Shown piece by piece: positions 1 through 64,000 of a stretch of DNA of 64,000 nucleotides. The position numbers were made by a program, and so were the translations under genes. The notes beneath the pieces were generated by a model that did not search any database, was not told the origin of the DNA, and saw only the letters and a list, made by a program, of their open reading frames with translations. The stretch's first letter is position 1; every line of letters begins with the position of its first letter. This DNA is from a bacterium (GTDB lineage: Bacteria > SZUA-79 > Acidulodesulfobacterales > Acidulodesulfobacteraceae), in NCBI GenBank assembly GCA_021845685.1, contig JAJZVN010000005.1, positions 62,001 to 126,000 on the forward strand, given 5' to 3'.

Positions 1-28
1 TTGCAATTTCTTTTATAGAGTAATCCAT
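1..28 (-). CDS. lpxD: LpxD N-terminus (partial, runs off window)
   Basis: Only nine codons are visible, reading MDYSIKEIA from an ATG at 28-26, with an in-frame stop at 43-41. The segment resembles the start of UDP-3-O-(acyl)glucosamine N-acyltransferase, whose N-terminus usually has an 'I-x-E-I/L-A' helix. It lies just downstream of bamA and skp, the usual place for lpxD in Deltaproteobacteria-like genomes. No clear Shine-Dalgarno is seen. The assignment rests mainly on synteny, so confidence is moderate. Confidence 0.45.
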
Positions 29-75
29 TTTAAATATGCGCTAATAAATTAAAATTCTTATTTTTCCATTAAATA

Positions 76-224
76 ACCGTTAGAAATTTCTTTTTCTGGA
101 TTCCTTCATGTGCAGGAATGACGTTGCGAAGGTTTAAATTAACCTATTTGATGTCATTCACGCGAAAACGGGAATCAAGTATTTATTATAATATATTGAA
201 TCAGTTTTAATAATTTCTAACGGT
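76..224. repeat. MITE-like element, family 1, copy 1
   Basis: A 149-bp element bounded by perfect 13-bp terminal inverted repeats, ACCGTTAGAAATT at 76-88 and its complement at 212-224. Inside are imperfect hairpins of the GGAATGAC / GTCATTC type and a near-palindrome around 130-147. Two further copies lie at 55418-55584 and 60664-60890 and share the internal motifs and right-end sequence. It occupies most of the 311-bp gap between lpxD and skp. There is no coding capacity, so movement would need a transposase supplied in trans. Confidence 0.8.
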
Positions 225-339
225 AATTTTAAAATTTTTTATATTTTTTAATAAATTCAATTAAATTATTAAATCAATTAAATCAGTGCTAATTTAATAT
301 ATTATTATATAAAATATATTTATTTATGAACTCTAATTA

Positions 340-861
340 TTAGGCATTCATCTTACTTAAAACCTGATTAGTAATATCAATTGAATTAACTCTATAGACG
401 ACATCAGGACGATCAATGATAAGTATATAGCCTTTTTGTTTTGCAATATTTTCTATTATCACGTTAATTTTTGCAACAATACTTTTTAATAAATTAAACC
501 TTTTTTCAGAAATCACGCCTTGAACATGTTTTTCCTCGGAAGAAAAATTAGTAATATCAGTTTCAAATTCTCTTGTTTTTTTAAGTTTTTCAGACGAAGA
601 CATTATTGATGAATTTTGCTTTAAATCATTATGAAGCGTTGTTATTTTTTGTTTTAAAGCACTTAATTTTGCTTTATATTTTGTCACCAATGAATGAAGA
701 ATAGAATCAGCTTTCTTTCCCTGCTTTGACATTGCAATTACTTTCTGCATATTTACAACCGCAATATTAGAGCCGGCAGCTTCGGCTTTTGAAGTATTAC
801 TTAATAAAATTAATGCAAACAATAAAATTAAAATAGAAAAAATTAAACTTATTTGTTTCAT
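340..861 (-). CDS. skp: Periplasmic chaperone Skp/OmpH
   Basis: A 173-residue OmpH/Skp-family chaperone that would hold unfolded outer-membrane proteins in the periplasm on the way to BamA. The first ~28 residues form a signal peptide ending near SKAEAAG, followed by the typical 'IAVVNMQKVI' strand. A long charged helical hairpin (about residues 45-130) and a C-terminal strand region complete the family architecture. A strong GGAGG Shine-Dalgarno precedes the ATG. It lies downstream of bamA and upstream of lpxD, matching the conserved envelope operon. The length is usual for the family. Confidence 0.9.
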   Translation of the reverse strand: MKQISLIFSILILLFALILLSNTSKAEAAGSNIAVVNMQKVIAMSKQGKKADSILHSLVTKYKAKLSALKQKITTLHNDLKQNSSIMSSSEKLKKTREFETDITNFSSEEKHVQGVISEKRFNLLKSIVAKINVIIENIAKQKGYILIIDRPDVVYRVNSIDITNQVLSKMNA

Positions 862-1030
862 AAAACCTCCGATTGTTTTTTTGTTTTATATAAAACTTAT
901 TTATATTTATTTTAAATTATTCAATCAAATAAACACCATCAATATAATATTTAATCAAAACAATTTGAATATTATTAATATTTTTATATCAAATTATACA
1001 TTTCATGCAAGTTATAAAACTTTAATTTAT

Positions 1031-3784
1031 TTATAATCCGCCAAAACCTTCGCCCATACTGAATTGGATTCTAGTACCGGTATTTCCGTTAATAGGCGTT
1101 CCTAATATTTTACCGTATGTTATTTCAATGGGTCCGAATGGAGAGTACCAGTTAAAACCTATACCGGCTGCCTCATCAAGATTAAATGGATTAATTGTCT
1201 GCGATGTTGTCCATGCGTTACCAGCATTCCACCATAAAAAACCATAAAATCCCATTTTTTTCATAATAGGGATAAGATATTTTGCTCCCACGGTCATCAT
1301 TCTTGTGCCGCCATAAAGCAAACCGTTTTCTGTAGGTCCGACAGAATCATACATAAATCCTAGAAGAGGATATGTATTGGTAATACCGCCGACAAAAAAC
1401 CGTTGATATATAGGCAATGGAACATTAGAATTTGTAGGGTCTATATATCCCCCCTGAATGCTCGTCATAAAAGACGTTCCCCACCATAAAGGAATATAGT
1501 GATTTTCCTGAGCGGTAAATTTAATAAAATCATCATTTCCTCCTATGAGGGAACCTGCTAAACTTGCTCTAAAACTTGCCATATCTCCTGCCGTAGGAAC
1601 CATAGGATTGTTAAGAGTATTGTACACAGTAGTAAAAGATACCTCGCTTGTTATAAGCTTACCCTGAGGAAGTATATTTGCTAAACCAGGAATTATCACC
1701 GAACTATCCTGTTCAATCAAATATCTTACATATTCCGTAAGTATGCGCCTATATAAGGGAACCCCGACTGTAACAGAGCCGCCGGCCGAACGGTATGCAA
1801 ATTCATAATAAAGAGAATTGAAAGTATCGTATACCGATGCATCAATAGAAATAGGTCTCCCGTAAAGATATGTAAGATACGGCTGCATAACATTCAAGCT
1901 GTATGATTGATAAGGTCCGCCTACCTGAGCATTAAGAGAAGCAGATATACCTGTTCCGAACAGGTTAGATTCTGATATTGAAGATATTGCCATAAATGAC
2001 GTAGCCGAACTATATCCGCCTCCTATAGTAAATTTCCCGGTATTTTCTTCTTTTACATGAACTTTAACATTTAATATGTTTTTCCCCGGAACTTTTTCGG
2101 TAACTATAGTAGCATGCTTAAAGTATGATAGATTTTTAAGATTTTTACGTGATAATTTAATCAATTCAGGATTATATTTTTCTCCCGGATATATAACTAA
2201 CGCTCTTAAAATAACATAGCTGTACGTTACATCATTGCCTGTAATAGTGATCTTTCCAAATCTTGCAATTTTACCCTTATGAATTGTTAGTTTAACAAAA
2301 ACCGATCTATTTTTTCTGCTTATTTTTATAGACGGCTCTACATTTGCAAAAGCATATCCTTCGTAAGTCAAATATTTAGTGACTTTTAAAATATCCTTTT
2401 CTATCATTTTTCTGTTAAAAATATTGCCTGCTTTAGTTTTTAAAAGTTTAATGATAGAGTTGTATTCTTTAATATGCTTATCTTTATTTTTTATTATAAC
2501 GTTGACATCTGATATTCTATATTGAGGACCTTGATGTATAGTTAACAATATCTTAACAAATTTTTTATTTTTTGAAAAAATAAATTTCGGTTTTTTTACG
2601 CTTACATTAATATACCCATGATTATAATAAAAACTTAAAAGTTTCATAATCTGACCGTTTAATTTTGCTTTTTCAAATTTTCCGGCTCCAGTTATCCAAG
2701 AAAGCATATTAACTGTTTTAATATTCATAACACCTAAAAGTTTTGCGGAAGAATACGAAGTATTTCCTCTCAAAACAACTTTAGAAACCATAATAGGGGA
2801 GTTTTGAGTTATAATAAAATTTAAACCGACATAATTTCCTGAAAGTTTTATCTTGTTAAGCCTAATTTTAGCATTATAATAACCTTCTGCCGAGTAAAGA
2901 AATTTTAATATTTTTAAAGCCTTAAAACCTTTATATGCACTATAAGGAGTGTTCGGTTGAATATTAATTATTTTTTTTATTTTTTTTACCGATATAGACC
3001 CGTTTCCGGAATATTTAACATACTTAATATAAGGTCTTTCAGAAACTATAAAAGTTATAATTAACCCGTAAGGCGAAGATTTAACATTAACAGTTATATT
3101 TTTAAAATATCCGGTTTTATATAATTTTTTTATGCTTCTATTTACATTTTTAATTGAATAGATACCGCCTTTGTTAAGCAGTATATCATTAAGAATAAGA
3201 CCTGTTCCAACCCTGATATTTCCTTCTACGCGTATTGCATATATCTTTTTAGAAAATTTAGCGTGACTTGATAATGCCGATAATGGTTTTTTACTATAAT
3301 TCTTTGCAATTAAAGAAGAGACCTTATGAGCTAAAAGACCGATATTTTTATTTAGCGATTTTTCGCCCGTCCCTATATATCTCAGTGTTTTTGAATGATA
3401 AATATTATTCAAATTAACTATCATAGCATGGAGCCTGTATTGCGAGCCGAATCTGGCAATGCTGCCTGTAATAATATAATGAGAATTATACAGCAATCCC
3501 AATTTTTTAATTCTAATTAAATTAATTTTTTTATTAAAGTTAAAATAAGGGGGGGTTTTAAGATGCGAATAAGCTATTACAAAATATGGCTTGGAAGATT
3601 TTATATATCGCAAAAAAGCAGTTTCAAAAGATTTATCAATATTTGACAAAACTGGTTTGCCTTTTTGATGAAAAAATCCGGTAAAAACATTGCTATTATT
3701 TATAGATGCATAAGCAATGCCGTTTAAACACAGAACAACAATCAGAATCAAAAATATATATATAATATTTTTATAATATCGCAT
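1031..3784 (-). CDS. bamA: Outer-membrane assembly factor BamA with extra N-terminal domain
   Basis: A 917-residue Omp85-family protein that folds and inserts beta-barrels into the outer membrane. It has a signal peptide (~1-26), an extra domain (~40-165), POTRA repeats (~180-585) and a C-terminal 16-strand barrel (~588-917). It is about 100 residues longer than typical BamA because of the extra domain. That domain has a 'YIITGSIARFG...L' pattern like TolB-N/FlgO-like folds; this is a resemblance by eye only. The usual loop-6 VRGF/Y motif reads PLLGF, so its normally invariant arginine is missing. The protein ends in GGL rather than the usual terminal aromatic. Neighbours are lolD upstream and skp downstream. 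Confidence 0.93.
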   Translation of the reverse strand: MRYYKNIIYIFLILIVVLCLNGIAYASINNSNVFTGFFHQKGKPVLSNIDKSFETAFLRYIKSSKPYFVIAYSHLKTPPYFNFNKKINLIRIKKLGLLYNSHYIITGSIARFGSQYRLHAMIVNLNNIYHSKTLRYIGTGEKSLNKNIGLLAHKVSSLIAKNYSKKPLSALSSHAKFSKKIYAIRVEGNIRVGTGLILNDILLNKGGIYSIKNVNRSIKKLYKTGYFKNITVNVKSSPYGLIITFIVSERPYIKYVKYSGNGSISVKKIKKIINIQPNTPYSAYKGFKALKILKFLYSAEGYYNAKIRLNKIKLSGNYVGLNFIITQNSPIMVSKVVLRGNTSYSSAKLLGVMNIKTVNMLSWITGAGKFEKAKLNGQIMKLLSFYYNHGYINVSVKKPKFIFSKNKKFVKILLTIHQGPQYRISDVNVIIKNKDKHIKEYNSIIKLLKTKAGNIFNRKMIEKDILKVTKYLTYEGYAFANVEPSIKISRKNRSVFVKLTIHKGKIARFGKITITGNDVTYSYVILRALVIYPGEKYNPELIKLSRKNLKNLSYFKHATIVTEKVPGKNILNVKVHVKEENTGKFTIGGGYSSATSFMAISSISESNLFGTGISASLNAQVGGPYQSYSLNVMQPYLTYLYGRPISIDASVYDTFNSLYYEFAYRSAGGSVTVGVPLYRRILTEYVRYLIEQDSSVIIPGLANILPQGKLITSEVSFTTVYNTLNNPMVPTAGDMASFRASLAGSLIGGNDDFIKFTAQENHYIPLWWGTSFMTSIQGGYIDPTNSNVPLPIYQRFFVGGITNTYPLLGFMYDSVGPTENGLLYGGTRMMTVGAKYLIPIMKKMGFYGFLWWNAGNAWTTSQTINPFNLDEAAGIGFNWYSPFGPIEITYGKILGTPINGNTGTRIQFSMGEGFGGL

Positions 3785-3828
3785 AATTTAAATAAGTTAT
3801 CAAATATAAAAAAACAAGTCAATTAATT

Positions 3829-4533
3829 TTAATTTAATATTTTTTTTATAGAGCCGTTCTCAATTGTAATTTTAATATTCATCATATTTGAAAAATTTAA
3901 ATCATGGGTAACTACAATTAATGTTTTATTATATTTTTCTTTCAAATTAAAAATCATATTTTGCAAAGACTCAGCTTGCTTAGGATCTAAGTTTCCGGTA
4001 GGCTCATCCATAAGAATAACTTTAGGAGATGCTACTAAAGCTCTCGCAACTGCAGTCCTTTGCTGTTCACCGCCTGAAAGCATATAAGGTTTAAAATACA
4101 TCCTGCGCTCAAGACCAAACTCGCATAAATAATCTTTAGCCTTTTTTATCGCCGATGCTTTTGCCTCACCCTTTATAAACAAAGGCATCGCCACATTTTC
4201 TACACAATTAAATTCATTAAGAAGATAATGAAATTGAAAAACAAACCCTATATTTTCGTTGCGAAATCTTGCCAAACGATTATCGGGCAAATTGTTGACA
4301 TCTATATCATCAAAAAAATTGACGGAACCAGAGTCTGGATTTAAAAGACAACCCATTATATGCAGCAATGTGCTCTTTCCTGTTCCCGATTCACCTGTTA
4401 TTGCAATGGAATCACCATATTTTATATCTATTCCCGTATTTTTCAGTACTACAACTTCATCGTTATTAGCTCCTGCTTTAAAAATTTTAGAAACATTACG
4501 GAGAGAAACGGCATTTATAAAGTTTTCATTCAT
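3829..4533 (-). CDS. lolD: Lipoprotein-releasing ABC transporter ATPase LolD
   Basis: The ATPase of the LolCDE-type complex, which extracts lipoproteins from the inner membrane for transfer to the outer membrane. Visible motifs are Walker A GESGTGKST, the signature LSGGEQQR and Walker B VILMDEPTGNLD. I place the start at the ATG at 4533 (MNENFINAVSL) because the longer frame begins with TTG; an AAGGTG Shine-Dalgarno lies upstream. This start overlaps the lolC stop by 8 bp, indicating translational coupling. The length is 234 residues, normal for LolD. MacB-type ATPases look similar, but the LolC partner and bamA context favour Lol. Confidence 0.9.
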   Translation of the reverse strand: MNENFINAVSLRNVSKIFKAGANNDEVVVLKNTGIDIKYGDSIAITGESGTGKSTLLHIMGCLLNPDSGSVNFFDDIDVNNLPDNRLARFRNENIGFVFQFHYLLNEFNCVENVAMPLFIKGEAKASAIKKAKDYLCEFGLERRMYFKPYMLSGGEQQRTAVARALVASPKVILMDEPTGNLDPKQAESLQNMIFNLKEKYNKTLIVVTHDLNFSNMMNIKITIENGSIKKILN

Positions 4534-5746
4534 ATCGCACACCTTCGGCAGGGTCAATTTTACTTGCTTTATATGACGGATAAATTGTAGCTATAAAGCT
4601 GAGGAGTAAAGCAGAGATACCTATTATAAGAAATTCGTTTAAAGTCATTCTTACCGGTAAATTAGTTATATAGTAAACAGAAGGAGGGAGTTTAACGATA
4701 TGATAAACTTCCTCAATATAACTGATAATAAAACCGGCGCTTAAACCTATAAATGTTCCTACTAATCCGATTATGACGCCTTGAATTATAAAAATTTGCA
4801 TTATATTTTTGGAGCTTGCTCCTATTGATTTTAATATTGCTATATCTTTTCTTTTTTCCATTACCACCATTATCAATGTAGAAATTATATTGAAAGCGGC
4901 TACCAGAACTATCAAAGATAGTATAACAAACATTGTAAGTTTTTCAAGTTTTAAAGCCGCAAATAAATTTTTATTTAATTGTTCCCAGCTTAGAGCGTAG
5001 TAAGGAGAATGTAAATTTTTATCAATATTAGCGGCAACGGTCATTGCATTATTTATATTATATAACTTAATTTCCATGCCTGTTACTTCATTAGAGCTTA
5101 ATCCGATAAAATTTTGCGCACTTCTTAAAGAAATAAACGAAAATGTAGAATCATAGTTGTACATTCCGCTATCCATAATACCGCTTACTATGAATATTTC
5201 AGATTTAGGCATTATACCTAAAGGTGTAATCTCGCCTTGCGGAGAAATAACACTTATCTTGCTGCCTATATCAACTCCTAATCGTTGAGCTAAAACTTTT
5301 CCAAGAATTATTCCGTTATATTTTTTATTGTTTAAAGATTTTAAACTCCCGTCAATAATATATTTACCAAGATTGGTCGTTTTTGATGCGCTGCCCGTAT
5401 CAACTCCTCTAAGCACGCTTCCCGTGGATGTAGTGTTTGAAGACAGCATAACATCGGTATAAATAAAAGGAGCAACTTCTTTAACGCCTTTTATTTTATT
5501 TATTTTTTTAGCAATTTGTTTATAATCGGGTATCAAGCCGCCATAATTTAGCACAACAACCTGAGATTCAATACCTACAATTTTTTCTTCAAGCGCATGG
5601 TCAAAACCGTTCATAACGGAAATTACGACAATAAGAGCCATAACCCCTATGGCTATTCCGGCTATTGAAATAAAACTCAAAAGAGATATAAAAGAATTCC
5701 CTTTTGGTTTTAAATAATGCAATGCAACTTTTGTTTGAAAATTCAT
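4526..5746 (-). CDS. lolC: Lipoprotein-releasing ABC permease LolC/LolE family
   Basis: A 406-residue FtsX/MacB-type permease. One membrane segment lies near residues 20-45, followed by a large periplasmic domain (~45-260) and three membrane segments in the C-terminal 140 residues. The N-terminus (ALHYLKPKGNSFISLLSFISIAGIAIGV) is typical of LolC/LolE. Only one permease gene is present, so the complex is probably a homodimer with LolD, as in many non-gamma proteobacteria. It is co-transcribed with lolD and bamA, linking lipoprotein release to outer-membrane assembly. Confidence 0.9.
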   Translation of the reverse strand: MNFQTKVALHYLKPKGNSFISLLSFISIAGIAIGVMALIVVISVMNGFDHALEEKIVGIESQVVVLNYGGLIPDYKQIAKKINKIKGVKEVAPFIYTDVMLSSNTTSTGSVLRGVDTGSASKTTNLGKYIIDGSLKSLNNKKYNGIILGKVLAQRLGVDIGSKISVISPQGEITPLGIMPKSEIFIVSGIMDSGMYNYDSTFSFISLRSAQNFIGLSSNEVTGMEIKLYNINNAMTVAANIDKNLHSPYYALSWEQLNKNLFAALKLEKLTMFVILSLIVLVAAFNIISTLIMVVMEKRKDIAILKSIGASSKNIMQIFIIQGVIIGLVGTFIGLSAGFIISYIEEVYHIVKLPPSVYYITNLPVRMTLNEFLIIGISALLLSFIATIYPSYKASKIDPAEGVRYE

Positions 5747-5812
5747 AAATTTATTTTATTTTTTTATTCATTTAATTTAATTACTTAACATTAGTTAAGT
5801 TTATTTCATAAT

Positions 5813-7297
5813 TTATTTAACAGGTTTAAGTAATGGAAACAAAATAACATCCCTTATAGAATAAGAATTAGTTAAAAGCATAACTAACCGGTCTATCCCA
5901 ATTCCGCACCCCGCAGCAGGAGGAAGACCGTATTTTAACGCTTCTATATAATCTTCGTCTATTTCGGCAGGCAAACCTTCTTTTAATTTAATATCAACTT
6001 GAGCCTTAAACCTTTCTTCCTGATCGAAAGGATCATTTAATTCTGAAAAAGCATTTGCCAATTCTCTTCCTGCAACAAAAAATTCAAATCTGTCAACAAC
6101 TTTAGGATCTATATCATTTCTCCTTGCAAGCGGAGAACTTTCTACCGGGTAGTCGGTCACAAAAGTCGGATTTATCAATTTAGATTCTACCGTTTCCTCA
6201 AATAAAATTGTTAATAGCTCCCCATAGCTCATATTATTATCAATGGATAAATTTAAATTTTGTAAAATTTTAATTATTTTGTCGGAAGAATCTATATCTT
6301 CGGTTGAAAAACCCGCAACTTCGTACAAGCTATCCTGCAATTTAATCTTTTTAAAAGGAGGGGCAAAATTAATATCGGTTCCTATATAATTTATTTCTAA
6401 TTTTCCACAAATTTTTTCAACTAAGCCCGAAATCATCTTTTCTACAAATTTCATCATATCTTCATAATTGCTATAAGCCATATAAAATTCAAGCATTGTG
6501 AATTCAGGATTATGTTTAACGGAAATTCCTTCATTCCTGAAATTTCTGCCAATTTCATATACTCTGTCAAATCCGCCGACAATCAATCTTTTCAAATAAA
6601 GTTCCGGAGCGACTCTCATATAAAGTTCTAAATCCAATGCGTTATGATGCGTTTTAAAGGGTCTTGCAGTAGCGCCTCCGGGATTTGCATGCATTATTGG
6701 AGTCTCAACTTCTAAAAATCTGTCGTTATTTAAAAAAGCTCTTATATAGCTAATAATATCGGCTCTTTTTATAAAAATATCGCGGACATCTTTATTTGCA
6801 ATTAAATCAACGTATCTTTTTCTAAACCGCACCTCTATATCTTTAAGTCCATGCCATTTCTCAGGCAGCGGCAATACCGATTTGCTTAAAAGTTTTATGC
6901 TTTCTGCCTTAATTGTAAGTTCGTTTGTTTTTGTTCTAAATAAATGACCTGTTACACCGCAAATATCACCGGCGTCTAAAAATTTGTCAAAAAGTTCAAA
7001 GTCTTCGTCCTTGACCGAACCTTTCTGTATATAGCATTGTATTTCTCCGTAACCGTCTCTCAATCTGAAAAAAGAAGCCTTGCCAAAACTTCTTATTATT
7101 AAAATTCTTCCCGATGTTTTAATATGTATATTATTTTCTTCTAAAAATTCTTTAGAAGCATCATTATATTCAGATAAAATATCTTCTATTACATTCTCTT
7201 TTACAAATTTATTACTAAACGGATTTATTCCTTTTTCTCTTAATGCATTAATATTATTAATTTTATTTTTTTCTATAATATTTAATTCTTCATCCAT
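5813..7297 (-). CDS. lysS: Lysyl-tRNA synthetase, class II
   Basis: Charges tRNA-Lys in the cytoplasm. The 494-residue protein has an N-terminal OB-fold anticodon-binding domain (~60-150) and a class II catalytic core. Motif 2 is seen as FRNEGISVKHNPEFTMLE and motif 3 as GCGIGIDRLVML near the C-terminus. An AAGGTG Shine-Dalgarno lies just before the ATG. It sits between prfB and lolC, the usual order in Geobacter-like genomes. Length and motifs are normal. Confidence 0.97.
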   Translation of the reverse strand: MDEELNIIEKNKINNINALREKGINPFSNKFVKENVIEDILSEYNDASKEFLEENNIHIKTSGRILIIRSFGKASFFRLRDGYGEIQCYIQKGSVKDEDFELFDKFLDAGDICGVTGHLFRTKTNELTIKAESIKLLSKSVLPLPEKWHGLKDIEVRFRKRYVDLIANKDVRDIFIKRADIISYIRAFLNNDRFLEVETPIMHANPGGATARPFKTHHNALDLELYMRVAPELYLKRLIVGGFDRVYEIGRNFRNEGISVKHNPEFTMLEFYMAYSNYEDMMKFVEKMISGLVEKICGKLEINYIGTDINFAPPFKKIKLQDSLYEVAGFSTEDIDSSDKIIKILQNLNLSIDNNMSYGELLTILFEETVESKLINPTFVTDYPVESSPLARRNDIDPKVVDRFEFFVAGRELANAFSELNDPFDQEERFKAQVDIKLKEGLPAEIDEDYIEALKYGLPPAAGCGIGIDRLVMLLTNSYSIRDVILFPLLKPVK

Positions 7298-7567
7298 TTT
7301 ATCACCTTTATCATCTTATTAATATTTATTTAATCATTTTATATTTATGAATATTAATTATATATACATACATATAATAAAATTTACTCAATTGCAGAAC
7401 ACTGTTTTTAAGCCTTCTAATACAGTTCTACTTTGTCTGTAAGGAAACGGTATAGACTTCCCACACGATGATAGATAATAGTGTTTATGTTTATATCGTT
7501 CCGTATTTCTTAGTTATTACGCTAACATTGTCTGTAAGGGCGGGATGACACTTACGCAACAATTGTT
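7298..7567. other. lysS-prfB intergenic gap with short repeats
   Basis: This 270-bp gap has no convincing ORF. It holds two copies of TTGTCTGTAAGG (7433-7444 and 7529-7540). An imperfect inverted pair (AGAAC..TGT and ACAGTTCT) lies near 7396-7430. It looks like a worn repeat element rather than a regulatory region, but no family can be named. Confidence 0.4.
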
Positions 7568-8732
7568 TTACGAAGAAATTTGACTAATAAGATATCCGTT
7601 AATAAATTCATCTATATTTCCGTCAAAAACACTTTCAGTATCATATATGGTAACCCCTGTGCGATGGTCTTTAATAACCCTGTTAGGATTAAGCGTATAT
7701 GATCTTATCTGCGAACCCCATGATATTTCTTTTTTATCCTTTTGCAATTTATTTTCTTCTTCCTCTTTCTTTTTTCTATAATAATCGTAAAGCCTGACTT
7801 TTAAAAGTTTTAGCGCAGTATCTTTATTTTTATGCTGGGACCTTTCATTCTGGCATGCAACTGCCACTCCTGTCGGCAAATGTGTAATCCTAACCGCCGA
7901 ATCCGTGGTATTAACATGCTGCCCGCCTGCCCCGCTTGATCTGTATGTGTCAATTCTCAAATCTTTTTCATCTATAATTATTTCGGAAGTATCTTCTATT
8001 TCCGGATAAACAAACACGGAAGCAAATGACGTGTGCCTGCGTTTATTAGAATCAAAAGGGGATATCCTTACAAGTCTATGAACTCCTGTTTCCGATTTAA
8101 GATAACCGTATGCATAAACCCCCGAGACAATAAATGTTACGCTCTTTACGCCGGCTTCGTCTCCTGCGTTAAACTCCATAATATTGACGGAAAATTTCTT
8201 TTTGTCTGCCCATCTTAAATACATTCTTAAAAGCATAGACGCAAAATCCATAGATTCGGTGCCGCCTGAACCTGCATGTATTTCAACAATTGCATTTAAT
8301 TTATCGTCTTTTCCAGAAAGAGTTAATTCAATCTCTAAAGTTAAAATTGTTTTTTCTAATGTTTTCAAATTTTGTTCAATTTCTGCCAATAATCCAGAAT
8401 CATTTTCTTGTATAGCAAGACCTGCCAATTCTTTTAAATTTTTAAATTCTTCATAAACTGCAATAAAAGGATTTAGTCGATTATCTAAATACGTTTTTTC
8501 TTTTAAAATAGATGTAGATAAAGATTTATTACTAAAAAAATCTTCGCCCGCCGCAATTTTATTAATCTCTTCAATTCTTTGATTTATTTTATCCGGGTCA
8601 AAGGCTCCTCCGTATTTTAGCTAGTTTATCATCTAAAATCTCTATATTTTTTTCTATAAAATCAATATTAATTATAGTATCTGCATGAACGCTGTCGGAC
8701 ATTTCTTTATTATTAGTTTTAATATCTTTCAT
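7568..8732 (-). CDS. prfB: Peptide chain release factor 2 with programmed +1 frameshift
   Basis: RF2 terminates translation at UGA and UAA. Two frames encode it. The first runs from ATG 8732 through 44 codons ending ...AKIRRSL to an in-frame TGA at 8600-8598. The second continues in the +1 frame from GAC at 8599 (DPDKINQRIEEINK...) to 7568. The body has the SPF tripeptide (SPFDSNKRR) that recognises UGA and the GGQ loop (GAGGQHVN). The combined product is about 387 residues, slightly longer than usual. The ATG overlaps the lnt stop as ATGA. An AGGAG lies about 15 nt upstream, so a start at the second Met (8702) cannot be excluded. Confidence 0.95.
8597..8612 (-). promoter_or_regulatory. prfB autoregulatory +1 frameshift site
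   Basis: On the minus strand this reads CGGAGGAGCCTTTGAC. A Shine-Dalgarno-like GGAGG is followed after exactly three bases by CTT TGA C. This is the same geometry as the E. coli prfB site, where low RF2 lets the ribosome slip from CUU to UUU past the UGA. The downstream +1 frame is RF2, so RF2 here should limit its own synthesis. Confidence 0.95.
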
Positions 8733-10324
8733 TTTTTGTTTATTTTTCTCCTGTTAAAATAAAAATAAATTATCATTGATATTACAAAAATATAAATAAT
8801 TATACGAGCAAACATATTACCATATAATGCAAAAAAAGTCTTATGATTAATTAGTTTTATATTTCCTATCATAAATGTTCTTTTAAAAATCCCTGTTTCT
8901 GCAATTATACTTCCTGTAGGAGATATTATTCCGCTTATACCGGAATTTCCTGCTCTGGCCACATATCTATCATTTTCTACCGCAGAAAATACAGTCATTG
9001 ACATATCCTGATAAGGAGCTGCCGTTTTACCGTACCAGGCGTCATCGGTAATACTTATATACAGATTTGCTCCGTCGTTTGAAAAATGCCTCACCAATGA
9101 ATCAAAATAAGCTTCATAGCATATCATGGAACCTGCTTTAATTTTTCCTCCTTTTAAAATTCTGAATTTTTCTCCAGGAGTAAAATTTCCTATCCCTGCG
9201 CCTTTTAATATATGGGCAAGAAAGGGCAGCTGATGCCTCAAGGGAATATATTCACCGAAAGGCACAAGATGATGTTTATCGTAATACGAGTATTTTTCTG
9301 ATTCAGTAAACATATAATCACGATTATAATAATGATATTTGTAATTATAAAATCTAACGCCTATAGCCCCGAAAATTAAATATATTTTATTAGCTTTAAC
9401 AAAATTCATTACCTTTTTCCAATATTCAGGGTAGGCTGAAATGATATAAGGCAAAGCTGTTTCAGGCCATAAAACGAGATAAGGTTTATAATGCATTGCT
9501 TTTTTAGTCAGACTTAAATATATATGCGTCGTTCTTTTTTTAGTAATTTTCCATTTTTGAAACATACCTATATTCCCCTGAATGACGGCCACTCTGTAAG
9601 GTTTTTTATCAGATAGGTAATTTTTAACACTATAAATATTAAAATATCCGTATGCAATAACGCATAAAAAAACTGATAATGCAAAGAAAAATTCTACGGC
9701 AGCCTGCTTTTTTGAAATATTTTTATAAAATATAAAATGAAAAATAACAAAATTAATCAGCACTATAATAAAAGATAGCCCAAAAGTGCCGATTATATTT
9801 GATATCTGAATAAAAGGAATATTTAAATATTGAGAAAAGCCGAGATTTTCCCATGGAAAGCCCGTCAATAAAGTTGATTTTAAATATTCAAAAAAAACCC
9901 AGCTGGATGGAATCAGAATAAAACTTAATTTTATAAAATATTTATTAATTCTAATATTTTTTATAGCAGGATTCATTAATATTTTAGCAAAACCTGCAAA
10001 AAAACCTATATATAATGCCAGATAAGAAGATAAAAGAAGTAATGCAAAAATGGAAATATAATACGGCAAATTACCAAACACATGAACCGTGTAAACTATC
10101 CAGTATAATATTCCCGCATAAAATATAACGCCTGAAATAAAACCGTAAAAAAAGGATTCTTTAAAACTTTTAGATTTATTTATTGAAATAAATAAGGGGA
10201 TTAAAGCAATCCAAGCAACAAATTCAAGATTAAATTCCGGAAATATCAAAATAAGCAATATTCCCGACAAAACAGAAAACAACACATTGCTTAACTTATT
10301 GTTTATATTTATTTTTAAAGCCAT
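8729..10324 (-). CDS. lnt: Apolipoprotein N-acyltransferase
   Basis: Adds the third acyl chain to the N-terminal cysteine of lipoproteins at the inner membrane, the step before Lol-dependent release. The 531-residue protein has about six N-terminal membrane segments, a periplasmic nitrilase-fold domain (~245-505) and a C-terminal membrane segment. The nitrilase triad appears as Glu in WPETALPY, Lys after the YDKHHLVPFGEY segment, and Cys in GSMICYE. It overlaps prfB by 4 bp. Co-occurrence with lolCD on the same strand is functionally consistent. Confidence 0.95.
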   Translation of the reverse strand: MALKININNKLSNVLFSVLSGILLILIFPEFNLEFVAWIALIPLFISINKSKSFKESFFYGFISGVIFYAGILYWIVYTVHVFGNLPYYISIFALLLLSSYLALYIGFFAGFAKILMNPAIKNIRINKYFIKLSFILIPSSWVFFEYLKSTLLTGFPWENLGFSQYLNIPFIQISNIIGTFGLSFIIVLINFVIFHFIFYKNISKKQAAVEFFFALSVFLCVIAYGYFNIYSVKNYLSDKKPYRVAVIQGNIGMFQKWKITKKRTTHIYLSLTKKAMHYKPYLVLWPETALPYIISAYPEYWKKVMNFVKANKIYLIFGAIGVRFYNYKYHYYNRDYMFTESEKYSYYDKHHLVPFGEYIPLRHQLPFLAHILKGAGIGNFTPGEKFRILKGGKIKAGSMICYEAYFDSLVRHFSNDGANLYISITDDAWYGKTAAPYQDMSMTVFSAVENDRYVARAGNSGISGIISPTGSIIAETGIFKRTFMIGNIKLINHKTFFALYGNMFARIIIYIFVISMIIYFYFNRRKINKK

Positions 10325-10520
10325 TTTGCATTAAGTTAAATTAAATTAATTAGATAAGCTGTTATTATAACATTTATTATAATATAACAAACACTATAGA
10401 TAAAATTTAAAAGATTATTTAATGTTTTTCATTAAATTAATAAATTATTATAAACACTTAACAATAAAATTAATCAGATAATATAAATATACTAAATATA
10501 AATATACTATATTATTAATT
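10325..10520. other. lnt-mazG gap, AT-rich
   Basis: About 200 bp of nearly pure AT sequence with no ORF, repeat or terminator that I can support. Confidence 0.4.
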
Positions 10521-11627
10521 TTATTCAGTAAACTTTTTAGCTTCTTCCCATAAATTATTTAATACATCGGTATCCGTAGATTTAATATTAGAATTATGGA
10601 CTGATGCAAGTTGACTTTCAATATAATGAAACCTTTTGACAAACTTATCGGATGCTTTATTAAGAGCGTCGCAGGGATGCAAATCTAATAATCTGCCTAT
10701 GTTTACAATAGAAAATAATAAGTCGCCGTATTCTTCTATTATCTTGTTTATATTATTTTCATTATCATTAAGAACATAATTATCTTTTTTAATTATTTTC
10801 TCTATCTCTTTATTTTTGTCAATATTATTATTTAAATTAAGGTTTCTTCCAGTATTCTTATCGTAACCAATATTATTATTTAAATTATTCAATAATTTTG
10901 ATTTACTATCTTTAATTTTGTTAATATTAATAAGATAGCTTTTATAATTTTCAATTTCTTTTTTAAGTTCGCTTGTCTCTTCGCTAATTTTGTCTAATGC
11001 TTCATCTATACTTGAGAAATCAAACCCCTGCCTTGAGGCTTTTTCCTGTATCATATAAGCTCTATGAAGCGCAGGCATATTTTTAATGACATAAATAGAA
11101 GAATTAATAATATTATTTATATTTAAATTATTATTGCCGTCTTCGTTATCACCATTGTTATTGCTTTTATTATTAATGTTATTTTCAGCATAACTTTGTT
11201 TTTTATTTTTTTTTTCCTGTTTTTTAATTTTTTCCCAATTTTCTAAAATGACGTCATCTAAACATTCCCCTTCTTTTAAACTGAATGTTTTATCAAAAAC
11301 ATGCGGGTGCCTACGCAGCAATTTATTATTTATTTTTTCTATAACATCTTCAATTGAAAATATTTTTTTCTCTGCATATATTTGAGATATAAATACAACT
11401 TGAAGCAAAAGGTCGCCTAATTCTTCCGAAATTTCTCCTGTATCTTGAGAATCCAAAGCTTCTATAACTTCATAAGCTTCTTCTAAAATATAAGGCTTAA
11501 GAGTCTCTTCGGTTTGTTTTTTATCCCAAGGACAACCGTTTTCTGACCTCAGCTGTCCTACAATATTAATCAATCCCTGAAACCCGTTATGCTTATAATC
11601 TAAACCTGTTTCTTTATTTTGGCTCAT
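10521..11627 (-). CDS. mazG: Nucleoside triphosphate pyrophosphohydrolase MazG with Asn-rich inserts
   Basis: Hydrolyses NTPs or dNTPs to monophosphate and pyrophosphate, a house-cleaning role. The N-terminal domain begins with the typical CPWDKKQTEETLKPY and has the EExYE and EELGDLLLQ metal-binding helices. A second, degenerate MazG-like repeat (KASRQGFDFSS, then EEYGDLLFS) lies at the C-terminus. At 368 residues it is about 100 longer than usual. The surplus is Asn/Lys-rich low-complexity sequence near residues 140-170 and 245-300. The inserts fall between helices, so activity is probably retained. Confidence 0.9.
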   Translation of the reverse strand: MSQNKETGLDYKHNGFQGLINIVGQLRSENGCPWDKKQTEETLKPYILEEAYEVIEALDSQDTGEISEELGDLLLQVVFISQIYAEKKIFSIEDVIEKINNKLLRRHPHVFDKTFSLKEGECLDDVILENWEKIKKQEKKNKKQSYAENNINNKSNNNGDNEDGNNNLNINNIINSSIYVIKNMPALHRAYMIQEKASRQGFDFSSIDEALDKISEETSELKKEIENYKSYLININKIKDSKSKLLNNLNNNIGYDKNTGRNLNLNNNIDKNKEIEKIIKKDNYVLNDNENNINKIIEEYGDLLFSIVNIGRLLDLHPCDALNKASDKFVKRFHYIESQLASVHNSNIKSTDTDVLNNLWEEAKKFTE

Positions 11628-11664
11628 AAATAAAATTTAATATTTTATTAAGTGCATTATTTTA

Positions 11665-12417
11665 TTAAAAATAAAAAAATTTAAAAGCTAAAGCCGTTAT
11701 TACAATGCCTATCAAGCTGCCTGTAATGACTTCGGCAGAAGTATGTATGCCGGTTTTTTTTCTTGATGACGCTACAAGAAAAGCTAAAATAAAAGTAAGC
11801 AGGGACACTATAGGATTTAATGTTATGAGAGACACCATAAGCCAAATTGAAAATGCAATAGCGGAATGTCCGCTGGGCATGCCTCCGCTCAAAGGCTTTC
11901 CGCTATTAAAGATGGCTTTAATTATAATAACTATAACAAATATAATTGATATTACTGCAATTATCATATTTGATTCATTAGTCTTTATCATAATAAGCAT
12001 ATAATATAACATACTATATATATATTTTGAAAATATTTCATATCCTACTACAAAAGCTCCGAACGAAGCAACTAAAACAGAACCCGCGGCAATATTTTTA
12101 ATTGCGGCTGTTTTCATAGAATATCCTTCAAAAAATGAATCCAGAAAATATTCTATTGAAGTATTAAATAATTCTGCAAATAAAACTATAACGGCGCTAA
12201 TAAATATTAATAAAAAATCAATCTTAGGCAATTTTAAAAAAATAGCTGCGAGAATAACGACCATCGCTGCTAAAAAATGAATTTTCATATTGCGTTCCGT
12301 CTTTGTAGCTAAAATTATACCCTCAATAGCTACATTAAACGCTTCAACCCAATTCTTAGGCTTATACGGTTTTTTATTATATGAAAAATCTTTATTATTT
12401 TCTTTACCCGTATCCAT
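11665..12417 (-). CDS. Fused diacylglycerol/undecaprenol kinase and PAP2 phosphatase
   Basis: A membrane protein of 250 residues with two lipid-active domains. Residues ~20-125 are a DagK-type kinase, with the E-rich FNVAIEGIILATKTERN segment, ELFNTSIEY and KNIAAGSVL. Residues ~135-250 are a PAP2-type phosphatase with SGGMPSGHSA and SSRKKTGIHTSAEV. The domains catalyse opposite reactions, phosphorylating and dephosphorylating a lipid alcohol. Undecaprenol recycling is therefore a likely role, though the substrate is not shown by sequence. Such fusions are known in other bacteria. It follows ybeY closely in the same direction. Confidence 0.85.
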   Translation of the reverse strand: MDTGKENNKDFSYNKKPYKPKNWVEAFNVAIEGIILATKTERNMKIHFLAAMVVILAAIFLKLPKIDFLLIFISAVIVLFAELFNTSIEYFLDSFFEGYSMKTAAIKNIAAGSVLVASFGAFVVGYEIFSKYIYSMLYYMLIMIKTNESNMIIAVISIIFVIVIIIKAIFNSGKPLSGGMPSGHSAIAFSIWLMVSLITLNPIVSLLTFILAFLVASSRKKTGIHTSAEVITGSLIGIVITALAFKFFYF

Positions 12418-12451
12418 TAATTAATAAAATAAAATAAAATAAAATAATAAA

Positions 12452-13009
12452 TTAAGAAATCGCCGCATCTATATATAAAATATTCTGCAATTTTTTCATT
12501 TCTTCATTATCATCATCATCGCCGGTATGGTCATATCCGAATAAATGTAAAATACCGTGAATTAAAAGTAAAATAATCTCTTTTTCAAAATCGGTATATT
12601 CTGTATTTTTCTTTATTAAATATTTTGTTTTATTTTTTGATGCCCAACCTTCCTTATCCCAAAAATCTTTAAAATCTAAGGCATTTTTTTTTGCAATGGA
12701 AGGACAGATAAATAATTCTCCTATGAAATACACATCTTCATCATATTCATATTCTTTAAATTCAAAAGAAAGAATATCCGTTGCCTTATTTTTATCTCTG
12801 TATTTCTTATTTAAGTTTTTTATATAAGCGGCAGAACAAAAAATTATATCAATTTTAAAAGGACCGTAAAATAGGTTTGATACGGCTTTTTCAACGATAT
12901 AACGGACTAACTTTTGGTTTAGCTTCACCTTTCTTTGGATATTCATTATATTTATTATTGCTTTTTGTATTTTTTTCTTCTGTTTCTTCAATATTAGATC
13001 TCCCTGCAT
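12452..13009 (-). CDS. ybeY: Endoribonuclease YbeY (rRNA maturation)
   Basis: A zinc-dependent RNase for 16S rRNA 3' maturation and ribosome quality control. The signature HGILHLFGYDH gives three zinc-binding histidines. The 185-residue frame overlaps pgpH by 119 bp. Its first ATG (13009) lacks a Shine-Dalgarno. A TTG at 12991 has AGGGAG eight bases upstream and may be the true start, and an ATG at 12946 is a third option. phoH-pgpH-ybeY-dagK is a conserved order. Confidence 0.93.
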   Translation of the reverse strand: MQGDLILKKQKKKIQKAIINIMNIQRKVKLNQKLVRYIVEKAVSNLFYGPFKIDIIFCSAAYIKNLNKKYRDKNKATDILSFEFKEYEYDEDVYFIGELFICPSIAKKNALDFKDFWDKEGWASKNKTKYLIKKNTEYTDFEKEIILLLIHGILHLFGYDHTGDDDDNEEMKKLQNILYIDAAIS

Positions 13010-15209
13010 ATGGAATTCTTTGATGGAAAATGCTGTTTAAAACTTTAACAAAAGCTTTTTTGATATTATATAAATCTTTTAACGTAAGTTCGCATTCATC
13101 AAGCTGCCCATCGTTGTAAATTCTGTTGACCGTTTTTTCAACCATAAGCTCAAGTCTTGACGGAGATATGTTTTCTAAAGTCCTTGATATAGCTTCTACT
13201 GAATCTGCAAGCATGACAATGCCTGCTTCTTTTGTTTGAGGTTTTTTACCTATATACCTGAAATTTTCTTTCGATAAATTATCATTTTTGCTTTCTTTTA
13301 GAGCTTTTTCATAAAAAGCTCCTATCATCGAATTGCCATGGTGCTGAGCTATTATATTAGTAACTTTGTCTCCGAGATCATATTTTTTGGCAAGTTCATA
13401 GCCGTCTTTAACATGGGAAGCTATTATTAAACTGCTCATTGTGGGGGACAGCTTATCGTGCGGGTTATCTTTATTGTTAATATTTTCTATAAAATAATTC
13501 TGCTTATTTATTTTGCCTATATCATGATAAAGACTTGCTACTCTTGCAAGCAGCGGGTTTGCAAGAGTAGCATCGGCGGCAGCTTCCGCTAAAGTAGCTA
13601 CCATTATAGAGTGCTGATAAGTCCCGGGTGCTATTAGAGAAAGTTCCCTTAATAACGGATAATTTGAATTAGACAGTTCTAATAGCTTAAAATCCGTAGT
13701 ATATTTAAACACCTTTTCTAATATAGGTATTAATCCGATTACAATTATAGAAGAAAAAATTCCTGACGAAAATGCAAAAAAAATACTGTAAATATTCTGA
13801 ATATTTAACAAATTAAGGCTGACCAAAGAAAATGCTATAACCATAAAAATATTTGCTATACCTGTAATAACCCCTGATCTTATAACTCTCCCCCAGGACG
13901 AAAAATCAAATACTTCATATGAAGCTATAAAACTTCCGCTAAACGCATATATCATAAAGAAAATATTATTCTTAAAGATAATGGCAGTTAATATTGAAAA
14001 TACTGCTATAAAAACAACGGAAACTTCAGAATTTAATATTATTCTTATAAGCATAGGACCAAAAACAAATGGAATTAAATAGTAAATATCCTGCTTATTT
14101 ATAAATGGGAAATAATTAGAAAAAGCATCGGCAAATATTATCCCTATCTTTATGGCTAATATGGAGATTATTAAAATAATCAATGAAAAGACAACATTTT
14201 TAAAATCTAAAGATGTTCTGAACTTACGTATAAACTTATACGGAAATAGATAAGAAACTGATAATAAAATAACGACTACAAAGAAAAGTCCAATTAACGA
14301 AGGTATATTATTTTTTAATATAAATTTGTCTTCATAAGTATTAAGCTCTAAGGCTTTTGATTTGGTAATCAATTGTCCTGCAGTTATTAGGAGCATGCCT
14401 TTTATTATATGTTTATATATCGGATGTATTTCTTTTTTTGCATCTTCAATTTTTCTTATAGTTAATGATTTTGAATATACTATATCAGGCTTCACGACTG
14501 CGGATACCAAGTCGTAAATATCGTTTCTCATATTAGAGGGCAGAAAACTTAAATATTTTTGAACATAATAATAAGAAAAATTCTTCACCGTTTTTAACGT
14601 GAAAAAAAATTGGGGATACTTTATTAATTTTGAATTGTTTGTTACTATATTTCTAATATCAATTTTTTTATTTTGAATAGAATGCCCTGAAATAATTCCT
14701 TTTTTATATATATCATCTACTATTTTTAAAATATAACTTTCTATATTTTTATTGTAGTTTAAAAAATAAAATTCATTTATCAAATTATTATTTAATTTTA
14801 TACCGAGTTCCGAATTAAATATATTTCCTGAAATTTTCTTATTTACATTATTTTTGGCATGCGTCATATCAAAAGAACTTGCTTTCTTAAATGCTTTTCT
14901 TATTTTTCTTTCTAGAACTGCTTTTATTTCGGGGTAATAAATGTAAACATCGGGAATATTCTTAATTTTTGATTTAAGAATATCGTTAGTTTTTTTAACA
15001 TTAATATATCTAAAGCTTTTTACTGCAATTATTGTTTTTTTTGATATTTCCCCAGCTTTATATTTGTTTTTTATGTATTCTACTCCGCTATAAAGCATAA
15101 AAGTAAGCAATATTGAAGATATAACTAAAATTGCGACCAACTTATATTGATGGTTTTTTATCCCAAACTGCTTACTTTTTAGAATTTCTATGAATTTCGT
15201 TCGTTTCAT
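12891..15209 (-). CDS. 7TM-HD membrane phosphohydrolase (PgpH-like c-di-AMP phosphodiesterase)
   Basis: A 772-residue membrane protein. One N-terminal segment (~22-42) precedes a large extracytoplasmic 7TMR-HDED domain (~45-275). About seven membrane helices follow (~300-500), then a cytoplasmic HD domain (~520-720). The HD metal site is visible in YQHSIMVATLAEAA and LYHDIGKINK, with IAQHHG further on. Family members (PgpH, YqfF) degrade cyclic di-AMP. No diadenylate cyclase is seen in this window, so the substrate is inferred. It overlaps phoH by 38 bp upstream and ybeY downstream. Confidence 0.88.
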   Translation of the reverse strand: MKRTKFIEILKSKQFGIKNHQYKLVAILVISSILLTFMLYSGVEYIKNKYKAGEISKKTIIAVKSFRYINVKKTNDILKSKIKNIPDVYIYYPEIKAVLERKIRKAFKKASSFDMTHAKNNVNKKISGNIFNSELGIKLNNNLINEFYFLNYNKNIESYILKIVDDIYKKGIISGHSIQNKKIDIRNIVTNNSKLIKYPQFFFTLKTVKNFSYYYVQKYLSFLPSNMRNDIYDLVSAVVKPDIVYSKSLTIRKIEDAKKEIHPIYKHIIKGMLLITAGQLITKSKALELNTYEDKFILKNNIPSLIGLFFVVVILLSVSYLFPYKFIRKFRTSLDFKNVVFSLIILIISILAIKIGIIFADAFSNYFPFINKQDIYYLIPFVFGPMLIRIILNSEVSVVFIAVFSILTAIIFKNNIFFMIYAFSGSFIASYEVFDFSSWGRVIRSGVITGIANIFMVIAFSLVSLNLLNIQNIYSIFFAFSSGIFSSIIVIGLIPILEKVFKYTTDFKLLELSNSNYPLLRELSLIAPGTYQHSIMVATLAEAAADATLANPLLARVASLYHDIGKINKQNYFIENINNKDNPHDKLSPTMSSLIIASHVKDGYELAKKYDLGDKVTNIIAQHHGNSMIGAFYEKALKESKNDNLSKENFRYIGKKPQTKEAGIVMLADSVEAISRTLENISPSRLELMVEKTVNRIYNDGQLDECELTLKDLYNIKKAFVKVLNSIFHQRIPYAGRSNIEETEEKNTKSNNKYNEYPKKGEAKPKVSPLYR

Positions 15210-16158
15210 ATGCTTTTATAATATTCTGGACAAGTTTATGCCTTAAAATATCTGTTTTATTAAAATTAATAATTTTAATTCCATCAATTTCCGTTAAGAT
15301 ATTGCTTGCCGTTATTAAACCTGATTCTTTGTCGGCAGGCAAATCGGTTTGCGTAACGTCTCCGTTAACTACAATTTTTGAACCGGAGCCTATTCTTGTC
15401 AGCATCATTTTCATTTGCTCATTTGTAGTGTTTTGGGCTTCATCTAATATGATAAATGAATTATTTAAAGTTCTTCCTCTCATAAACGCAAGAGGAGCTA
15501 CTTCAATTATATCTTGCTCTATCAGTTTAGCAACTTTCTCAAACTCAAGCATTTCATATAAAGCATCATATAAAGGATGCAAATACGGATTAATTTTTTC
15601 CGTAATATCTCCCGGCAAAAACCCGAGTTTTTCTCCCGCTTCCACCGCAGGTCTTGTTAATACGATTCTGTCGAACATATTTTTTTGGAAAAGATTTATG
15701 GCGCAAGCCATTGAAAGATATGTTTTGCCTGTACCAGCAGGTCCTATACCTATTACTATATCATTTTCAAAAATGGCATCGACATACTTTTTCTGATTTA
15801 TTGTTTTTGGCGAAATCACCTTTTTCCGGTGGGTAATAAGAACGGCTTTATAAAATTGTTCGTGCAAATTTATAACAGGATTAGCTATTTTTGCCTTGGA
15901 CATCTTAATAATTTCATCATCGCTTATTTTAATATTTAATCTATATAAATTTACCAGATCATAAATAAACGAACTTGATAATTTAACATTTTCATTTAAG
16001 CCGCTAATCATTATGATATTGCCTCTTATCGCAGCGTTCACGTCGAACTCTTTCTCTACTATAGGCAAGGTGTTTAATGAAATATCCGCGAATTTGTTAA
16101 ATAGTTCAATATCGTTTAATTCAATTTTTTCTGTATATAGTTTTGTCTTTATCGTCAT
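15172..16158 (-). CDS. phoH: PhoH-family ATPase (YbeZ-like)
   Basis: A 328-residue P-loop ATPase with Walker A in GIGPAGTGKTYLSMA and Walker B in NSFIILDEAQNTT. The arginine-rich RTLNNSFI and GDVTQTDLP segments are typical. PhoH/YbeZ proteins pair with the RNase YbeY in rRNA processing. The neighbouring ybeY, two genes downstream and overlapping through pgpH, supports this. Length is normal. Confidence 0.93.
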   Translation of the reverse strand: MTIKTKLYTEKIELNDIELFNKFADISLNTLPIVEKEFDVNAAIRGNIIMISGLNENVKLSSSFIYDLVNLYRLNIKISDDEIIKMSKAKIANPVINLHEQFYKAVLITHRKKVISPKTINQKKYVDAIFENDIVIGIGPAGTGKTYLSMACAINLFQKNMFDRIVLTRPAVEAGEKLGFLPGDITEKINPYLHPLYDALYEMLEFEKVAKLIEQDIIEVAPLAFMRGRTLNNSFIILDEAQNTTNEQMKMMLTRIGSGSKIVVNGDVTQTDLPADKESGLITASNILTEIDGIKIINFNKTDILRHKLVQNIIKAYETNEIHRNSKK

Positions 16159-16236
16159 TTTAATAATTATAGCATAATTGTAAATAAAGTAAAATTTTAT
16201 AAGTTCATTTAAAATTTCATATAAATAATTATATAA

Positions 16237-17817
16237 TCATTTCAGCAAAGATGGCCCTGGTTTATTTTTTTTAAAAATATTATTATACAATAGCTTAAGT
16301 ATTTCATTTTTAACGGCAAAAGATGCTCCTATATATGATAGCATACCTACAATCAGCGATATCGCTATAATAAAAATTAAACTTAATCTAAATTGCATAC
16401 TTTCAATAATTACAAATTCAACTAAAACTCCCATTATAATTCCTGCGCAAATTGTTTTAAAAAAAGATACTAAAAATTCTTTATTTAATTTAAATTTATT
16501 TTTTATGCTTATTTTATTTAAAAGAAAGAAATAATTAAATATTAAAGAAATACTTGATGCAAGAGCTAATCCGTCTACGCCGAGAAATTTCATTAAAATA
16601 ACAGCAAGGACAATATTGATTATTAAAGCATATATAGCTGCATTAACGGGTGTTTTTGTATCTTTCATTGAATAAAACACAGGAACTACCGTTTTTAATA
16701 ATGCGGAAGCCCATAATCCTATTATAAAAAATAGCAATACCGAAACTGTCTGTTTTGCGTCAAAACTGTTGAATAATCCATGCATATATATTAAATCGAC
16801 TAACTGGCTTCTAAGAAGTATCAAACCTATACTTGAGGGGATAATTATAAAAAACATTAACGATGTTGCAAAATTAAATGAATGCCGTATTTCTTCGTTG
16901 TTCTGCCTTGCAAAAGAAGCAGACATGACAGGAAAAATTGCGGTTTGCAGAGCAATAGCAAACACTCCGAGAGGAAATTGATAAAGCCTATCGGCATAGT
17001 AAAGATAAGAGATGCTTCCGACAGGCAAAAAAGATGCCAATAATGTATCAAACAGCAAATTTAGCTGTATTACCGCCATGCCTAAAAGCGAAGGCGTTAA
17101 AAGCCTAAATACCGTTTTAACGTCTTTATTTTTAATATGAAATCTAAATCCTAATTTTATTTTTTTATATTTTATATAATAAAGCTGCGACGATAATTGC
17201 AAAATACCGCCTATAATAACACCTATAGCCAAAGATATAATCTTAAAATGAAAAAAAGACCTTAAGAATATCGCACTAAGTATTAGCACAATATTTAAAA
17301 TTATCGGATAAAAAGCGCCTGGACCGTATGATCCGTGAACATTTAGAATTCCGGCGAAAAATGCCGTAAGACCTATTAAAATTATGTATGGAAACATAAT
17401 TCTAGTTAAAAAAACCGTAAGATTATATTCTAAATGCTTACCGATAAAACCGGGCGCGGTTATTGTAACAAAAAATGAAGAAAATATAACCCCTATTAAC
17501 GATAATAAAAGAAGTATGACAAATAGAATCGTAAAAACCGTCATTAAAAGATCTTCGGATTGTTCTTTAGATTTATTAACAATATTATCGGAATAGACAG
17601 GGATAAAAGCGGCGGAAATTCCGCCTTCGCCAAAAAGCCTTCTAAGAAGATTCGGAATTCTGAAAGCTACAAAAAATGCATCTGTAAAATATCCTGCACC
17701 AAAAAAATATGCTATTACTACATCACGAAATAACCCTAAAATTCTACTGATAAATGTATAAAAAGAAACTACCGATAAATTTTTTAGGATTTCTTTGTTT
17801 TTAGACCCTGCAGTCAT
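16237..17817 (-). CDS. murJ: Lipid II flippase MurJ
   Basis: Moves lipid-linked peptidoglycan precursor across the inner membrane. The 526-residue protein has about 14 hydrophobic segments and the family's conserved RDVVIAYFFGAGYFTDAFFVAFRIPNLLRRLFGEG N-terminal region. That region includes the arginines and the A-x-F-x-x-A-F-R-I-P-N signature. There is no fused domain and the length is typical. It stands about 100 bp downstream of asd and 78 bp upstream of phoH. Confidence 0.95.
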   Translation of the reverse strand: MTAGSKNKEILKNLSVVSFYTFISRILGLFRDVVIAYFFGAGYFTDAFFVAFRIPNLLRRLFGEGGISAAFIPVYSDNIVNKSKEQSEDLLMTVFTILFVILLLLSLIGVIFSSFFVTITAPGFIGKHLEYNLTVFLTRIMFPYIILIGLTAFFAGILNVHGSYGPGAFYPIILNIVLILSAIFLRSFFHFKIISLAIGVIIGGILQLSSQLYYIKYKKIKLGFRFHIKNKDVKTVFRLLTPSLLGMAVIQLNLLFDTLLASFLPVGSISYLYYADRLYQFPLGVFAIALQTAIFPVMSASFARQNNEEIRHSFNFATSLMFFIIIPSSIGLILLRSQLVDLIYMHGLFNSFDAKQTVSVLLFFIIGLWASALLKTVVPVFYSMKDTKTPVNAAIYALIINIVLAVILMKFLGVDGLALASSISLIFNYFFLLNKISIKNKFKLNKEFLVSFFKTICAGIIMGVLVEFVIIESMQFRLSLIFIIAISLIVGMLSYIGASFAVKNEILKLLYNNIFKKNKPGPSLLK

Positions 17818-17923
17818 TCAGCAATTATTTAATAGTTAAATAATTTAATAAGCAATAAAAAACAAAAGAAAATATCATAGAATATATGGCCTGAAATTGA
17901 TATTGCAATTTATAGTTTATATG

Positions 17924-18967
17924 CTATATATAATTATTTATCAATATTTCAGCTATTTGAACAGCGTTTAACGCAGCGCCTTTTCTGACATTATCTGCCA
18001 CAACCCATAAATTAATACCGTTTTTAATAGATAAATCTTTTCTTATTCTTCCCACATACACATCGTCACAGCCGCTCACCATAGTTTGATACGGATATCT
18101 TTCATCTGCATCATCGCTAAAAATATTGTCAATAACTTTTACGCCTTTAGTATTAGATAATAATATTTTTATATCCTTAATATCAAAATCCTTTTCTGTT
18201 TCAATATTAATAGATTCTCCATGGCAAAACATCACTGGAACCCTCACGGCAGTGGCACATACTCCAATATTTTCATCATGCAATATTTTGTGTGTTTCTT
18301 TAGCCATTTTAATTTCTTCTTTAGTATAGCCGTCTTCGCTAAAAACATCTATTTGCGGAATGCAATTGAATGCTATTTGCACCGGAAATTTATCGGGAAC
18401 GGCATTTCCTTTAGAATTTATTATATCTAACGTCTCATAAAATAATTCGTCTATTGCTTTTTTGCCTGCGCCGGAAGTGGATTGAAATGTTGACACCACG
18501 ATTCTTTTAATTTTATATTTATCATGAATAGGTTTTAAAGGAACAAGCATTTGTATTGTAGAACAATTCGGATTAGCAATTATATTTTTCTTGCTAAAAT
18601 ACTGAATGTCTTCAGGATTTACTTCAGGAACAATTAACGGAACATCTTTATCCATTCTAAAAAAAGATGTGTTATCTATAACAACTGCGCCTTCTTTAGC
18701 AGCTATCGGACTATATTTTGAACTTGCAGCCGCTCCAGGACTTGAAAGAACAATATCTATTTTTTTTAATTTAAAATAATCTTCAGATGCAATTTCAACT
18801 TCATAATCTTTACCTTTAAACTGAATAATTTCTCCTGCCGATTTTTCGGAGGCAATCAAAAAAAGTTCATTTACGGGAAAATTTCTTTCCTGTAAAATTT
18901 CTATCATTTCTCTGCCGACGAGTCCTGAAGCACCTAAAACTGCTACATTATATTTATCTTTTTTCAT
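17924..18967 (-). CDS. asd: Aspartate-semialdehyde dehydrogenase
   Basis: Reduces aspartyl phosphate to aspartate semialdehyde, feeding lysine, threonine, methionine and diaminopimelate. The NADP-binding motif VLGASGLVGREMIEIL opens the 347-residue protein. The catalytic Cys is in NPNCSTIQM and the active-site His in FCHGESINIE. It is the last gene of the ilv-leu run, as in related genomes. Confidence 0.96.
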   Translation of the reverse strand: MKKDKYNVAVLGASGLVGREMIEILQERNFPVNELFLIASEKSAGEIIQFKGKDYEVEIASEDYFKLKKIDIVLSSPGAAASSKYSPIAAKEGAVVIDNTSFFRMDKDVPLIVPEVNPEDIQYFSKKNIIANPNCSTIQMLVPLKPIHDKYKIKRIVVSTFQSTSGAGKKAIDELFYETLDIINSKGNAVPDKFPVQIAFNCIPQIDVFSEDGYTKEEIKMAKETHKILHDENIGVCATAVRVPVMFCHGESINIETEKDFDIKDIKILLSNTKGVKVIDNIFSDDADERYPYQTMVSGCDDVYVGRIRKDLSIKNGINLWVVADNVRKGAALNAVQIAEILINNYI

Positions 18968-19039
18968 TTAATTATTATTATTAATTGTTGTATTTATAAT
19001 CAATTATATATACTTATATTATTTAACATTAATTTATTA

Positions 19040-20131
19040 TTATGCAGGCATTATATCTTTTAATTCCGATAAAACCGCTTCACCCATTTGAGACGTTCCG
19101 ACTAATTTTAATCCTGCCGCTCCTGAGTAAATGTCCTGAGTTCTATATCCTTTTTTTATAACATTTTCAACCGATTTTTCAATATAATCGGCTAAGTTAT
19201 CCTTATCAAAACTATACCTGAGCATCATAGCGCAAGAAAGAATAGTTGCTAAAGGATTTGCTTTATTTTGTCCTGCAATATCCGGCGCACTGCCGTGAAT
19301 AGGTTCATACATTCCTTTTTTACCGTTTAGACTTGCAGAAGGAAGCATTCCTATAGAACCAGAAACCATTGAAGCTTCATCGCTCAATATATCTCCAAAC
19401 ATATTAGTAGTCACTATAACGTCAAATGATGCCGGCTGTTTAATTAACTGCATAGAGCAATTGTCAACATACATATTGGATAATTCAACTTCCGGGTAGT
19501 TTTTTGATACATTAGCTACAACATTTCTCCATAATTCAGTAGATTCTAAAACATTCGCCTTATCAACCGATAAAACTTTTTTCCTTCTTTTCATAGAAAT
19601 ATCAAAAGCTATTTTTGCGATTCTTTCAATTTCCTTAGTCGTATATACAAGCGTATTAAAACCTTTTTTAGTTCCATCGGGCAAATCTTCTATTCCGCGC
19701 GGTTTACCAAAATATATTCCGCCTGTAAGTTCTCTGATTATCATCATGTCGGTGCCGCCGACAATTTCTTTTTTTAACGGCGAAGCATCAATTAAATCGT
19801 CATATACTTTTGCGGGGCGCAAATTAGCGTATAAACCTAAATCATATCTTAATGTAAGAAGAGCTTTTTCAGGTCTTAGCTCAATAGGCAGGGGTTCCCA
19901 TTTAGTACCTCCTACCGCTCCGAATATAACGGCATCAGACTCTTTTGCAATTTTAAGAGTTTCTTCCGTTATAGGTTTTCCATAAGCATCATATGAAACG
20001 CCGCCCACAAGTCCTTCTTCTATTTCATAATTAATGGAATTTAAATCTAATAAATATTTTAAAACTTTTATCGCTTCTTTAGTAACTTCAACGCCTATGC
20101 CGTCTCCTGCAAATAATGCCAATTTCATCAT
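19040..20131 (-). CDS. leuB: 3-Isopropylmalate dehydrogenase
   Basis: Oxidises 3-isopropylmalate to the 2-keto precursor of leucine using NAD. The 363 residues start with [17 protein letters not shown]. Substrate- and metal-binding segments are visible in [36 protein letters not shown] and [18 protein letters not shown]. The ATG overlaps the leuD stop (ATGA), so the two are translationally coupled. Confidence 0.97.
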
Positions 20132-20628
20132 TTTTTAAAGCCCTCCTTGACTCTTTTCCTTGCATGCTCCATTAATCCGCCAGCGCTGACTAATTCAGCC
20201 ATAAACTTAGGTATCGGTTTTGCATTTATTGTAATGTTTTTGGTTATATTTTTGATTTCTCCTTTATCCGAATCTACTTCTAAAATATCTCCCGAATCAA
20301 TAGAATCGGTATCTGCTTCTAAAATTAAAAGTCCGATATTAAATGAATTTCTATAAAATATTCTTGCAAAACTTTTTGCAATAACCAAAGGAACGCCCGA
20401 TGCTTTAATAGCGATAGGAGCATGCTCTCTTGAAGAACCGCATCCAAAGTTAACACCTGCAGCAATAAAATCTCCTTTATTGACATTTGATGCAAATGAA
20501 GGATCCGCATCTTCCATGCAATGTTTTCTTAAATTTTCAGGATCAGAATCATTTAAATATCTTGCCGGTATTATAGCGTCAGTGTCTATATTGTCTCCAA
20601 ACTTAAATACTTTTCCTTTTAACAGCAT
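20128..20628 (-). CDS. leuD: Isopropylmalate isomerase small subunit
   Basis: Forms the 3-isopropylmalate dehydratase with LeuC. At 166 residues it is of the short archaeal/deltaproteobacterial type rather than the ~200-residue enterobacterial form. It has the swivelling-domain motifs [16 protein letters not shown] and [12 protein letters not shown]. leuC lies 185 bp upstream and leuB overlaps at its end. Confidence 0.96.
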
Positions 20629-20813
20629 ACGGCACCTCTAATATTTTATTTATTTTATTTAAAATCAAATATTCTGATTTTGTATTACCTATCGCATCAT
20701 CCAATATTGTTCAATATTGTTTCGTTATAAATAGATACTTTCCAAATAATGCGGAACAATATACCGCACTGAAGAGATGATAAGAAATTTTAGTTAAAAT
20801 TATAAATTATGTC

Positions 20814-22088
20814 TTACGCAACTTCATCGGGAGACGATATCTTGCCTGTTATGGCAGAAGCAGCGCATACTGCAGGATTTGCAAGATAAACTTCGCTCGT
20901 TATATCGCCCATTCTTCCTTTAAAGTTTCTGTTAGTTGAAGAAATAGCTTTTTCCCCGTCAGCAAGTATTCCCATATAACCGCCTAAGCACGGTCCGCAA
21001 GTCGGAGTGCTTACGACTCCTCCTGCATTCATAAATATGTCTATGAGTCCTTCCTTTTCGGCCATTAAATATATTTCGGGTGTTGCGGGAATTACCATTA
21101 ATCTTGTATACTTGGCTATTTTTTTACCTTTTAAAACTGAAGCGGCAATTCTTAAATCTTCTATTCTGCCGTTAGTACATGAACCTATTACGGATTGATC
21201 TATTTTAATATTTTTAGCAGCGGCTTCTTTCACATCTACACTGTTTTCCGGCAGATGAGGAAAAGCCACCTGAGGATTTATTTTGGTTGTATCATATTTT
21301 AAAGTCTTTATATATTCTGCGTCAGGATCGCTTTTATATACTATATAATCTCTTTTAGCTCTTTTTGATACATATTCTTCAGTAATTTCGTCAGGTTCAA
21401 ATATTCCGCTTTTAGCTCCGGCTTCAATTGCCATATTTGAAATAGTAAGTCTGTCTGCCATCGTAAGATATTTAACCGTAGAGCCGCTAAATTCCAGCGC
21501 CATGTAATTAGCTCCTTCAACTCCTATCTTACCTATCAGAAATAATATTAAATCTTTGCCAGATACCCATTTATTCGGTTCTCCGTCAAAAATAACTTTT
21601 ATAGAATACGGAATTTTAAGCCATATTTCTCCGAAAGCCATAGCATAAGCTAAATCCGTCGAACCTACTCCGGTAGAAAAAGCGCCTAACGCTCCGTAAG
21701 TGCAGGTATGAGAATCGGCGCCTATAACTAAATCTCCGGGAAGTACGATTCCTTGTTCCGGCAATAAAGCATGTTCTATACCGACCTCTCCGCTTTCAAA
21801 ATAATATTTTATGTCATATTTTTTTGCAAATTCTCTTAGCATTTTTGCCTGTTTTGCGCTTGCTATGTCTTTATTGGGAACAAAATGGTCGGGAACTAAA
21901 GCTATTTTTTCTCTGTCAAACACATCGCAAACACCGATAGTATCAAATTCCTTTATGGCAATAGGAGCCGTTATATCGTTTCCAAGAGCAATATCTACTC
22001 TTGCATTTACTATGTCGCCGGGAGATACGGTATCTAAATCGGTATGGGCTAAAATTATTTTCTCGGTAATTGTAAGCGGATTAGTCAT
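20814..22088 (-). CDS. leuC: Isopropylmalate isomerase large subunit
   Basis: The 4Fe-4S aconitase-family subunit that interconverts 2- and 3-isopropylmalate. Three cluster cysteines are visible, one in IGSCTNGR and two in [24 protein letters not shown] is the usual core motif. At 424 residues it belongs to the shorter HacA/LeuC2 class, matching the short LeuD. It lies between leuA and leuD in one direction. Confidence 0.97.
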
Positions 22089-22198
22089 AAATATTACCTC
22101 TTTAATAAAAAAATTTTATTATAATTTATATATATTTATTTTAATGTTTATATTTTTATTACTTTGTTTAAATTTTATTTTTTTGTTTTAATTAACTG

Positions 22199-23770
22199 TT
22201 ATGTATTATATATCGCATCGGGTTCTTTTTCCGAAATATTTTCTAAATTTTTATTATATATATAACGTTTATTTAAACAGTTGATATACGCTTTGGCGCT
22301 GGCAACGACAATATCGGTGTGAGCGCTCCTTCCTGTAAAATTAATACCGTTATCTTCAATTGTAACGCTAACATCGCCTTGCGCTTGCGTAGTTCCTCTG
22401 ATTGATTTTACTTCATAACCGACAACAGTGCAGCTTGCACCCGTTATTTTTCTTATTGAATTATAAACGGCATCCACAGGACCGTTTCCCCCTTCTGAAC
22501 TTGTTTTTAATTCGCCGTCTTGCATAATTTTTACCATGGCAAGAGGGGTAACCGTGTCTCCGCAGACAACATTAACATATTTTAGTTCATACTTTTCAAA
22601 ATGTTTTGAATTTTTCGCTACTAATGAATCTATATCTTCATCATATATATCTTTTTTTTTGTCAGCCAAAGATTTAAATTTTATAAAAGCTTTATCTATT
22701 TCTTCTTCATTCAGCAAATACCCTAATGATTCAAGTCTTTCCTTAAATGCATGCCTGCCTGAATGTTTTCCGAGAACTAACTCATTTGATTGCCTTCCGA
22801 CTGATTCAGGCGTCATTATTTCATAAGTTGTTTTTTCTTTTAGAATGCCGTCCTGATGAATGCCGGCTTCATGAGCAAAAGCATTTTTTCCGACAATAGC
22901 TTTGTTAGGCTGCACGGAAATTCCGGTTATATTGGTAAGCAATTGGGATGTTCTGTATAATTCTGTTGTTTTAATATTGGTTTCCATATTATAGATATCT
23001 TTTCTAACATTTAAAGCCATGACAATTTCTTCTAACGCGGCGTTTCCCGCTCTTTCTCCAATACCGTTGATTGTGCATTCAATCTGATTGGCTCCGGCAA
23101 GAATAGCAGATAAAGAATTAGCAGTTCCAAGCCCAAGATCGTTATGACAATGCACGCTTAAAATAATATTTTCTATTCCTTTTATCTTTGCTTTTACGTC
23201 TTTTATAAAATTATAAAATTCAAAAGGCGTTGCATACCCGACGGTATCAGGAATATTTAACCTTGTAGCTCCCGCTTTTATAACTTCTTCAAATACTAAT
23301 TGTAAAAAATCTATATCCGTTCGCGAAGCATCTTCGGCCGAGAATTCAACTTCATCAATAAACGATTTAGCATACTTTACCATATTAACGGCTTTTTCAA
23401 TCAATTCTTCTCGCGACATTTTTAATTTATATTTTAAATGTATGTCAGATGTTGCAATAACTATATGGACAACAGGTTTTTCAGCATATTTAAGCGCAGA
23501 ATAAGCTCTGTATATATCTTTTTCGTTGGCTCTTGCAAGTCCGGCTATTTCGATATTTTTTATTTCCTGCGCAATTGTTTTTACCGCCTCAAAATCCCCG
23601 TCGGATGCTATCGGAAAACCTGCTTCAATTGTGTCTACTCCAAGTCTTGCCAGCTGACGGGCAAGATTAAGTTTTTCTTCTATATTCATGCTTGCGCCGG
23701 GCGATTGTTCTCCGTCTCTGAGAGTTGTATCAAATATTCTTATTGTTTTTTGATCTTTATTAAAATTCAT
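22199..23770 (-). CDS. leuA: 2-Isopropylmalate synthase
   Basis: Condenses acetyl-CoA with 2-ketoisovalerate, the first committed step of leucine synthesis. The HMGL-like TIM barrel opens with [16 protein letters not shown] and has [16 protein letters not shown]. The C-terminal ~130 residues form the LeuA dimer/regulatory domain, which normally senses leucine. The length of 523 residues is normal. No leader peptide or T-box could be found in the upstream 264 bp. Confidence 0.97.
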
Positions 23771-24034
23771 AATATTAAACCCTCTATATAAACATTTTAG
23801 ATAATTACTGCACTGCTTAATTATTTCAGTTTTATTTTATCTCAATTAATATTTTATTATTAAACTTAGGTTATAATTATTAATTTATTTAAAATAATTT
23901 TAAAATAATTTTTTTTAAAGCTGCGTTTTAATTTATTTTATATAAAACTTTATTATAAAAATATAATTCAGTAAAATTATATATAATTATATGTAATATA
24001 AGCAATTAATTATGTTCAGGATTAAAATTATTTT
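23771..24034. other. leuA-pssA gap
   Basis: About 264 bp of AT-rich sequence with no ORF. I looked for a T-box or leader peptide ahead of leuA and saw neither. Confidence 0.4.
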
Positions 24035-24835
24035 TTAATATTTTTTGATTTTTATCTTATCATTATTAAGGTAAAAATACAATAGCGGGGAAATAAAACA
24101 ATAAACAATAAAAATTAAGAAAAACATTAAAACAGGCTTAATTATTATTATAATAATAATTAATGAAGCTAATGCAAGAATTTCGAAAGGTTTTTTCTTA
24201 AAAATACTTAAATCTTTCATTGCATAATAGCTTATATTGCTTATCATTAAAAGTCCAAGCAGCGGCATAGCAATCATCATTACGATATGATAATTTATTG
24301 CTAATTTAAAATTTTTCATAGCAAAAATAGAAAAAACTGCCATGCCTGCCGCCGCAGGAGAAGGCAGCCCGGTAAATTTTTTGTTTTCTACTGAATTTAC
24401 CTGAACATTGAATCTGGCAAGCCTCAAAGCGGCACCGATAAAATACACAAATATAAGTGCCCAGCCTATTTTTCCAAAATTTTTTAATTGCCAAACATAT
24501 ACTAATATTGAGGGTGCAGCGCCGAACGCTATTAAATCAGATAACGAATCATATTCTATTCCAAATTTAGAACTTGTATTTGTTATTCTTGCTACTTTTC
24601 CGTCTAAACCGTCTAAAAAAATTGAAACTACTATAAGCCATCCTGCAATATAAAATTTACCGTTAATAGAATTTATTATTGAATAAAATCCTGAAAATAG
24701 GGATAGACTTGTAATAAGATTCGGGAAAAAATATATCCCCTTATTCATACTGCGCGCAAAAAATTCGTCGGCTGTCTTTGTCAGCTGATTTTTATACGGT
24801 TTAAGGCGGCTATTGTATTTTTGCTTATTTTTCAA
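24035..24835 (-). CDS. pssA: CDP-diacylglycerol-serine O-phosphatidyltransferase
   Basis: Makes phosphatidylserine from CDP-diacylglycerol and serine at the membrane. The CDP-alcohol phosphotransferase motif is complete in DGLDGKVARI followed by GIEYDSLSD. About six to eight hydrophobic segments fill the 266 residues. The start is a TTG at 24835 whose last two bases overlap the psd stop (TTGA), so translation is probably coupled to psd. Its product is the substrate of the adjacent Psd. Confidence 0.94.
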   Translation of the reverse strand: MKNKQKYNSRLKPYKNQLTKTADEFFARSMNKGIYFFPNLITSLSLFSGFYSIINSINGKFYIAGWLIVVSIFLDGLDGKVARITNTSSKFGIEYDSLSDLIAFGAAPSILVYVWQLKNFGKIGWALIFVYFIGAALRLARFNVQVNSVENKKFTGLPSPAAAGMAVFSIFAMKNFKLAINYHIVMMIAMPLLGLLMISNISYYAMKDLSIFKKKPFEILALASLIIIIIIIKPVLMFFLIFIVYCFISPLLYFYLNNDKIKIKKY

Positions 24836-25524
24836 ATGATTTTGCCTATTATAGTTTTACCGGCATATACTTTATCATTTACTTTCACATAAGTCGTAAA
24901 ATCTAAGGGCAAATATAAATCCATTCTTGAACCATACTTAATAAGTCCAAATCTATTGCCTGCAATAACTTTTTCGCCTTTATTAATTTTGCAGACTATT
25001 CTTCTTGCAACAAACCCTGCTATTTGTACAAATGCTAAATTTTTTTTATTTAAATCATCTGTATCAATACAGTCTGTTTCTAAGATTACCGCATTATATT
25101 CATTCTCTAACGAAGCTTTATTTAAATTGGCGGAAAAAAATTTTCCATTATTGTATTTTATCTCTAATACTTTACCTGAAATAGGAATCCTATTTACATG
25201 AACATTAAACAATGACATAAAAATACTTATCTTTAAAACATCTTGATTTAAATATCTATCATCGTAAACCCTTCCTATATAAATAATTTTGCCGTCGGCA
25301 GGCGAAATTATTTCATTTTTATCTGCCGATGCTTTTCTTTCAGGGTCCCTGAAAAAATAAATGCTAAAGAGAAACAAAATAAAAAATATTACCGACAATA
25401 CTATAAAAATATATTTTAATTTGCTTGCGTTAATATTAAAAAATAAATATAAACATAAAAAAATAATAAAACAAACTAAAGGAAATATTATTAATTTTAT
25501 ACCATCTTTAGCAATTAATTTCAT
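24832..25524 (-). CDS. psd: Phosphatidylserine decarboxylase proenzyme
   Basis: Converts phosphatidylserine to phosphatidylethanolamine. At 230 residues it is the short (PSD-A) form with two N-terminal membrane helices. The self-cleavage site is the GS of LIKYGSRMDLYLP near the C-terminus, where the serine becomes the pyruvoyl group. Earlier family motifs SPADGKIIYIG and NVHVNRIPISG are present. Placement between ilvC and pssA is conserved in related genomes. Confidence 0.95.
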   Translation of the reverse strand: MKLIAKDGIKLIIFPLVCFIIFLCLYLFFNINASKLKYIFIVLSVIFFILFLFSIYFFRDPERKASADKNEIISPADGKIIYIGRVYDDRYLNQDVLKISIFMSLFNVHVNRIPISGKVLEIKYNNGKFFSANLNKASLENEYNAVILETDCIDTDDLNKKNLAFVQIAGFVARRIVCKINKGEKVIAGNRFGLIKYGSRMDLYLPLDFTTYVKVNDKVYAGKTIIGKII

Positions 25525-25575
25525 AAAAACATTAATTTAGATTATTAATAATTGTTTAATAAAATTAAATTAACA

Positions 25576-26610
<1,035 letters not shown>

Positions 26611-26714
26611 TTAATATTTTTAATTACTAAATTTAATATTTTTACTCTACATTTATATTAGACAAATATATCAAGCTTAGAGTTAACTGAGCAAATTTAT
26701 AATAAATAGTGTTT

Positions 26715-27203
26715 TTACTTTTTAGACCTTGTTATCGCAATTGTTCCTGTTTTTACAATATCTTTAATGCCCACAGGTCTGATAAGCTCTATAAACGCTT
26801 CCATTTTTTTAGCTGATCCGCTAAATTCTAAAACATAAGCATTTCGGCTTACGTCAACAATTCTTGCCTCAAATATTTCTTTAATGCGAAATATTTCATT
26901 TTTCGTAGATTCGTCGGCATTTACCTTAACAAGGACAGTTTGCCTCACTACTGATTCATCATCCGTAAGCTCCTGAACTTTAATGACATTAATAAGCCTA
27001 TTTAGCTGTTTTGTAATTTGTTCTAATATTTGTTCATCGCCGTAAGTTGATATTATCATTTTTGATTCATTTTTTTCAAGCGTGCCGGCAACACTTATTC
27101 CGTCTATATTAAATCCTCGAGCAGAAAAAAGTCCCGCCACCCTTGCCAAAACGCCGGACTCATTCTCAACAAGTATAGATAAAATATGGCTTTTTTCCAT
27201 CAT
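26715..27203 (-). CDS. ilvH: Acetolactate synthase regulatory subunit
   Basis: The small subunit of acetohydroxyacid synthase, which confers valine feedback control on IlvB. The N-terminal ACT domain begins SILVENESGVLARVAGLFS. A second ACT-like half lies at the C-terminus. The length of 162 residues is typical. It lies between ilvB (280 bp upstream) and ilvC. Confidence 0.95.
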   Translation of the reverse strand: MMEKSHILSILVENESGVLARVAGLFSARGFNIDGISVAGTLEKNESKMIISTYGDEQILEQITKQLNRLINVIKVQELTDDESVVRQTVLVKVNADESTKNEIFRIKEIFEARIVDVSRNAYVLEFSGSAKKMEAFIELIRPVGIKDIVKTGTIAITRSKK

Positions 27204-27482
27204 ATTTTCCCTTTAATTATTTTTAAAAATTTTAGTTAAAACAAATAAATTTATATATTTTTAAAATAAAATTTTGTTGCAAACTTATATTCAGCTATAT
27301 AATATACCGACATAACAATATCATTCAGACGCATATTTAAAAATTTGCCGCCTGTTTAATATTTCTCTATCCGATATAGCTAAACTGTGAATTGCAAACG
27401 GTAATTTATCTTCTGCTTATAGAAGCAAGGTTTCCTTACCTATTTTTTGATAAAATGAAAATAGCAAACATTATACTATATA

Positions 27483-29201
27483 CTATACTAACAACATTCC
27501 CGTAATTGGAGAACCGGGGGTAACCATAGGATACACTCCTTCTTCTTGGGCAACAACAAAATCCATAATAACAGGTTTTTTTATTGATAATGCGGTTTTT
27601 AAAATATCTTCTACTTCTTCAGGTTTTTTTGCTCTCAGTCCGACGGCTCCATAACTTTCGGCAAGCTTAACAAAGTCTGGATTAATATTTAAGTTAGAAA
27701 AAGAATATCTTTTTTCATAAAATAATTCCTGCCATTGCCTGATCATTCCAAGAAAATTATTATTTATTATTGCAATTTTTACAGGCAGATTATATTGAAC
27801 AGCCGTAGCCAATTCCTGTATATTCATTTGAATACTGCCATCGCCTGCAATATCAAATACTGTTCTATCCGGATACGCTACCTGAGCGCCGATAGCAGCC
27901 GGAAATCCGTACCCCATAGTACCGAGTCCTCCCGATGTTAATAACGATCTCGGTTTTTTAAATTTATAAAATTGGGCTGTCCACATTTGATTCTGTCCGA
28001 CTTCCGTTGCTATAATAGCCTCTCCGTTAGTTAATTCATATATTTTTTCAACAACATATTGAGGTTTAATAATATCCGACATTTTATATGAAAGCGGATG
28101 TTCGTATTTATACATATTAAGTTCTTCTAACCATTTCATTCTTTTATACTGCGTGGATTCTATTTCTTTTGATTTTAACGCAAATATTTCTAACATACTT
28201 CTTAAAACAGATTTAACATCTCCTACGACGGGTATATCTATTTTTACATTTTTGCCGATTGAAGACGGGTCTATATCAATATGCGCAAATTTCGCGTTTC
28301 TGCCAAACTCGTCAACTTTACCCGTAACTCTGTCATCAAATCTTGAACCTATTGCCACAATAAAATCAGCATTTGATATACCGGTATTAGCCGCATAAGT
28401 TCCATGCATTCCGAGCATCCCAAAAAATAAAGAGTGCTCGGAAGGAAAACCGCCAAGCCCCATAAGAGTGGAAACAATCGGTAAATCTATCATTTCTGCA
28501 ATTTCTTTAAGCTCAGCAGCCGCATTTGAGTTTATTACTCCTCCACCGATATAAAACATCGGCTTCTCAGCTTTCAAAAGTTCATTGACGACTTTTAATA
28601 TTTGAACGTGGTGACCAAAATAAGTAGGATTATAACTGCGCATTTCAATACTTTCAGGGTAATCAAATTCGGCAACATTTGAAGTAATATCTTTAGGAAT
28701 GTCTATAAGAACAGGACCTGGTCTACCTGTTGAAGCAATATAAAACGCTTCTTTTACAATTCGTGCAAGATCTTTAACATCTCTTACAAGATAATTATGT
28801 TTTGTGCATGGTCTTGTTATTCCGACTGTATCGGCTTCCTGAAAAGCATCGTTGCCGATTAAACTTGTCGGAACCTGCCCTGTGATAATTACCATAGGAA
28901 CAGAATCCATATATGCAGTAGCAATTCCGGTTATCGTATTGGTAGCTCCGGGACCTGACGTAACCAACACCACGCCTACTTTGCCCGTAGCTCTGGCATA
29001 GCCGTCGGCTGCGTGCGCGGCACCTTGTTCGTGACGCACAAGAATATGATTTAATTTATCTCTATAATTAAAAAGCTCATCATAAATATTAAGTACAGCC
29101 CCGCCTGGATAGCCGAAAATAGTATCAACCCCTTCTTTTAATAAGCTTTCAATGAGAATTTTAGAGCCGGTCATCAGCTCCTTTTTATTTTCTTTAATCA
29201 T
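27483..29201 (-). CDS. ilvB: Acetolactate synthase catalytic subunit
   Basis: A thiamine diphosphate enzyme making acetolactate or acetohydroxybutyrate. The catalytic Glu is in [16 protein letters not shown]. The ThDP motif runs from [12 protein letters not shown] to [15 protein letters not shown]-binding and central domains are complete over 572 residues. The ATG directly follows the ilvD stop with no spacing, so the two are co-translated. Confidence 0.97.
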
Positions 29202-30872
29202 TTATTTTCTCACCTTTCTGTTTACAATTGCCCCTTCGTCGGCTGACGAAACAATATCTGAATATCTTGCTAAATAGCCGTAATCTATTTTTTTCTCTTT
29301 TTTCTTCCAGCTTGATTTTCTCAGATTTAATTCTTCATCGCTAAGGAGTATGTTAAGTTTTCTTTCATTTATATCAATTTCTATTTTATCGCCTTCATTA
29401 ATAAAAGCTATGGGACCGCCTTCCTGAGCTTCAGGAGAAATATGTCCTATGCATGGGCCTCGTGTCCCTCCTGAAAAACGGCCGTCTGTTATAAGAGCAA
29501 CTTTATCTCCTAATCCCATACCGACTATTTGAGAAGTAGGAGCAAGCATTTCCCTCATACCTGGACCTCCCTTAGGTCCTTCATATCTTATAACTACAAC
29601 ATCACCGGGTTTTATTTCTCCTGCGGATATGCTTTTCATAGAATCTTCCTCACTATCAAAAACTCTGGCGTTTCCCGTAAATTTCATCATAGAAGGACCG
29701 ACGCCGCTTGATTTGATAACAGCTCCGTTAGGCGCCAAATTGCCGTATAATATGGCAATTCCTCCTTCTGCCCGGTAAGAATTGTCTATTTTTCTGATTA
29801 CTTCATTGTTTACATATCTGACTCCGCCAATTATCTCTCTGATCGAAAGTCCGCTAAGATTCATTGAATCTTTTACTAAGGATTCAAGTTCATATAAAAG
29901 AGCAGGAATACCTCCTGCAAAATCTAAGTCTTCTAAAAAATATTCTCCTGCAGGTCTTAAACTTGAAATCTGCGGGGTTTTTCTAGAAATTTCATCAAAA
30001 AGTTTTAAATCTAATTTAATACCTGCTTCATTAGCTATAGCAATTAAATGAAGAACCGAATTTGACGATCCGCCAAGCGCAACATCAACCATTATAGCGT
30101 TTTGCAGCGCATTCATTGTAACAATATTGCGGGGCAGTATATTTTCTTTAACCATATCTACAATTCTGACGCCGCTTTCAAATGCTATCCTTTTTTTAAT
30201 TGCAGAGCCTGCCAGAGCAGTTCCTGCACCGGGCAAAGACATTCCCATAACTTCAGTTAGACAAGCCATAGTATTTGCGGTGTATAATCCCTGACATGAA
30301 CCTTGACCCGGACATGCGCACATCTCTAGCTCCATAAGTTCATCTTCAGATATTTCTTTTACTTTATATTTGGCAACGGCTTCAAATGTGTCTCTGACAA
30401 AAGAAAGCCTTTTACCGTGATAATGTCCCGAAAGCATCGGACCTGCGGTTACAACTACGGCAGGTATATTAAGTCTAAGCGATGCCATAAGCATACCCGG
30501 CGTAATTTTATCACAGTTTGTAAGCAGCACTAAACCATCAAGGGAATGCGCCTCAGTAATAGTTTCAATCATATCTGCTATAAGTTCTCTAGATGGCAGC
30601 GAATAATGCATCCCCTTATGCCCCATTGCTATTCCGTCGCAAATACCCGGTATTCCGAAAATAAACGGGTGTCCTCCGTTGCTATAGACACCGTTTTCAA
30701 CAGCTCTTTCAAGATCTCTCATTCCGACATGTCCTGGTATAAGATCCGTAAAACTCGATGCAATGCCTATAAAAGGTTTACGCATTTCTTTATTTGTAAT
30801 ACCGGTCGCATAGAGCAAAGCTCTGTGAGGTGTCTTATCTATGCCCTTTTTAATATTATCGCTTTTCATCAT
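29202..30872 (-). CDS. ilvD: Dihydroxy-acid dehydratase
   Basis: An Fe-S enzyme making 2-keto acids for valine and isoleucine. Cluster cysteines appear in [10 protein letters not shown] and [17 protein letters not shown]. The C-terminal GGPGMREML and [19 protein letters not shown] motifs are intact. The length of 556 residues is normal. A GGGTGAT lies just before tandem ATG codons. The DUF465 gene ends one base upstream. Confidence 0.97.
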
Positions 30873-30873
30873 A

Positions 30874-31110
30874 TCACCCGCTAATTATACTAGATTTAAT
30901 CATTTTATTCATAATATCGTTTCCGTTAAGTTTTTTTAGTTTTAATTCTTTTATTGTTTTTTGCTCTTCAGGCGTCAAAAAAGGCTTCGTGCTAAACTTA
31001 TTTAATTTTTTATCTATATCAATATGTTCTTCATAAATTTTTTTAAAATCTGAACTTTCTTGTATTAATGTTTCCGCAATCTTTTGTTCATTTTCATCAA
31101 GCCATTGCAT
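30874..31110 (-). CDS. Small DUF465/YdcH-family protein
   Basis: A 78-residue helical protein of unknown biochemical role. The diagnostic pattern is [23 protein letters not shown] followed by [13 protein letters not shown], as in YdcH/DUF465. A GGAGG sits seven bases before the ATG. It heads the ilv operon and follows tsaB, as in Geobacter-like genomes. No catalytic residues are evident, and a coiled coil is likely. Confidence 0.85.
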
Positions 31111-31174
31111 ACTATGACCTCCAAATTTTAAAATTTATATATAATATTAATTAAATTATAAATATATTTAATAA

Positions 31175-31924
31175 TTAAAAAGCTCCGCCGCTATATACAT
31201 AAACAGGCGAAAGTTCTGCAAGATATTTAAAATCCGATTGATTTTTTTTATTATTATTAAATTTATTAATAGCAATTATTCCTGAAAAATGCGCCAATCT
31301 TAAACTGTCAAAAAATTCAAATTCTATTTCGTTATTATTATTGATTAGCTGAATATTTTTATCTAAATTATATTTATTACGGCTTCCTAAATAAACAAAA
31401 TAAGATTTAATGTTTAAATTATCTATAAATAAACTAATTTCTTTTATACTTCCCGTTTCTAATCCTTTAAATTTTTCAAGAGTTCCATTTTCCATTTTAT
31501 AAATTTCAAAATAAAATTTATCTTTTATAAATTCCTTAATAACAGTTAAGTAGAAATTATTGCTTTTATTTATAAATGAATATGCGCACGCATATAAACT
31601 TTCCACTCCAGCTATTTTCAAATTAAGACTGTAAGCCAATGTTTTAGCAATAGAAAGCGAAACTCTAATTCCTGTAAATGAACCCGGGCCTAAAGTAATC
31701 GCTATGCCTTCAATATCAGCCAAATTTAATCCGCTGCAAGATAAAATATAATCTAATTGTTTAAAAATCAAAGTTGAAGGCTGCATTAGCGCCTTACTAT
31801 ATAGTTCTTTAAGATATTTATTTTCATTTAAAACTATATTGTTTTCAGCAATGATTTCATATTTATCGTCAATTATACAAATACTTGAATAACCGCCGGA
31901 AGTGTCTATTGAAAGTAACAACAT
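31175..31924 (-). CDS. tsaB: tRNA threonylcarbamoyladenosine factor TsaB
   Basis: An inactive ASKHA-fold partner of TsaD in forming t6A37 on tRNAs. Typical features are the N-terminal LLLSIDTSGGYSSICI and GLNLADIEGIAITLGPGSFTGIRVSLSIAKTLAYSL. It has 249 residues, within the family range. It lies downstream of rseP in the same direction. Confidence 0.92.
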   Translation of the reverse strand: MLLLSIDTSGGYSSICIIDDKYEIIAENNIVLNENKYLKELYSKALMQPSTLIFKQLDYILSCSGLNLADIEGIAITLGPGSFTGIRVSLSIAKTLAYSLNLKIAGVESLYACAYSFINKSNNFYLTVIKEFIKDKFYFEIYKMENGTLEKFKGLETGSIKEISLFIDNLNIKSYFVYLGSRNKYNLDKNIQLINNNNEIEFEFFDSLRLAHFSGIIAINKFNNNKKNQSDFKYLAELSPVYVYSGGAF

Positions 31925-32200
31925 GATAGTATAGTAACAGCATAATAATAACAGTTATGATAGCAGCATCATAATAAAATGGCATTCAATAAAATATTTA
32001 AATTAAAAAAAATTTTTAATTTTTGTATAACAAATAAAAATATTAAATAGTTAATTTGCAGCCAATCAAGCTAAATGCCGGGTAAACATATAAATGACCA
32101 TAATATAAATTTACTATACAACATATACATATAATTACTTATATAATTAAAAAATAAACAAATTATATAGCTTTAATTAAATTGCATTTATAAATTTAAA
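31925..32200. other. tsaB-rseP gap
   Basis: About 276 bp, AT-rich and non-coding, with nothing beyond short AT repeats that I can support. Confidence 0.4.
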
Positions 32201-33376
32201 TTAAGTCTTAATGTTTCTCATTATATCATTATAAGAAACAAACAATAATAGCATTATAAGCAATGCAAACCCTATTTTAGCAGCGTTTTCTTGAAACTTG
32301 GGACTTAGAGGTCTCCGCCTGATCATTTCAATAAATGAAAATAAAATATGTCCCCCGTCTAATGCAGGTATAGGAAACAAATTGACCAATCCTATATTTA
32401 CGCTTATAACCGCTATAAAATAAAAAAATTGGGACAGTCCCATAGAAGCGGCTCTGCCTGATAATTGCGCAATCATTATAGGTCCTCCTAAATCCGTAGA
32501 TGGAATCTTACCGGCTATAAGCATATATACGCTCAATATCGTTATATAAATAATAAACCAGACTTCTTTTAACCCTGAGTAAAATGCCGAAAATATATTA
32601 CGGCTTTGATTGACGGTAACATTTGAAGGATATATGCCAATAATATAGCGTTTAATTTTTTGTTTAAATATATTTAAACCTGAAATCAGCTTAGGCTTAA
32701 CATGGATAAAAAATGTTTTAGAATAATTAATTTTATTAGTTGCCGGCGATTCTTTAACTGCCTTATTGTTTGTTATTTTATTATTTATTGTATTAATTGG
32801 ACGCTTTACACCTAAAACAATAGTATGTTTTCCATATTTTTGTATATAGCTTGAAAGAGAAGTCCATTTCCATAATTTTTTGCCGTTGACGGATGTTATA
32901 ACATCGCCTTTTTTAAGTCCGGCCATCACAGCAGGATCTCCTTTTATAACTTTACCGACAACCGATTTTAATACAGGTTTGCCTGCCGAAAAAATTATTG
33001 TTAAAATAACCAATGCCAATATAAAATTAAACATAGGTCCAAAAAATATAATTAAGAATTTTTTAAAAGGGCTGAGCTTGCTAAAAGACCTTTTTTCATC
33101 TTCAGGCGATAACTCTTCTTCAGGATCTTCCCCCATAAGTTTAACATAACCGCCAAGAGGTAATGCTGAAATTGCGTATTCGGTTTCACCTATTTTTTTT
33201 GATATTAATTTAGGTCCGAATCCTAAGGAGAAATTTTCTACTTTTACGCCAAGTATTTTGGCTACAATAAAATGGCCGAATTCATGAAAAACTACAATTA
33301 TGCTTACAACTATAATAAATGCTAAAATATCTGCTACTACTCCGTTTGAAAATAACGATAACAATATATTGCCCAT
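32201..33376 (-). CDS. rseP: Site-2 intramembrane metalloprotease RseP
   Basis: Cleaves membrane-bound substrates such as anti-sigma factors or signal-peptide remnants. The zinc motif VVFHEFGHF is near the N-terminus and the second ligand motif NLFPIPALDGGHI near the C-terminus. A PDZ domain lies between (~125-210), interrupted by an Asn/Lys-rich stretch near 195-215. It has 391 residues and four membrane segments. No dxr is present here, although that gene often precedes rseP. Confidence 0.94.
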   Translation of the reverse strand: MGNILLSLFSNGVVADILAFIIVVSIIVVFHEFGHFIVAKILGVKVENFSLGFGPKLISKKIGETEYAISALPLGGYVKLMGEDPEEELSPEDEKRSFSKLSPFKKFLIIFFGPMFNFILALVILTIIFSAGKPVLKSVVGKVIKGDPAVMAGLKKGDVITSVNGKKLWKWTSLSSYIQKYGKHTIVLGVKRPINTINNKITNNKAVKESPATNKINYSKTFFIHVKPKLISGLNIFKQKIKRYIIGIYPSNVTVNQSRNIFSAFYSGLKEVWFIIYITILSVYMLIAGKIPSTDLGGPIMIAQLSGRAASMGLSQFFYFIAVISVNIGLVNLFPIPALDGGHILFSFIEMIRRRPLSPKFQENAAKIGFALLIMLLLFVSYNDIMRNIKT

Positions 33377-33486
33377 AAAAATATGAAAGCTCCCGGTTAT
33401 TAATTTAATTAGAAAATTATTTTAATTTAAATTATATTATAATTTTTTTTTATATAAAGTGCAAATGTTTTAAAATATTTTGAAAA

Positions 33487-35925
33487 TTATCCTCTTAAAA
33501 TAATTCCGAAATTTTTATTTAACTCACTTACTAATCGGTCTCTCAGTTCATTTACTTCTTTCATAGTCAATGTTTTTGCAATATCCGATGCGTCATATCT
33601 TATCAGGTATGCTATTTTATCTTTTTCTATCTGTTTTCCTTTATAAATATCTATCAAAACAACATTTTTAATAAGATTTGAAAATTTTTTAATAAATTTT
33701 TCAATTTCACCGTATTCTATGACTGCAGGAGCAATAATAGAAATATCCTGCTCTATAATAGGGTATTTTGAAGGCGCATTGAAAGTTTTTTTATGAGAAA
33801 TAAATTCTTTTATAATTTCTAAATCGATATCAAACACTCCTACCCTTAAATCTAAATCGAATTCTTTAAGTATATCCGATTTAATTTCACCAAAAAAACC
33901 GGCGGAATATTTTCCGATAAAAATTTCAAGCGTTCTATTTATATCAAATATATTATTATTTTTAGGCTGTAAAAAATTATATTTTTTTATTCCTAAATTT
34001 GAAAGTAAAAACTCGGCCATACCTTTTACTTTATAAAATTCGGTTTCCCCGCTTTGCAATTTTATACCCGAGCAAACTGCTCCGCATAATCTATTTTTTT
34101 CTATAACCGGATAATTATCTGTATACTTATTATTATCTGCGTCATCCTTGCCGAAGTATGTTTTGCCTATTTCAAAAATTTTAATATCTTTATATTTCCT
34201 TGAATTTTGATTTAATGATTTAAGAGAATCGGGTATAAGACTCGTTCTTAGATAATTAAATTCAACAGAAATAGGGTTTTTAAGTTCTAATGTATTATTT
34301 AAATTTTCGGAAATTATTTTAAGTTCTTTATCGCCTGTAAAAGACGGCGTTATTATTTCCACAAAACCGGCATATCTCAATATTTCTCTTATTTCTTTGG
34401 ATGTCTTATAATTAATATTTGTCTCGGGGTAGCTTAAAACACCTTTAGGCATTGTAGGCTTTACTTTATCGTACCCGTAAATTCTAAATATTTCTTCGTA
34501 AATATTTATTGCGTCGGATATATCGCTTCTAAAATATGGAGCTATTACGAAAATACCGTCTTCCTGTTCTGATAATCTAACATCAAAACCTAATCTTGCC
34601 AATATTTTTATAACTTTATTCTTATCTATAGATTGTCCGAGAAAATTAAATAAATCCTCAAAGTATATATAAAATTCTTTGGGTTTTACAATATCTGCAA
34701 TATAATATGAATAGCAATTTACTATAGCCTCGGGAATATTTTTTTTAATTAAATATATAAATCTCTTTATAGCATTAATAGCGGCAATAGGACTCAACCC
34801 CTTTTCAAATCTTGCGGAAGCGTCAGTCCTAAGAGACATCAATCTTGATGTTTTTCTAATACTAGACATATTAAAATTAGCCGATTCAACTATTATAGAA
34901 TCTGTTTTTTTATCTATCATACTTGAAAACCCGCCTATAATCCCTCCAAGCGCAATAATATTATCTTTATCTGCAATAACAATGGAATCATCAAAAATTT
35001 TCCTTTCCTTGTCATCAAGAGTATAAATAATATCTTCATCTTTTTCTTTAAGCCTCGGAAAAATTTTATTGCCCGCAAGTTTATTTCTGTCAAATGCATG
35101 TAGCGGCTGAGCTGTTTCAAGCATGACTAAATTTGTTAAGTCAACTATATTATTTATAGGTCTTATTCCGGATTTAATTAATTTATTTTTAATTTCTAAG
35201 TCCGACTCCTTAATTGTAATCCCGTTAATCTGAACGGCAATATAACAGGGAACGGCTTCCGTATTGCTCATTATTACAGATAGCATATCAGGATTTGAAG
35301 AATATGAGCCGCCTATTTTAAATGCAATATCGTTATCTACGTCAGGCAAATTAATATCTTTATCAAATATAGACGATATCTCGTAAGCAAACCCTTGAAT
35401 GCCGAACAAATCGGGCCTGTTTGGCTCAAGGTCAAATTCTAAAACGGTATCGTTTAATTCAAAAATATCATATGCTGATTTTCCTAACGGTTCATTTGGA
35501 AATTTTAATATGTTTGATACATTCAAAGAAAATCCTAATTCTTTTTCAGAACAAAATGCACCCTCCGAAACAACTCCGAGAATTGATTTTTCCCGAATTT
35601 TCAGTCCGTCGTCAAAAATAGCTCCTTTAATTGCTATTAAAGGTTTATCGCCTATTCTTAAATCAGCTTTAGCTTTTGTATAAACTATTGTTTTCTGCCC
35701 AATGTTTTCTCCTGCATAAATTGCTGCAATATTAAAATTAGGGCTGGCAGGATGAGGTTTAATATCTTTAACTTCCCCTACTATTATATTTTTAAACGAT
35801 TTTTTTTCAAAATACGGGATAATTTTTTCAACTTCCATCGTCCTGCTATTTAAAAGAGACGGTGCTAAACTCTCTTTTCCCGTAAAATCAACATATTCCT
35901 TAAGCCAATTAAAACTAACCTTCAA
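33487..35925 (-). CDS. pheT: Phenylalanyl-tRNA synthetase beta subunit
   Basis: The beta chain of the alpha2-beta2 PheRS; it holds editing and tRNA-binding domains. The order is an N-terminal core (MKVSFNWLKEYVDF), an OB-type EMAP domain, B3/B4 editing (~210-390), B5 and a C-terminal FDX-ACB domain. It has 812 residues, a normal length. The start is a TTG at 35925 with GGAGG six bases upstream. pheS is separated from it by about 4.2 kb containing dprA, a comF-like gene and a plus-strand helicase. Confidence 0.96.
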   Translation of the reverse strand: MKVSFNWLKEYVDFTGKESLAPSLLNSRTMEVEKIIPYFEKKSFKNIIVGEVKDIKPHPASPNFNIAAIYAGENIGQKTIVYTKAKADLRIGDKPLIAIKGAIFDDGLKIREKSILGVVSEGAFCSEKELGFSLNVSNILKFPNEPLGKSAYDIFELNDTVLEFDLEPNRPDLFGIQGFAYEISSIFDKDINLPDVDNDIAFKIGGSYSSNPDMLSVIMSNTEAVPCYIAVQINGITIKESDLEIKNKLIKSGIRPINNIVDLTNLVMLETAQPLHAFDRNKLAGNKIFPRLKEKDEDIIYTLDDKERKIFDDSIVIADKDNIIALGGIIGGFSSMIDKKTDSIIVESANFNMSSIRKTSRLMSLRTDASARFEKGLSPIAAINAIKRFIYLIKKNIPEAIVNCYSYYIADIVKPKEFYIYFEDLFNFLGQSIDKNKVIKILARLGFDVRLSEQEDGIFVIAPYFRSDISDAINIYEEIFRIYGYDKVKPTMPKGVLSYPETNINYKTSKEIREILRYAGFVEIITPSFTGDKELKIISENLNNTLELKNPISVEFNYLRTSLIPDSLKSLNQNSRKYKDIKIFEIGKTYFGKDDADNNKYTDNYPVIEKNRLCGAVCSGIKLQSGETEFYKVKGMAEFLLSNLGIKKYNFLQPKNNNIFDINRTLEIFIGKYSAGFFGEIKSDILKEFDLDLRVGVFDIDLEIIKEFISHKKTFNAPSKYPIIEQDISIIAPAVIEYGEIEKFIKKFSNLIKNVVLIDIYKGKQIEKDKIAYLIRYDASDIAKTLTMKEVNELRDRLVSELNKNFGIILRG

Positions 35926-36025
35926 AATTTCCTCCGATATTTAATTGTTTTATTATTATTATTATTATTTTATTATTTTATATTTTTTTATTTAAATACT
36001 TAAATATTTTATTACATAATCATAA

Positions 36026-37006
36026 CTAACCGAACAGGTTCGGCTGCTCCAATAAATATCCTGTTTTATCATATTTCTCTTCATATAAATCATTGTAGAC
36101 TATTCTTATTTCATCAATTATATCGTTTAAATCAATATTTTCAACATTAAAATTAATAACCCCGCTTTTATTCAATAATGACTTAAGTCCCAGATTCGAA
36201 TAATTATCCATAATATCAGGTTTATACGAAGGAATAAATACTGGTCTTTTTTGTTTAAACGCAAAGTTACAAGTTTTCAATGTTCCGCTTGATAAAGGCG
36301 AAGACATTGCAAATACGGACAAACAAGATCCGCTTTGAAGCCTATCCCGCGCAACTAAATTTTTAGCGGATAATTTTTCATGCAGGGGCAATTCAGAAAT
36401 AATAGCTCCTTTTTTTAAAATTATATCTTGATACAGCTCTGTATTATGATTAGGATATATAGGCTCTAAAAGTCCAGAGCCTATATATGCAATTGTATTA
36501 ATATCGCTATCAATAGCCGTTTTATGTGCAGCAGTATCTATTCCTGCTGCTAATCCGCTTATTATCGAGAACCCTGCATCTCCTATTTTTTTAGTTATTT
36601 GTGCGGTAATTTCGCATGCATAATCCGGAGGATTTCTTTGTCCGATAATCGCAACGGCAAACCTGAGATTTTCTTTAATATTTCCCTTATAATATAAAAT
36701 AGGCGGCTTATTTTTAACAAACAAAAGATTTGGCGGGTATGCAGGCGATCTAAATGTTATTATTTTAATATTATTTTTTGAAGCTTCTTCAATTTCATCT
36801 ATTGCATCCAAAAATGCAGTTCTTACTGTTCTTGTATTCATTAATACTTCTATAACATCATTTCTTAATCCAATTTTTAAAAATTCAGTTTTATTTGTAT
36901 TAAATATATCACATGGATTAGCAAAATGCGTCAGCAAAATAAATATATGGCTATTTCTTAATCCTGGAATTTTTTTTAATGCCAGAGTACAAATCAGGTC
37001 ATCCAT
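36026..37006 (-). CDS. dprA: DNA-processing protein DprA
   Basis: Binds incoming single-stranded DNA and loads RecA during natural transformation. The Rossmann-like domain is visible as AVAIIGQRNPPDY, GFSIISGLAAGIDTAAH and YPNHNTELY. The N-terminal helical region (~1-80) is present. The C-terminus after the Rossmann fold is short, so a winged-helix domain appears to be missing. It has 326 residues. It sits beside a ComF-like gene, a natural pairing for competence. Confidence 0.93.
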   Translation of the reverse strand: MDDLICTLALKKIPGLRNSHIFILLTHFANPCDIFNTNKTEFLKIGLRNDVIEVLMNTRTVRTAFLDAIDEIEEASKNNIKIITFRSPAYPPNLLFVKNKPPILYYKGNIKENLRFAVAIIGQRNPPDYACEITAQITKKIGDAGFSIISGLAAGIDTAAHKTAIDSDINTIAYIGSGLLEPIYPNHNTELYQDIILKKGAIISELPLHEKLSAKNLVARDRLQSGSCLSVFAMSSPLSSGTLKTCNFAFKQKRPVFIPSYKPDIMDNYSNLGLKSLLNKSGVINFNVENIDLNDIIDEIRIVYNDLYEEKYDKTGYLLEQPNLFG

Positions 37007-37081
37007 AATAATAAATAATAATAATTTAATATTTTAAATTTTAATATGATAATTTAATATGATATATGTTATAAGAATTAT

Positions 37082-37657
37082 CTATAAATTTATCGTTCTC
37101 CCTAAAAATAATCTGATTACAGAGCATGCTCCTCTTGATATTAACATATTCTTAATTATACTTGAAGTATTTCCCGTTGTTATTATATCGTCAAATAAAA
37201 TAATTTTTTTATCTTTAATATGATTATTATTTATTATTTTAACTGAATCTAATATATGAGCAATATCTCTCTTATTTGTGATATGCGACGGAGCGGAACT
37301 CATTGACCTTTTTAATATATCTTGTTTATATTTAATAATATTTAAAGAATTTAACGACAAACATATTATTTTATTTGAATAGACATCAAACATAGAAGAA
37401 CTTGGAGGAATAGGAACAATTAAATCGCAAAACCAGAAATAATTAAATATAATATTTACAATTATATTTTCAAAATATTTTATAGCAAATTTGTCCCCTT
37501 TTTTATACAAGATAATTAATTGAGAAAATGCGTCTTCTTTTTTCTTATATTTTGGAAAATAATTATCTAAATAAAAATAATTATCTTTTTTATTATATTG
37601 TATTTGTAAGTATTGTGTTTCAAGGTCTTTTATTTTGCAGTCCGATATATGAATCAT
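37082..37657 (-). CDS. ComF-like phosphoribosyltransferase, no zinc finger
   Basis: A 191-residue phosphoribosyltransferase-fold protein. The PRPP loop is in KKIILFDDIITTGNTSS and a family C-terminal SVIRLFLGRTI follows. A RSMSSAPSHITNKRD segment resembles the R-x-x-x-x-Q-x-x-L-x-x-x-x-R-x-x-N region of ComF. The usual N-terminal four-cysteine zinc finger of ComF is absent; in its place is a Tyr/Lys-rich stretch. It lies 75 bp upstream of dprA on the same strand, which supports a competence role. Confidence 0.75.
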   Translation of the reverse strand: MIHISDCKIKDLETQYLQIQYNKKDNYFYLDNYFPKYKKKEDAFSQLIILYKKGDKFAIKYFENIIVNIIFNYFWFCDLIVPIPPSSSMFDVYSNKIICLSLNSLNIIKYKQDILKRSMSSAPSHITNKRDIAHILDSVKIINNNHIKDKKIILFDDIITTGNTSSIIKNMLISRGACSVIRLFLGRTINL

Positions 37658-37797
37658 TCAGATATATGTGATATAAGCAGTTATATAATTTTTTAATATT
37701 ATTTTATGTTATTATTATTTTTTAATTAAATTAATGCTATTATTCTTTAATAATGGCTAAAAAATTAAATTTATTTTTTATTTTATCATAATATGAT

Positions 37798-40116
37798 ATG
37801 AATTTAAATTTCTTTAAAAATATAAAATTTTATTATTCAAATCTTATAGGCACCGAACTTTTTAGCGAATATGAAATAAATTATTTTATTCATAATTTAA
37901 AAAATCTAAACTTTAATACATCATATAATGTTTTAAATTTTGAAACTTATAAAAATAATTTAATAATTGATTTCAATAAAAAACCGTTAAATTTTTGTTT
38001 AGATAAATTTTTGGCTGATTATAAAAATTTTAATTTTTTGCTTGTAAAAAATATATCTATAGAAACTTTGAACGATGCAGTGCTTTTTAATTCTATCGTA
38101 GATTACTTTTTAAATTCAAATAAAACTATTTTTATACCTTCTTTAAGCAGCTCAAATATTTCAATTTTAAATGTTTACGATTCTTTTACAAAAAAATGCG
38201 CTTTTCCGCAATCCAATTATATTGAAATATTTAAACTAAGACTTAAATTATTATGCCTTACAAGATTAATAGCCGCTTATGAAATTTATCCAAAAAGTAT
38301 AAATGTTTTTTTGCATTATGCATTGCAGCACGGTTTTAGCAATGATAATGCAGATATTATTCCTGAAAATTTAATTCTAAATTATTCAAATCTTTTTCAA
38401 ATAACTATTAAATTAAATAAATTAAATAAATTAAATTTTTCTAAAGAATTTTCTTTTAGTAAATTAGAATCTAAGAACAATAGATATGTTATTAATTTAA
38501 CTGTTTATTCAAATTTTTATGAAATTTATTTTAATCCTTCTTTATTAATTAATAAAATTATAGTTTATATTGCCCATATCAAAAATAATTTTAATAATCT
38601 GGGCTCGGATATTTTAAATATTTCCAAAATTACTGAATCTGAATGCCGCCCTAATGTAGATATTAATCTTAGTAAAATTCAAAAAATAGCCGCGAGCGAA
38701 ATTGATAATCCTGCTCTTATCGTAGCAGGCGCCGGCTCAGGCAAAACTAAAGTTATCGTTAATAAATTTTTATATCTTTTAAATTATATATCGCCATATG
38801 AAATTTTAGTTTTAACTTTCACTAATAACGCAGTGAATGAGATAAAAAACCGTATATTTAAGACTTTAAATTTAAATGATGACGAGTTTATCATAAAAAA
38901 TAATTTAAAAATTTATACTTATCATAGTTTTTTTTATTCTCTTATTAAAATTTATTATAAATATTTAGGTTTTCAAAATGTTCCTAAAATTTATGCTAAA
39001 AATAACTATAATGACAATACTAAAAATAATACTTTTTTTTCTGCAAATTATGATAGTTCGCCTTATTTAAATAATACGGACGACATAAAAAGTTTTGACG
39101 ATATTTTAAATTATGCTTTAAAATTATTTGAAAATGATGATATTTTAATTGAGATATCAAAAAGTTATAAATATATATTAATTGATGAATATCAAGATCT
39201 TAATATATTAAGTGATATTATAATTAAAAAAATTGATTACGGAAGGGGCAATATTACTTATGCAGGAGACGATGACCAGTCTATATATAAATTTAACGGC
39301 GGAGATTCTACAAATTTACTTAGCTTTGATTTATTTTATCCCTCGGGTAAAATCTTTTTATTACAATCTAATTACCGCTCTAATCAGACTATAATTAATT
39401 TTTCCAATAATATTATTAAAAAAATTGACTTCAGGTATCCAAAATTAATGATTCCGGGAAATAATACCAAAAATAATAATACTAAAAATATAACCGGAGA
39501 TTTACAATTAAAAAATTTTTATTTAAATTTTATTAAAACATATGCCGCTAATTTTTCTGTATTTAAATCCGACACAAATAATTGGATATTAATTAATAAA
39601 AAAATGGAACCTAAAAATTCGGTATATTATGATTTTATAAATCTTATTAATTTTAAAAACTATACCGATGAAATTGAATTTAATATTAATTTGTTAGTTG
39701 CCTTATTAAATAGCGGATTTAAAACAGCAATATTAACCAGAACAATCAGAGAAGAAATTGAATATAAAAAATTTTTGAAATATTATATGAAAATGCCTTC
39801 AAAAAACAATCTAAATTCTAAATATGTAAAAAATGCCTTTATCGGAACTATTCATAAATCAAAAGGTATGGAATTTAATTTAGTGATTTTAAGCAATTTT
39901 TCTTCAGCAAATTTTCCAAAAACAGACAGGATAAATAATAATTTTGGAATTGAACATCAAATTAAGCATCCTTTTAGCTCTTTTTACAGATTGCAATCTA
40001 ACAATTATAAAAATATAGATGACGAACGCAGGTTGTTTTATGTAGGGGCAACAAGAGCTAAAGATATTATTTTTATTACTTATACAGGGGATAAATCAGT
40101 ATTTATAGATTTATAG
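37798..40116 (+). CDS. UvrD/Rep-type superfamily 1 DNA helicase
   Basis: A 772-residue ATP-dependent helicase, the only intact gene on this strand outside the island. Motif I is VAGAGSGKTKVI, motif II IDEYQDLN, motif III AGDDDQSIYKFNGG, motif IV QSNYRSNQT, motif V IGTIHKSKGMEFN and motif VI RRLFYVGATRAKD. The first ~290 residues precede motif I and match nothing I know; there is no nuclease motif at the C-terminus. The codons are extremely A/T-biased, like the rest of the genome. It is divergent from the comF-like gene and separates pheS from pheT. Confidence 0.9.
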   Translation: MNLNFFKNIKFYYSNLIGTELFSEYEINYFIHNLKNLNFNTSYNVLNFETYKNNLIIDFNKKPLNFCLDKFLADYKNFNFLLVKNISIETLNDAVLFNSIVDYFLNSNKTIFIPSLSSSNISILNVYDSFTKKCAFPQSNYIEIFKLRLKLLCLTRLIAAYEIYPKSINVFLHYALQHGFSNDNADIIPENLILNYSNLFQITIKLNKLNKLNFSKEFSFSKLESKNNRYVINLTVYSNFYEIYFNPSLLINKIIVYIAHIKNNFNNLGSDILNISKITESECRPNVDINLSKIQKIAASEIDNPALIVAGAGSGKTKVIVNKFLYLLNYISPYEILVLTFTNNAVNEIKNRIFKTLNLNDDEFIIKNNLKIYTYHSFFYSLIKIYYKYLGFQNVPKIYAKNNYNDNTKNNTFFSANYDSSPYLNNTDDIKSFDDILNYALKLFENDDILIEISKSYKYILIDEYQDLNILSDIIIKKIDYGRGNITYAGDDDQSIYKFNGGDSTNLLSFDLFYPSGKIFLLQSNYRSNQTIINFSNNIIKKIDFRYPKLMIPGNNTKNNNTKNITGDLQLKNFYLNFIKTYAANFSVFKSDTNNWILINKKMEPKNSVYYDFINLINFKNYTDEIEFNINLLVALLNSGFKTAILTRTIREEIEYKKFLKYYMKMPSKNNLNSKYVKNAFIGTIHKSKGMEFNLVILSNFSSANFPKTDRINNNFGIEHQIKHPFSSFYRLQSNNYKNIDDERRLFYVGATRAKDIIFITYTGDKSVFIDL

Positions 40117-40152
40117 ATTTTAAATAAAAATTTATTTACTAAACTCATAAAC

Positions 40153-41181
40153 TTAGAATTGATTTAAAACATCCATATTTCCGGAATATAATAATCGTAA
40201 ATCATTAACGTTATATTTTAACATAACTAATCTATCAAATCCCATTCCAAATGCAAAACCTTTATATATATCAGGATTTATTCCCGCATATTCAAAAACC
40301 TTAGGATGCACCATACCGCAAGGAATAACCTCAATCCATCCTGTAAATTTGCAAACATTACATCCCTTGCCTCCGCAAAAAACACATTCTATATCTAAAT
40401 CTAAACCGGGTTCAACAAAAGGATAAAAAGCAGGTCTAAATCTAGTTTTTTTTGCGCCTAACAGGTGTTTAACCGTAGCTTCAAGTATACCTTTTAAATC
40501 GCTTAACTTAACATTTTTATCGACAAAAAGACCTTCTACCTGATTAAACATAAATAAATGGGTTGCATCGACGGATTCATATCTATAACATCTTCCTGGT
40601 GCTATAACTCTAAGAGGCGGTTTTTTAGTTTCCATTGTTCTAACCTGTACGCTTGACGTATGAGTTCGCGGAATCAGTCCGTTTTTTAAATAAAAAGTAT
40701 CCCAGACATCGCGGGCAGGATGATCATCGGGAATATTAAGGGCATCGAAATTATAATAAGCCGTTTCTATTTCAGGACCTTCAACAACTTCAAATCCCAT
40801 CGAAGTAAAAAATTCAACAGTTTCGTCTAAAACTGCGGTAATCGGATGTTTATGAAATTGCGTTATTTTTACGCCGGGAAGAGAAAGATCTATTTTTGAA
40901 TAAGAATCATTTGAATTATTTTCAGATTTTATTTGTTCTTTTAAATTTTTATATATTTCTTCAATTTTAATTTTAGCATTATTGACAGACATACCTATAA
41001 TTTTGCGAATTTCAGGTTCATATTCGGAGATGCTGCGTGAAATACTATTTAAAAAACTATTTTTCCCGAGATAATTTTTATAGACCTCATCTAAATTTTT
41101 CTCGTTAATTTTTTCATTAAATTCTGCCTTGGCATTATTTAAAACAGTTTCAATTTTTTTTATTAATTCGTTATTATCCAT
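40153..41181 (-). CDS. pheS: Phenylalanyl-tRNA synthetase alpha subunit
   Basis: The catalytic chain of PheRS. The class II core is seen in PLRVIAPGRCYRYESVDATH, FRPAFYPFVEPGLDLD and GFAFGMGFDRLVML. An N-terminal coiled coil (~1-90) binds tRNA. A four-cysteine zinc-binding-like cluster CVFCGGKGCNVC is present, as in many bacterial PheS proteins. It has 342 residues. It converges with the helicase, with 36 bp between the two genes. Confidence 0.97.
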   Translation of the reverse strand: MDNNELIKKIETVLNNAKAEFNEKINEKNLDEVYKNYLGKNSFLNSISRSISEYEPEIRKIIGMSVNNAKIKIEEIYKNLKEQIKSENNSNDSYSKIDLSLPGVKITQFHKHPITAVLDETVEFFTSMGFEVVEGPEIETAYYNFDALNIPDDHPARDVWDTFYLKNGLIPRTHTSSVQVRTMETKKPPLRVIAPGRCYRYESVDATHLFMFNQVEGLFVDKNVKLSDLKGILEATVKHLLGAKKTRFRPAFYPFVEPGLDLDIECVFCGGKGCNVCKFTGWIEVIPCGMVHPKVFEYAGINPDIYKGFAFGMGFDRLVMLKYNVNDLRLLYSGNMDVLNQF

Positions 41182-41255
41182 AATGTATTATAATATCATT
41201 TTTAAATTTTTTATCAATATTTAATTCTTCATAATTTAATCATATTTAATATTTA

Positions 41256-41834
41256 TTACGGTTTTAAATATGCATACCCTTCGGATTCTCTTATAATAAT
41301 TTCACCTTGGGCTGAAGGAACAACCGTTACAAATGAGTATAATTTTGATATCGGAATATGCAATTCATATAAACTGTTTGCGCACTGGGCTAACTCTACT
41401 CCGTCCTTTTTTAATGTTAATAAATCTTTTTTATATCCGTTTCCTTTAAAATACAAATGTGATCCTGCGCTGAAAGCCAACAGTTCTATTTTTATATGAC
41501 CTTTTAATCTTGGATCGTTTAAAGCATTGTGGATATTATCAATAATCTTATTCATTTTTACTTTGTTGTTTGCGCTTATTACGTAAATTGCATGATATGT
41601 TTTTCCCGGAACCATAGGGGCGCCCATTGTGAAAGCAGGTTTTATAGATAAATTCGGGAAATATTCTCTTACCCCGTTCACGTTATGCCAACCATACCAT
41701 TTTGCAGGATGGACAGTTGCAGCCGTTCCTCTCCAATTTTTTGCATAAGCATTTGAAGTTAATGAAAATACGGCAATAGCAAATGTCATAATTGCAATAT
41801 TTAATATTAAGAAATTAAAAAAATAACTTTTCAT
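41256..41834 (-). CDS. Secreted DsrE/DsrF-family sulfur-relay protein
   Basis: A 192-residue protein with a signal peptide (~1-31, ending NAYA-KNW), so it is exported. The DsrE-like domain (~75-192) shows LLAFSAGSHLYFKGNG, the cysteine motif AQCANSLYEL, VVPSAQGEIIIRESEGYAYLKP and the usual order of strands. Cys151 is the only cysteine in the whole protein. DsrE-family cysteines carry persulfide. It lies 70 bp downstream of doxDA with a strong AAGGAG. I infer a periplasmic sulfur-carrier role beside thiosulfate oxidation. Confidence 0.85.
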   Translation of the reverse strand: MKSYFFNFLILNIAIMTFAIAVFSLTSNAYAKNWRGTAATVHPAKWYGWHNVNGVREYFPNLSIKPAFTMGAPMVPGKTYHAIYVISANNKVKMNKIIDNIHNALNDPRLKGHIKIELLAFSAGSHLYFKGNGYKKDLLTLKKDGVELAQCANSLYELHIPISKLYSFVTVVPSAQGEIIIRESEGYAYLKP

Positions 41835-41904
41835 TTACAATTTCTCCTTTTTATTTTTTTTAATTAATTTTTTACTTATAATAAATTTTAGTTATTTATT
41901 ATCA

Positions 41905-42960
41905 TTATCCGCTATACGTAAAATTTGTCGAAAATACAGCGCCGCTGATATTGAGTAATTCTAATTTATAATTACCGTGTGTCAAGCTTTTTGGCATTTT
42001 AGACATAGGCATTGATATGACAGCCTTAGCGCCAAGTTCCATTACCATACTGTATTTATTAATTATTACTTTATTCACATATATATTATGAATATCCGAT
42101 TTAGGCAAACTTGTTATATCTTTTGTATTCCATTTATATACTGTTTCGCCTGAAGAATTTACTAACTTTGCTTCTATTATATTTGCATATGCCGCCGGGC
42201 TGCCGCCTGTTCTATAGGCCGTAAATTGAATATTTTTATTTACAATTTTCGCATTAGATACGGAAACCACTAATGTTTTACCGAAATTATGCAATTTCCC
42301 CCATACACCGCCTTGAAACATCTGATTTGTTCCAAATGTAACAACTGTTCCAAAAATAGCAAATACAGCCACCCAAGTTTTAAAACCAGATCCCCATAGC
42401 GGACCATTTCCAATCAAACGATATCCGAATGAATCTGCCGTTTTAGGCCATGCGTTTCTGACTAAATCATCAAATGACCACGAGCTGCCGACAAATAATA
42501 TTAAAAGCCCGACGACCATCTCTACCGAACCTACCTGCCATTCGTCTAAACACGTTGACCCAAGCCATCCTGATCCGAATAAAATTCCAAACGCTAATGC
42601 AACTGCTCCTAAACCGCCTAATCTTGAAAATAACCCAAAAATAAGAGACATACCAACAAGAAACTCAATTACCGTAAAAACATCCAGAAACACCGCAAGA
42701 GCGCCCGGATGAAGAAGCAATAGATGTATTAGCCCTCCAACGCCAAGAAAATAACTCGCATGAGGTAAAAAAGTACTGAACTTATGACCCACCCATAAAG
42801 GAGAATTAGGTTCAAGTTTTCCTGCAGACAAAACTACTCTTCTCCATGCAGCGGAAAAGAACATCCATCCTAAAGTTATTCTTAACGGAATTGCCGCATA
42901 GCCGAGATAACGATATAGCAAATTATCATCCATTTGATTCGAATTATTTTTATTTGACAT
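41905..42960 (-). CDS. doxDA: Thiosulfate:quinone oxidoreductase, fused DoxD-DoxA
   Basis: A membrane enzyme expected to oxidise thiosulfate to tetrathionate with quinone as acceptor. Residues ~15-175 form a DoxD-like membrane domain with four to five hydrophobic segments and TCLDEWQVGSVEM. After another membrane segment (~195-210), residues to the end form a DoxA-like extracytoplasmic beta domain. In Acidianus the two are separate subunits, whereas fusions are known in bacteria. The start is ATG 42960, with GAGG nine bases upstream; a longer frame to 42975 begins with TTG. It is flanked by a solute-binding protein gene and a dsrE-like gene in one direction. Confidence 0.87.
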   Translation of the reverse strand: MSNKNNSNQMDDNLLYRYLGYAAIPLRITLGWMFFSAAWRRVVLSAGKLEPNSPLWVGHKFSTFLPHASYFLGVGGLIHLLLLHPGALAVFLDVFTVIEFLVGMSLIFGLFSRLGGLGAVALAFGILFGSGWLGSTCLDEWQVGSVEMVVGLLILFVGSSWSFDDLVRNAWPKTADSFGYRLIGNGPLWGSGFKTWVAVFAIFGTVVTFGTNQMFQGGVWGKLHNFGKTLVVSVSNAKIVNKNIQFTAYRTGGSPAAYANIIEAKLVNSSGETVYKWNTKDITSLPKSDIHNIYVNKVIINKYSMVMELGAKAVISMPMSKMPKSLTHGNYKLELLNISGAVFSTNFTYSG

Positions 42961-43109
42961 TTTTCTTAACCTCAATTTTGAATAATTTAATAAATTAACT
43001 TTAAAATAAATTTTCTATCGCAGGATTAGGACATATAGGCTTAATAGATATACATCATACATATATGATGATATGATAAAAAATTATTAATTTATTACAT
43101 AATGGTTCA

Positions 43110-44111
43110 TCATGGAGCTTTAAAACCGTACCTTTCAAATATTTTTAAACTTGTTTTTGTTTTCAAAAAATTTAACCATTCTTTGGCAGCAACAGGATTT
43201 GGAGCGCCTTTTGTCATAGCTGCGCCATAAAGAGCGGTCGTATTTTGATTAGCAGGGATCTTAACTCCTGTTATAGGATTTCCAATCATTTCCTGAAATT
43301 TTACTTCAGAAAACCAATTTACTCCGGCATCGGATTTATGCTGCATTATTCTTATCGGAGTCTGACGATGATGAATATGGGTTAAATATACTCTTCCAGA
43401 TTTAACTCCGTAGTTATAAATAGCCTGTTCTAATTTTTTACCGCCGGCTTTTATTAAGGAGGCTTTAATTTGTCTTGCAATTCCTTCCCATTCAGGATTT
43501 GGCATAGACAAAGTTAATTTTGGGTTTAAAAAGCTTTTTAAACCGGTAATATGATATGGATTATCTTTATCGGTCATAATTTCAAGGTCATTTGTAACAT
43601 AAGTTACTTTTTTACCCACAGTCATGCCTATTTTATTGGTATAATTTAATTTTTTTGCTCCGGCCATATATACATCAGGAACAACGTGCATAGTTAAATT
43701 ACCCAATGTAATCGTATCCCCGTGTTTCCACATTCTAATCAATATTCCGGGAGGAATAGTAATATAAAACACATGTTTAATATTTGGGTATTCTTTTAGG
43801 AATGCTTTAACTAAACGTGGAACAACGAAGAAAATATTTCCTCCGATATAGAGCACTAAACTGGATTTTGGATGTAACGTGACGGCAGTAATGTTTCCGT
43901 GATAATCCGGATTATTGTCAACTGTTATTGCATTGAATACGTACCCTTGATGAAGTGCAGGGTCGCCTTGTTTGCACCATGGAGGGAATATCCGTTTAAT
44001 CCCCATAGCAAATGAACTATCGGACATTGTCATAAAAATTACAAAAACAAAAGCCATTGCAATACCTAAAAGTTCAAAAAACTTTAGTGAACTTTTGTTC
44101 CTTTTGTTCAT
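43110..44111 (-). CDS. Orphan periplasmic substrate-binding protein (ModA/PBP2-like)
   Basis: A 333-residue exported protein with a signal peptide (~1-35, ending SSFAMG). The rest resembles type II periplasmic binding proteins of the molybdate/sulfate kind. This is clearest in the ending NPVAAKEWLNFLKTKTSLKIFERYGF and in SMPNPEWEGIARQI. No ABC permease or ATPase is adjacent. A single cysteine (Cys46, in FPPWCKQGD) lies just after the signal peptide. A strong AGGAGG precedes the ATG. It is first in the cluster before doxDA, suggesting a sulfur oxyanion ligand, but that is inference. Confidence 0.75.
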   Translation of the reverse strand: MNKRNKSSLKFFELLGIAMAFVFVIFMTMSDSSFAMGIKRIFPPWCKQGDPALHQGYVFNAITVDNNPDYHGNITAVTLHPKSSLVLYIGGNIFFVVPRLVKAFLKEYPNIKHVFYITIPPGILIRMWKHGDTITLGNLTMHVVPDVYMAGAKKLNYTNKIGMTVGKKVTYVTNDLEIMTDKDNPYHITGLKSFLNPKLTLSMPNPEWEGIARQIKASLIKAGGKKLEQAIYNYGVKSGRVYLTHIHHRQTPIRIMQHKSDAGVNWFSEVKFQEMIGNPITGVKIPANQNTTALYGAAMTKGAPNPVAAKEWLNFLKTKTSLKIFERYGFKAP

Positions 44112-44238
44112 AAATGATACCTCCTAAAATTTAATTTAATTTGAATTTTTAAATAATAGTAATTTTATTTTTTTAATCTTAAATATTCCGATGTAACTTT
44201 GATATATCTATTATCTATCATTTTAATACATTATTATC

Positions 44239-44269
44239 ACATAACTTTTTTATATGTTTCAAATGTCAA
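44239..44269 (-). promoter_or_regulatory. Possible sigma-70 promoter for the SBP-doxDA-dsrE cluster
   Basis: On the minus strand a consensus TTGACA (44269-44264) is followed after 19 bases by TTATGT (44244-44239). The spacing is longer than ideal and AT-rich sequence gives chance matches. It is placed about 130 bases ahead of the first gene of the sulfur cluster. Confidence 0.3.
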
Positions 44270-44616
44270 TTATTATTATTTTAACATAAAAAAAGAGGAA
44301 GGCAATAAAGTTTCAAAATTTGGGAATAAAATTTGATATATATAAGATATATAAGATATATAAGATGTAAAGTATTCAGCTTTGAATTCATTGTGCTCCG
44401 ACAAAATGGTATCACAAAACAAAATACAAAATGGTATCCGATTTATTTATCTATAAGTTGATAGATAGTTCACTGTATTAAATTGTATCATTAAATTGTA
44501 TCCTTAAATTGTATCCGATTTATTTATCTATAATTTATTTATTAATTTATTTATTGATAAATTGATAGATAGTTCACTTTCTAAAGAAAAAATATGATAA
44601 AATATAGTTTTATATA
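44270..44616. repeat. AT-rich gap with short tandem and dispersed repeats
   Basis: No gene is seen. A 9-bp unit (ATATAAGAT) occurs three times near 44337-44366. A 23-bp segment at 44434-44456 recurs at 44511-44533. A 17-bp segment with TTGATAGATAGTTCACT occurs near 44458-44474 and at 44562-44578. The paired segments form a TATCTAT/ATAGATA stem whose loop is expanded in the second copy. This marks the left edge of the accessory island. Confidence 0.6.
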
Positions 44617-44718
44617 CTACACTGTATATAAATATAATCTTTTTGCAATAGTAGCTGTCATAGAAAGACCTATATCGCAATAGGCTTTCATAGAATAATA
44701 CTGATCTTCTGTTACCAA
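44617..44718 (-). CDS. Possible 33-residue small ORF with strong ribosome-binding site
   Basis: A TTG at 44718-44716 is preceded by AAGGAGGG eight bases upstream, an optimal Shine-Dalgarno. The frame encodes 33 residues (starting VTEDQYYSMKAY...) and ends at a TAG. I do not recognise it. It may be a real micropeptide or the 5' remnant of a larger island gene truncated nearby. The neighbouring sequence is repeat-rich. Confidence 0.35.
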   Translation of the reverse strand: MVTEDQYYSMKAYCDIGLSMTATIAKRLYLYTV

Positions 44719-44762
44719 TTTAGATACCCTCCTTTTGAGATTAATTAAGGTTTAAAATTACA

Positions 44763-44856
44763 CAGGGTATTAATTGTATCAAAACAGTATTTTATTGCAA
44801 CATAGCGACTTCACTTTTTAATCGGTGTTTTCTTTATTACACATTCGGTGACGATA
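44763..44856. repeat. Direct repeat A bordering the accessory island
   Basis: A 94-bp stretch starting CAGGGTAT and ending GTGACGATA. It is nearly identical to 50382-50498, which has a 23-25-bp insertion and a few substitutions. It lies just before the integrase remnant. No ORF is evident. It may be a duplicated boundary or the leader of a mobile gene cassette. Confidence 0.8.
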
Positions 44857-44887
44857 CTTTTCCATTAGGGACTTAGAGAGCCTGTAA

Positions 44888-45591
44888 AGCGATATAATCA
44901 AAAACCGCTCCATTTCCTACGCAAACAGGCTCGTTGCCCTAACAAAAGCAATGTTCGGCAAAGCCCTTGACTGGGAACTGGTAACTGAAGAAACCGTTAA
45001 GCGTGTCAGAAAGGTAAAACTGTTAAAAGGCGAAAACAAAAGACTGCGCTACCTTTCGGAAGAAGAAGCAGAATGCCTGTTATCTAACTTCGACAAGCAT
45101 TTAAGGCCGATTGTCATAACGGCGCTCCACACGGGAATGAGGCGGGGCGAGATATTCGGTCTCACTTGGAACGGGGTGGATTTAAAAAACAGGCTAATCC
45201 TGTTAGACAGGACGAAAAACGGCAAAAGCGGGAAGTTCCGATTAACGATACGCTTTTTGCGACTTTATCGGGTCTAACCAGACAGATAGGATGCGATTTC
45301 GTGTTTTACAATCCCGACGCGGGCAGGGGCTACGATAACCTGAAACGGTCATGGGGAAACGCATTGCGAAAAAGCTACATTCTGGACTTCCGCTTCCACG
45401 ACTTGAGGCATACGTTTGCTTCGTGGTTGGTCATGGCAGGAGTGGATATACCCACGGTTCAACGGCTAATGGGGCATAAGGATATCAAAATGACGCTAAG
45501 GTATGTAAACCTGGCTCCGGCCCACATTAAGAACGCGATATTGGTTTTGGACAAAAAAATCACAATCGGCAGGAAACGTGGAATTTCATAA
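44888..45591 (+). pseudogene. Tyrosine recombinase/integrase, 5'-truncated and frameshifted
   Basis: Phage-type integrase fragments. From 44888 the frame has the end of the core-binding domain (RLVALTKAMFGKALDW) and continues into the catalytic domain with TALHTGMRRGEIFGL (first Arg). Near 45229 one base is missing, and reading moves to the frame that carries EVPINDTLF, HDLRHTFASWLVMAG (His, Arg) and LMGHKDIKMTLRYV (His, Tyr nucleophile). All catalytic residues are present across the two frames. An in-frame TAA at 44885 cuts off the N-terminus. Its GC content is clearly higher than that of the flanks, so it is imported DNA. Confidence 0.88.
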
Positions 45592-45612
45592 AACAGGAAA
45601 CACTTGAAAATA

Positions 45613-45662
45613 GCGGAGCCGGCGATAGGAATCGAATCTACGACCAGCTGATTACAAATCAC
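45613..45662 (-). other. tRNA-Thr 3' fragment, probable attachment-site remnant
   Basis: The minus strand reads a degenerate tRNA 3' half: anticodon stem-loop TGATTTGTAATCA (anticodon UGU, Thr), then a T-arm with TTCGATT and the acceptor strand GCCGGCTCC. The 5' half is absent, the T-stem has a mismatch, and CCA is altered to CG. It starts about 20 bp after the integrase stop, as expected for an att site left by an element using tRNA-Thr. Confidence 0.65.
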
Positions 45663-45753
45663 ATCACAAGCCCTTTATTGCAAGTTGCTAATATTATTAT
45701 TGATTATAAGCGTATTTAAAACACGGTAGCAATAAAGTAGCAAAATATTAAAT

Positions 45754-46143
45754 TTATAATAATTCAATGTGGATTTTTTCAACAAAACTAAAGTGGTTAT
45801 CTTTTGTAATTAATATGAGATCATATTGCCGTGCAATAGCCGCAATCCATATATCGTTTTCAGGAATAGGCTTACCTTTTTCTTTCAATGCGTTCTTTAT
45901 ATCGCCGTATATCATTGCCGTATTTGCATCGCATGGCAGAATAATATTGCTGGCGGCAAATTCATCTATTTTGTTTAAATTTTCTTGGATTTTTGAAGAT
46001 TTACGCGCTCCATAATACAACTCCCCGATTGCGATGCACGGAATAAAAACTTCATCGGCGTTTAATATATATTTATCGAGCGCCGGATCTTCGCTAAACA
46101 ATGAGATAATTACATTTGTATCCAGAATTATCCTACCACTCAT
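45754..46143 (-). CDS. vapC: VapC-type PIN-domain toxin
   Basis: A 129-residue PIN-domain RNase of a type II toxin-antitoxin module. The acidic metal-binding residues are visible: Asp8 (LDTNVI), Glu41 (GELYYGARKS), Asp97 (ENDIWIAAIA) and Asp115 (TKDNHF). It overlaps the upstream antitoxin gene by 11 bp. The gene looks intact although its surroundings are decayed, which suggests selection for keeping it. VapC targets are usually tRNA or rRNA; the target here is unknown. Confidence 0.9.
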   Translation of the reverse strand: MSGRIILDTNVIISLFSEDPALDKYILNADEVFIPCIAIGELYYGARKSSKIQENLNKIDEFAASNIILPCDANTAMIYGDIKNALKEKGKPIPENDIWIAAIARQYDLILITKDNHFSFVEKIHIELL

Positions 46144-46366
46144 TGATATCCGCCTTTTCGCAACCTTCCTCTATAGCTTTAGTAATTTCCAGCAAATCGT
46201 TTGCGGGAATAGTTCCTTTAAATCGCAGAAGGCTTTTCCCTTTAACTCCTTTCGGCGACAAAGATGTTACGAAATCTAAAACTCGTAGTTGAAGAGCATA
46301 AGGAAGCATATCTATCTGATTTACAATATTTTCTTTAATATGAGTATTTATATGAGTATTTGCCAT
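46133..46366 (-). CDS. vapB: VapB-like antitoxin
   Basis: A 77-residue partner of the adjacent PIN toxin. The N-terminal half is a helical DUF2281-like segment (IDMLPYALQLRVLDFVTSL). The C-terminal GTIPANDLLEITKAIEEGCEKADINEW is typical of the toxin-neutralising tail found with VapC. It precedes the toxin gene with an overlapping stop and start, so it is made first. It probably autoregulates the pair together with the toxin. Confidence 0.85.
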   Translation of the reverse strand: MANTHINTHIKENIVNQIDMLPYALQLRVLDFVTSLSPKGVKGKSLLRFKGTIPANDLLEITKAIEEGCEKADINEW

Positions 46367-47179
<813 letters not shown>

Positions 47180-47423
47180 ATATATACAGCGAAACTGCTT
47201 ATTGTATCGCCTTCTATCCCATAAACGACATGCGTTTATATCTTACGGAATGGGACTTCCCGGCAATGTTAGTTAAAAACTTATGCAGAAGAACTCAACT
47301 GTCTCCTGCATAAGCTACTTTATTTATCTTAAGAGAGCAGGAAATAAAATAAATCAGATACCCTCCTACGTCATTTTATGATATATTTATTAATAAATCA
47401 TATATTTAATATGGCATTGGGGG

Positions 47424-47446
47424 TCAGGGGGCGAAGCACCCTTTTT
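47424..47446 (+). terminator. GC-rich hairpin followed by T-run
   Basis: A stem GGGGGC/GCACCC with one mismatch and a GAA loop is followed by TTTTT on the plus strand. It lies directly after the stop of the minus-strand DUF4214 gene. Polarity suits a plus-strand transcript, and no such gene is intact upstream. It could be a leftover of the decayed island. Confidence 0.35.
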
Positions 47447-47460
47447 GCCTTTTTTTTGCT

Positions 47461-48886
47461 TTAGAGTGTTACATAAACTAAATGATAAGCAGTAGGGTTA
47501 GAAATTTGACTGCTTGATGTCAAATAAGGAGCTGAACCGACTATTTGTATAACTTGGTCAACATTGCCTGAACCAGTGTTGTTATCCATAACCACATATG
47601 TATTGCCTGCCGCTGTCGTCCAGCCTACGCTTACATCTCCCGCCGCAGTATCTAAATGCTGAAGGTTAGTAATTTCAGTAGCTAATGATACGGTGCTTTC
47701 AGTGCCTAATGTTGAATTTAAAAGATTAATTGTATTGGATTGAGGAGAAAACACTATGCTATCGTTACTATTAACATTATTGATTGTATTGGCGCCAAGC
47801 GTCGTTGCATTGTTATAATAATTATTTACGTCAATATTATTAATTTGGCCTGCTCCGCTTCCAAGTGTAATTGTGTTAGAACCCGAACCTATAGATATAT
47901 TATCATAATAATTATAACCGCTTGTTCCGCTACTTGTTCCGCTAAGATTAATCGTGTTATTGCCGTTGCCTACAGATATATAATTGTCGCCGGAACCTGA
48001 TATTGTAATCGTGTTATTGCCGTTGCCTACAGATATATTACTGTAGCCGGAACCTGGTATTGTAATCGTGTTATTGCCTCCCGCCATATATATAGAATAG
48101 CTCCCCCCCCCCTCCTGTGGCTGAACTGCTTCCAAGCGTTATCGTATCGTTGCCAGTTCCTAACGAATATATAATATCTTGATAATAAGAGACATAGCCG
48201 TCCAAGATAGAAACATTAGGGTTTCCAAGCGTTATCGTATCGTTGCCAGTTCCCGTTATCATTATTATATTCTCGCCGTTGCCTGCTGTAAGCGTGATGT
48301 TGGCAGAAACATTTACTATAGAAAAATTGTGGTTGTTATTGCCGTAATTAAACGTGCCTCCGGTCGTAATATTAGTTATAATGCCCATATTTTGGGTGTA
48401 AAAATTATTAAGCGCAAATGTAGCGGGAGAGTATCCGCTAGGAGTAGAAGGACTCCCCGATATAGCATAGCTTGCGGTAAAATATTGAGCGGCGGTAAGT
48501 TTTTCATTCATTATTTCGGTATAGATATAATTTACAGAAGTGGACGGTGTATTTTCCACATCGTTATAAATAGAATTTACTATCTGCCCTATTGTCTGCG
48601 CTCCCGATGTATATTGATCTGACCAGTAAGTCAAACCGCTTGATAACGGCGCTCTGCCTAATAAGTTTTCAAAAATATTAGTAATTTCAGCGCCAATGGT
48701 GCCTGCTCCGGTTGTTCCTGCCGTAAACGCCGCTCCGCCGTTAACAAAAGTTGAAATAGAATTCAGCGCGGCAGTCGGATTTAAACTGAGCTGATCCGCC
48801 CAGTATGCTTGACCGCTTGGATCGGCAGGTCTATCAAACAGACCTAAATAAAGAGCATTAACTTCCGATTGAATACTCGCATTCAT
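47461..48886 (-). CDS. DUF4214/RTX-like secreted repeat protein split by a G10 tract
   Basis: Two frames make one gene. Residues ~1-160 contain DUF4214 segments (LYLGLFDRPADPSGQAYWADQL, LLGRAPLSSGLTYWSDQY). From ~195 there are glycine/aspartate-rich RTX-like strands (GTGNDTITLGN, GNGENIIM). A run of ten G (minus strand, 48112-48103) follows codon 258. As read, it ends after 271 residues; removing one G continues into 19-residue repeats of NNTITISGSG..ISVGNG type and a distinct C-terminus, giving 474 residues. AAGGAG precedes the ATG. Type I secretion to the surface is likely for this class. The sulfotransferase lies 98 bp upstream. Confidence 0.82.
47951..48078 (-). repeat. 57-bp tandem coding repeats in the DUF4214 protein
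   Basis: Units begin at 47951, 48008 and 48065 with the shared ATCGTGTTATTGCC, a strict period of 57 bp or 19 residues. They encode beta-strand repeats rich in Asn, Gly and Thr. A second motif of about 30 bp recurs at 48130-48160 and 48222-48253 in the same gene. Such repeats can expand or contract by recombination. Confidence 0.85.
48103..48112 (-). repeat. Poly-G(10) tract, candidate phase-variation switch
   Basis: Ten consecutive G on the coding strand in a genome of about 30% GC. It sits inside glycine codons. G9 would join the two frames of the DUF4214 gene and G10, as here, does not. Confidence 0.75.
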
Positions 48887-48984
48887 AATTGATTCTCCTT
48901 AATTTTAATTTTTAAATTAAATTACTCAAAACTCCTGGCGTTTACAATTGCCACAGCTAAAATTAATATTGGATTATTAATTCT

Positions 48985-49735
48985 TTAAAATACGGCGTTT
49001 GTATTTCGGCTTATCAGATTTGAATACAATATCTTCACATTTTGCGAAAGATTATGCCCCCATATTTTATCGCCGGCGTTGCTTTCCCTTAACGCAGGAT
49101 TTATAAATTGCTTGATTTCATTAGTCTTCACTTCTGAAAGATTTGCGTCCAAAAACCCACTTAATCTCAGTATCTCACCGCTTACATGCTCATCGAAATA
49201 ATGTTCGTAGTGCATTATATACCTTGGCAATCCATCCGAATTTTTAACAGCCGACGATACATATTTTTCCCATAACCAATAATTAATACTTTTTACGAAC
49301 AATCCCCTGTTTTGCAGCGACTTTGAAACATCCAAAGGGTTGCGGACGCAGATTATAACAGATACTCTAACATCGTTATCCGGCCAGACAGCTTTTAATA
49401 ACGTCGTGCCAGAAAGGCAATGTAATTGACGCAATAGGGTCTTTAAGCACAATCCGGCATGAGTCTTTAAAACTTAATATCAGCTCGGCGGCTTTTTGTT
49501 TTAATTTTGGAAACAAAAAATTTGAAACGGCTTTTGGCATTAAATAAGCGGCAAGCAGTTTCCTGTTAAGAGAAACAAACGAGCGGTGCTCCCAATAGCC
49601 CGTTGGATTGCCCGCATCCGCTCCGATTATGTCGGCTCCGTTGCCTATGGTGTAACCCATTATGTTGACGATGCGCGTCGTCAAAGAAGTTCCGCTTCTG
49701 TGCATACCAATTATCAGGACAATATCTTTTAACAT
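48985..49735 (-). pseudogene. Sulfotransferase family protein, single frameshift
   Basis: A PAPS-dependent sulfotransferase-like protein. The 5'-phosphosulfate loop is LIIGMHRSGTSLTTR (residues ~7-21) and the 3'-phosphate site is in VIICVRNPLDVSKSLQNR. The two parts are in different frames; the break is at an A4 run (minus strand, 49396-49393). Removing one A joins them into a 249-residue protein. The start has a strong AAGGAGGT. It is the first gene before the DUF4214 protein, so it may act on surface glycans or on that protein. Whether it is dead or switchable cannot be told from one sequence. Confidence 0.82.
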
Positions 49736-50102
49736 ATCTACCTCCTTAAGTTTTAGTATGTTAATGATTTAATAATCCGATTTAATAATTCGCATTTTAC
49801 AGGAAACAAAAACTAAATATGTTTATTTTTTATTATTTTATCAAACGAATATTACAATATTATTATAATATTGTTAAATTTATGTTAAAATTTGGTTAAG
49901 ATTTATTACGATTAGGCTACAATTTTGTAACAATCTGGAAAAGCAAACACTCATTTTTTTATTCGCGAGGGTGTTCGCAGGGTTGATCGCGGAGGTTGAT
50001 ATCATCTAAATATACGGTATATTATATTTATCATTAGTGTATTAAAATTAATTGTTAAAACATTTATTAAAACTTTAACTATAATCTATAAATTTAGCTA
50101 TA
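49736..50102. other. Non-coding gap upstream of sulfotransferase
   Basis: AT-rich sequence with a self-complementary AATATTACAATATT..AATATT block near 49849-49875. A short GC-richer stretch lies at 49970-50003 with no recognisable protein. No gene can be supported. Confidence 0.4.
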
Positions 50103-50288
50103 GGACTTATAAACGAAAAACTTAATCATTATAACAAATATAACGCGCTTGACTACTTTAACCTTCCTGAAGGAAGCCCTTATCAGCTTATTGAAAGAGA
50201 ACTTGTAATGACACCTGCGCCAACCAGTTATCATCAGATTATTTCCGGAAATTTATGGTTTATAATTTTTAATCATGTTAAGATATGA
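50103..50288 (+). pseudogene. Uma2-family endonuclease relic
   Basis: About 61 codons encode the beginning of a Uma2/DUF820 protein, with YNALDYFNLPEGSPYQLIERELVMTPAPTSYHQ. That is the diagnostic start of this PD-(D/E)XK-like family found widely beside mobile DNA. There is no start codon in frame, and the frame ends in a TGA shortly after the conserved segment. The catalytic residues lie in the missing part. Confidence 0.75.
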
Positions 50289-50377
50289 AAAATATAAAAC
50301 TTACAATATTAATTAAAAAAGAGCATGAAAAAAGCAAAGAAGTTTACGGTTCGCCAAGAATTACTATCGTTTCTTAA
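50285..50377 (+). pseudogene. IS3-type transposase OrfB relic
   Basis: An ATG frame of 30 codons carries KEHEKSKEVYGSPRIT. This is the well-known YGSPRI signature just upstream of the DDE domain in IS3-family OrfB. The frame then stops, and direct repeat B begins a few bases later. Nothing else of the element is present. Confidence 0.65.
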
Positions 50378-50381
50378 GCAG

Positions 50382-50498
50382 CAGGGTATCAATTGCATCA
50401 AGACAGTATTTTATTGCAACATAGCGACTTCACTTTTTAATCGGCGTTTAATTTAATTTTAGTTAGGTGTTTTCTTTATTATACATTCGGTGACGATA
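50382..50498. repeat. Direct repeat B bordering the accessory island
   Basis: A 117-bp near-copy of 44763-44856, with an extra AT-rich 23-25 bp after TTTTTAATCGG. Ends match exactly (CAGGGTAT to GTGACGATA). It runs into the 5' end of the HEPN gene, whose GTG start at 50490 lies within the repeat. Confidence 0.8.
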
Positions 50499-50852
50499 TT
50501 ACAGGATAGAATGGGTAAACTTTTTAAACAAATATTAGAAGAAAACAATATTGATACTGAGGCGATGTCTTTCATTAATATTTTAAATTATATGGAGAAA
50601 TACCATATATTAGATAATATTGATGAGTGGCATGAGATGAGAAAAATAAGAAATTATTTTACTCATGAATATCCTGATGACGATAAAGAAAATATTGAAC
50701 AGTTAAATGAATCGTTTCTTAAATCAAAAAATATATTTATTACATATTTTAAAACCAATGATTATGTATTAGAAAATATACTGAAACCTTACAATGCAGA
50801 TATAACAGGATTGTCAATAAAACAAAACGATATAGGCAAGCTTTTCTTATGA
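50490..50852 (+). CDS. HEPN-domain toxin of a HEPN/MNT pair, N-terminus probably lost
   Basis: A 120-residue helical protein with LQDRMGKLFKQILEEN, then WHEMRKIRNYFTHEYPDD, which contains the HEPN catalytic R-x4-H (RNYFTH). Relatives usually have about 30-40 more residues before LQDR; here an in-frame TAG lies upstream at 50460, so truncation is likely. The start is GTG 50490 within direct repeat B, or ATG 50511. It overlaps the nucleotidyltransferase gene as ATGA. HEPN proteins of this kind are RNases held inactive by the partner. Confidence 0.82.
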   Translation: MTILQDRMGKLFKQILEENNIDTEAMSFINILNYMEKYHILDNIDEWHEMRKIRNYFTHEYPDDDKENIEQLNESFLKSKNIFITYFKTNDYVLENILKPYNADITGLSIKQNDIGKLFL

Positions 50853-51151
50853 GATTAAAAAAAGAAGAAATAAATGCTATAAAGCAAACTGCTATGGCTT
50901 ATTTTGGCAAGGATGCGAATGTGTATATCTTTGGTTCAAGAGCCGTGGATGCTAAAAAAGGTGGAGATATTGATATATATATTGAAACAAATTTACAATT
51001 AAATCCACATGAACTTTATAAGAAAAAGCTTTCTTTTGCTATTGCGCTTGATAAAAAAATAGGGGAGCAGACTATAGATATAGTTGTAAATAATTTTACG
51101 GATAGTAAATATATATACGAAGTTGCAAAGAAAACCGGCATAATAATATAA
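50849..51151 (+). CDS. MNT-type minimal nucleotidyltransferase antitoxin
   Basis: A 100-residue DNA polymerase beta-like nucleotidyltransferase. The active-site pattern GSRAVDAKKGGDIDIYIE has the GS and D-x-D residues. A third acidic residue probably comes from TIDIVV near residue 90. In characterised pairs this protein AMPylates and neutralises the HEPN toxin. The overlap with the HEPN gene supports a single module. It appears complete. Confidence 0.87.
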   Translation: MRLKKEEINAIKQTAMAYFGKDANVYIFGSRAVDAKKGGDIDIYIETNLQLNPHELYKKKLSFAIALDKKIGEQTIDIVVNNFTDSKYIYEVAKKTGIII

Positions 51152-51484
51152 TAATATAAGAAAAAATGGTACTAAAAAGTGCGTCTTTTTTTTGTTTACA
51201 CTGACTGCAAATATTAAAAAAAATAAATTATGAAAATAAATTATGCCATTTTTTTATAAAATATATTATAAGAATTAACTTTCATAATAATCCGTTTCCT
51301 TTCTCAATAGCTTAACTCAACTTCATCGTTTTTATTATTATAAAATTATAACTTATTGATATTGTTGCATTTTATTTTTTATTTTGTAGTCCCCCATAGA
51401 CATTTTTATTGCCCCAATAAATATAGTAATATCAATATGCTGCTGTTAATTATGGTGAAGTTGGCTTAAAAAGCTTGTTTATTG
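51152..51484. other. MNT to tRNA-Leu gap
   Basis: No gene is evident. A weak AAAAAG..CTTTTT stem with T-run at 51182-51202 might end the plus-strand HEPN/MNT transcript. The rest is AT-rich, marking the right edge of the island. Confidence 0.4.
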
Positions 51485-51572
51485 TGGTGCCGAGGGCCGG
51501 AATCGAACCGGCACGGAACTAAGTTCCGAGGGATTTTAAGTCCCTTGCGTCTACCACTTCCGCCACCCCGGC
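51485..51572 (-). tRNA. tRNA-Leu (anticodon UAA)
   Basis: The minus strand folds as a complete tRNA: acceptor GCCGGGG pairs with CCTCGGC (one G-U). The anticodon loop is CTTAAAA with anticodon TAA. The long variable arm (CGGAAC/GTTCCG) is typical of Leu, and the T-arm is GCCGG-TTCGATT-CCGGC. The 3' CCA is encoded. It reads UUA codons, important in this AT-rich genome. It borders the accessory island. Confidence 0.95.
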
Positions 51573-51689
51573 AGTTTTAAGGAGTGTTAAATTTTATTAA
51601 TTTTCGCTTTACGGTTTATATTTATATCATATTAATTTTATTTTGTCTAATTAATTTTATATTTCAATAATTTTAAAAAATATTAATTT

Positions 51690-53138
51690 CTACCAAATGC
51701 CTGTTTTTAAGTACTCGTCTATAGCTTCGGCAGCAATTTTTCCCGCACCCATTGCAAGAATAACTGTTGCTGCGCCGGTTACTATATCTCCTCCTGCAAA
51801 TACACCCGTTTTGGTAGTCTTTCCGGTCCTTTCATCTGCTATAATATATCCCCATTTATTTAAATTCATACCTGGTGTACTTGAAGGCACAATAGGATTT
51901 ACGTTAGTTCCTATAGCTATAACTGCTGCATCAATATCGGTAACAAATTCAGATCCCTTAATCGGTATAGGCCTCCTGCGTCCGCTTTCATCAGGTTCCC
52001 CTAATTCCATCCTTTGGCATTCTACTTGTTTAATATTCTGCTTTTCATCGCCTATAAATCTTACTGGATTTATTAAAAATTCAAATTTTATCCCTTCCTC
52101 CTCCGCATGATGTATTTCGTCAATTCTGGCAGTCATTTCATTGCGGGACCTTCTATAAAATATTCTTGCATCGCTATAACCCAATCTAAGCCCTGTACGA
52201 ACAGCATCCATTGCAGTATTGCCTGCGCCAAAAACCACTAATGTTTTTCCGCATTTCATAGGAGTATCGTATTCATTCATATTATATGCGCGCATAAGAT
52301 TTATTCTTGTAAGAAACTCATTGGCGGAATAAATCCCGTTGAGTTCTTCCCCTGGAATATTCAAAAATTTAGGGGTTCCCGCCCCTGTTCCTATAAAAAC
52401 GGCGCTAAAACCTTTTTCGTTTAAAAGTTCATCTACTGTAATTGTCTTTCCAATAACAACATTAGTAAATATTTCTACTCCCATATCTTGCAAAATTTGA
52501 ACTTCTCTTAAAAGAATAGATTTAGGAAGTCTGAACTCTGGAACTCCATATATTAAAACACCGCCTACTTCATGTAAAGCTTCAAATATTGATACCTGAT
52601 AGCCTTTTTGCCTTAATTCTCCAGCTGTTGCCAATCCTGACGGTCCTGCGCCGACTATTGCAATTTTTTTATCATATAAATTTTTATTTTGAGAATTAAT
52701 CTTTTTACCGTGTTCAGCCTCATAATCCGCCACAAATCTTTCTAAGTAACCTATAGCCACGGAAGTTGAATCTTTTCTTTTTCCGATAGTGCAAACTTTT
52801 TCGCACTGATCCTCCTGAGGACAGACTCTGCCGCATATAGCAGGTAAGGAGCTTTTTTCTCTAATTTTCCTTGCAGCACCAAGAAAATCGCCCTTTTCGA
52901 TCAATTTTATAAAAGCAGGTATGTCTATGCTTACGGGGCATCCCTGTATGCAATATGGAACTTTGCAATCAATACATCGTTTTGCTTCTTCAATTGCATT
53001 TTCAATTGAATATCCGATAGCAACCTCTTTAAAATCTTGAACTCTTTCTTCAGGGTTTCTGGCCGGCATATCATGGCGTTTTATTTTTAATCTTTCCTTG
53101 TTGCCAAGAAGTGCGGATTCTTTATTTTGATTTTCCAT
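51690..53138 (-). CDS. nfnB: NfnB-type / glutamate synthase small-chain-like flavoprotein
   Basis: A 482-residue FAD protein with two [4Fe-4S] clusters. Cysteines are in CIDCKVPYCIQGCP and CGRVCPQEDQCEKVC. Two Rossmann folds follow, IAIVGAGPSGLATAGEL and TLVVFGAGNTAMDAVRTGL. This architecture is shared by GltD, SudA and NfnB. The upstream neighbour is an NfnA/SudB-like reductase rather than a glutamate synthase large chain, so NfnAB (ferredoxin- and NADH-dependent NADP+ reduction) is preferred. Automatic tools would call it GltA/GltD. Confidence 0.85.
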   Translation of the reverse strand: MENQNKESALLGNKERLKIKRHDMPARNPEERVQDFKEVAIGYSIENAIEEAKRCIDCKVPYCIQGCPVSIDIPAFIKLIEKGDFLGAARKIREKSSLPAICGRVCPQEDQCEKVCTIGKRKDSTSVAIGYLERFVADYEAEHGKKINSQNKNLYDKKIAIVGAGPSGLATAGELRQKGYQVSIFEALHEVGGVLIYGVPEFRLPKSILLREVQILQDMGVEIFTNVVIGKTITVDELLNEKGFSAVFIGTGAGTPKFLNIPGEELNGIYSANEFLTRINLMRAYNMNEYDTPMKCGKTLVVFGAGNTAMDAVRTGLRLGYSDARIFYRRSRNEMTARIDEIHHAEEEGIKFEFLINPVRFIGDEKQNIKQVECQRMELGEPDESGRRRPIPIKGSEFVTDIDAAVIAIGTNVNPIVPSSTPGMNLNKWGYIIADERTGKTTKTGVFAGGDIVTGAATVILAMGAGKIAAEAIDEYLKTGIW

Positions 53139-53528
53139 ATTTTAATTTTAGCTGCCTTATAATTTAATATATATGTTAAATTTAAAATATAAGTAACAAC
53201 TTTTCCTCCTCCATAATATAATTAAATTAAATTTATTAGATTTATTTAAATAAAATAATAATATTTTAATTTTTAATACTTTTTTTAATACATTATTTAT
53301 ATCAATCTTAAATAACTGCAATTATAATATATTGTAAAGTAATTTTTATATAATATAAAATAGAATTAATTGCAAATATTAAAGAAATTTTCCGAGCTTT
53401 CCTTTACAAATATTATCAATATTCATATTAAAATTTAAAAAGGTTATAGATAAACCAAAATTATATATATTTATAATAAATACTAATTTATTTATAATTT
53501 AACTATAATTATAAATAAATTATTTTTA
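53139..53528. other. Gap between the two Nfn genes
   Basis: A 390-bp, very AT-rich region with no ORF or recognisable repeat. A separate promoter for the downstream flavoprotein gene is possible but none can be singled out. Confidence 0.4.
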
Positions 53529-54374
53529 TTATTGATGTTCTTTATGATGCTCTTTTTGGTGACATTCATAAGATGTTTTCTCTTCATCTTTATAAAATCT
53601 TTGTCTGTTGACTAAATTCTCAAAATCAACTTGATGTGCATCAAAATCAGGACCGTCAACGCATGCAAATTTTGTTTTTCCGCCGACTAAAACTCTGCAA
53701 GCTCCGCACATTCCTGTTCCGTCAATCATAATAGGATTTAAACTTACAATAGTTTTTATATCATATTTTTTGGTAAAATCGCTAACTGCCTTCATCATAG
53801 GAACAGGACCGATAGCTATAACTCTGTCAATATTCTTTTTATCGTCAACTATTAATTTTTTTAATATATCGGTAACAAATCCTTTTGTACCGTAACTGCC
53901 GTCATCAGTCGCTATTAAAAGCTCCGAACTTGCATTTCTCATTTCGTTTTCCATCAGTAAAAGGTCTTTCCTTCTTGCTCCTGTTATAGAAATAACATAA
54001 TTCCCTGCATTTTTCAGAGCTTTAGCGATAGGATGAACCGCGGCAATACCAAACCCCCCTCCGATACAAACTACCGTACCGAAGTTTTCAATTTCGGAAG
54101 GAATACCTAACGGCCCTACAACATCGGATAATTTTTCTCCCTTTTGCATCTCGCTTAATAAATGCGTTGTTTTGCCTAAGGTTTGAACAAGTATTGTAAT
54201 ATATCCGTAATTTTTATCGGTTTCAGCAATGGTTATAGGAATACGTTCTCCTTTTTTATGAACGCGAACTATAATGAATTGTCCCGGCAATGCTTTAGCT
54301 GCAATATCAGGGGCATTTATTTTATAAACGTTAACACCTTCACCTATACTTTTATTTTCAATAATTTCATACAT
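53529..54374 (-). CDS. nfnA: NfnA/SudB-like ferredoxin-NADP reductase subunit
   Basis: A 281-residue FAD/NAD-binding reductase. The FAD domain is at ~1-95 (PGQFIIVRV, PITIAETD) and the NAD(P) domain at ~98-215 (VCIGGGFGIAAVHPIAKAL). A C-terminal [2Fe-2S] site has cysteines in GTGMCGACRVLVGG and KFACVDGPDFD. The tail is His/Lys-rich (HQKEHHKEHQ), which is unusual. With the downstream flavoprotein it would form an NfnAB/SudAB complex, able to couple NADH and ferredoxin oxidation to NADP+ reduction. Confidence 0.87.
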   Translation of the reverse strand: MYEIIENKSIGEGVNVYKINAPDIAAKALPGQFIIVRVHKKGERIPITIAETDKNYGYITILVQTLGKTTHLLSEMQKGEKLSDVVGPLGIPSEIENFGTVVCIGGGFGIAAVHPIAKALKNAGNYVISITGARRKDLLLMENEMRNASSELLIATDDGSYGTKGFVTDILKKLIVDDKKNIDRVIAIGPVPMMKAVSDFTKKYDIKTIVSLNPIMIDGTGMCGACRVLVGGKTKFACVDGPDFDAHQVDFENLVNRQRFYKDEEKTSYECHQKEHHKEHQ

Positions 54375-54443
54375 AAATTAACCTCATTAAAATTAGTTTA
54401 TTATAATTATAATATTATTTTTTTAAAAAATATTATATAATTT

Positions 54444-54469
54444 AAAAAAAAATCCTGCAATAGGATTTT
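54444..54469 (-). terminator. Intrinsic terminator of the his operon
   Basis: On the minus strand AAAATCCT-ATTGC-AGGATTTT forms an 8-bp perfect stem followed by a T-run. It lies 39 bases past the hisIE stop. This is the best intrinsic terminator in the window. Confidence 0.8.
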
Positions 54470-54507
54470 ATATTAAGGTAAAATATTACAATATTTTAAT
54501 ATAATCT

Positions 54508-55281
54508 TTATATCTTCCTTGAGTTTTTTTCATCAATACCCGACATACCTTCTCTTTTTTTTAACTCTGTTATTATGTCATTTATGTCAACATCCAGATA
54601 AACTAAAAGTACCATATAAAAAAATAGCAAATCGGCTGCTTCATAAATAATATCATGCTTTTTCTTATTAAAACCTGCTATGATTAATTCAAGAGATTCT
54701 TCCTGTAATTTTTTGCCAATTTTCTCTAAACCTGCATTTATAAGCTTTGCCGTATAGGAATTTTTAGGATCTGATATTTTTCTGCTTTTAATCAAATCAA
54801 ATATTAATTTTAACGAATAAAATTTTTCTTTATTATTGAATTCGCTATATTTTATATTTTTTGTATCTATTGTATCTTTTATATCTTCTATATCTTCATT
54901 ATTCCTAATATTTTTGTCTTTGCTATTATTGAAATTTATTAAATTATTATCTAATTTTGAATAAAAACAAGTCTTATGTCCTGTATGACAGGCATCGCCT
55001 ATTTGTATAATTTTTAGAAGAATACTGTCGACATCGCAGTCATAAAATATTTCTTTTACTTCCTGAGTATGTCCTGATGTTTCGCCCTTTTTCCATAATT
55101 GCCTGCGGGAACGAGAATAATAATGCGCATAACCGGTTTCTAATGTTTTTTTAAGCGCTTCTTTATTCATAAAAGCAAGCATAAGCACTTCTTTAGAATA
55201 ATAATCCTGTGCTACCGCAGGTACAAGCCCGTTCAATTTCGAAAAATCAATAGAATCCGCAAAATTATTTATTTCTTTCAT
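54508..55281 (-). CDS. hisI: Bifunctional phosphoribosyl-AMP cyclohydrolase / phosphoribosyl-ATP pyrophosphatase
   Basis: Catalyses the second and third steps of histidine synthesis. The HisI domain (~1-110) has [27 protein letters not shown] and [13 protein letters not shown] with zinc ligands. The HisE domain (~155-250) has [27 protein letters not shown] and [14 protein letters not shown]. An Asn/Asp/Ile-rich low-complexity linker (~115-155) lengthens the protein to 257 residues. It is the last gene of the his run, before the terminator. Confidence 0.95.
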
Positions 55282-55417
55282 TTATATTATTTTTTCATCA
55301 TAATATTTAATTAAAATAAAATTTATATTATAATTATACAATATTATGTATATTATTGTTTAAATCAGTTAAATATTTTCTAATTTTATAATTTATTTTA
55401 TAATTTATATTAATACC

Positions 55418-55584
55418 TTAAATCACCGTTAGAAATTTCTTTTTATGGATTTCTGCGTTGGCAGGAATGACTTTGCGAAGGTTTAAATTTTAACCTATTT
55501 GTTTGGTATCATTCCAGCGAAAGAGATAATCCAAGTATTTATCATATGTTTAATCAGTTTTAATAATTTCTAACGGTGATTTAA
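55418..55584. repeat. MITE-like element, family 1, copy 2
   Basis: Perfect 20-bp terminal inverted repeats at 55418-55437 and 55565-55584, including the core ACCGTTAGAAATT. Internal sequence matches copy 1 (GGAATGAC..TTGCGAAGGTTTAAATT and the TCAGTTTTAATAATTTC right end). It sits in the 342-bp hisF-hisIE gap. Confidence 0.85.
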
Positions 55585-55623
55585 ATATATATTACAATTG
55601 TTTCAGTAAAAAATATTCTTTTT

Positions 55624-56379
55624 CTAAATTCTTACGTCTATCCCATGCGATCTGAGATAACTTTTGATAGCCGTAATATTAGTTTCTTTATAGTGAAAAA
55701 TTGACGCTGCAAGAGCGGCGCTTGCATGCCCTTCGGTAAAAACATCTTCAAAATCCTTGGCGCAGCTTGCTCCGCCTGAAGCTATAACAGGAATTTTAAC
55801 ATTTTGGGCAACAAGATTTGTTAATTTTATATCAAAACCTTTCTTGGTTCCGTCCATATCCATACTTGTAAGCAAAATCTCTCCTGCTCCTCTGTTATAA
55901 ACTTCTTTTGACCAGCTTATTGCATCAATGCCCGTGTTTTTTCTGCCTCCATGCGTAAAAACGCAATACTTGCCGTCCATATTTTTTACATCTAATGCAA
56001 TGACTATCGTAGAAGATCCGAATTTTTTGGCAGATTCGTCAATCAAATCAGGATTTAAAACCGCCGAAGTGTTAATTGATATTTTATCGGCTCCGCTGTT
56101 TAAAAGATTCCTGATGTCGTTTATATCGGATATGCCTCCGCCTACGCTAAAAGGAATAAAAATATTTTTTGAAATTTCTTTTACTAATTCTATCAATGTT
56201 TTCCTTTTCTCAAACGAAGCGGTAATATCAAGAAACATCAATTCGTCGGCAAGATCATCGTTATAAGAAATCGCAAGCTCTACAGGGTCGCCTGCCGATT
56301 TTATAGACTCAAAATTAACACCCTTTACGACTTTATTATCTTTAATATCAAGACACGGGATAATTCTTTTTGCTAACAT
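55624..56379 (-). CDS. hisF: Imidazole glycerol phosphate synthase cyclase subunit
   Basis: Uses ammonia from HisH to close the imidazole ring. The (beta-alpha)8 barrel starts LAKRIIPCLDIKDNKVVKGVNF with the catalytic Asp11. The second catalytic Asp is in the LLTSMDMDGTKKGFD motif. VIASGGASCAKDF is typical. It has 251 residues. Confidence 0.97.
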   Translation of the reverse strand: MLAKRIIPCLDIKDNKVVKGVNFESIKSAGDPVELAISYNDDLADELMFLDITASFEKRKTLIELVKEISKNIFIPFSVGGGISDINDIRNLLNSGADKISINTSAVLNPDLIDESAKKFGSSTIVIALDVKNMDGKYCVFTHGGRKNTGIDAISWSKEVYNRGAGEILLTSMDMDGTKKGFDIKLTNLVAQNVKIPVIASGGASCAKDFEDVFTEGHASAALAASIFHYKETNITAIKSYLRSHGIDVRI

Positions 56380-56470
56380 TTTTAAAATAATAATTTATTT
56401 ATAAGATAAAAAAGAATTTAATTAATATTTTTTATTAATTTGAATTTATGTTAATCCCAAAATTATTTAC

Positions 56471-57259
56471 TTATTGCAACACTTTAATTGCTTCTTTTAA
56501 ATCAAGCCTTCCGTCATATAAAGCTTTCCCTGTTATTACACCTAACATATTATCTAAATATAAATCTTTTAATCGTATAACATCATCAATTCCCGATATC
56601 CCGCCTGAAGCTATAAATTGAATATTATTAATATTATTATTTTCATTATATAAATTACTTGTATTAATTTTTATTTTTTGCACATTTTTACATATATCTG
56701 AGCATTCTTTTATAAAATCAATATTAGGCCCTTTCAGCATTCCGTCTCTGTTAATATCCGTAAAAATAAACTTATTAATTCCATAGTTGCTGTATAATGT
56801 ATTCACGGCATCGTAAAAATTAACATCTATTTTTTCCGTCCAGCCGGATAATGCAATTTTTCCATCAATCAAATCCAGTCCTGCAATTACTTTTCCTACA
56901 TATTTTGCAAGAGATTTTGAAATACTATTAATATTTTTAAAAAGAATAGACCCCATAATGACATATGAAGCGCCGATATTAAAATAACCGTCTATCGTCT
57001 CATCATCTCTTAAGCCGCCGCCTATTTCGACAGGTATGTTAACAGATTTAACAATATCTTTAATTATATCAAAATTTTCGGGTTTTCCAGATTTTGCGCC
57101 GTCAAGATCAACTATATGAAGTCTCTTTGCTCCTTTATTCTGCCAATTTAAAGCAGCTTCTAAAGGCGTGAGTTCGTAATTTTTTTTATCTTTGTAATCT
57201 CCTTTCGCAAGCCTTACGCATTTTGAACCTAAAATATCTACGGCAGGTATAATAATCAT
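56471..57259 (-). CDS. hisA: ProFAR isomerase HisA
   Basis: Isomerises ProFAR to PRFAR. The barrel opens with IIIPAVDILGSKCVRLAKGDY, with catalytic Asp8. The second Asp is in FTDINRDGMLKGPNID. The 262-residue protein has a short Asn-rich insert near residues 195-210 (NLYNENNNINN). It is transcribed after hisH and before hisF. Confidence 0.96.
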   Translation of the reverse strand: MIIIPAVDILGSKCVRLAKGDYKDKKNYELTPLEAALNWQNKGAKRLHIVDLDGAKSGKPENFDIIKDIVKSVNIPVEIGGGLRDDETIDGYFNIGASYVIMGSILFKNINSISKSLAKYVGKVIAGLDLIDGKIALSGWTEKIDVNFYDAVNTLYSNYGINKFIFTDINRDGMLKGPNIDFIKECSDICKNVQKIKINTSNLYNENNNINNIQFIASGGISGIDDVIRLKDLYLDNMLGVITGKALYDGRLDLKEAIKVLQ

Positions 57260-57293
57260 ATTTTTAAAATATTTAAGATAATTGATTTAAACC

Positions 57294-57518
57294 CAAAATT
57301 GCCGATATAGATTGTTGAATACAGCACAATCATTAAGAATTAGGATTCCTGTTTTTGCAGGAATGAACACCTAACGGGTAAATTTTTAAAATTCCTCAAC
57401 GTCATACAGGGCGCAAGTTATAAAAAAGTGGTGATTTATCTTGGTAAACTTTTAAAATTCCTCAACGTCATACCCGCGTTAGCGGAAATCCAGAATAAAT
57501 TTTCTATCGGCAATTTTG
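57294..57518. repeat. MITE-like element, family 2
   Basis: A 225-bp element with perfect 14-bp terminal inverted repeats, CAAAATTGCCGATA at 57294-57307 and its complement at 57505-57518. Inside are two 31-bp direct repeats differing at one base (57377-57407 and 57443-57473), plus GGATTCCTG..CAGGAATGA hairpins. Its ends differ from family 1. It lies between hisA and hisH. Confidence 0.75.
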
Positions 57519-57531
57519 AGATGTTTTATTT

Positions 57532-57640
57532 AACTGTATTTTATTATTATATTTTATATATTTTATATATTTTATATATTTTATTATATTTTATTATATT
57601 TTATTATATTTTATATATTTTATTATATTTTATTTTTTGA
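57532..57640. repeat. ATTTTATAT/ATTTTATT microsatellite
   Basis: About 109 bp of imperfect tandem ATTTTATAT and ATTTTATT units directly after the family 2 element. Any open frames here are spurious. It fills the space before the hisH stop. Confidence 0.8.
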
Positions 57641-57651
57641 TAAATAATAAA

Positions 57652-58287
57652 TTAAGATACAAAATTTTTTAATAATGTTAATCCTGCATCATGGCTTTTT
57701 TCAGGATGAAATTGGCATGCAAAAATATTATCTTTTTTTACGCATGCTGCAAATGTTTCATAATAGTAACAAGAAGCAGCGACAATAGCATCATCGTCGG
57801 GTTTACAATAATAAGAATGCAGGAAATAAAAAAAACTGTTATTTTTTATATTTTTAAATTCCTTTATTTCGTTTTTTTTAATATTAATATCATTCCAGCC
57901 TATATGCGGTATTATCGGAACAAAATTTTCATTGAATTTAATAACTTTCCCTTTAAGTATTCCAAGACCTTCAGTCTCGCCAAATTCTTCGGAACTTTCA
58001 AATAAAAGCTGCATACCTAAGCATATTCCAAGAAATGAAACAAATTCATGATTTGATATTGCATCTTTTATAGGCTGTATTAAATCCTTATTTTTAAGTT
58101 CTTTCATTGCATCTTTAAAGCCTCCTACCCCCGGTAATATAAGATGCGTCGCTTTTTCTATTTTATGGAAATCATTAGTAATTATCGGATTAAATCCTAT
58201 TTTATTAAATGAATTTTTTACATTATTAAGATTACCCATCCCATAATCTATAATAACTATTATAGTATCTTTATTTAACATATTCAT
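57652..58287 (-). CDS. hisH: Imidazole glycerol phosphate synthase glutaminase subunit
   Basis: A class I glutamine amidotransferase feeding ammonia to HisF. The nucleophile Cys is in LGICLGMQLLF and the His/Glu pair in ACQFHPEKSHDAG. IDYGMGNLNNVKNSF opens the protein. It has 211 residues. It is separated from hisF by hisA. Confidence 0.96.
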   Translation of the reverse strand: MNMLNKDTIIVIIDYGMGNLNNVKNSFNKIGFNPIITNDFHKIEKATHLILPGVGGFKDAMKELKNKDLIQPIKDAISNHEFVSFLGICLGMQLLFESSEEFGETEGLGILKGKVIKFNENFVPIIPHIGWNDINIKKNEIKEFKNIKNNSFFYFLHSYYCKPDDDAIVAASCYYYETFAACVKKDNIFACQFHPEKSHDAGLTLLKNFVS

Positions 58288-58383
58288 ATTTATTTTTTAT
58301 TAATTAAATATTATTTCATTTTAATTACATTACTCTTAATTGTTTATTATTTATTGTTTATTGTTTTGCTTACTTTACCAAGA

Positions 58384-58438
58384 ATTGCCGTAAAGCCCCT
58401 TATTTTAACAATGGGGATATAAGGCAATAAGTTTTTTT
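58384..58438. other. Long imperfect hairpin between amidase and hisH
   Basis: ATTGCC (58384-58389) pairs with GGCAAT (58423-58428), and CCCC pairs with GGGG inside. An alternative CCTTAT/ATAAGG stem overlaps both. A T7 run follows on the plus strand only, which is the wrong polarity for the his transcript. It is probably a repeat remnant or mRNA stability element. Confidence 0.5.
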
Positions 58439-58476
58439 CTTGTATTTTGTTTTCATAATTTTATATTAATATCATA

Positions 58477-59634
58477 TCAATACCTTTTATCTGCAATATA
58501 ATATTTATATATTGCATTCGCAATAGTATCTGCCAGTAATTGCCTGAATGTTGAAGAAGCAATAAGATGTTCCTCTGAAGGATTAGATATATAAGCATAT
58601 TCTATTAATACCGCAGGCATTTTTGTAAATCTTATTACATATAAATCATCCATAACAGTGCCGTCATTTTTAAGTTTTAAATGTTTTGATACATAATCGT
58701 TCAAAAATTTTGCAAAAGGATATGAATCTTTATGAAAATAATAAGTGGTCGTTCCGTAAAGATACGGCACTACAGCTGAATTACAATATAATCCTACAAA
58801 AAGATTTGCGCCGCTGTGGTTTGCCTCATCTACACGCTGCTGTAAACTAACGTTAACATTAGATGTTCTGTCTATTTCAGTTTTAATACCTCTTCCATTT
58901 AATAATTTTTGAAGTTTTAAAGCAACGCTTAAATTAACAAAAGCTTCGGGTAAACCCATTGGACCGATGCCTCCTGGATCGCTTCCGCCGTGACCCGCAT
59001 CAATAAAAACATTAAAGAGAGGTTTTCGGTAATTGTATTTTTTGAGCTGCGGAACAACATTCTCAAAAGTTTCCGGCTTGCCTGATCCGTAAATTATAGT
59101 ATCATATTTATTATTTCCGATTACAATTGTCTTCATCGGCAATTTTTCAAGTAATTTTTCTTTGACGACAATGTGAACAATATATGGACTTGTTGCAAAT
59201 TGAGCATATAAAACGCTAAAAATATTTCCAAAAGACCTGATTATCCTGCCTGCATTTCCGTAAAGAACGGAATGACCGAATGCGACAATAAAAAAATTAT
59301 ACTGTCCTTTTTTGAATAAATAGCCTTTATAAAAAGGTTTTCCTATTGTATAAATATTAATTGTATTGTTATAATAGTTGATATGCACCGAGGTTATTTT
59401 AGTGGAATTATTTAAATTGTAGGCATAAACATTTGAAATACCTACTGATAGAAAGTTAATAAAACTTAAAGAAAAAAAAATCAGAAAAATTGCAATCAAA
59501 TTTAATTTTAAAAAATATTTTGACTGATAAAGAAAATATTTTTTAAAATTAAATTTATAATTATACTTATCGTAATATTTACCATAAGTATTTAATTTAT
59601 TCTCATTTTTTATATTATTGATATTCTTATACAT
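58477..59634 (-). CDS. N-acetylmuramoyl-L-alanine amidase (AMIN + Amidase_3), altered zinc site
   Basis: A cell-wall hydrolase for septum splitting, inserted in the his operon. Residues 1-44 are a polar Asn/Tyr-rich extension, 45-70 a membrane anchor or signal sequence, ~76-180 an AMIN-like domain and ~207-380 Amidase_3. The zinc ligands His215 (IDAGHGGSDPGG) and Glu230 are present, as is the catalytic Glu345 (AVLIEYAYISN). The third ligand, normally His in F-V-S-I-H-A-N-A, is Tyr283 (LFVGLYCNSA). Activity may therefore be altered. It has 385 residues. Confidence 0.88.
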   Translation of the reverse strand: MYKNINNIKNENKLNTYGKYYDKYNYKFNFKKYFLYQSKYFLKLNLIAIFLIFFSLSFINFLSVGISNVYAYNLNNSTKITSVHINYYNNTINIYTIGKPFYKGYLFKKGQYNFFIVAFGHSVLYGNAGRIIRSFGNIFSVLYAQFATSPYIVHIVVKEKLLEKLPMKTIVIGNNKYDTIIYGSGKPETFENVVPQLKKYNYRKPLFNVFIDAGHGGSDPGGIGPMGLPEAFVNLSVALKLQKLLNGRGIKTEIDRTSNVNVSLQQRVDEANHSGANLFVGLYCNSAVVPYLYGTTTYYFHKDSYPFAKFLNDYVSKHLKLKNDGTVMDDLYVIRFTKMPAVLIEYAYISNPSEEHLIASSTFRQLLADTIANAIYKYYIADKRY

Positions 59635-59689
59635 AATATAATAATAAAATATTTTTTATAAATTATAAGGCGGAATTAAAGAACGGGAA

Positions 59690-60595
59690 TTAAATCATTC
59701 CTTTTGTTGACGGAATATTATTTCTCCCCGTCTTTCTTAAAGCATTAGAAATGCTTACGGCGCAAGATTTAAAAGTTGCTTCGGTTATATGATGATAATT
59801 ATTGCCGTACATAACATTAATATGCAGATTAATCAAAGCGTTTTTACAAAAAGCTTCAAAAAAAATATTTACATAATCATAAAAAAAAATTTCTGCCACT
59901 AATTCATTATACAATAATTCCGAATTAAATAATTTTGTTTTTAATTCTTTTTCATTATTACTTAATTGAGATAATTGGGAAGAATCGTCAGAATTTATTG
60001 AATTTATTTTATGTATTAAATGTTTATATTTTGCATTAAAATTATTAAATTTATTAGTGAGTTTTCTTTTAGATAAAGGAAATCCTCTTGATAAATCGAC
60101 AAAACCATTGTTACGATTATTATTAATAATAGACAAAGATGATGTTTTATTTTTTATTTTAGACCCGTTACGAGCATCATTATCATAATTATCGTTATTA
60201 TAATAATAATGATACGCAAAATATGCTCTTCCGCTAAAATCGACGGTAGTCTGTACTAATGCCTCATCCATGGGAACTGATGCAAAACCGTATCTGTTTA
60301 TACCCTTTTTTTCTCCGGCAAGTTTATTAACGGCTTGCCCCAGCACAATTCCCGTATCTTCTATCAAATGATGCAAATCTATTTCAATATCGCCTTTCGC
60401 ATTTAAATTAATATCAAAATTGGAGTGTTTTGCTAATTGTTCAAGCATATGATTAAAAAAAGGAACACCCGTGCTTATATTATATTCGCCGTTTCCATCA
60501 ATATTTAAATAAAGCTCAATATCTGTTTCTTTAGTTTTTCTCTGAAACTTATCTTTTCTTAGTCCTTCGTCTTTAAATTTTTTGTCTTTAAGCAT
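59690..60595 (-). CDS. hisB: Imidazoleglycerol-phosphate dehydratase with ~100-residue insert
   Basis: Dehydrates imidazoleglycerol phosphate. The two metal-binding signatures are present, DLHHLIEDTGI and NNYHHITEATFKSCA, as is the C-terminal IPSTKGMI. The protein has 301 residues against about 195 usually. The surplus is an Asn/Lys/Ser-rich low-complexity insert at ~130-228, between the GRAYFAYH strand and the NELVAEIFF helix. There is no phosphatase domain. It is probably active, since both sites are intact, with the insert looping out. Confidence 0.92.
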   Translation of the reverse strand: MLKDKKFKDEGLRKDKFQRKTKETDIELYLNIDGNGEYNISTGVPFFNHMLEQLAKHSNFDINLNAKGDIEIDLHHLIEDTGIVLGQAVNKLAGEKKGINRYGFASVPMDEALVQTTVDFSGRAYFAYHYYYNNDNYDNDARNGSKIKNKTSSLSIINNNRNNGFVDLSRGFPLSKRKLTNKFNNFNAKYKHLIHKINSINSDDSSQLSQLSNNEKELKTKLFNSELLYNELVAEIFFYDYVNIFFEAFCKNALINLHINVMYGNNYHHITEATFKSCAVSISNALRKTGRNNIPSTKGMI

Positions 60596-60663
60596 TTTAA
60601 TTATATAATATATTTTACTTTTTATAACGATTAATTCATTTTTAATTATTTTTATATAATACC

Positions 60664-60890
60664 TTAAATAACCATTAGAAATTTTTTTTCCGGATAACCG
60701 CTTAGCTCTCGGCTTATAGCCTCGTGAACAGAAACGGGGTGCATTTCTATCTTCGGAACTTTCCTGCCTGTGCAGGAATAACTTTGCAAAGGCTTAAATT
60801 TTAACCTATTCGGTATTATTCCTGTGAAAGCGGGAATCCAGTATTTATCATATATTGAATCAGTTTTAATAATTTCTAACAGTGATTTAA
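60664..60890. repeat. MITE-like element, family 1, copy 3 (enters hisC)
   Basis: A 227-bp copy with 20-bp ends at 60664-60683 and 60871-60890 that differ at three positions. It shares the internal CAGGAAT, TTAAATTTTAACCTATT and TCAGTTTTAATAATTTC segments, but has about 70 bp of extra sequence near the left end. Its right terminus contains the stop codon and last codons of hisC. Confidence 0.8.
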
Positions 60891-62036
60891 ATTCTTCTTA
60901 TTATTATCATTGATTTTTATATTTAAGCCAAATTCTTTGAAATATTCAATTATTTTATCGTTTTCTGAAAGAAGTCCAATGGTTATTCTATAAAAATTCT
61001 CAAACCGTCCGGTAAAATTTCTTATAACTATATTATTTTTTTTAAGAAAATCATCAAAGTCAGGTTTCATATTTTTATTAATTAATTTAAAAAAAATAAA
61101 ATTTGCATCCGACTTATAAATTTCAATAAAACTTAATTTTTTTAACTTTACGAATAATTTATCCCTCTGAATAATCGTCTTCTTAATATTTTTTTCAAAA
61201 AATTCATAATTATTTAAAAAAAATTCTATTGAAGCTAATGTTAATGAATTAATATTATACGGAAGTTTAATTTTTTTAAATTCATTTATTAGTTTATCTC
61301 CTGCAAATAGCATACCAAATCTTAAACCAGCTAGACCTATTTTAGAAAACGTTTTTAAAACTATTAAATTTTCATATTTATGCAAATATTTGATAAAAGA
61401 TTCTTTATCGGAAAAGAACAAATAAGCTTCATCTATGACAATAATATTATTTTTATTTTCAAGGAGGCTTATTAATATATCATAGCTAAAATGATTTCCC
61501 GTAGGATTATTAGGATAGCTAAAAAAATAAATATTTTTTTGCGATTTGATATTTTTTTTGTTTCCGCTATTTACGGTATGCAAACCGGATACGGCATTTT
61601 GTTCTAAAATATATTGAGGCAATTCAAAAAAATCTTCGAGCAAATTAATATTATTAACTTTCAAATCATTATATTTTGCAATTATTTCATACATAGAAAA
61701 AGAAGGGTAGGGTATATTCACGACAACATCTTTTTTTAAGCTTGACAAAATAATAGATATAAGTTCGTCGGAACCATTTCCGAACATAAAATTAACGGAC
61801 TTTATATTATAAAAATTTTCTAATAATTTAATTAATTTTTTATTGCCCGAATCAGGATATAAATTAATAAGAGTTTCTTTTATAAAATCGGCATACTTTC
61901 TTTTTAAGCTTTTATTTAATGTGTAGTTTGATTCATTGGCATCTAATTTGAGCAAATTAGAATCTGGTTCAATTTCTATTAATTGATAAGGTTTAAGATT
62001 TAGAACGCTATCTTTAATAAAATTATAAATTTCCAT
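60876..62036 (-). CDS. hisC: Histidinol-phosphate aminotransferase
   Basis: A PLP enzyme that transaminates imidazole acetol phosphate. Typical segments are LDANESNY, FSYPNNPTGN, IIVIDEAYLFFSD and LKTFSKIGLAGLRFGM with the PLP-binding Lys. It has 386 residues. Its last residues (NLNHC) and the TAG stop are encoded by the terminal repeat of a MITE-like element. An Asn/Lys-rich stretch near residues 150-170 resembles the low-complexity inserts in other his genes. Confidence 0.95.
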   Translation of the reverse strand: MEIYNFIKDSVLNLKPYQLIEIEPDSNLLKLDANESNYTLNKSLKRKYADFIKETLINLYPDSGNKKLIKLLENFYNIKSVNFMFGNGSDELISIILSSLKKDVVVNIPYPSFSMYEIIAKYNDLKVNNINLLEDFFELPQYILEQNAVSGLHTVNSGNKKNIKSQKNIYFFSYPNNPTGNHFSYDILISLLENKNNIIVIDEAYLFFSDKESFIKYLHKYENLIVLKTFSKIGLAGLRFGMLFAGDKLINEFKKIKLPYNINSLTLASIEFFLNNYEFFEKNIKKTIIQRDKLFVKLKKLSFIEIYKSDANFIFFKLINKNMKPDFDDFLKKNNIVIRNFTGRFENFYRITIGLLSENDKIIEYFKEFGLNIKINDNNKKNLNHC

Positions 62037-62098
62037 AATTTTAGATTGCCCTAATCTTAGATTGATTAATGCAATTTTTTTATATAATTTAGTTATAT

Positions 62099-62275
62099 TA
62101 TATTTCTTTAACCATCAAACAAATCATTAAATAAATATAGTTTGATGAGATTTTTATTTTCTATTTTTATTTAGTTTTATTATATTTCTTTAACCATCAA
62201 ATAAATCATTAAATAAATATAGTTTGATTAGATGTTTATTTCCTATTTTTATTTAATTTTATTATATTTCTTTAC
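62099..62275. repeat. 82-bp tandem repeat between hisC and hisD
   Basis: Units start with TATATTTCTTTA at 62099, 62181 and 62263, giving two full copies and a partial third. Each full copy contains a hairpin, with ATCAAAC/GTTTGAT in the first and ATCAAA/TTTGAT in the second. It lies in the his transcript between hisD and hisC. There is no coding capacity. Confidence 0.85.
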
Positions 62276-62324
62276 TTATTTAATTATTTTGATTTTAAAT
62301 ATAATTTAAATATTCAATTTAATT

Positions 62325-63767
62325 TTAATATATTTCTTTATCTGCCTGTGAAAGCCGCATAAGCACTGAATTGCCATGCGCGCCTAAACCTTCAATGTCC
62401 GAAAAAAACTTTATATCTTTTGCATTTTTATTTAAAAAGTCTTCTGTTGAAAAAATAACGCTTGTTCTTTTTAAAAATGATACGGTATCAAGCGGAGAAA
62501 AAAACCTTGCGGTTCCGCCGGTGGGCAAAACATGACTCGGGCCTGCAATATAATCGCCTATTGCTTCAGGAGTATTTTCACCAAGAAACACTGCGCCTGC
62601 ATTTTTTATTAAAAATAATTTTTCAAACGGATTTCTTATATATAATTCTAAATGTTCGGGGGATAAAGCATTGGCGATATTAATAGATTCGTCGACAGAA
62701 CAGGTTAGCACTAAAGAACCATTAGAATCTAAAGATTTTTCAATAATATTCTTTCTGTCTTCTTTTAAAATAAGTTTTTCTAAAGATTTTTTAACATTTT
62801 CAATTAAATCAAAAGAATTTGTAATCAATGTAGAAACGGCCATTTCATCGTGCTCTGCCTGAGACATTAAATCGATCGCTGCTTTATCCGGATTCGCAAA
62901 TTCATCACATATTACCGCAATTTCACTTGGTCCTGCTATCATATCAATATCCACATCTCCGTAAACCATCTTTTTGGCGGTTGCAACATATATATTGCCC
63001 GGTCCGACTATTTTATCAACTGCAGGAATAGTTTCAGTTCCGTATGCCAGCGCAAATATAGCCTGCGGTCCTCCTATTCTGTATATTTTATCTACTCCGC
63101 ACAAAACAGCCGATGCAATAACATAATTGTTCAATTTATCGGAGGGAGGGGTGACCATAATTAATTCTTTGACTCCTGCGGCTTTTGCAGGGATAGCGTT
63201 CATTATAACAGAAGAAGGGTAGCTTGCTTTTCCTCCCGGAACATATATGCCGACTCTTTGAAGCGGAGAAATTAATTGTCCGGTAATAATTCCCGGAGCA
63301 ATAATATTGCCGCTATTATTATCGTTATTATTATCATAGTTAAATTTGCTATTTTCTGCAAAATTATTATTTATTGAGCCGATAAAATTTTCTTCGACAC
63401 TTTCACAATTATCAAAAGAAAACCATGTTTTTATTTTTTGCTTTGAATGATAATCAAAAACTCTCTTAATTGTTTTTTCTAATATTTTTCGTTCATTATT
63501 AGATAAAAAATCTAATGCGGATTTTTTATCTTTTTCTTTTATTTCAAATTCATCGGGATTGATACATACTTTATCAAATCTTTCGGTATAAAAAGATAAG
63601 GCATTATCTTTTTCTTCTAAAATTTTATTACGTATAATTTCTAAATCATGCTGAATATCTGCGCTAAAATTTAATTGCAGTTTTCTTCTTTCAAAAATAA
63701 ATGATTTAAAATTATCTTTTTTTGCATCAAAAAATTTCATTTTATATTTTTTATAATATGGTGTCAT
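62325..63767 (-). CDS. hisD: Histidinol dehydrogenase
   Basis: Oxidises histidinol to histidine in two steps. Conserved blocks are GIYVPGGKASYPSSVIMNAIPAKAAG, GPQAIFALAYGTETIPAVDKIVGPGN, AGPSEIAVI, QAEHDE and ALSPEHLEL. It has 480 residues, with an Asn-rich insert near 125-152. The first ATG (63767) lies in repeat-derived sequence with an SD-like AGGA touching it. The ATG at 63740 (MKFFDAKKDN) may be the native start. Confidence 0.96.
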   Translation of the reverse strand: MTPYYKKYKMKFFDAKKDNFKSFIFERRKLQLNFSADIQHDLEIIRNKILEEKDNALSFYTERFDKVCINPDEFEIKEKDKKSALDFLSNNERKILEKTIKRVFDYHSKQKIKTWFSFDNCESVEENFIGSINNNFAENSKFNYDNNNDNNSGNIIAPGIITGQLISPLQRVGIYVPGGKASYPSSVIMNAIPAKAAGVKELIMVTPPSDKLNNYVIASAVLCGVDKIYRIGGPQAIFALAYGTETIPAVDKIVGPGNIYVATAKKMVYGDVDIDMIAGPSEIAVICDEFANPDKAAIDLMSQAEHDEMAVSTLITNSFDLIENVKKSLEKLILKEDRKNIIEKSLDSNGSLVLTCSVDESINIANALSPEHLELYIRNPFEKLFLIKNAGAVFLGENTPEAIGDYIAGPSHVLPTGGTARFFSPLDTVSFLKRTSVIFSTEDFLNKNAKDIKFFSDIEGLGAHGNSVLMRLSQADKEIY

Positions 63768-63768
63768 T

Positions 63769-63842
63769 CCTGCTAAAACAGGAATCCATAGTTATTTAAG
63801 TTATTCTGCATTAGAACTTATAAATAATTTCTAATGCAGAAT
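63769..63842. repeat. Paired hairpins upstream of hisD
   Basis: TCCTG..CAGGA forms a short stem just before hisD. ATTCTGCATTAGAA (63803-63816) pairs perfectly with 63829-63842 across a 12-base loop. The GTCATTCCTG..CAGGAATCC core resembles the internal part of the MITE-like elements, but the ends differ. Confidence 0.65.
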
Positions 63843-63874
63843 TAAGAATTATTTTATTTTTATTCTAATTTTAT

Positions 63875-64000
63875 TTATATATTTTTATTAATTCTCATTA
63901 TAACATTATGTATTTCTTTAGGATTTGTTTTCAGGCTTGCCCTGTTAACAATCAGCCGTGATGTTATAACGGCAATTTCTTCAATAAGCAAAAGATTGTT
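63875..64000 (-). CDS. hisG: ATP phosphoribosyltransferase C-terminus (partial)
   Basis: The last 41 codons of a minus-strand frame reading in from beyond the window. The segment LLLIEEIAVITSRLIVNRASLKT matches the end of short-form HisG (E-I-x-x-x-S-R-L-I-x-N-x-A-x-x-K). It is followed by a Lys/Asn-rich tail and TAA. It begins the his run, upstream of hisD. HisG catalyses the first, feedback-regulated step. Confidence 0.85.
   Translation of the reverse strand, partial: NNLLLIEEIAVITSRLIVNRASLKTNPKEIHNVIMRINKNI

Follow-up and report, generated by a model that had tools for sequence, protein, structure and literature searches.

The window analysed here, a stretch of 64,000 nucleotides from the genome of an acid-mine bacterium close to Ca. 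Acididesulfobacter, carries on its minus strand three co-oriented genes which code, in this order, for a solute-binding protein (SBP), a fused DoxDA and a DsrE-like protein. Purifying selection, adjacency and co-occurrence show that this trio is a real unit, beyond chance. With somewhat better than even confidence, we regard it as a periplasmic thiosulfate/tetrathionate module that would feed the quinone pool, and therefore as a variant of the known tsd-sbp-doxDA clusters in which a secreted DsrE protein stands in for TSD.

The first gene (43110..44111, minus strand) encodes a secreted orphan SBP of 333 aa, assigned by its Pfam profile to the sulfate/molybdate-type family SBP_bac_11. The second (41905..42960, minus strand, with its ATG at 42960) encodes a thiosulfate:quinone oxidoreductase-like membrane protein of 351 aa, in which Pfam recognises fused DoxD and DoxA domains. 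The product of the third gene (41256..41834, minus strand) is a secreted protein of 192 aa, to which a DsrE fold was assigned by homology to a solved DsrE-fold protein. As originally predicted, all three genes have good ribosome-binding sites: the SBP gene is preceded by TTTTAGGAGGTATCATTT-ATG, with the core AGGAGGT (44112..44130, minus strand), the 149-bp gap between the SBP and DoxDA genes (42961..43109, minus strand) holds GAGGTT, and the 70-bp gap between the DoxDA and DsrE genes (41835..41904, minus strand) holds AAGGAG. The signal peptides predicted for the SBP and the DsrE-like protein were recognised, by eye, as signal-peptide-like N-termini in all homologues. Each of these two proteins contains the single cysteine that had been attributed to it (C46 and C151, respectively), and the original prediction had overlooked that C137 is likewise the sole cysteine of DoxDA.

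SBP, DoxDA and the trio-type DsrE show an identical pattern of presence and absence among 30 genomes of the phylum, all three being found in the same 13. The trio is preserved, with the same order and strand, in each of 11 related loci, and this includes three loci whose flanks differ (L004, L007 and L013). Wherever both rates could be calculated, dN was far lower than dS for all three genes. The claim that the trio is a conserved sulfur-related unit is borne out by the 11 intact loci and the 13 shared genomes, and functional coupling to DoxDA was also counted as supported. The exact SBP-DoxDA-DsrE arrangement was found in one phylum only. The closest named genome is that of Candidatus Acididesulfobacter diazotrophicus AP1, in which the trio is 96-99% identical to that of the window; here the gap between the SBP and DoxDA genes measures 479 bp (L004 5522-6000), as compared to 149 bp in the window, as a consequence of an insertion of about 330 bp. 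When the window was compared to L006, L008, L010 and L011, the identities to L006 were discordant, being 93% for SBP and 86% for DsrE and just 73% for DoxDA (41905-42960 in the window). The DoxDA of the window's lineage may have been swapped by recombination or may evolve faster. We also observed by eye, in L009 (4310-4657, minus strand), a small DsrE-like frame without signal peptide that lies just upstream of the SBP gene on the opposite strand.

By its domain scores, the product of the second gene is a DoxDA of the thiosulfate:quinone oxidoreductase-like type, with 136 bits against the DoxD profile (cut-off 22.7) and 94 bits against the DoxA profile (cut-off 27); it falls short of the NCBIfam equivalog cut-off for TQO (NF041179), with 106 vs. 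300 bits. In a sample of 299 genomes from the phylum of genome G174, the only match to DoxA (PF07680) came from G174 itself, which also carries the SBP. This co-occurrence is a single case and is suggestive.

Relatives of the SBP, 36-52% identical, come from plasmids as well as genomes, and the hosts include acetic acid bacteria, Burkholderiaceae, Bradyrhizobium, Bosea, Methylobacterium and Bacteroidota. In 23 such loci outside the phylum, which are not all independent because the plasmids of the acetic acid bacteria are nearly identical to one another (about nine TSD and six DsrE lineages are represented), the gene directly before the SBP encodes a TSD-like Tat protein in 14 cases, a secreted DsrE in six and neither of them in three. 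TSD and DsrE never adjoin the SBP together (0 of 23); locus L039 has a DsrE gene a few genes further upstream. DoxDA directly follows the SBP in eight of the 23 loci, always in the order TSD-SBP-DoxDA, and c-type cytochromes come after the SBP in several others; YeeE/YedE, Blh, a sulfur transferase and FAD/NAD(P)-binding oxidoreductases are also among the neighbours. In the window the DsrE gene lies downstream in the trio, whereas elsewhere TSD or DsrE is encoded upstream of the SBP, a difference that speaks against the favoured reading.

Clusters of the tsd-sbp-doxDA type have been published for Acidithiobacillus, Sulfobacillus and Gluconobacter (PMC2621215, PMC2754497, PMC6335251, PMC5114278). 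The arrangement tsd-sbp-doxDA(-rhd) is that of Acidithiobacillus ferrooxidans AFE_0041-0050, and similar ones are present on Gluconobacter oxydans pGOX1 and in Sulfobacillus acidophilus (TPY_2169-2172). The TSD of A. ferrooxidans, AFE_0042, produces tetrathionate, and its gene is grouped with sbp and doxDA (PMC6335251). Growth on sulfur induces the operon (PMC2754497), a response published for this species only. The trio shares with these clusters an orphan SBP gene followed by a fused DoxDA gene on one strand (the SBP and DoxDA of pGOX1 are 50 and 26% identical to those of the window, respectively), but has neither TSD nor rhodanese, and a secreted DsrE-like gene comes after DoxDA instead. 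The original prediction, which knew of no described system with this trio, is therefore contradicted for the sbp-doxDA core, published as tsd-sbp-doxDA, and holds for the arrangement in which DsrE replaces TSD, for which no publication was found. Literature searches on doxDA together with DsrE and a substrate-binding protein, and on doxDA together with a sulfate binding protein, returned no paper, and the text of the paper describing the Acidulodesulfobacterales contains no word beginning with "dox" (PMC6776010).

The SBP scores 119 bits against SBP_bac_11 (Pfam cut-off 25). When its profile was compared to solved structures, the closest was the sulfate-binding SubI (6ddn, 5e-12), followed by PEB3, Sbp (1sbp, 4e-9) and ModA. 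Invariant in the SBP are PPW (43-45), E209-G210, H247-H248-R249-Q250, which is part of the family motif LTHIHHRQTP (243-252), and W266. The latter aligns with Trp192 of 1SBP, a residue that contacts sulfate. With respect to SubI and Sbp, however, the SBP of the window has the family-specific HHRQ motif, lacks an ABC permease and carries Glu209 at the position of a pocket-region Ser of 1SBP, so that its ligand may not be sulfate-like. We infer that the ligand is thiosulfate or another sulfur oxyanion, with thiosulfate favoured, molybdate or some other ligand being also possible. A different explanation is that the SBP is a sensor, or a moonlighting sulfate/molybdate uptake protein served by a distant ABC permease, and that its adjacency to DoxDA reflects co-regulation only. 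We consider this quite improbable. Membership of SBP_bac_11, the presence of ModA among the solved relatives and a weak similarity to ModA speak in its favour, but this similarity (29 bits) misses the NCBIfam ModA equivalog cut-off (62.5 bits), and the SBP adjoins TSD or DsrE in 20 of the 23 distant loci. Moreover, no cognate permease or ATPase was found near the trio, nor annotated beside the plasmid relatives of the SBP. The absence of an ABC transporter near the SBP gene, already proposed by the original prediction, was confirmed by eye in the window, where the sole ABC-type genes are a LolD/LolC-like pair at 3829-5746. In several sulfur clusters a second, distinct short SBP (YGPGGPAPxMKEAA-type) is encoded near the trio-type SBP (L037 7018-7788, L038 6866-7639 and L039 4265-5029).

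The product of the third gene is below the gathering score of Pfam DsrE (PF02635; 15.6 vs. 22.7 bits). Nonetheless, it matches the DsrE-fold protein MTH1491 at 7e-10 (3e-22 with a broad profile), with the conserved cysteine aligned. All its orthologues have a signal-peptide-like N-terminus, unlike the cytoplasmic DsrEFH-type assembly, and no dsrF or dsrH neighbours were seen around the related trio loci. AlphaFold models of the SBP and of the DsrE-like protein, built on shallow alignments, had mean pLDDT values of 37 and 33 and were too poor for a fold search.

TSD occupies the SBP-adjacent place that a secreted DsrE takes elsewhere. The two proteins were compared by hhalign, with broad alignments of 18 secreted DsrE and nine TSD sequences, the latter being assigned as TSD from the position of their genes, their Tat signal and their size, and AFE_0042 itself lying outside the comparison. 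The alignment had a probability of 90% (94% in the reverse direction) and a score of 48-53, as compared to 20.3 for the best of 59 column shuffles and one reversal and to 21.3 at most for the SBP and DoxDA profiles, and it placed the cysteine of the TSD "SCHN" motif on DsrE Cys151. With narrow alignments, made of four sequences of TSD and twelve of DsrE that were nearly identical, the probability was 1%. The likeness spans just 57 C-terminal columns and the N-terminal half of TSD gave no significant match to DsrE, so that the two need not share the full fold. A search of the TSD profile against solved structures yielded nothing useful. The profile comparison points to a relationship between DsrE and the C-terminal part of TSD, with active cysteine on active cysteine, although TSD (AFE_0042 type) is a protein of about 265 aa with a Tat signal and the DsrE of the window has 192 aa and a Sec-like signal. 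With the TSD profile, distant TSDs were recovered outside the phylum at 1e-104 to 1e-109, and no match came from 30 genomes of the phylum, including that of the window.

According to the original prediction, the single cysteines of SBP and DsrE would take part in a periplasmic relay handing sulfur species to DoxDA or taking them from it. DsrE C151 indeed never varies, in all orthologues as well as in 18 diverse secreted DsrE proteins. By contrast, SBP C46 varies even among close homologues, which the original prediction had itself named as grounds for refutation: the SBP of L007 has Asn here despite being 95-96% identical to cysteine-bearing homologues, and beyond the clade the position holds Gln, Ser or a different residue. 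The two-cysteine SBP-DsrE relay was therefore rejected. DoxD C137, whose topology is a predicted one, lies in the motif TC[L/I]DEW and is invariant down to homologues that are 26% identical, and a DsrE-DoxD cysteine pair is possible.

A precedent for the chemistry of such a cysteine is DsrE3A of Metallosphaera cuprina, a DsrE-family protein whose reactive cysteine takes thiosulfate from tetrathionate and forms Cys-S-thiosulfonate (PMC4175335). DsrE3A is encoded in a dsrE3A-dsrE2B-tusA cluster that adjoins hdr genes, and it hands the group to TusA, whereas the DsrE of the window is secreted and encoded beside DoxDA. This thiosulfonate chemistry, and an SBP profile that is nearest to sulfate binders, are among the reasons why we favour a thiosulfate/tetrathionate module. 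In such a module the SBP would capture a sulfur oxyanion, most likely thiosulfate, in the acidic periplasm and present it to its partner; Cys151 of the secreted DsrE would form Cys-S-thiosulfonate, from which a second thiosulfate would release tetrathionate; and DoxDA, with its invariant TCxDEW cysteine, would move two electrons to quinone. DsrE would thus occupy the slot that is held by TSD in Acidithiobacillus and acetic acid bacteria. The ligand, the direction of the reaction, the physical contacts and the thiosulfonate intermediate are all read from sequence and precedent.

Secreted DsrE proteins are also encoded elsewhere in the same genome. Contig C198 (24000-37000, locus L138, cluster at 2053-8434) carries the genes soxY-soxZ-DUF302-(SoxB-like)-dsrE-(SoxA-type cytochrome)-dsrE-(SoxA/X-type cytochrome)-dsrE, where the SoxB-like assignment is based on 5'-nucleotidase/metallophosphoesterase domains and gene position. 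The three DsrE proteins of this cluster are secreted, one of them being a probable lipoprotein. Genomes G007 and G026, which have neither the SBP nor DoxDA, contain a copy of the trio DsrE, about 60% identical, inside a sox cluster of the same kind; in G007 (L135) this close paralogue is one of four secreted DsrE-like genes. The fact that secreted DsrE proteins accompany both periplasmic thiosulfate routes in the phylum supports a role in sulfur metabolism and leaves a function as Sox carrier as the main rival. According to this explanation, DsrE would not be the partner that oxidises thiosulfate but a periplasmic sulfane-sulfur carrier, shared with a truncated Sox system and loaded from SoxYZ or by tetrathionate breakdown, and DoxDA would merely regenerate the oxidised carrier. 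Besides the interleaving of DsrE and sox genes and the copies in G007 and G026, soxCD is missing from the Acidulodesulfobacterales genomes that have been published (PMC6776010), and therefore the sulfane sulfur needs an acceptor. On the other hand, a secreted DsrE directly adjoins the SBP in six lineages outside the phylum, and the trio is adjacent and co-inherited. Considering all this, we judge the carrier function rather unlikely.

The favoured module would oxidise thiosulfate, but it might also run in reverse in this dsrAB-bearing host, with electrons from quinol reaching tetrathionate, or a different compound with a sulfur-sulfur bond, by way of DoxDA and DsrE. The relatives are inferred to be facultatively anaerobic and have sulfate-reduction genes (PMC6776010), and DsrE-type cysteines react with tetrathionate (PMC4175335). 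Nevertheless, the role described for DoxDA is an oxidising one, and in A. ferrooxidans it is growth on sulfur that induces the homologous operon (PMC2754497); we hold the reverse direction to be improbable.

If the favoured reading is correct, these uncultivated acid-mine sulfate reducers would gain a thiosulfate/tetrathionate route that, judging by DoxDA terms, is unlisted in their genome paper. Since TSD and secreted DsrE alternate next to the same SBP and have an aligned cysteine, TSD may itself be a cysteine enzyme of the DsrE type, with the SBP as the partner that loads its substrate. This bears on the division of thiosulfate oxidation between TSD and DoxDA in acidophiles and on the role of the clustered SBP; the mechanism of TQO has been called unclear, and the structure and mechanism of TSD have been asked for (PMC6335251). 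More tentatively, as a possibility to which we give less than even weight, secreted DsrE and Acidithiobacillus-type TSD might belong to a single superfamily of periplasmic thiosulfate oxidases that are heme-free and rely on a cysteine. These would work as enzymes of three parts: an SBP as loader, the catalytic cysteine of DsrE/TSD and an exchangeable electron outlet, which may be DoxDA, leading to quinone, or else c-type cytochromes. In that case, solute-binding proteins would be subunits of an extracytoplasmic oxidoreductase and not of a transporter.

As for the surroundings of the trio in the window, a tyrosine-recombinase-like integrase, split into two overlapping frames, lies just upstream of the SBP gene (44951-45591, plus strand). 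The stretch from this integrase to a gene resembling that of the glutamate synthase small subunit (51690-53138) is extra with respect to most related loci. At 47461-48886 (minus strand) we observed a repetitive NTITxxGNN-type protein, apparently a surface protein, which is also split over two overlapping frames.
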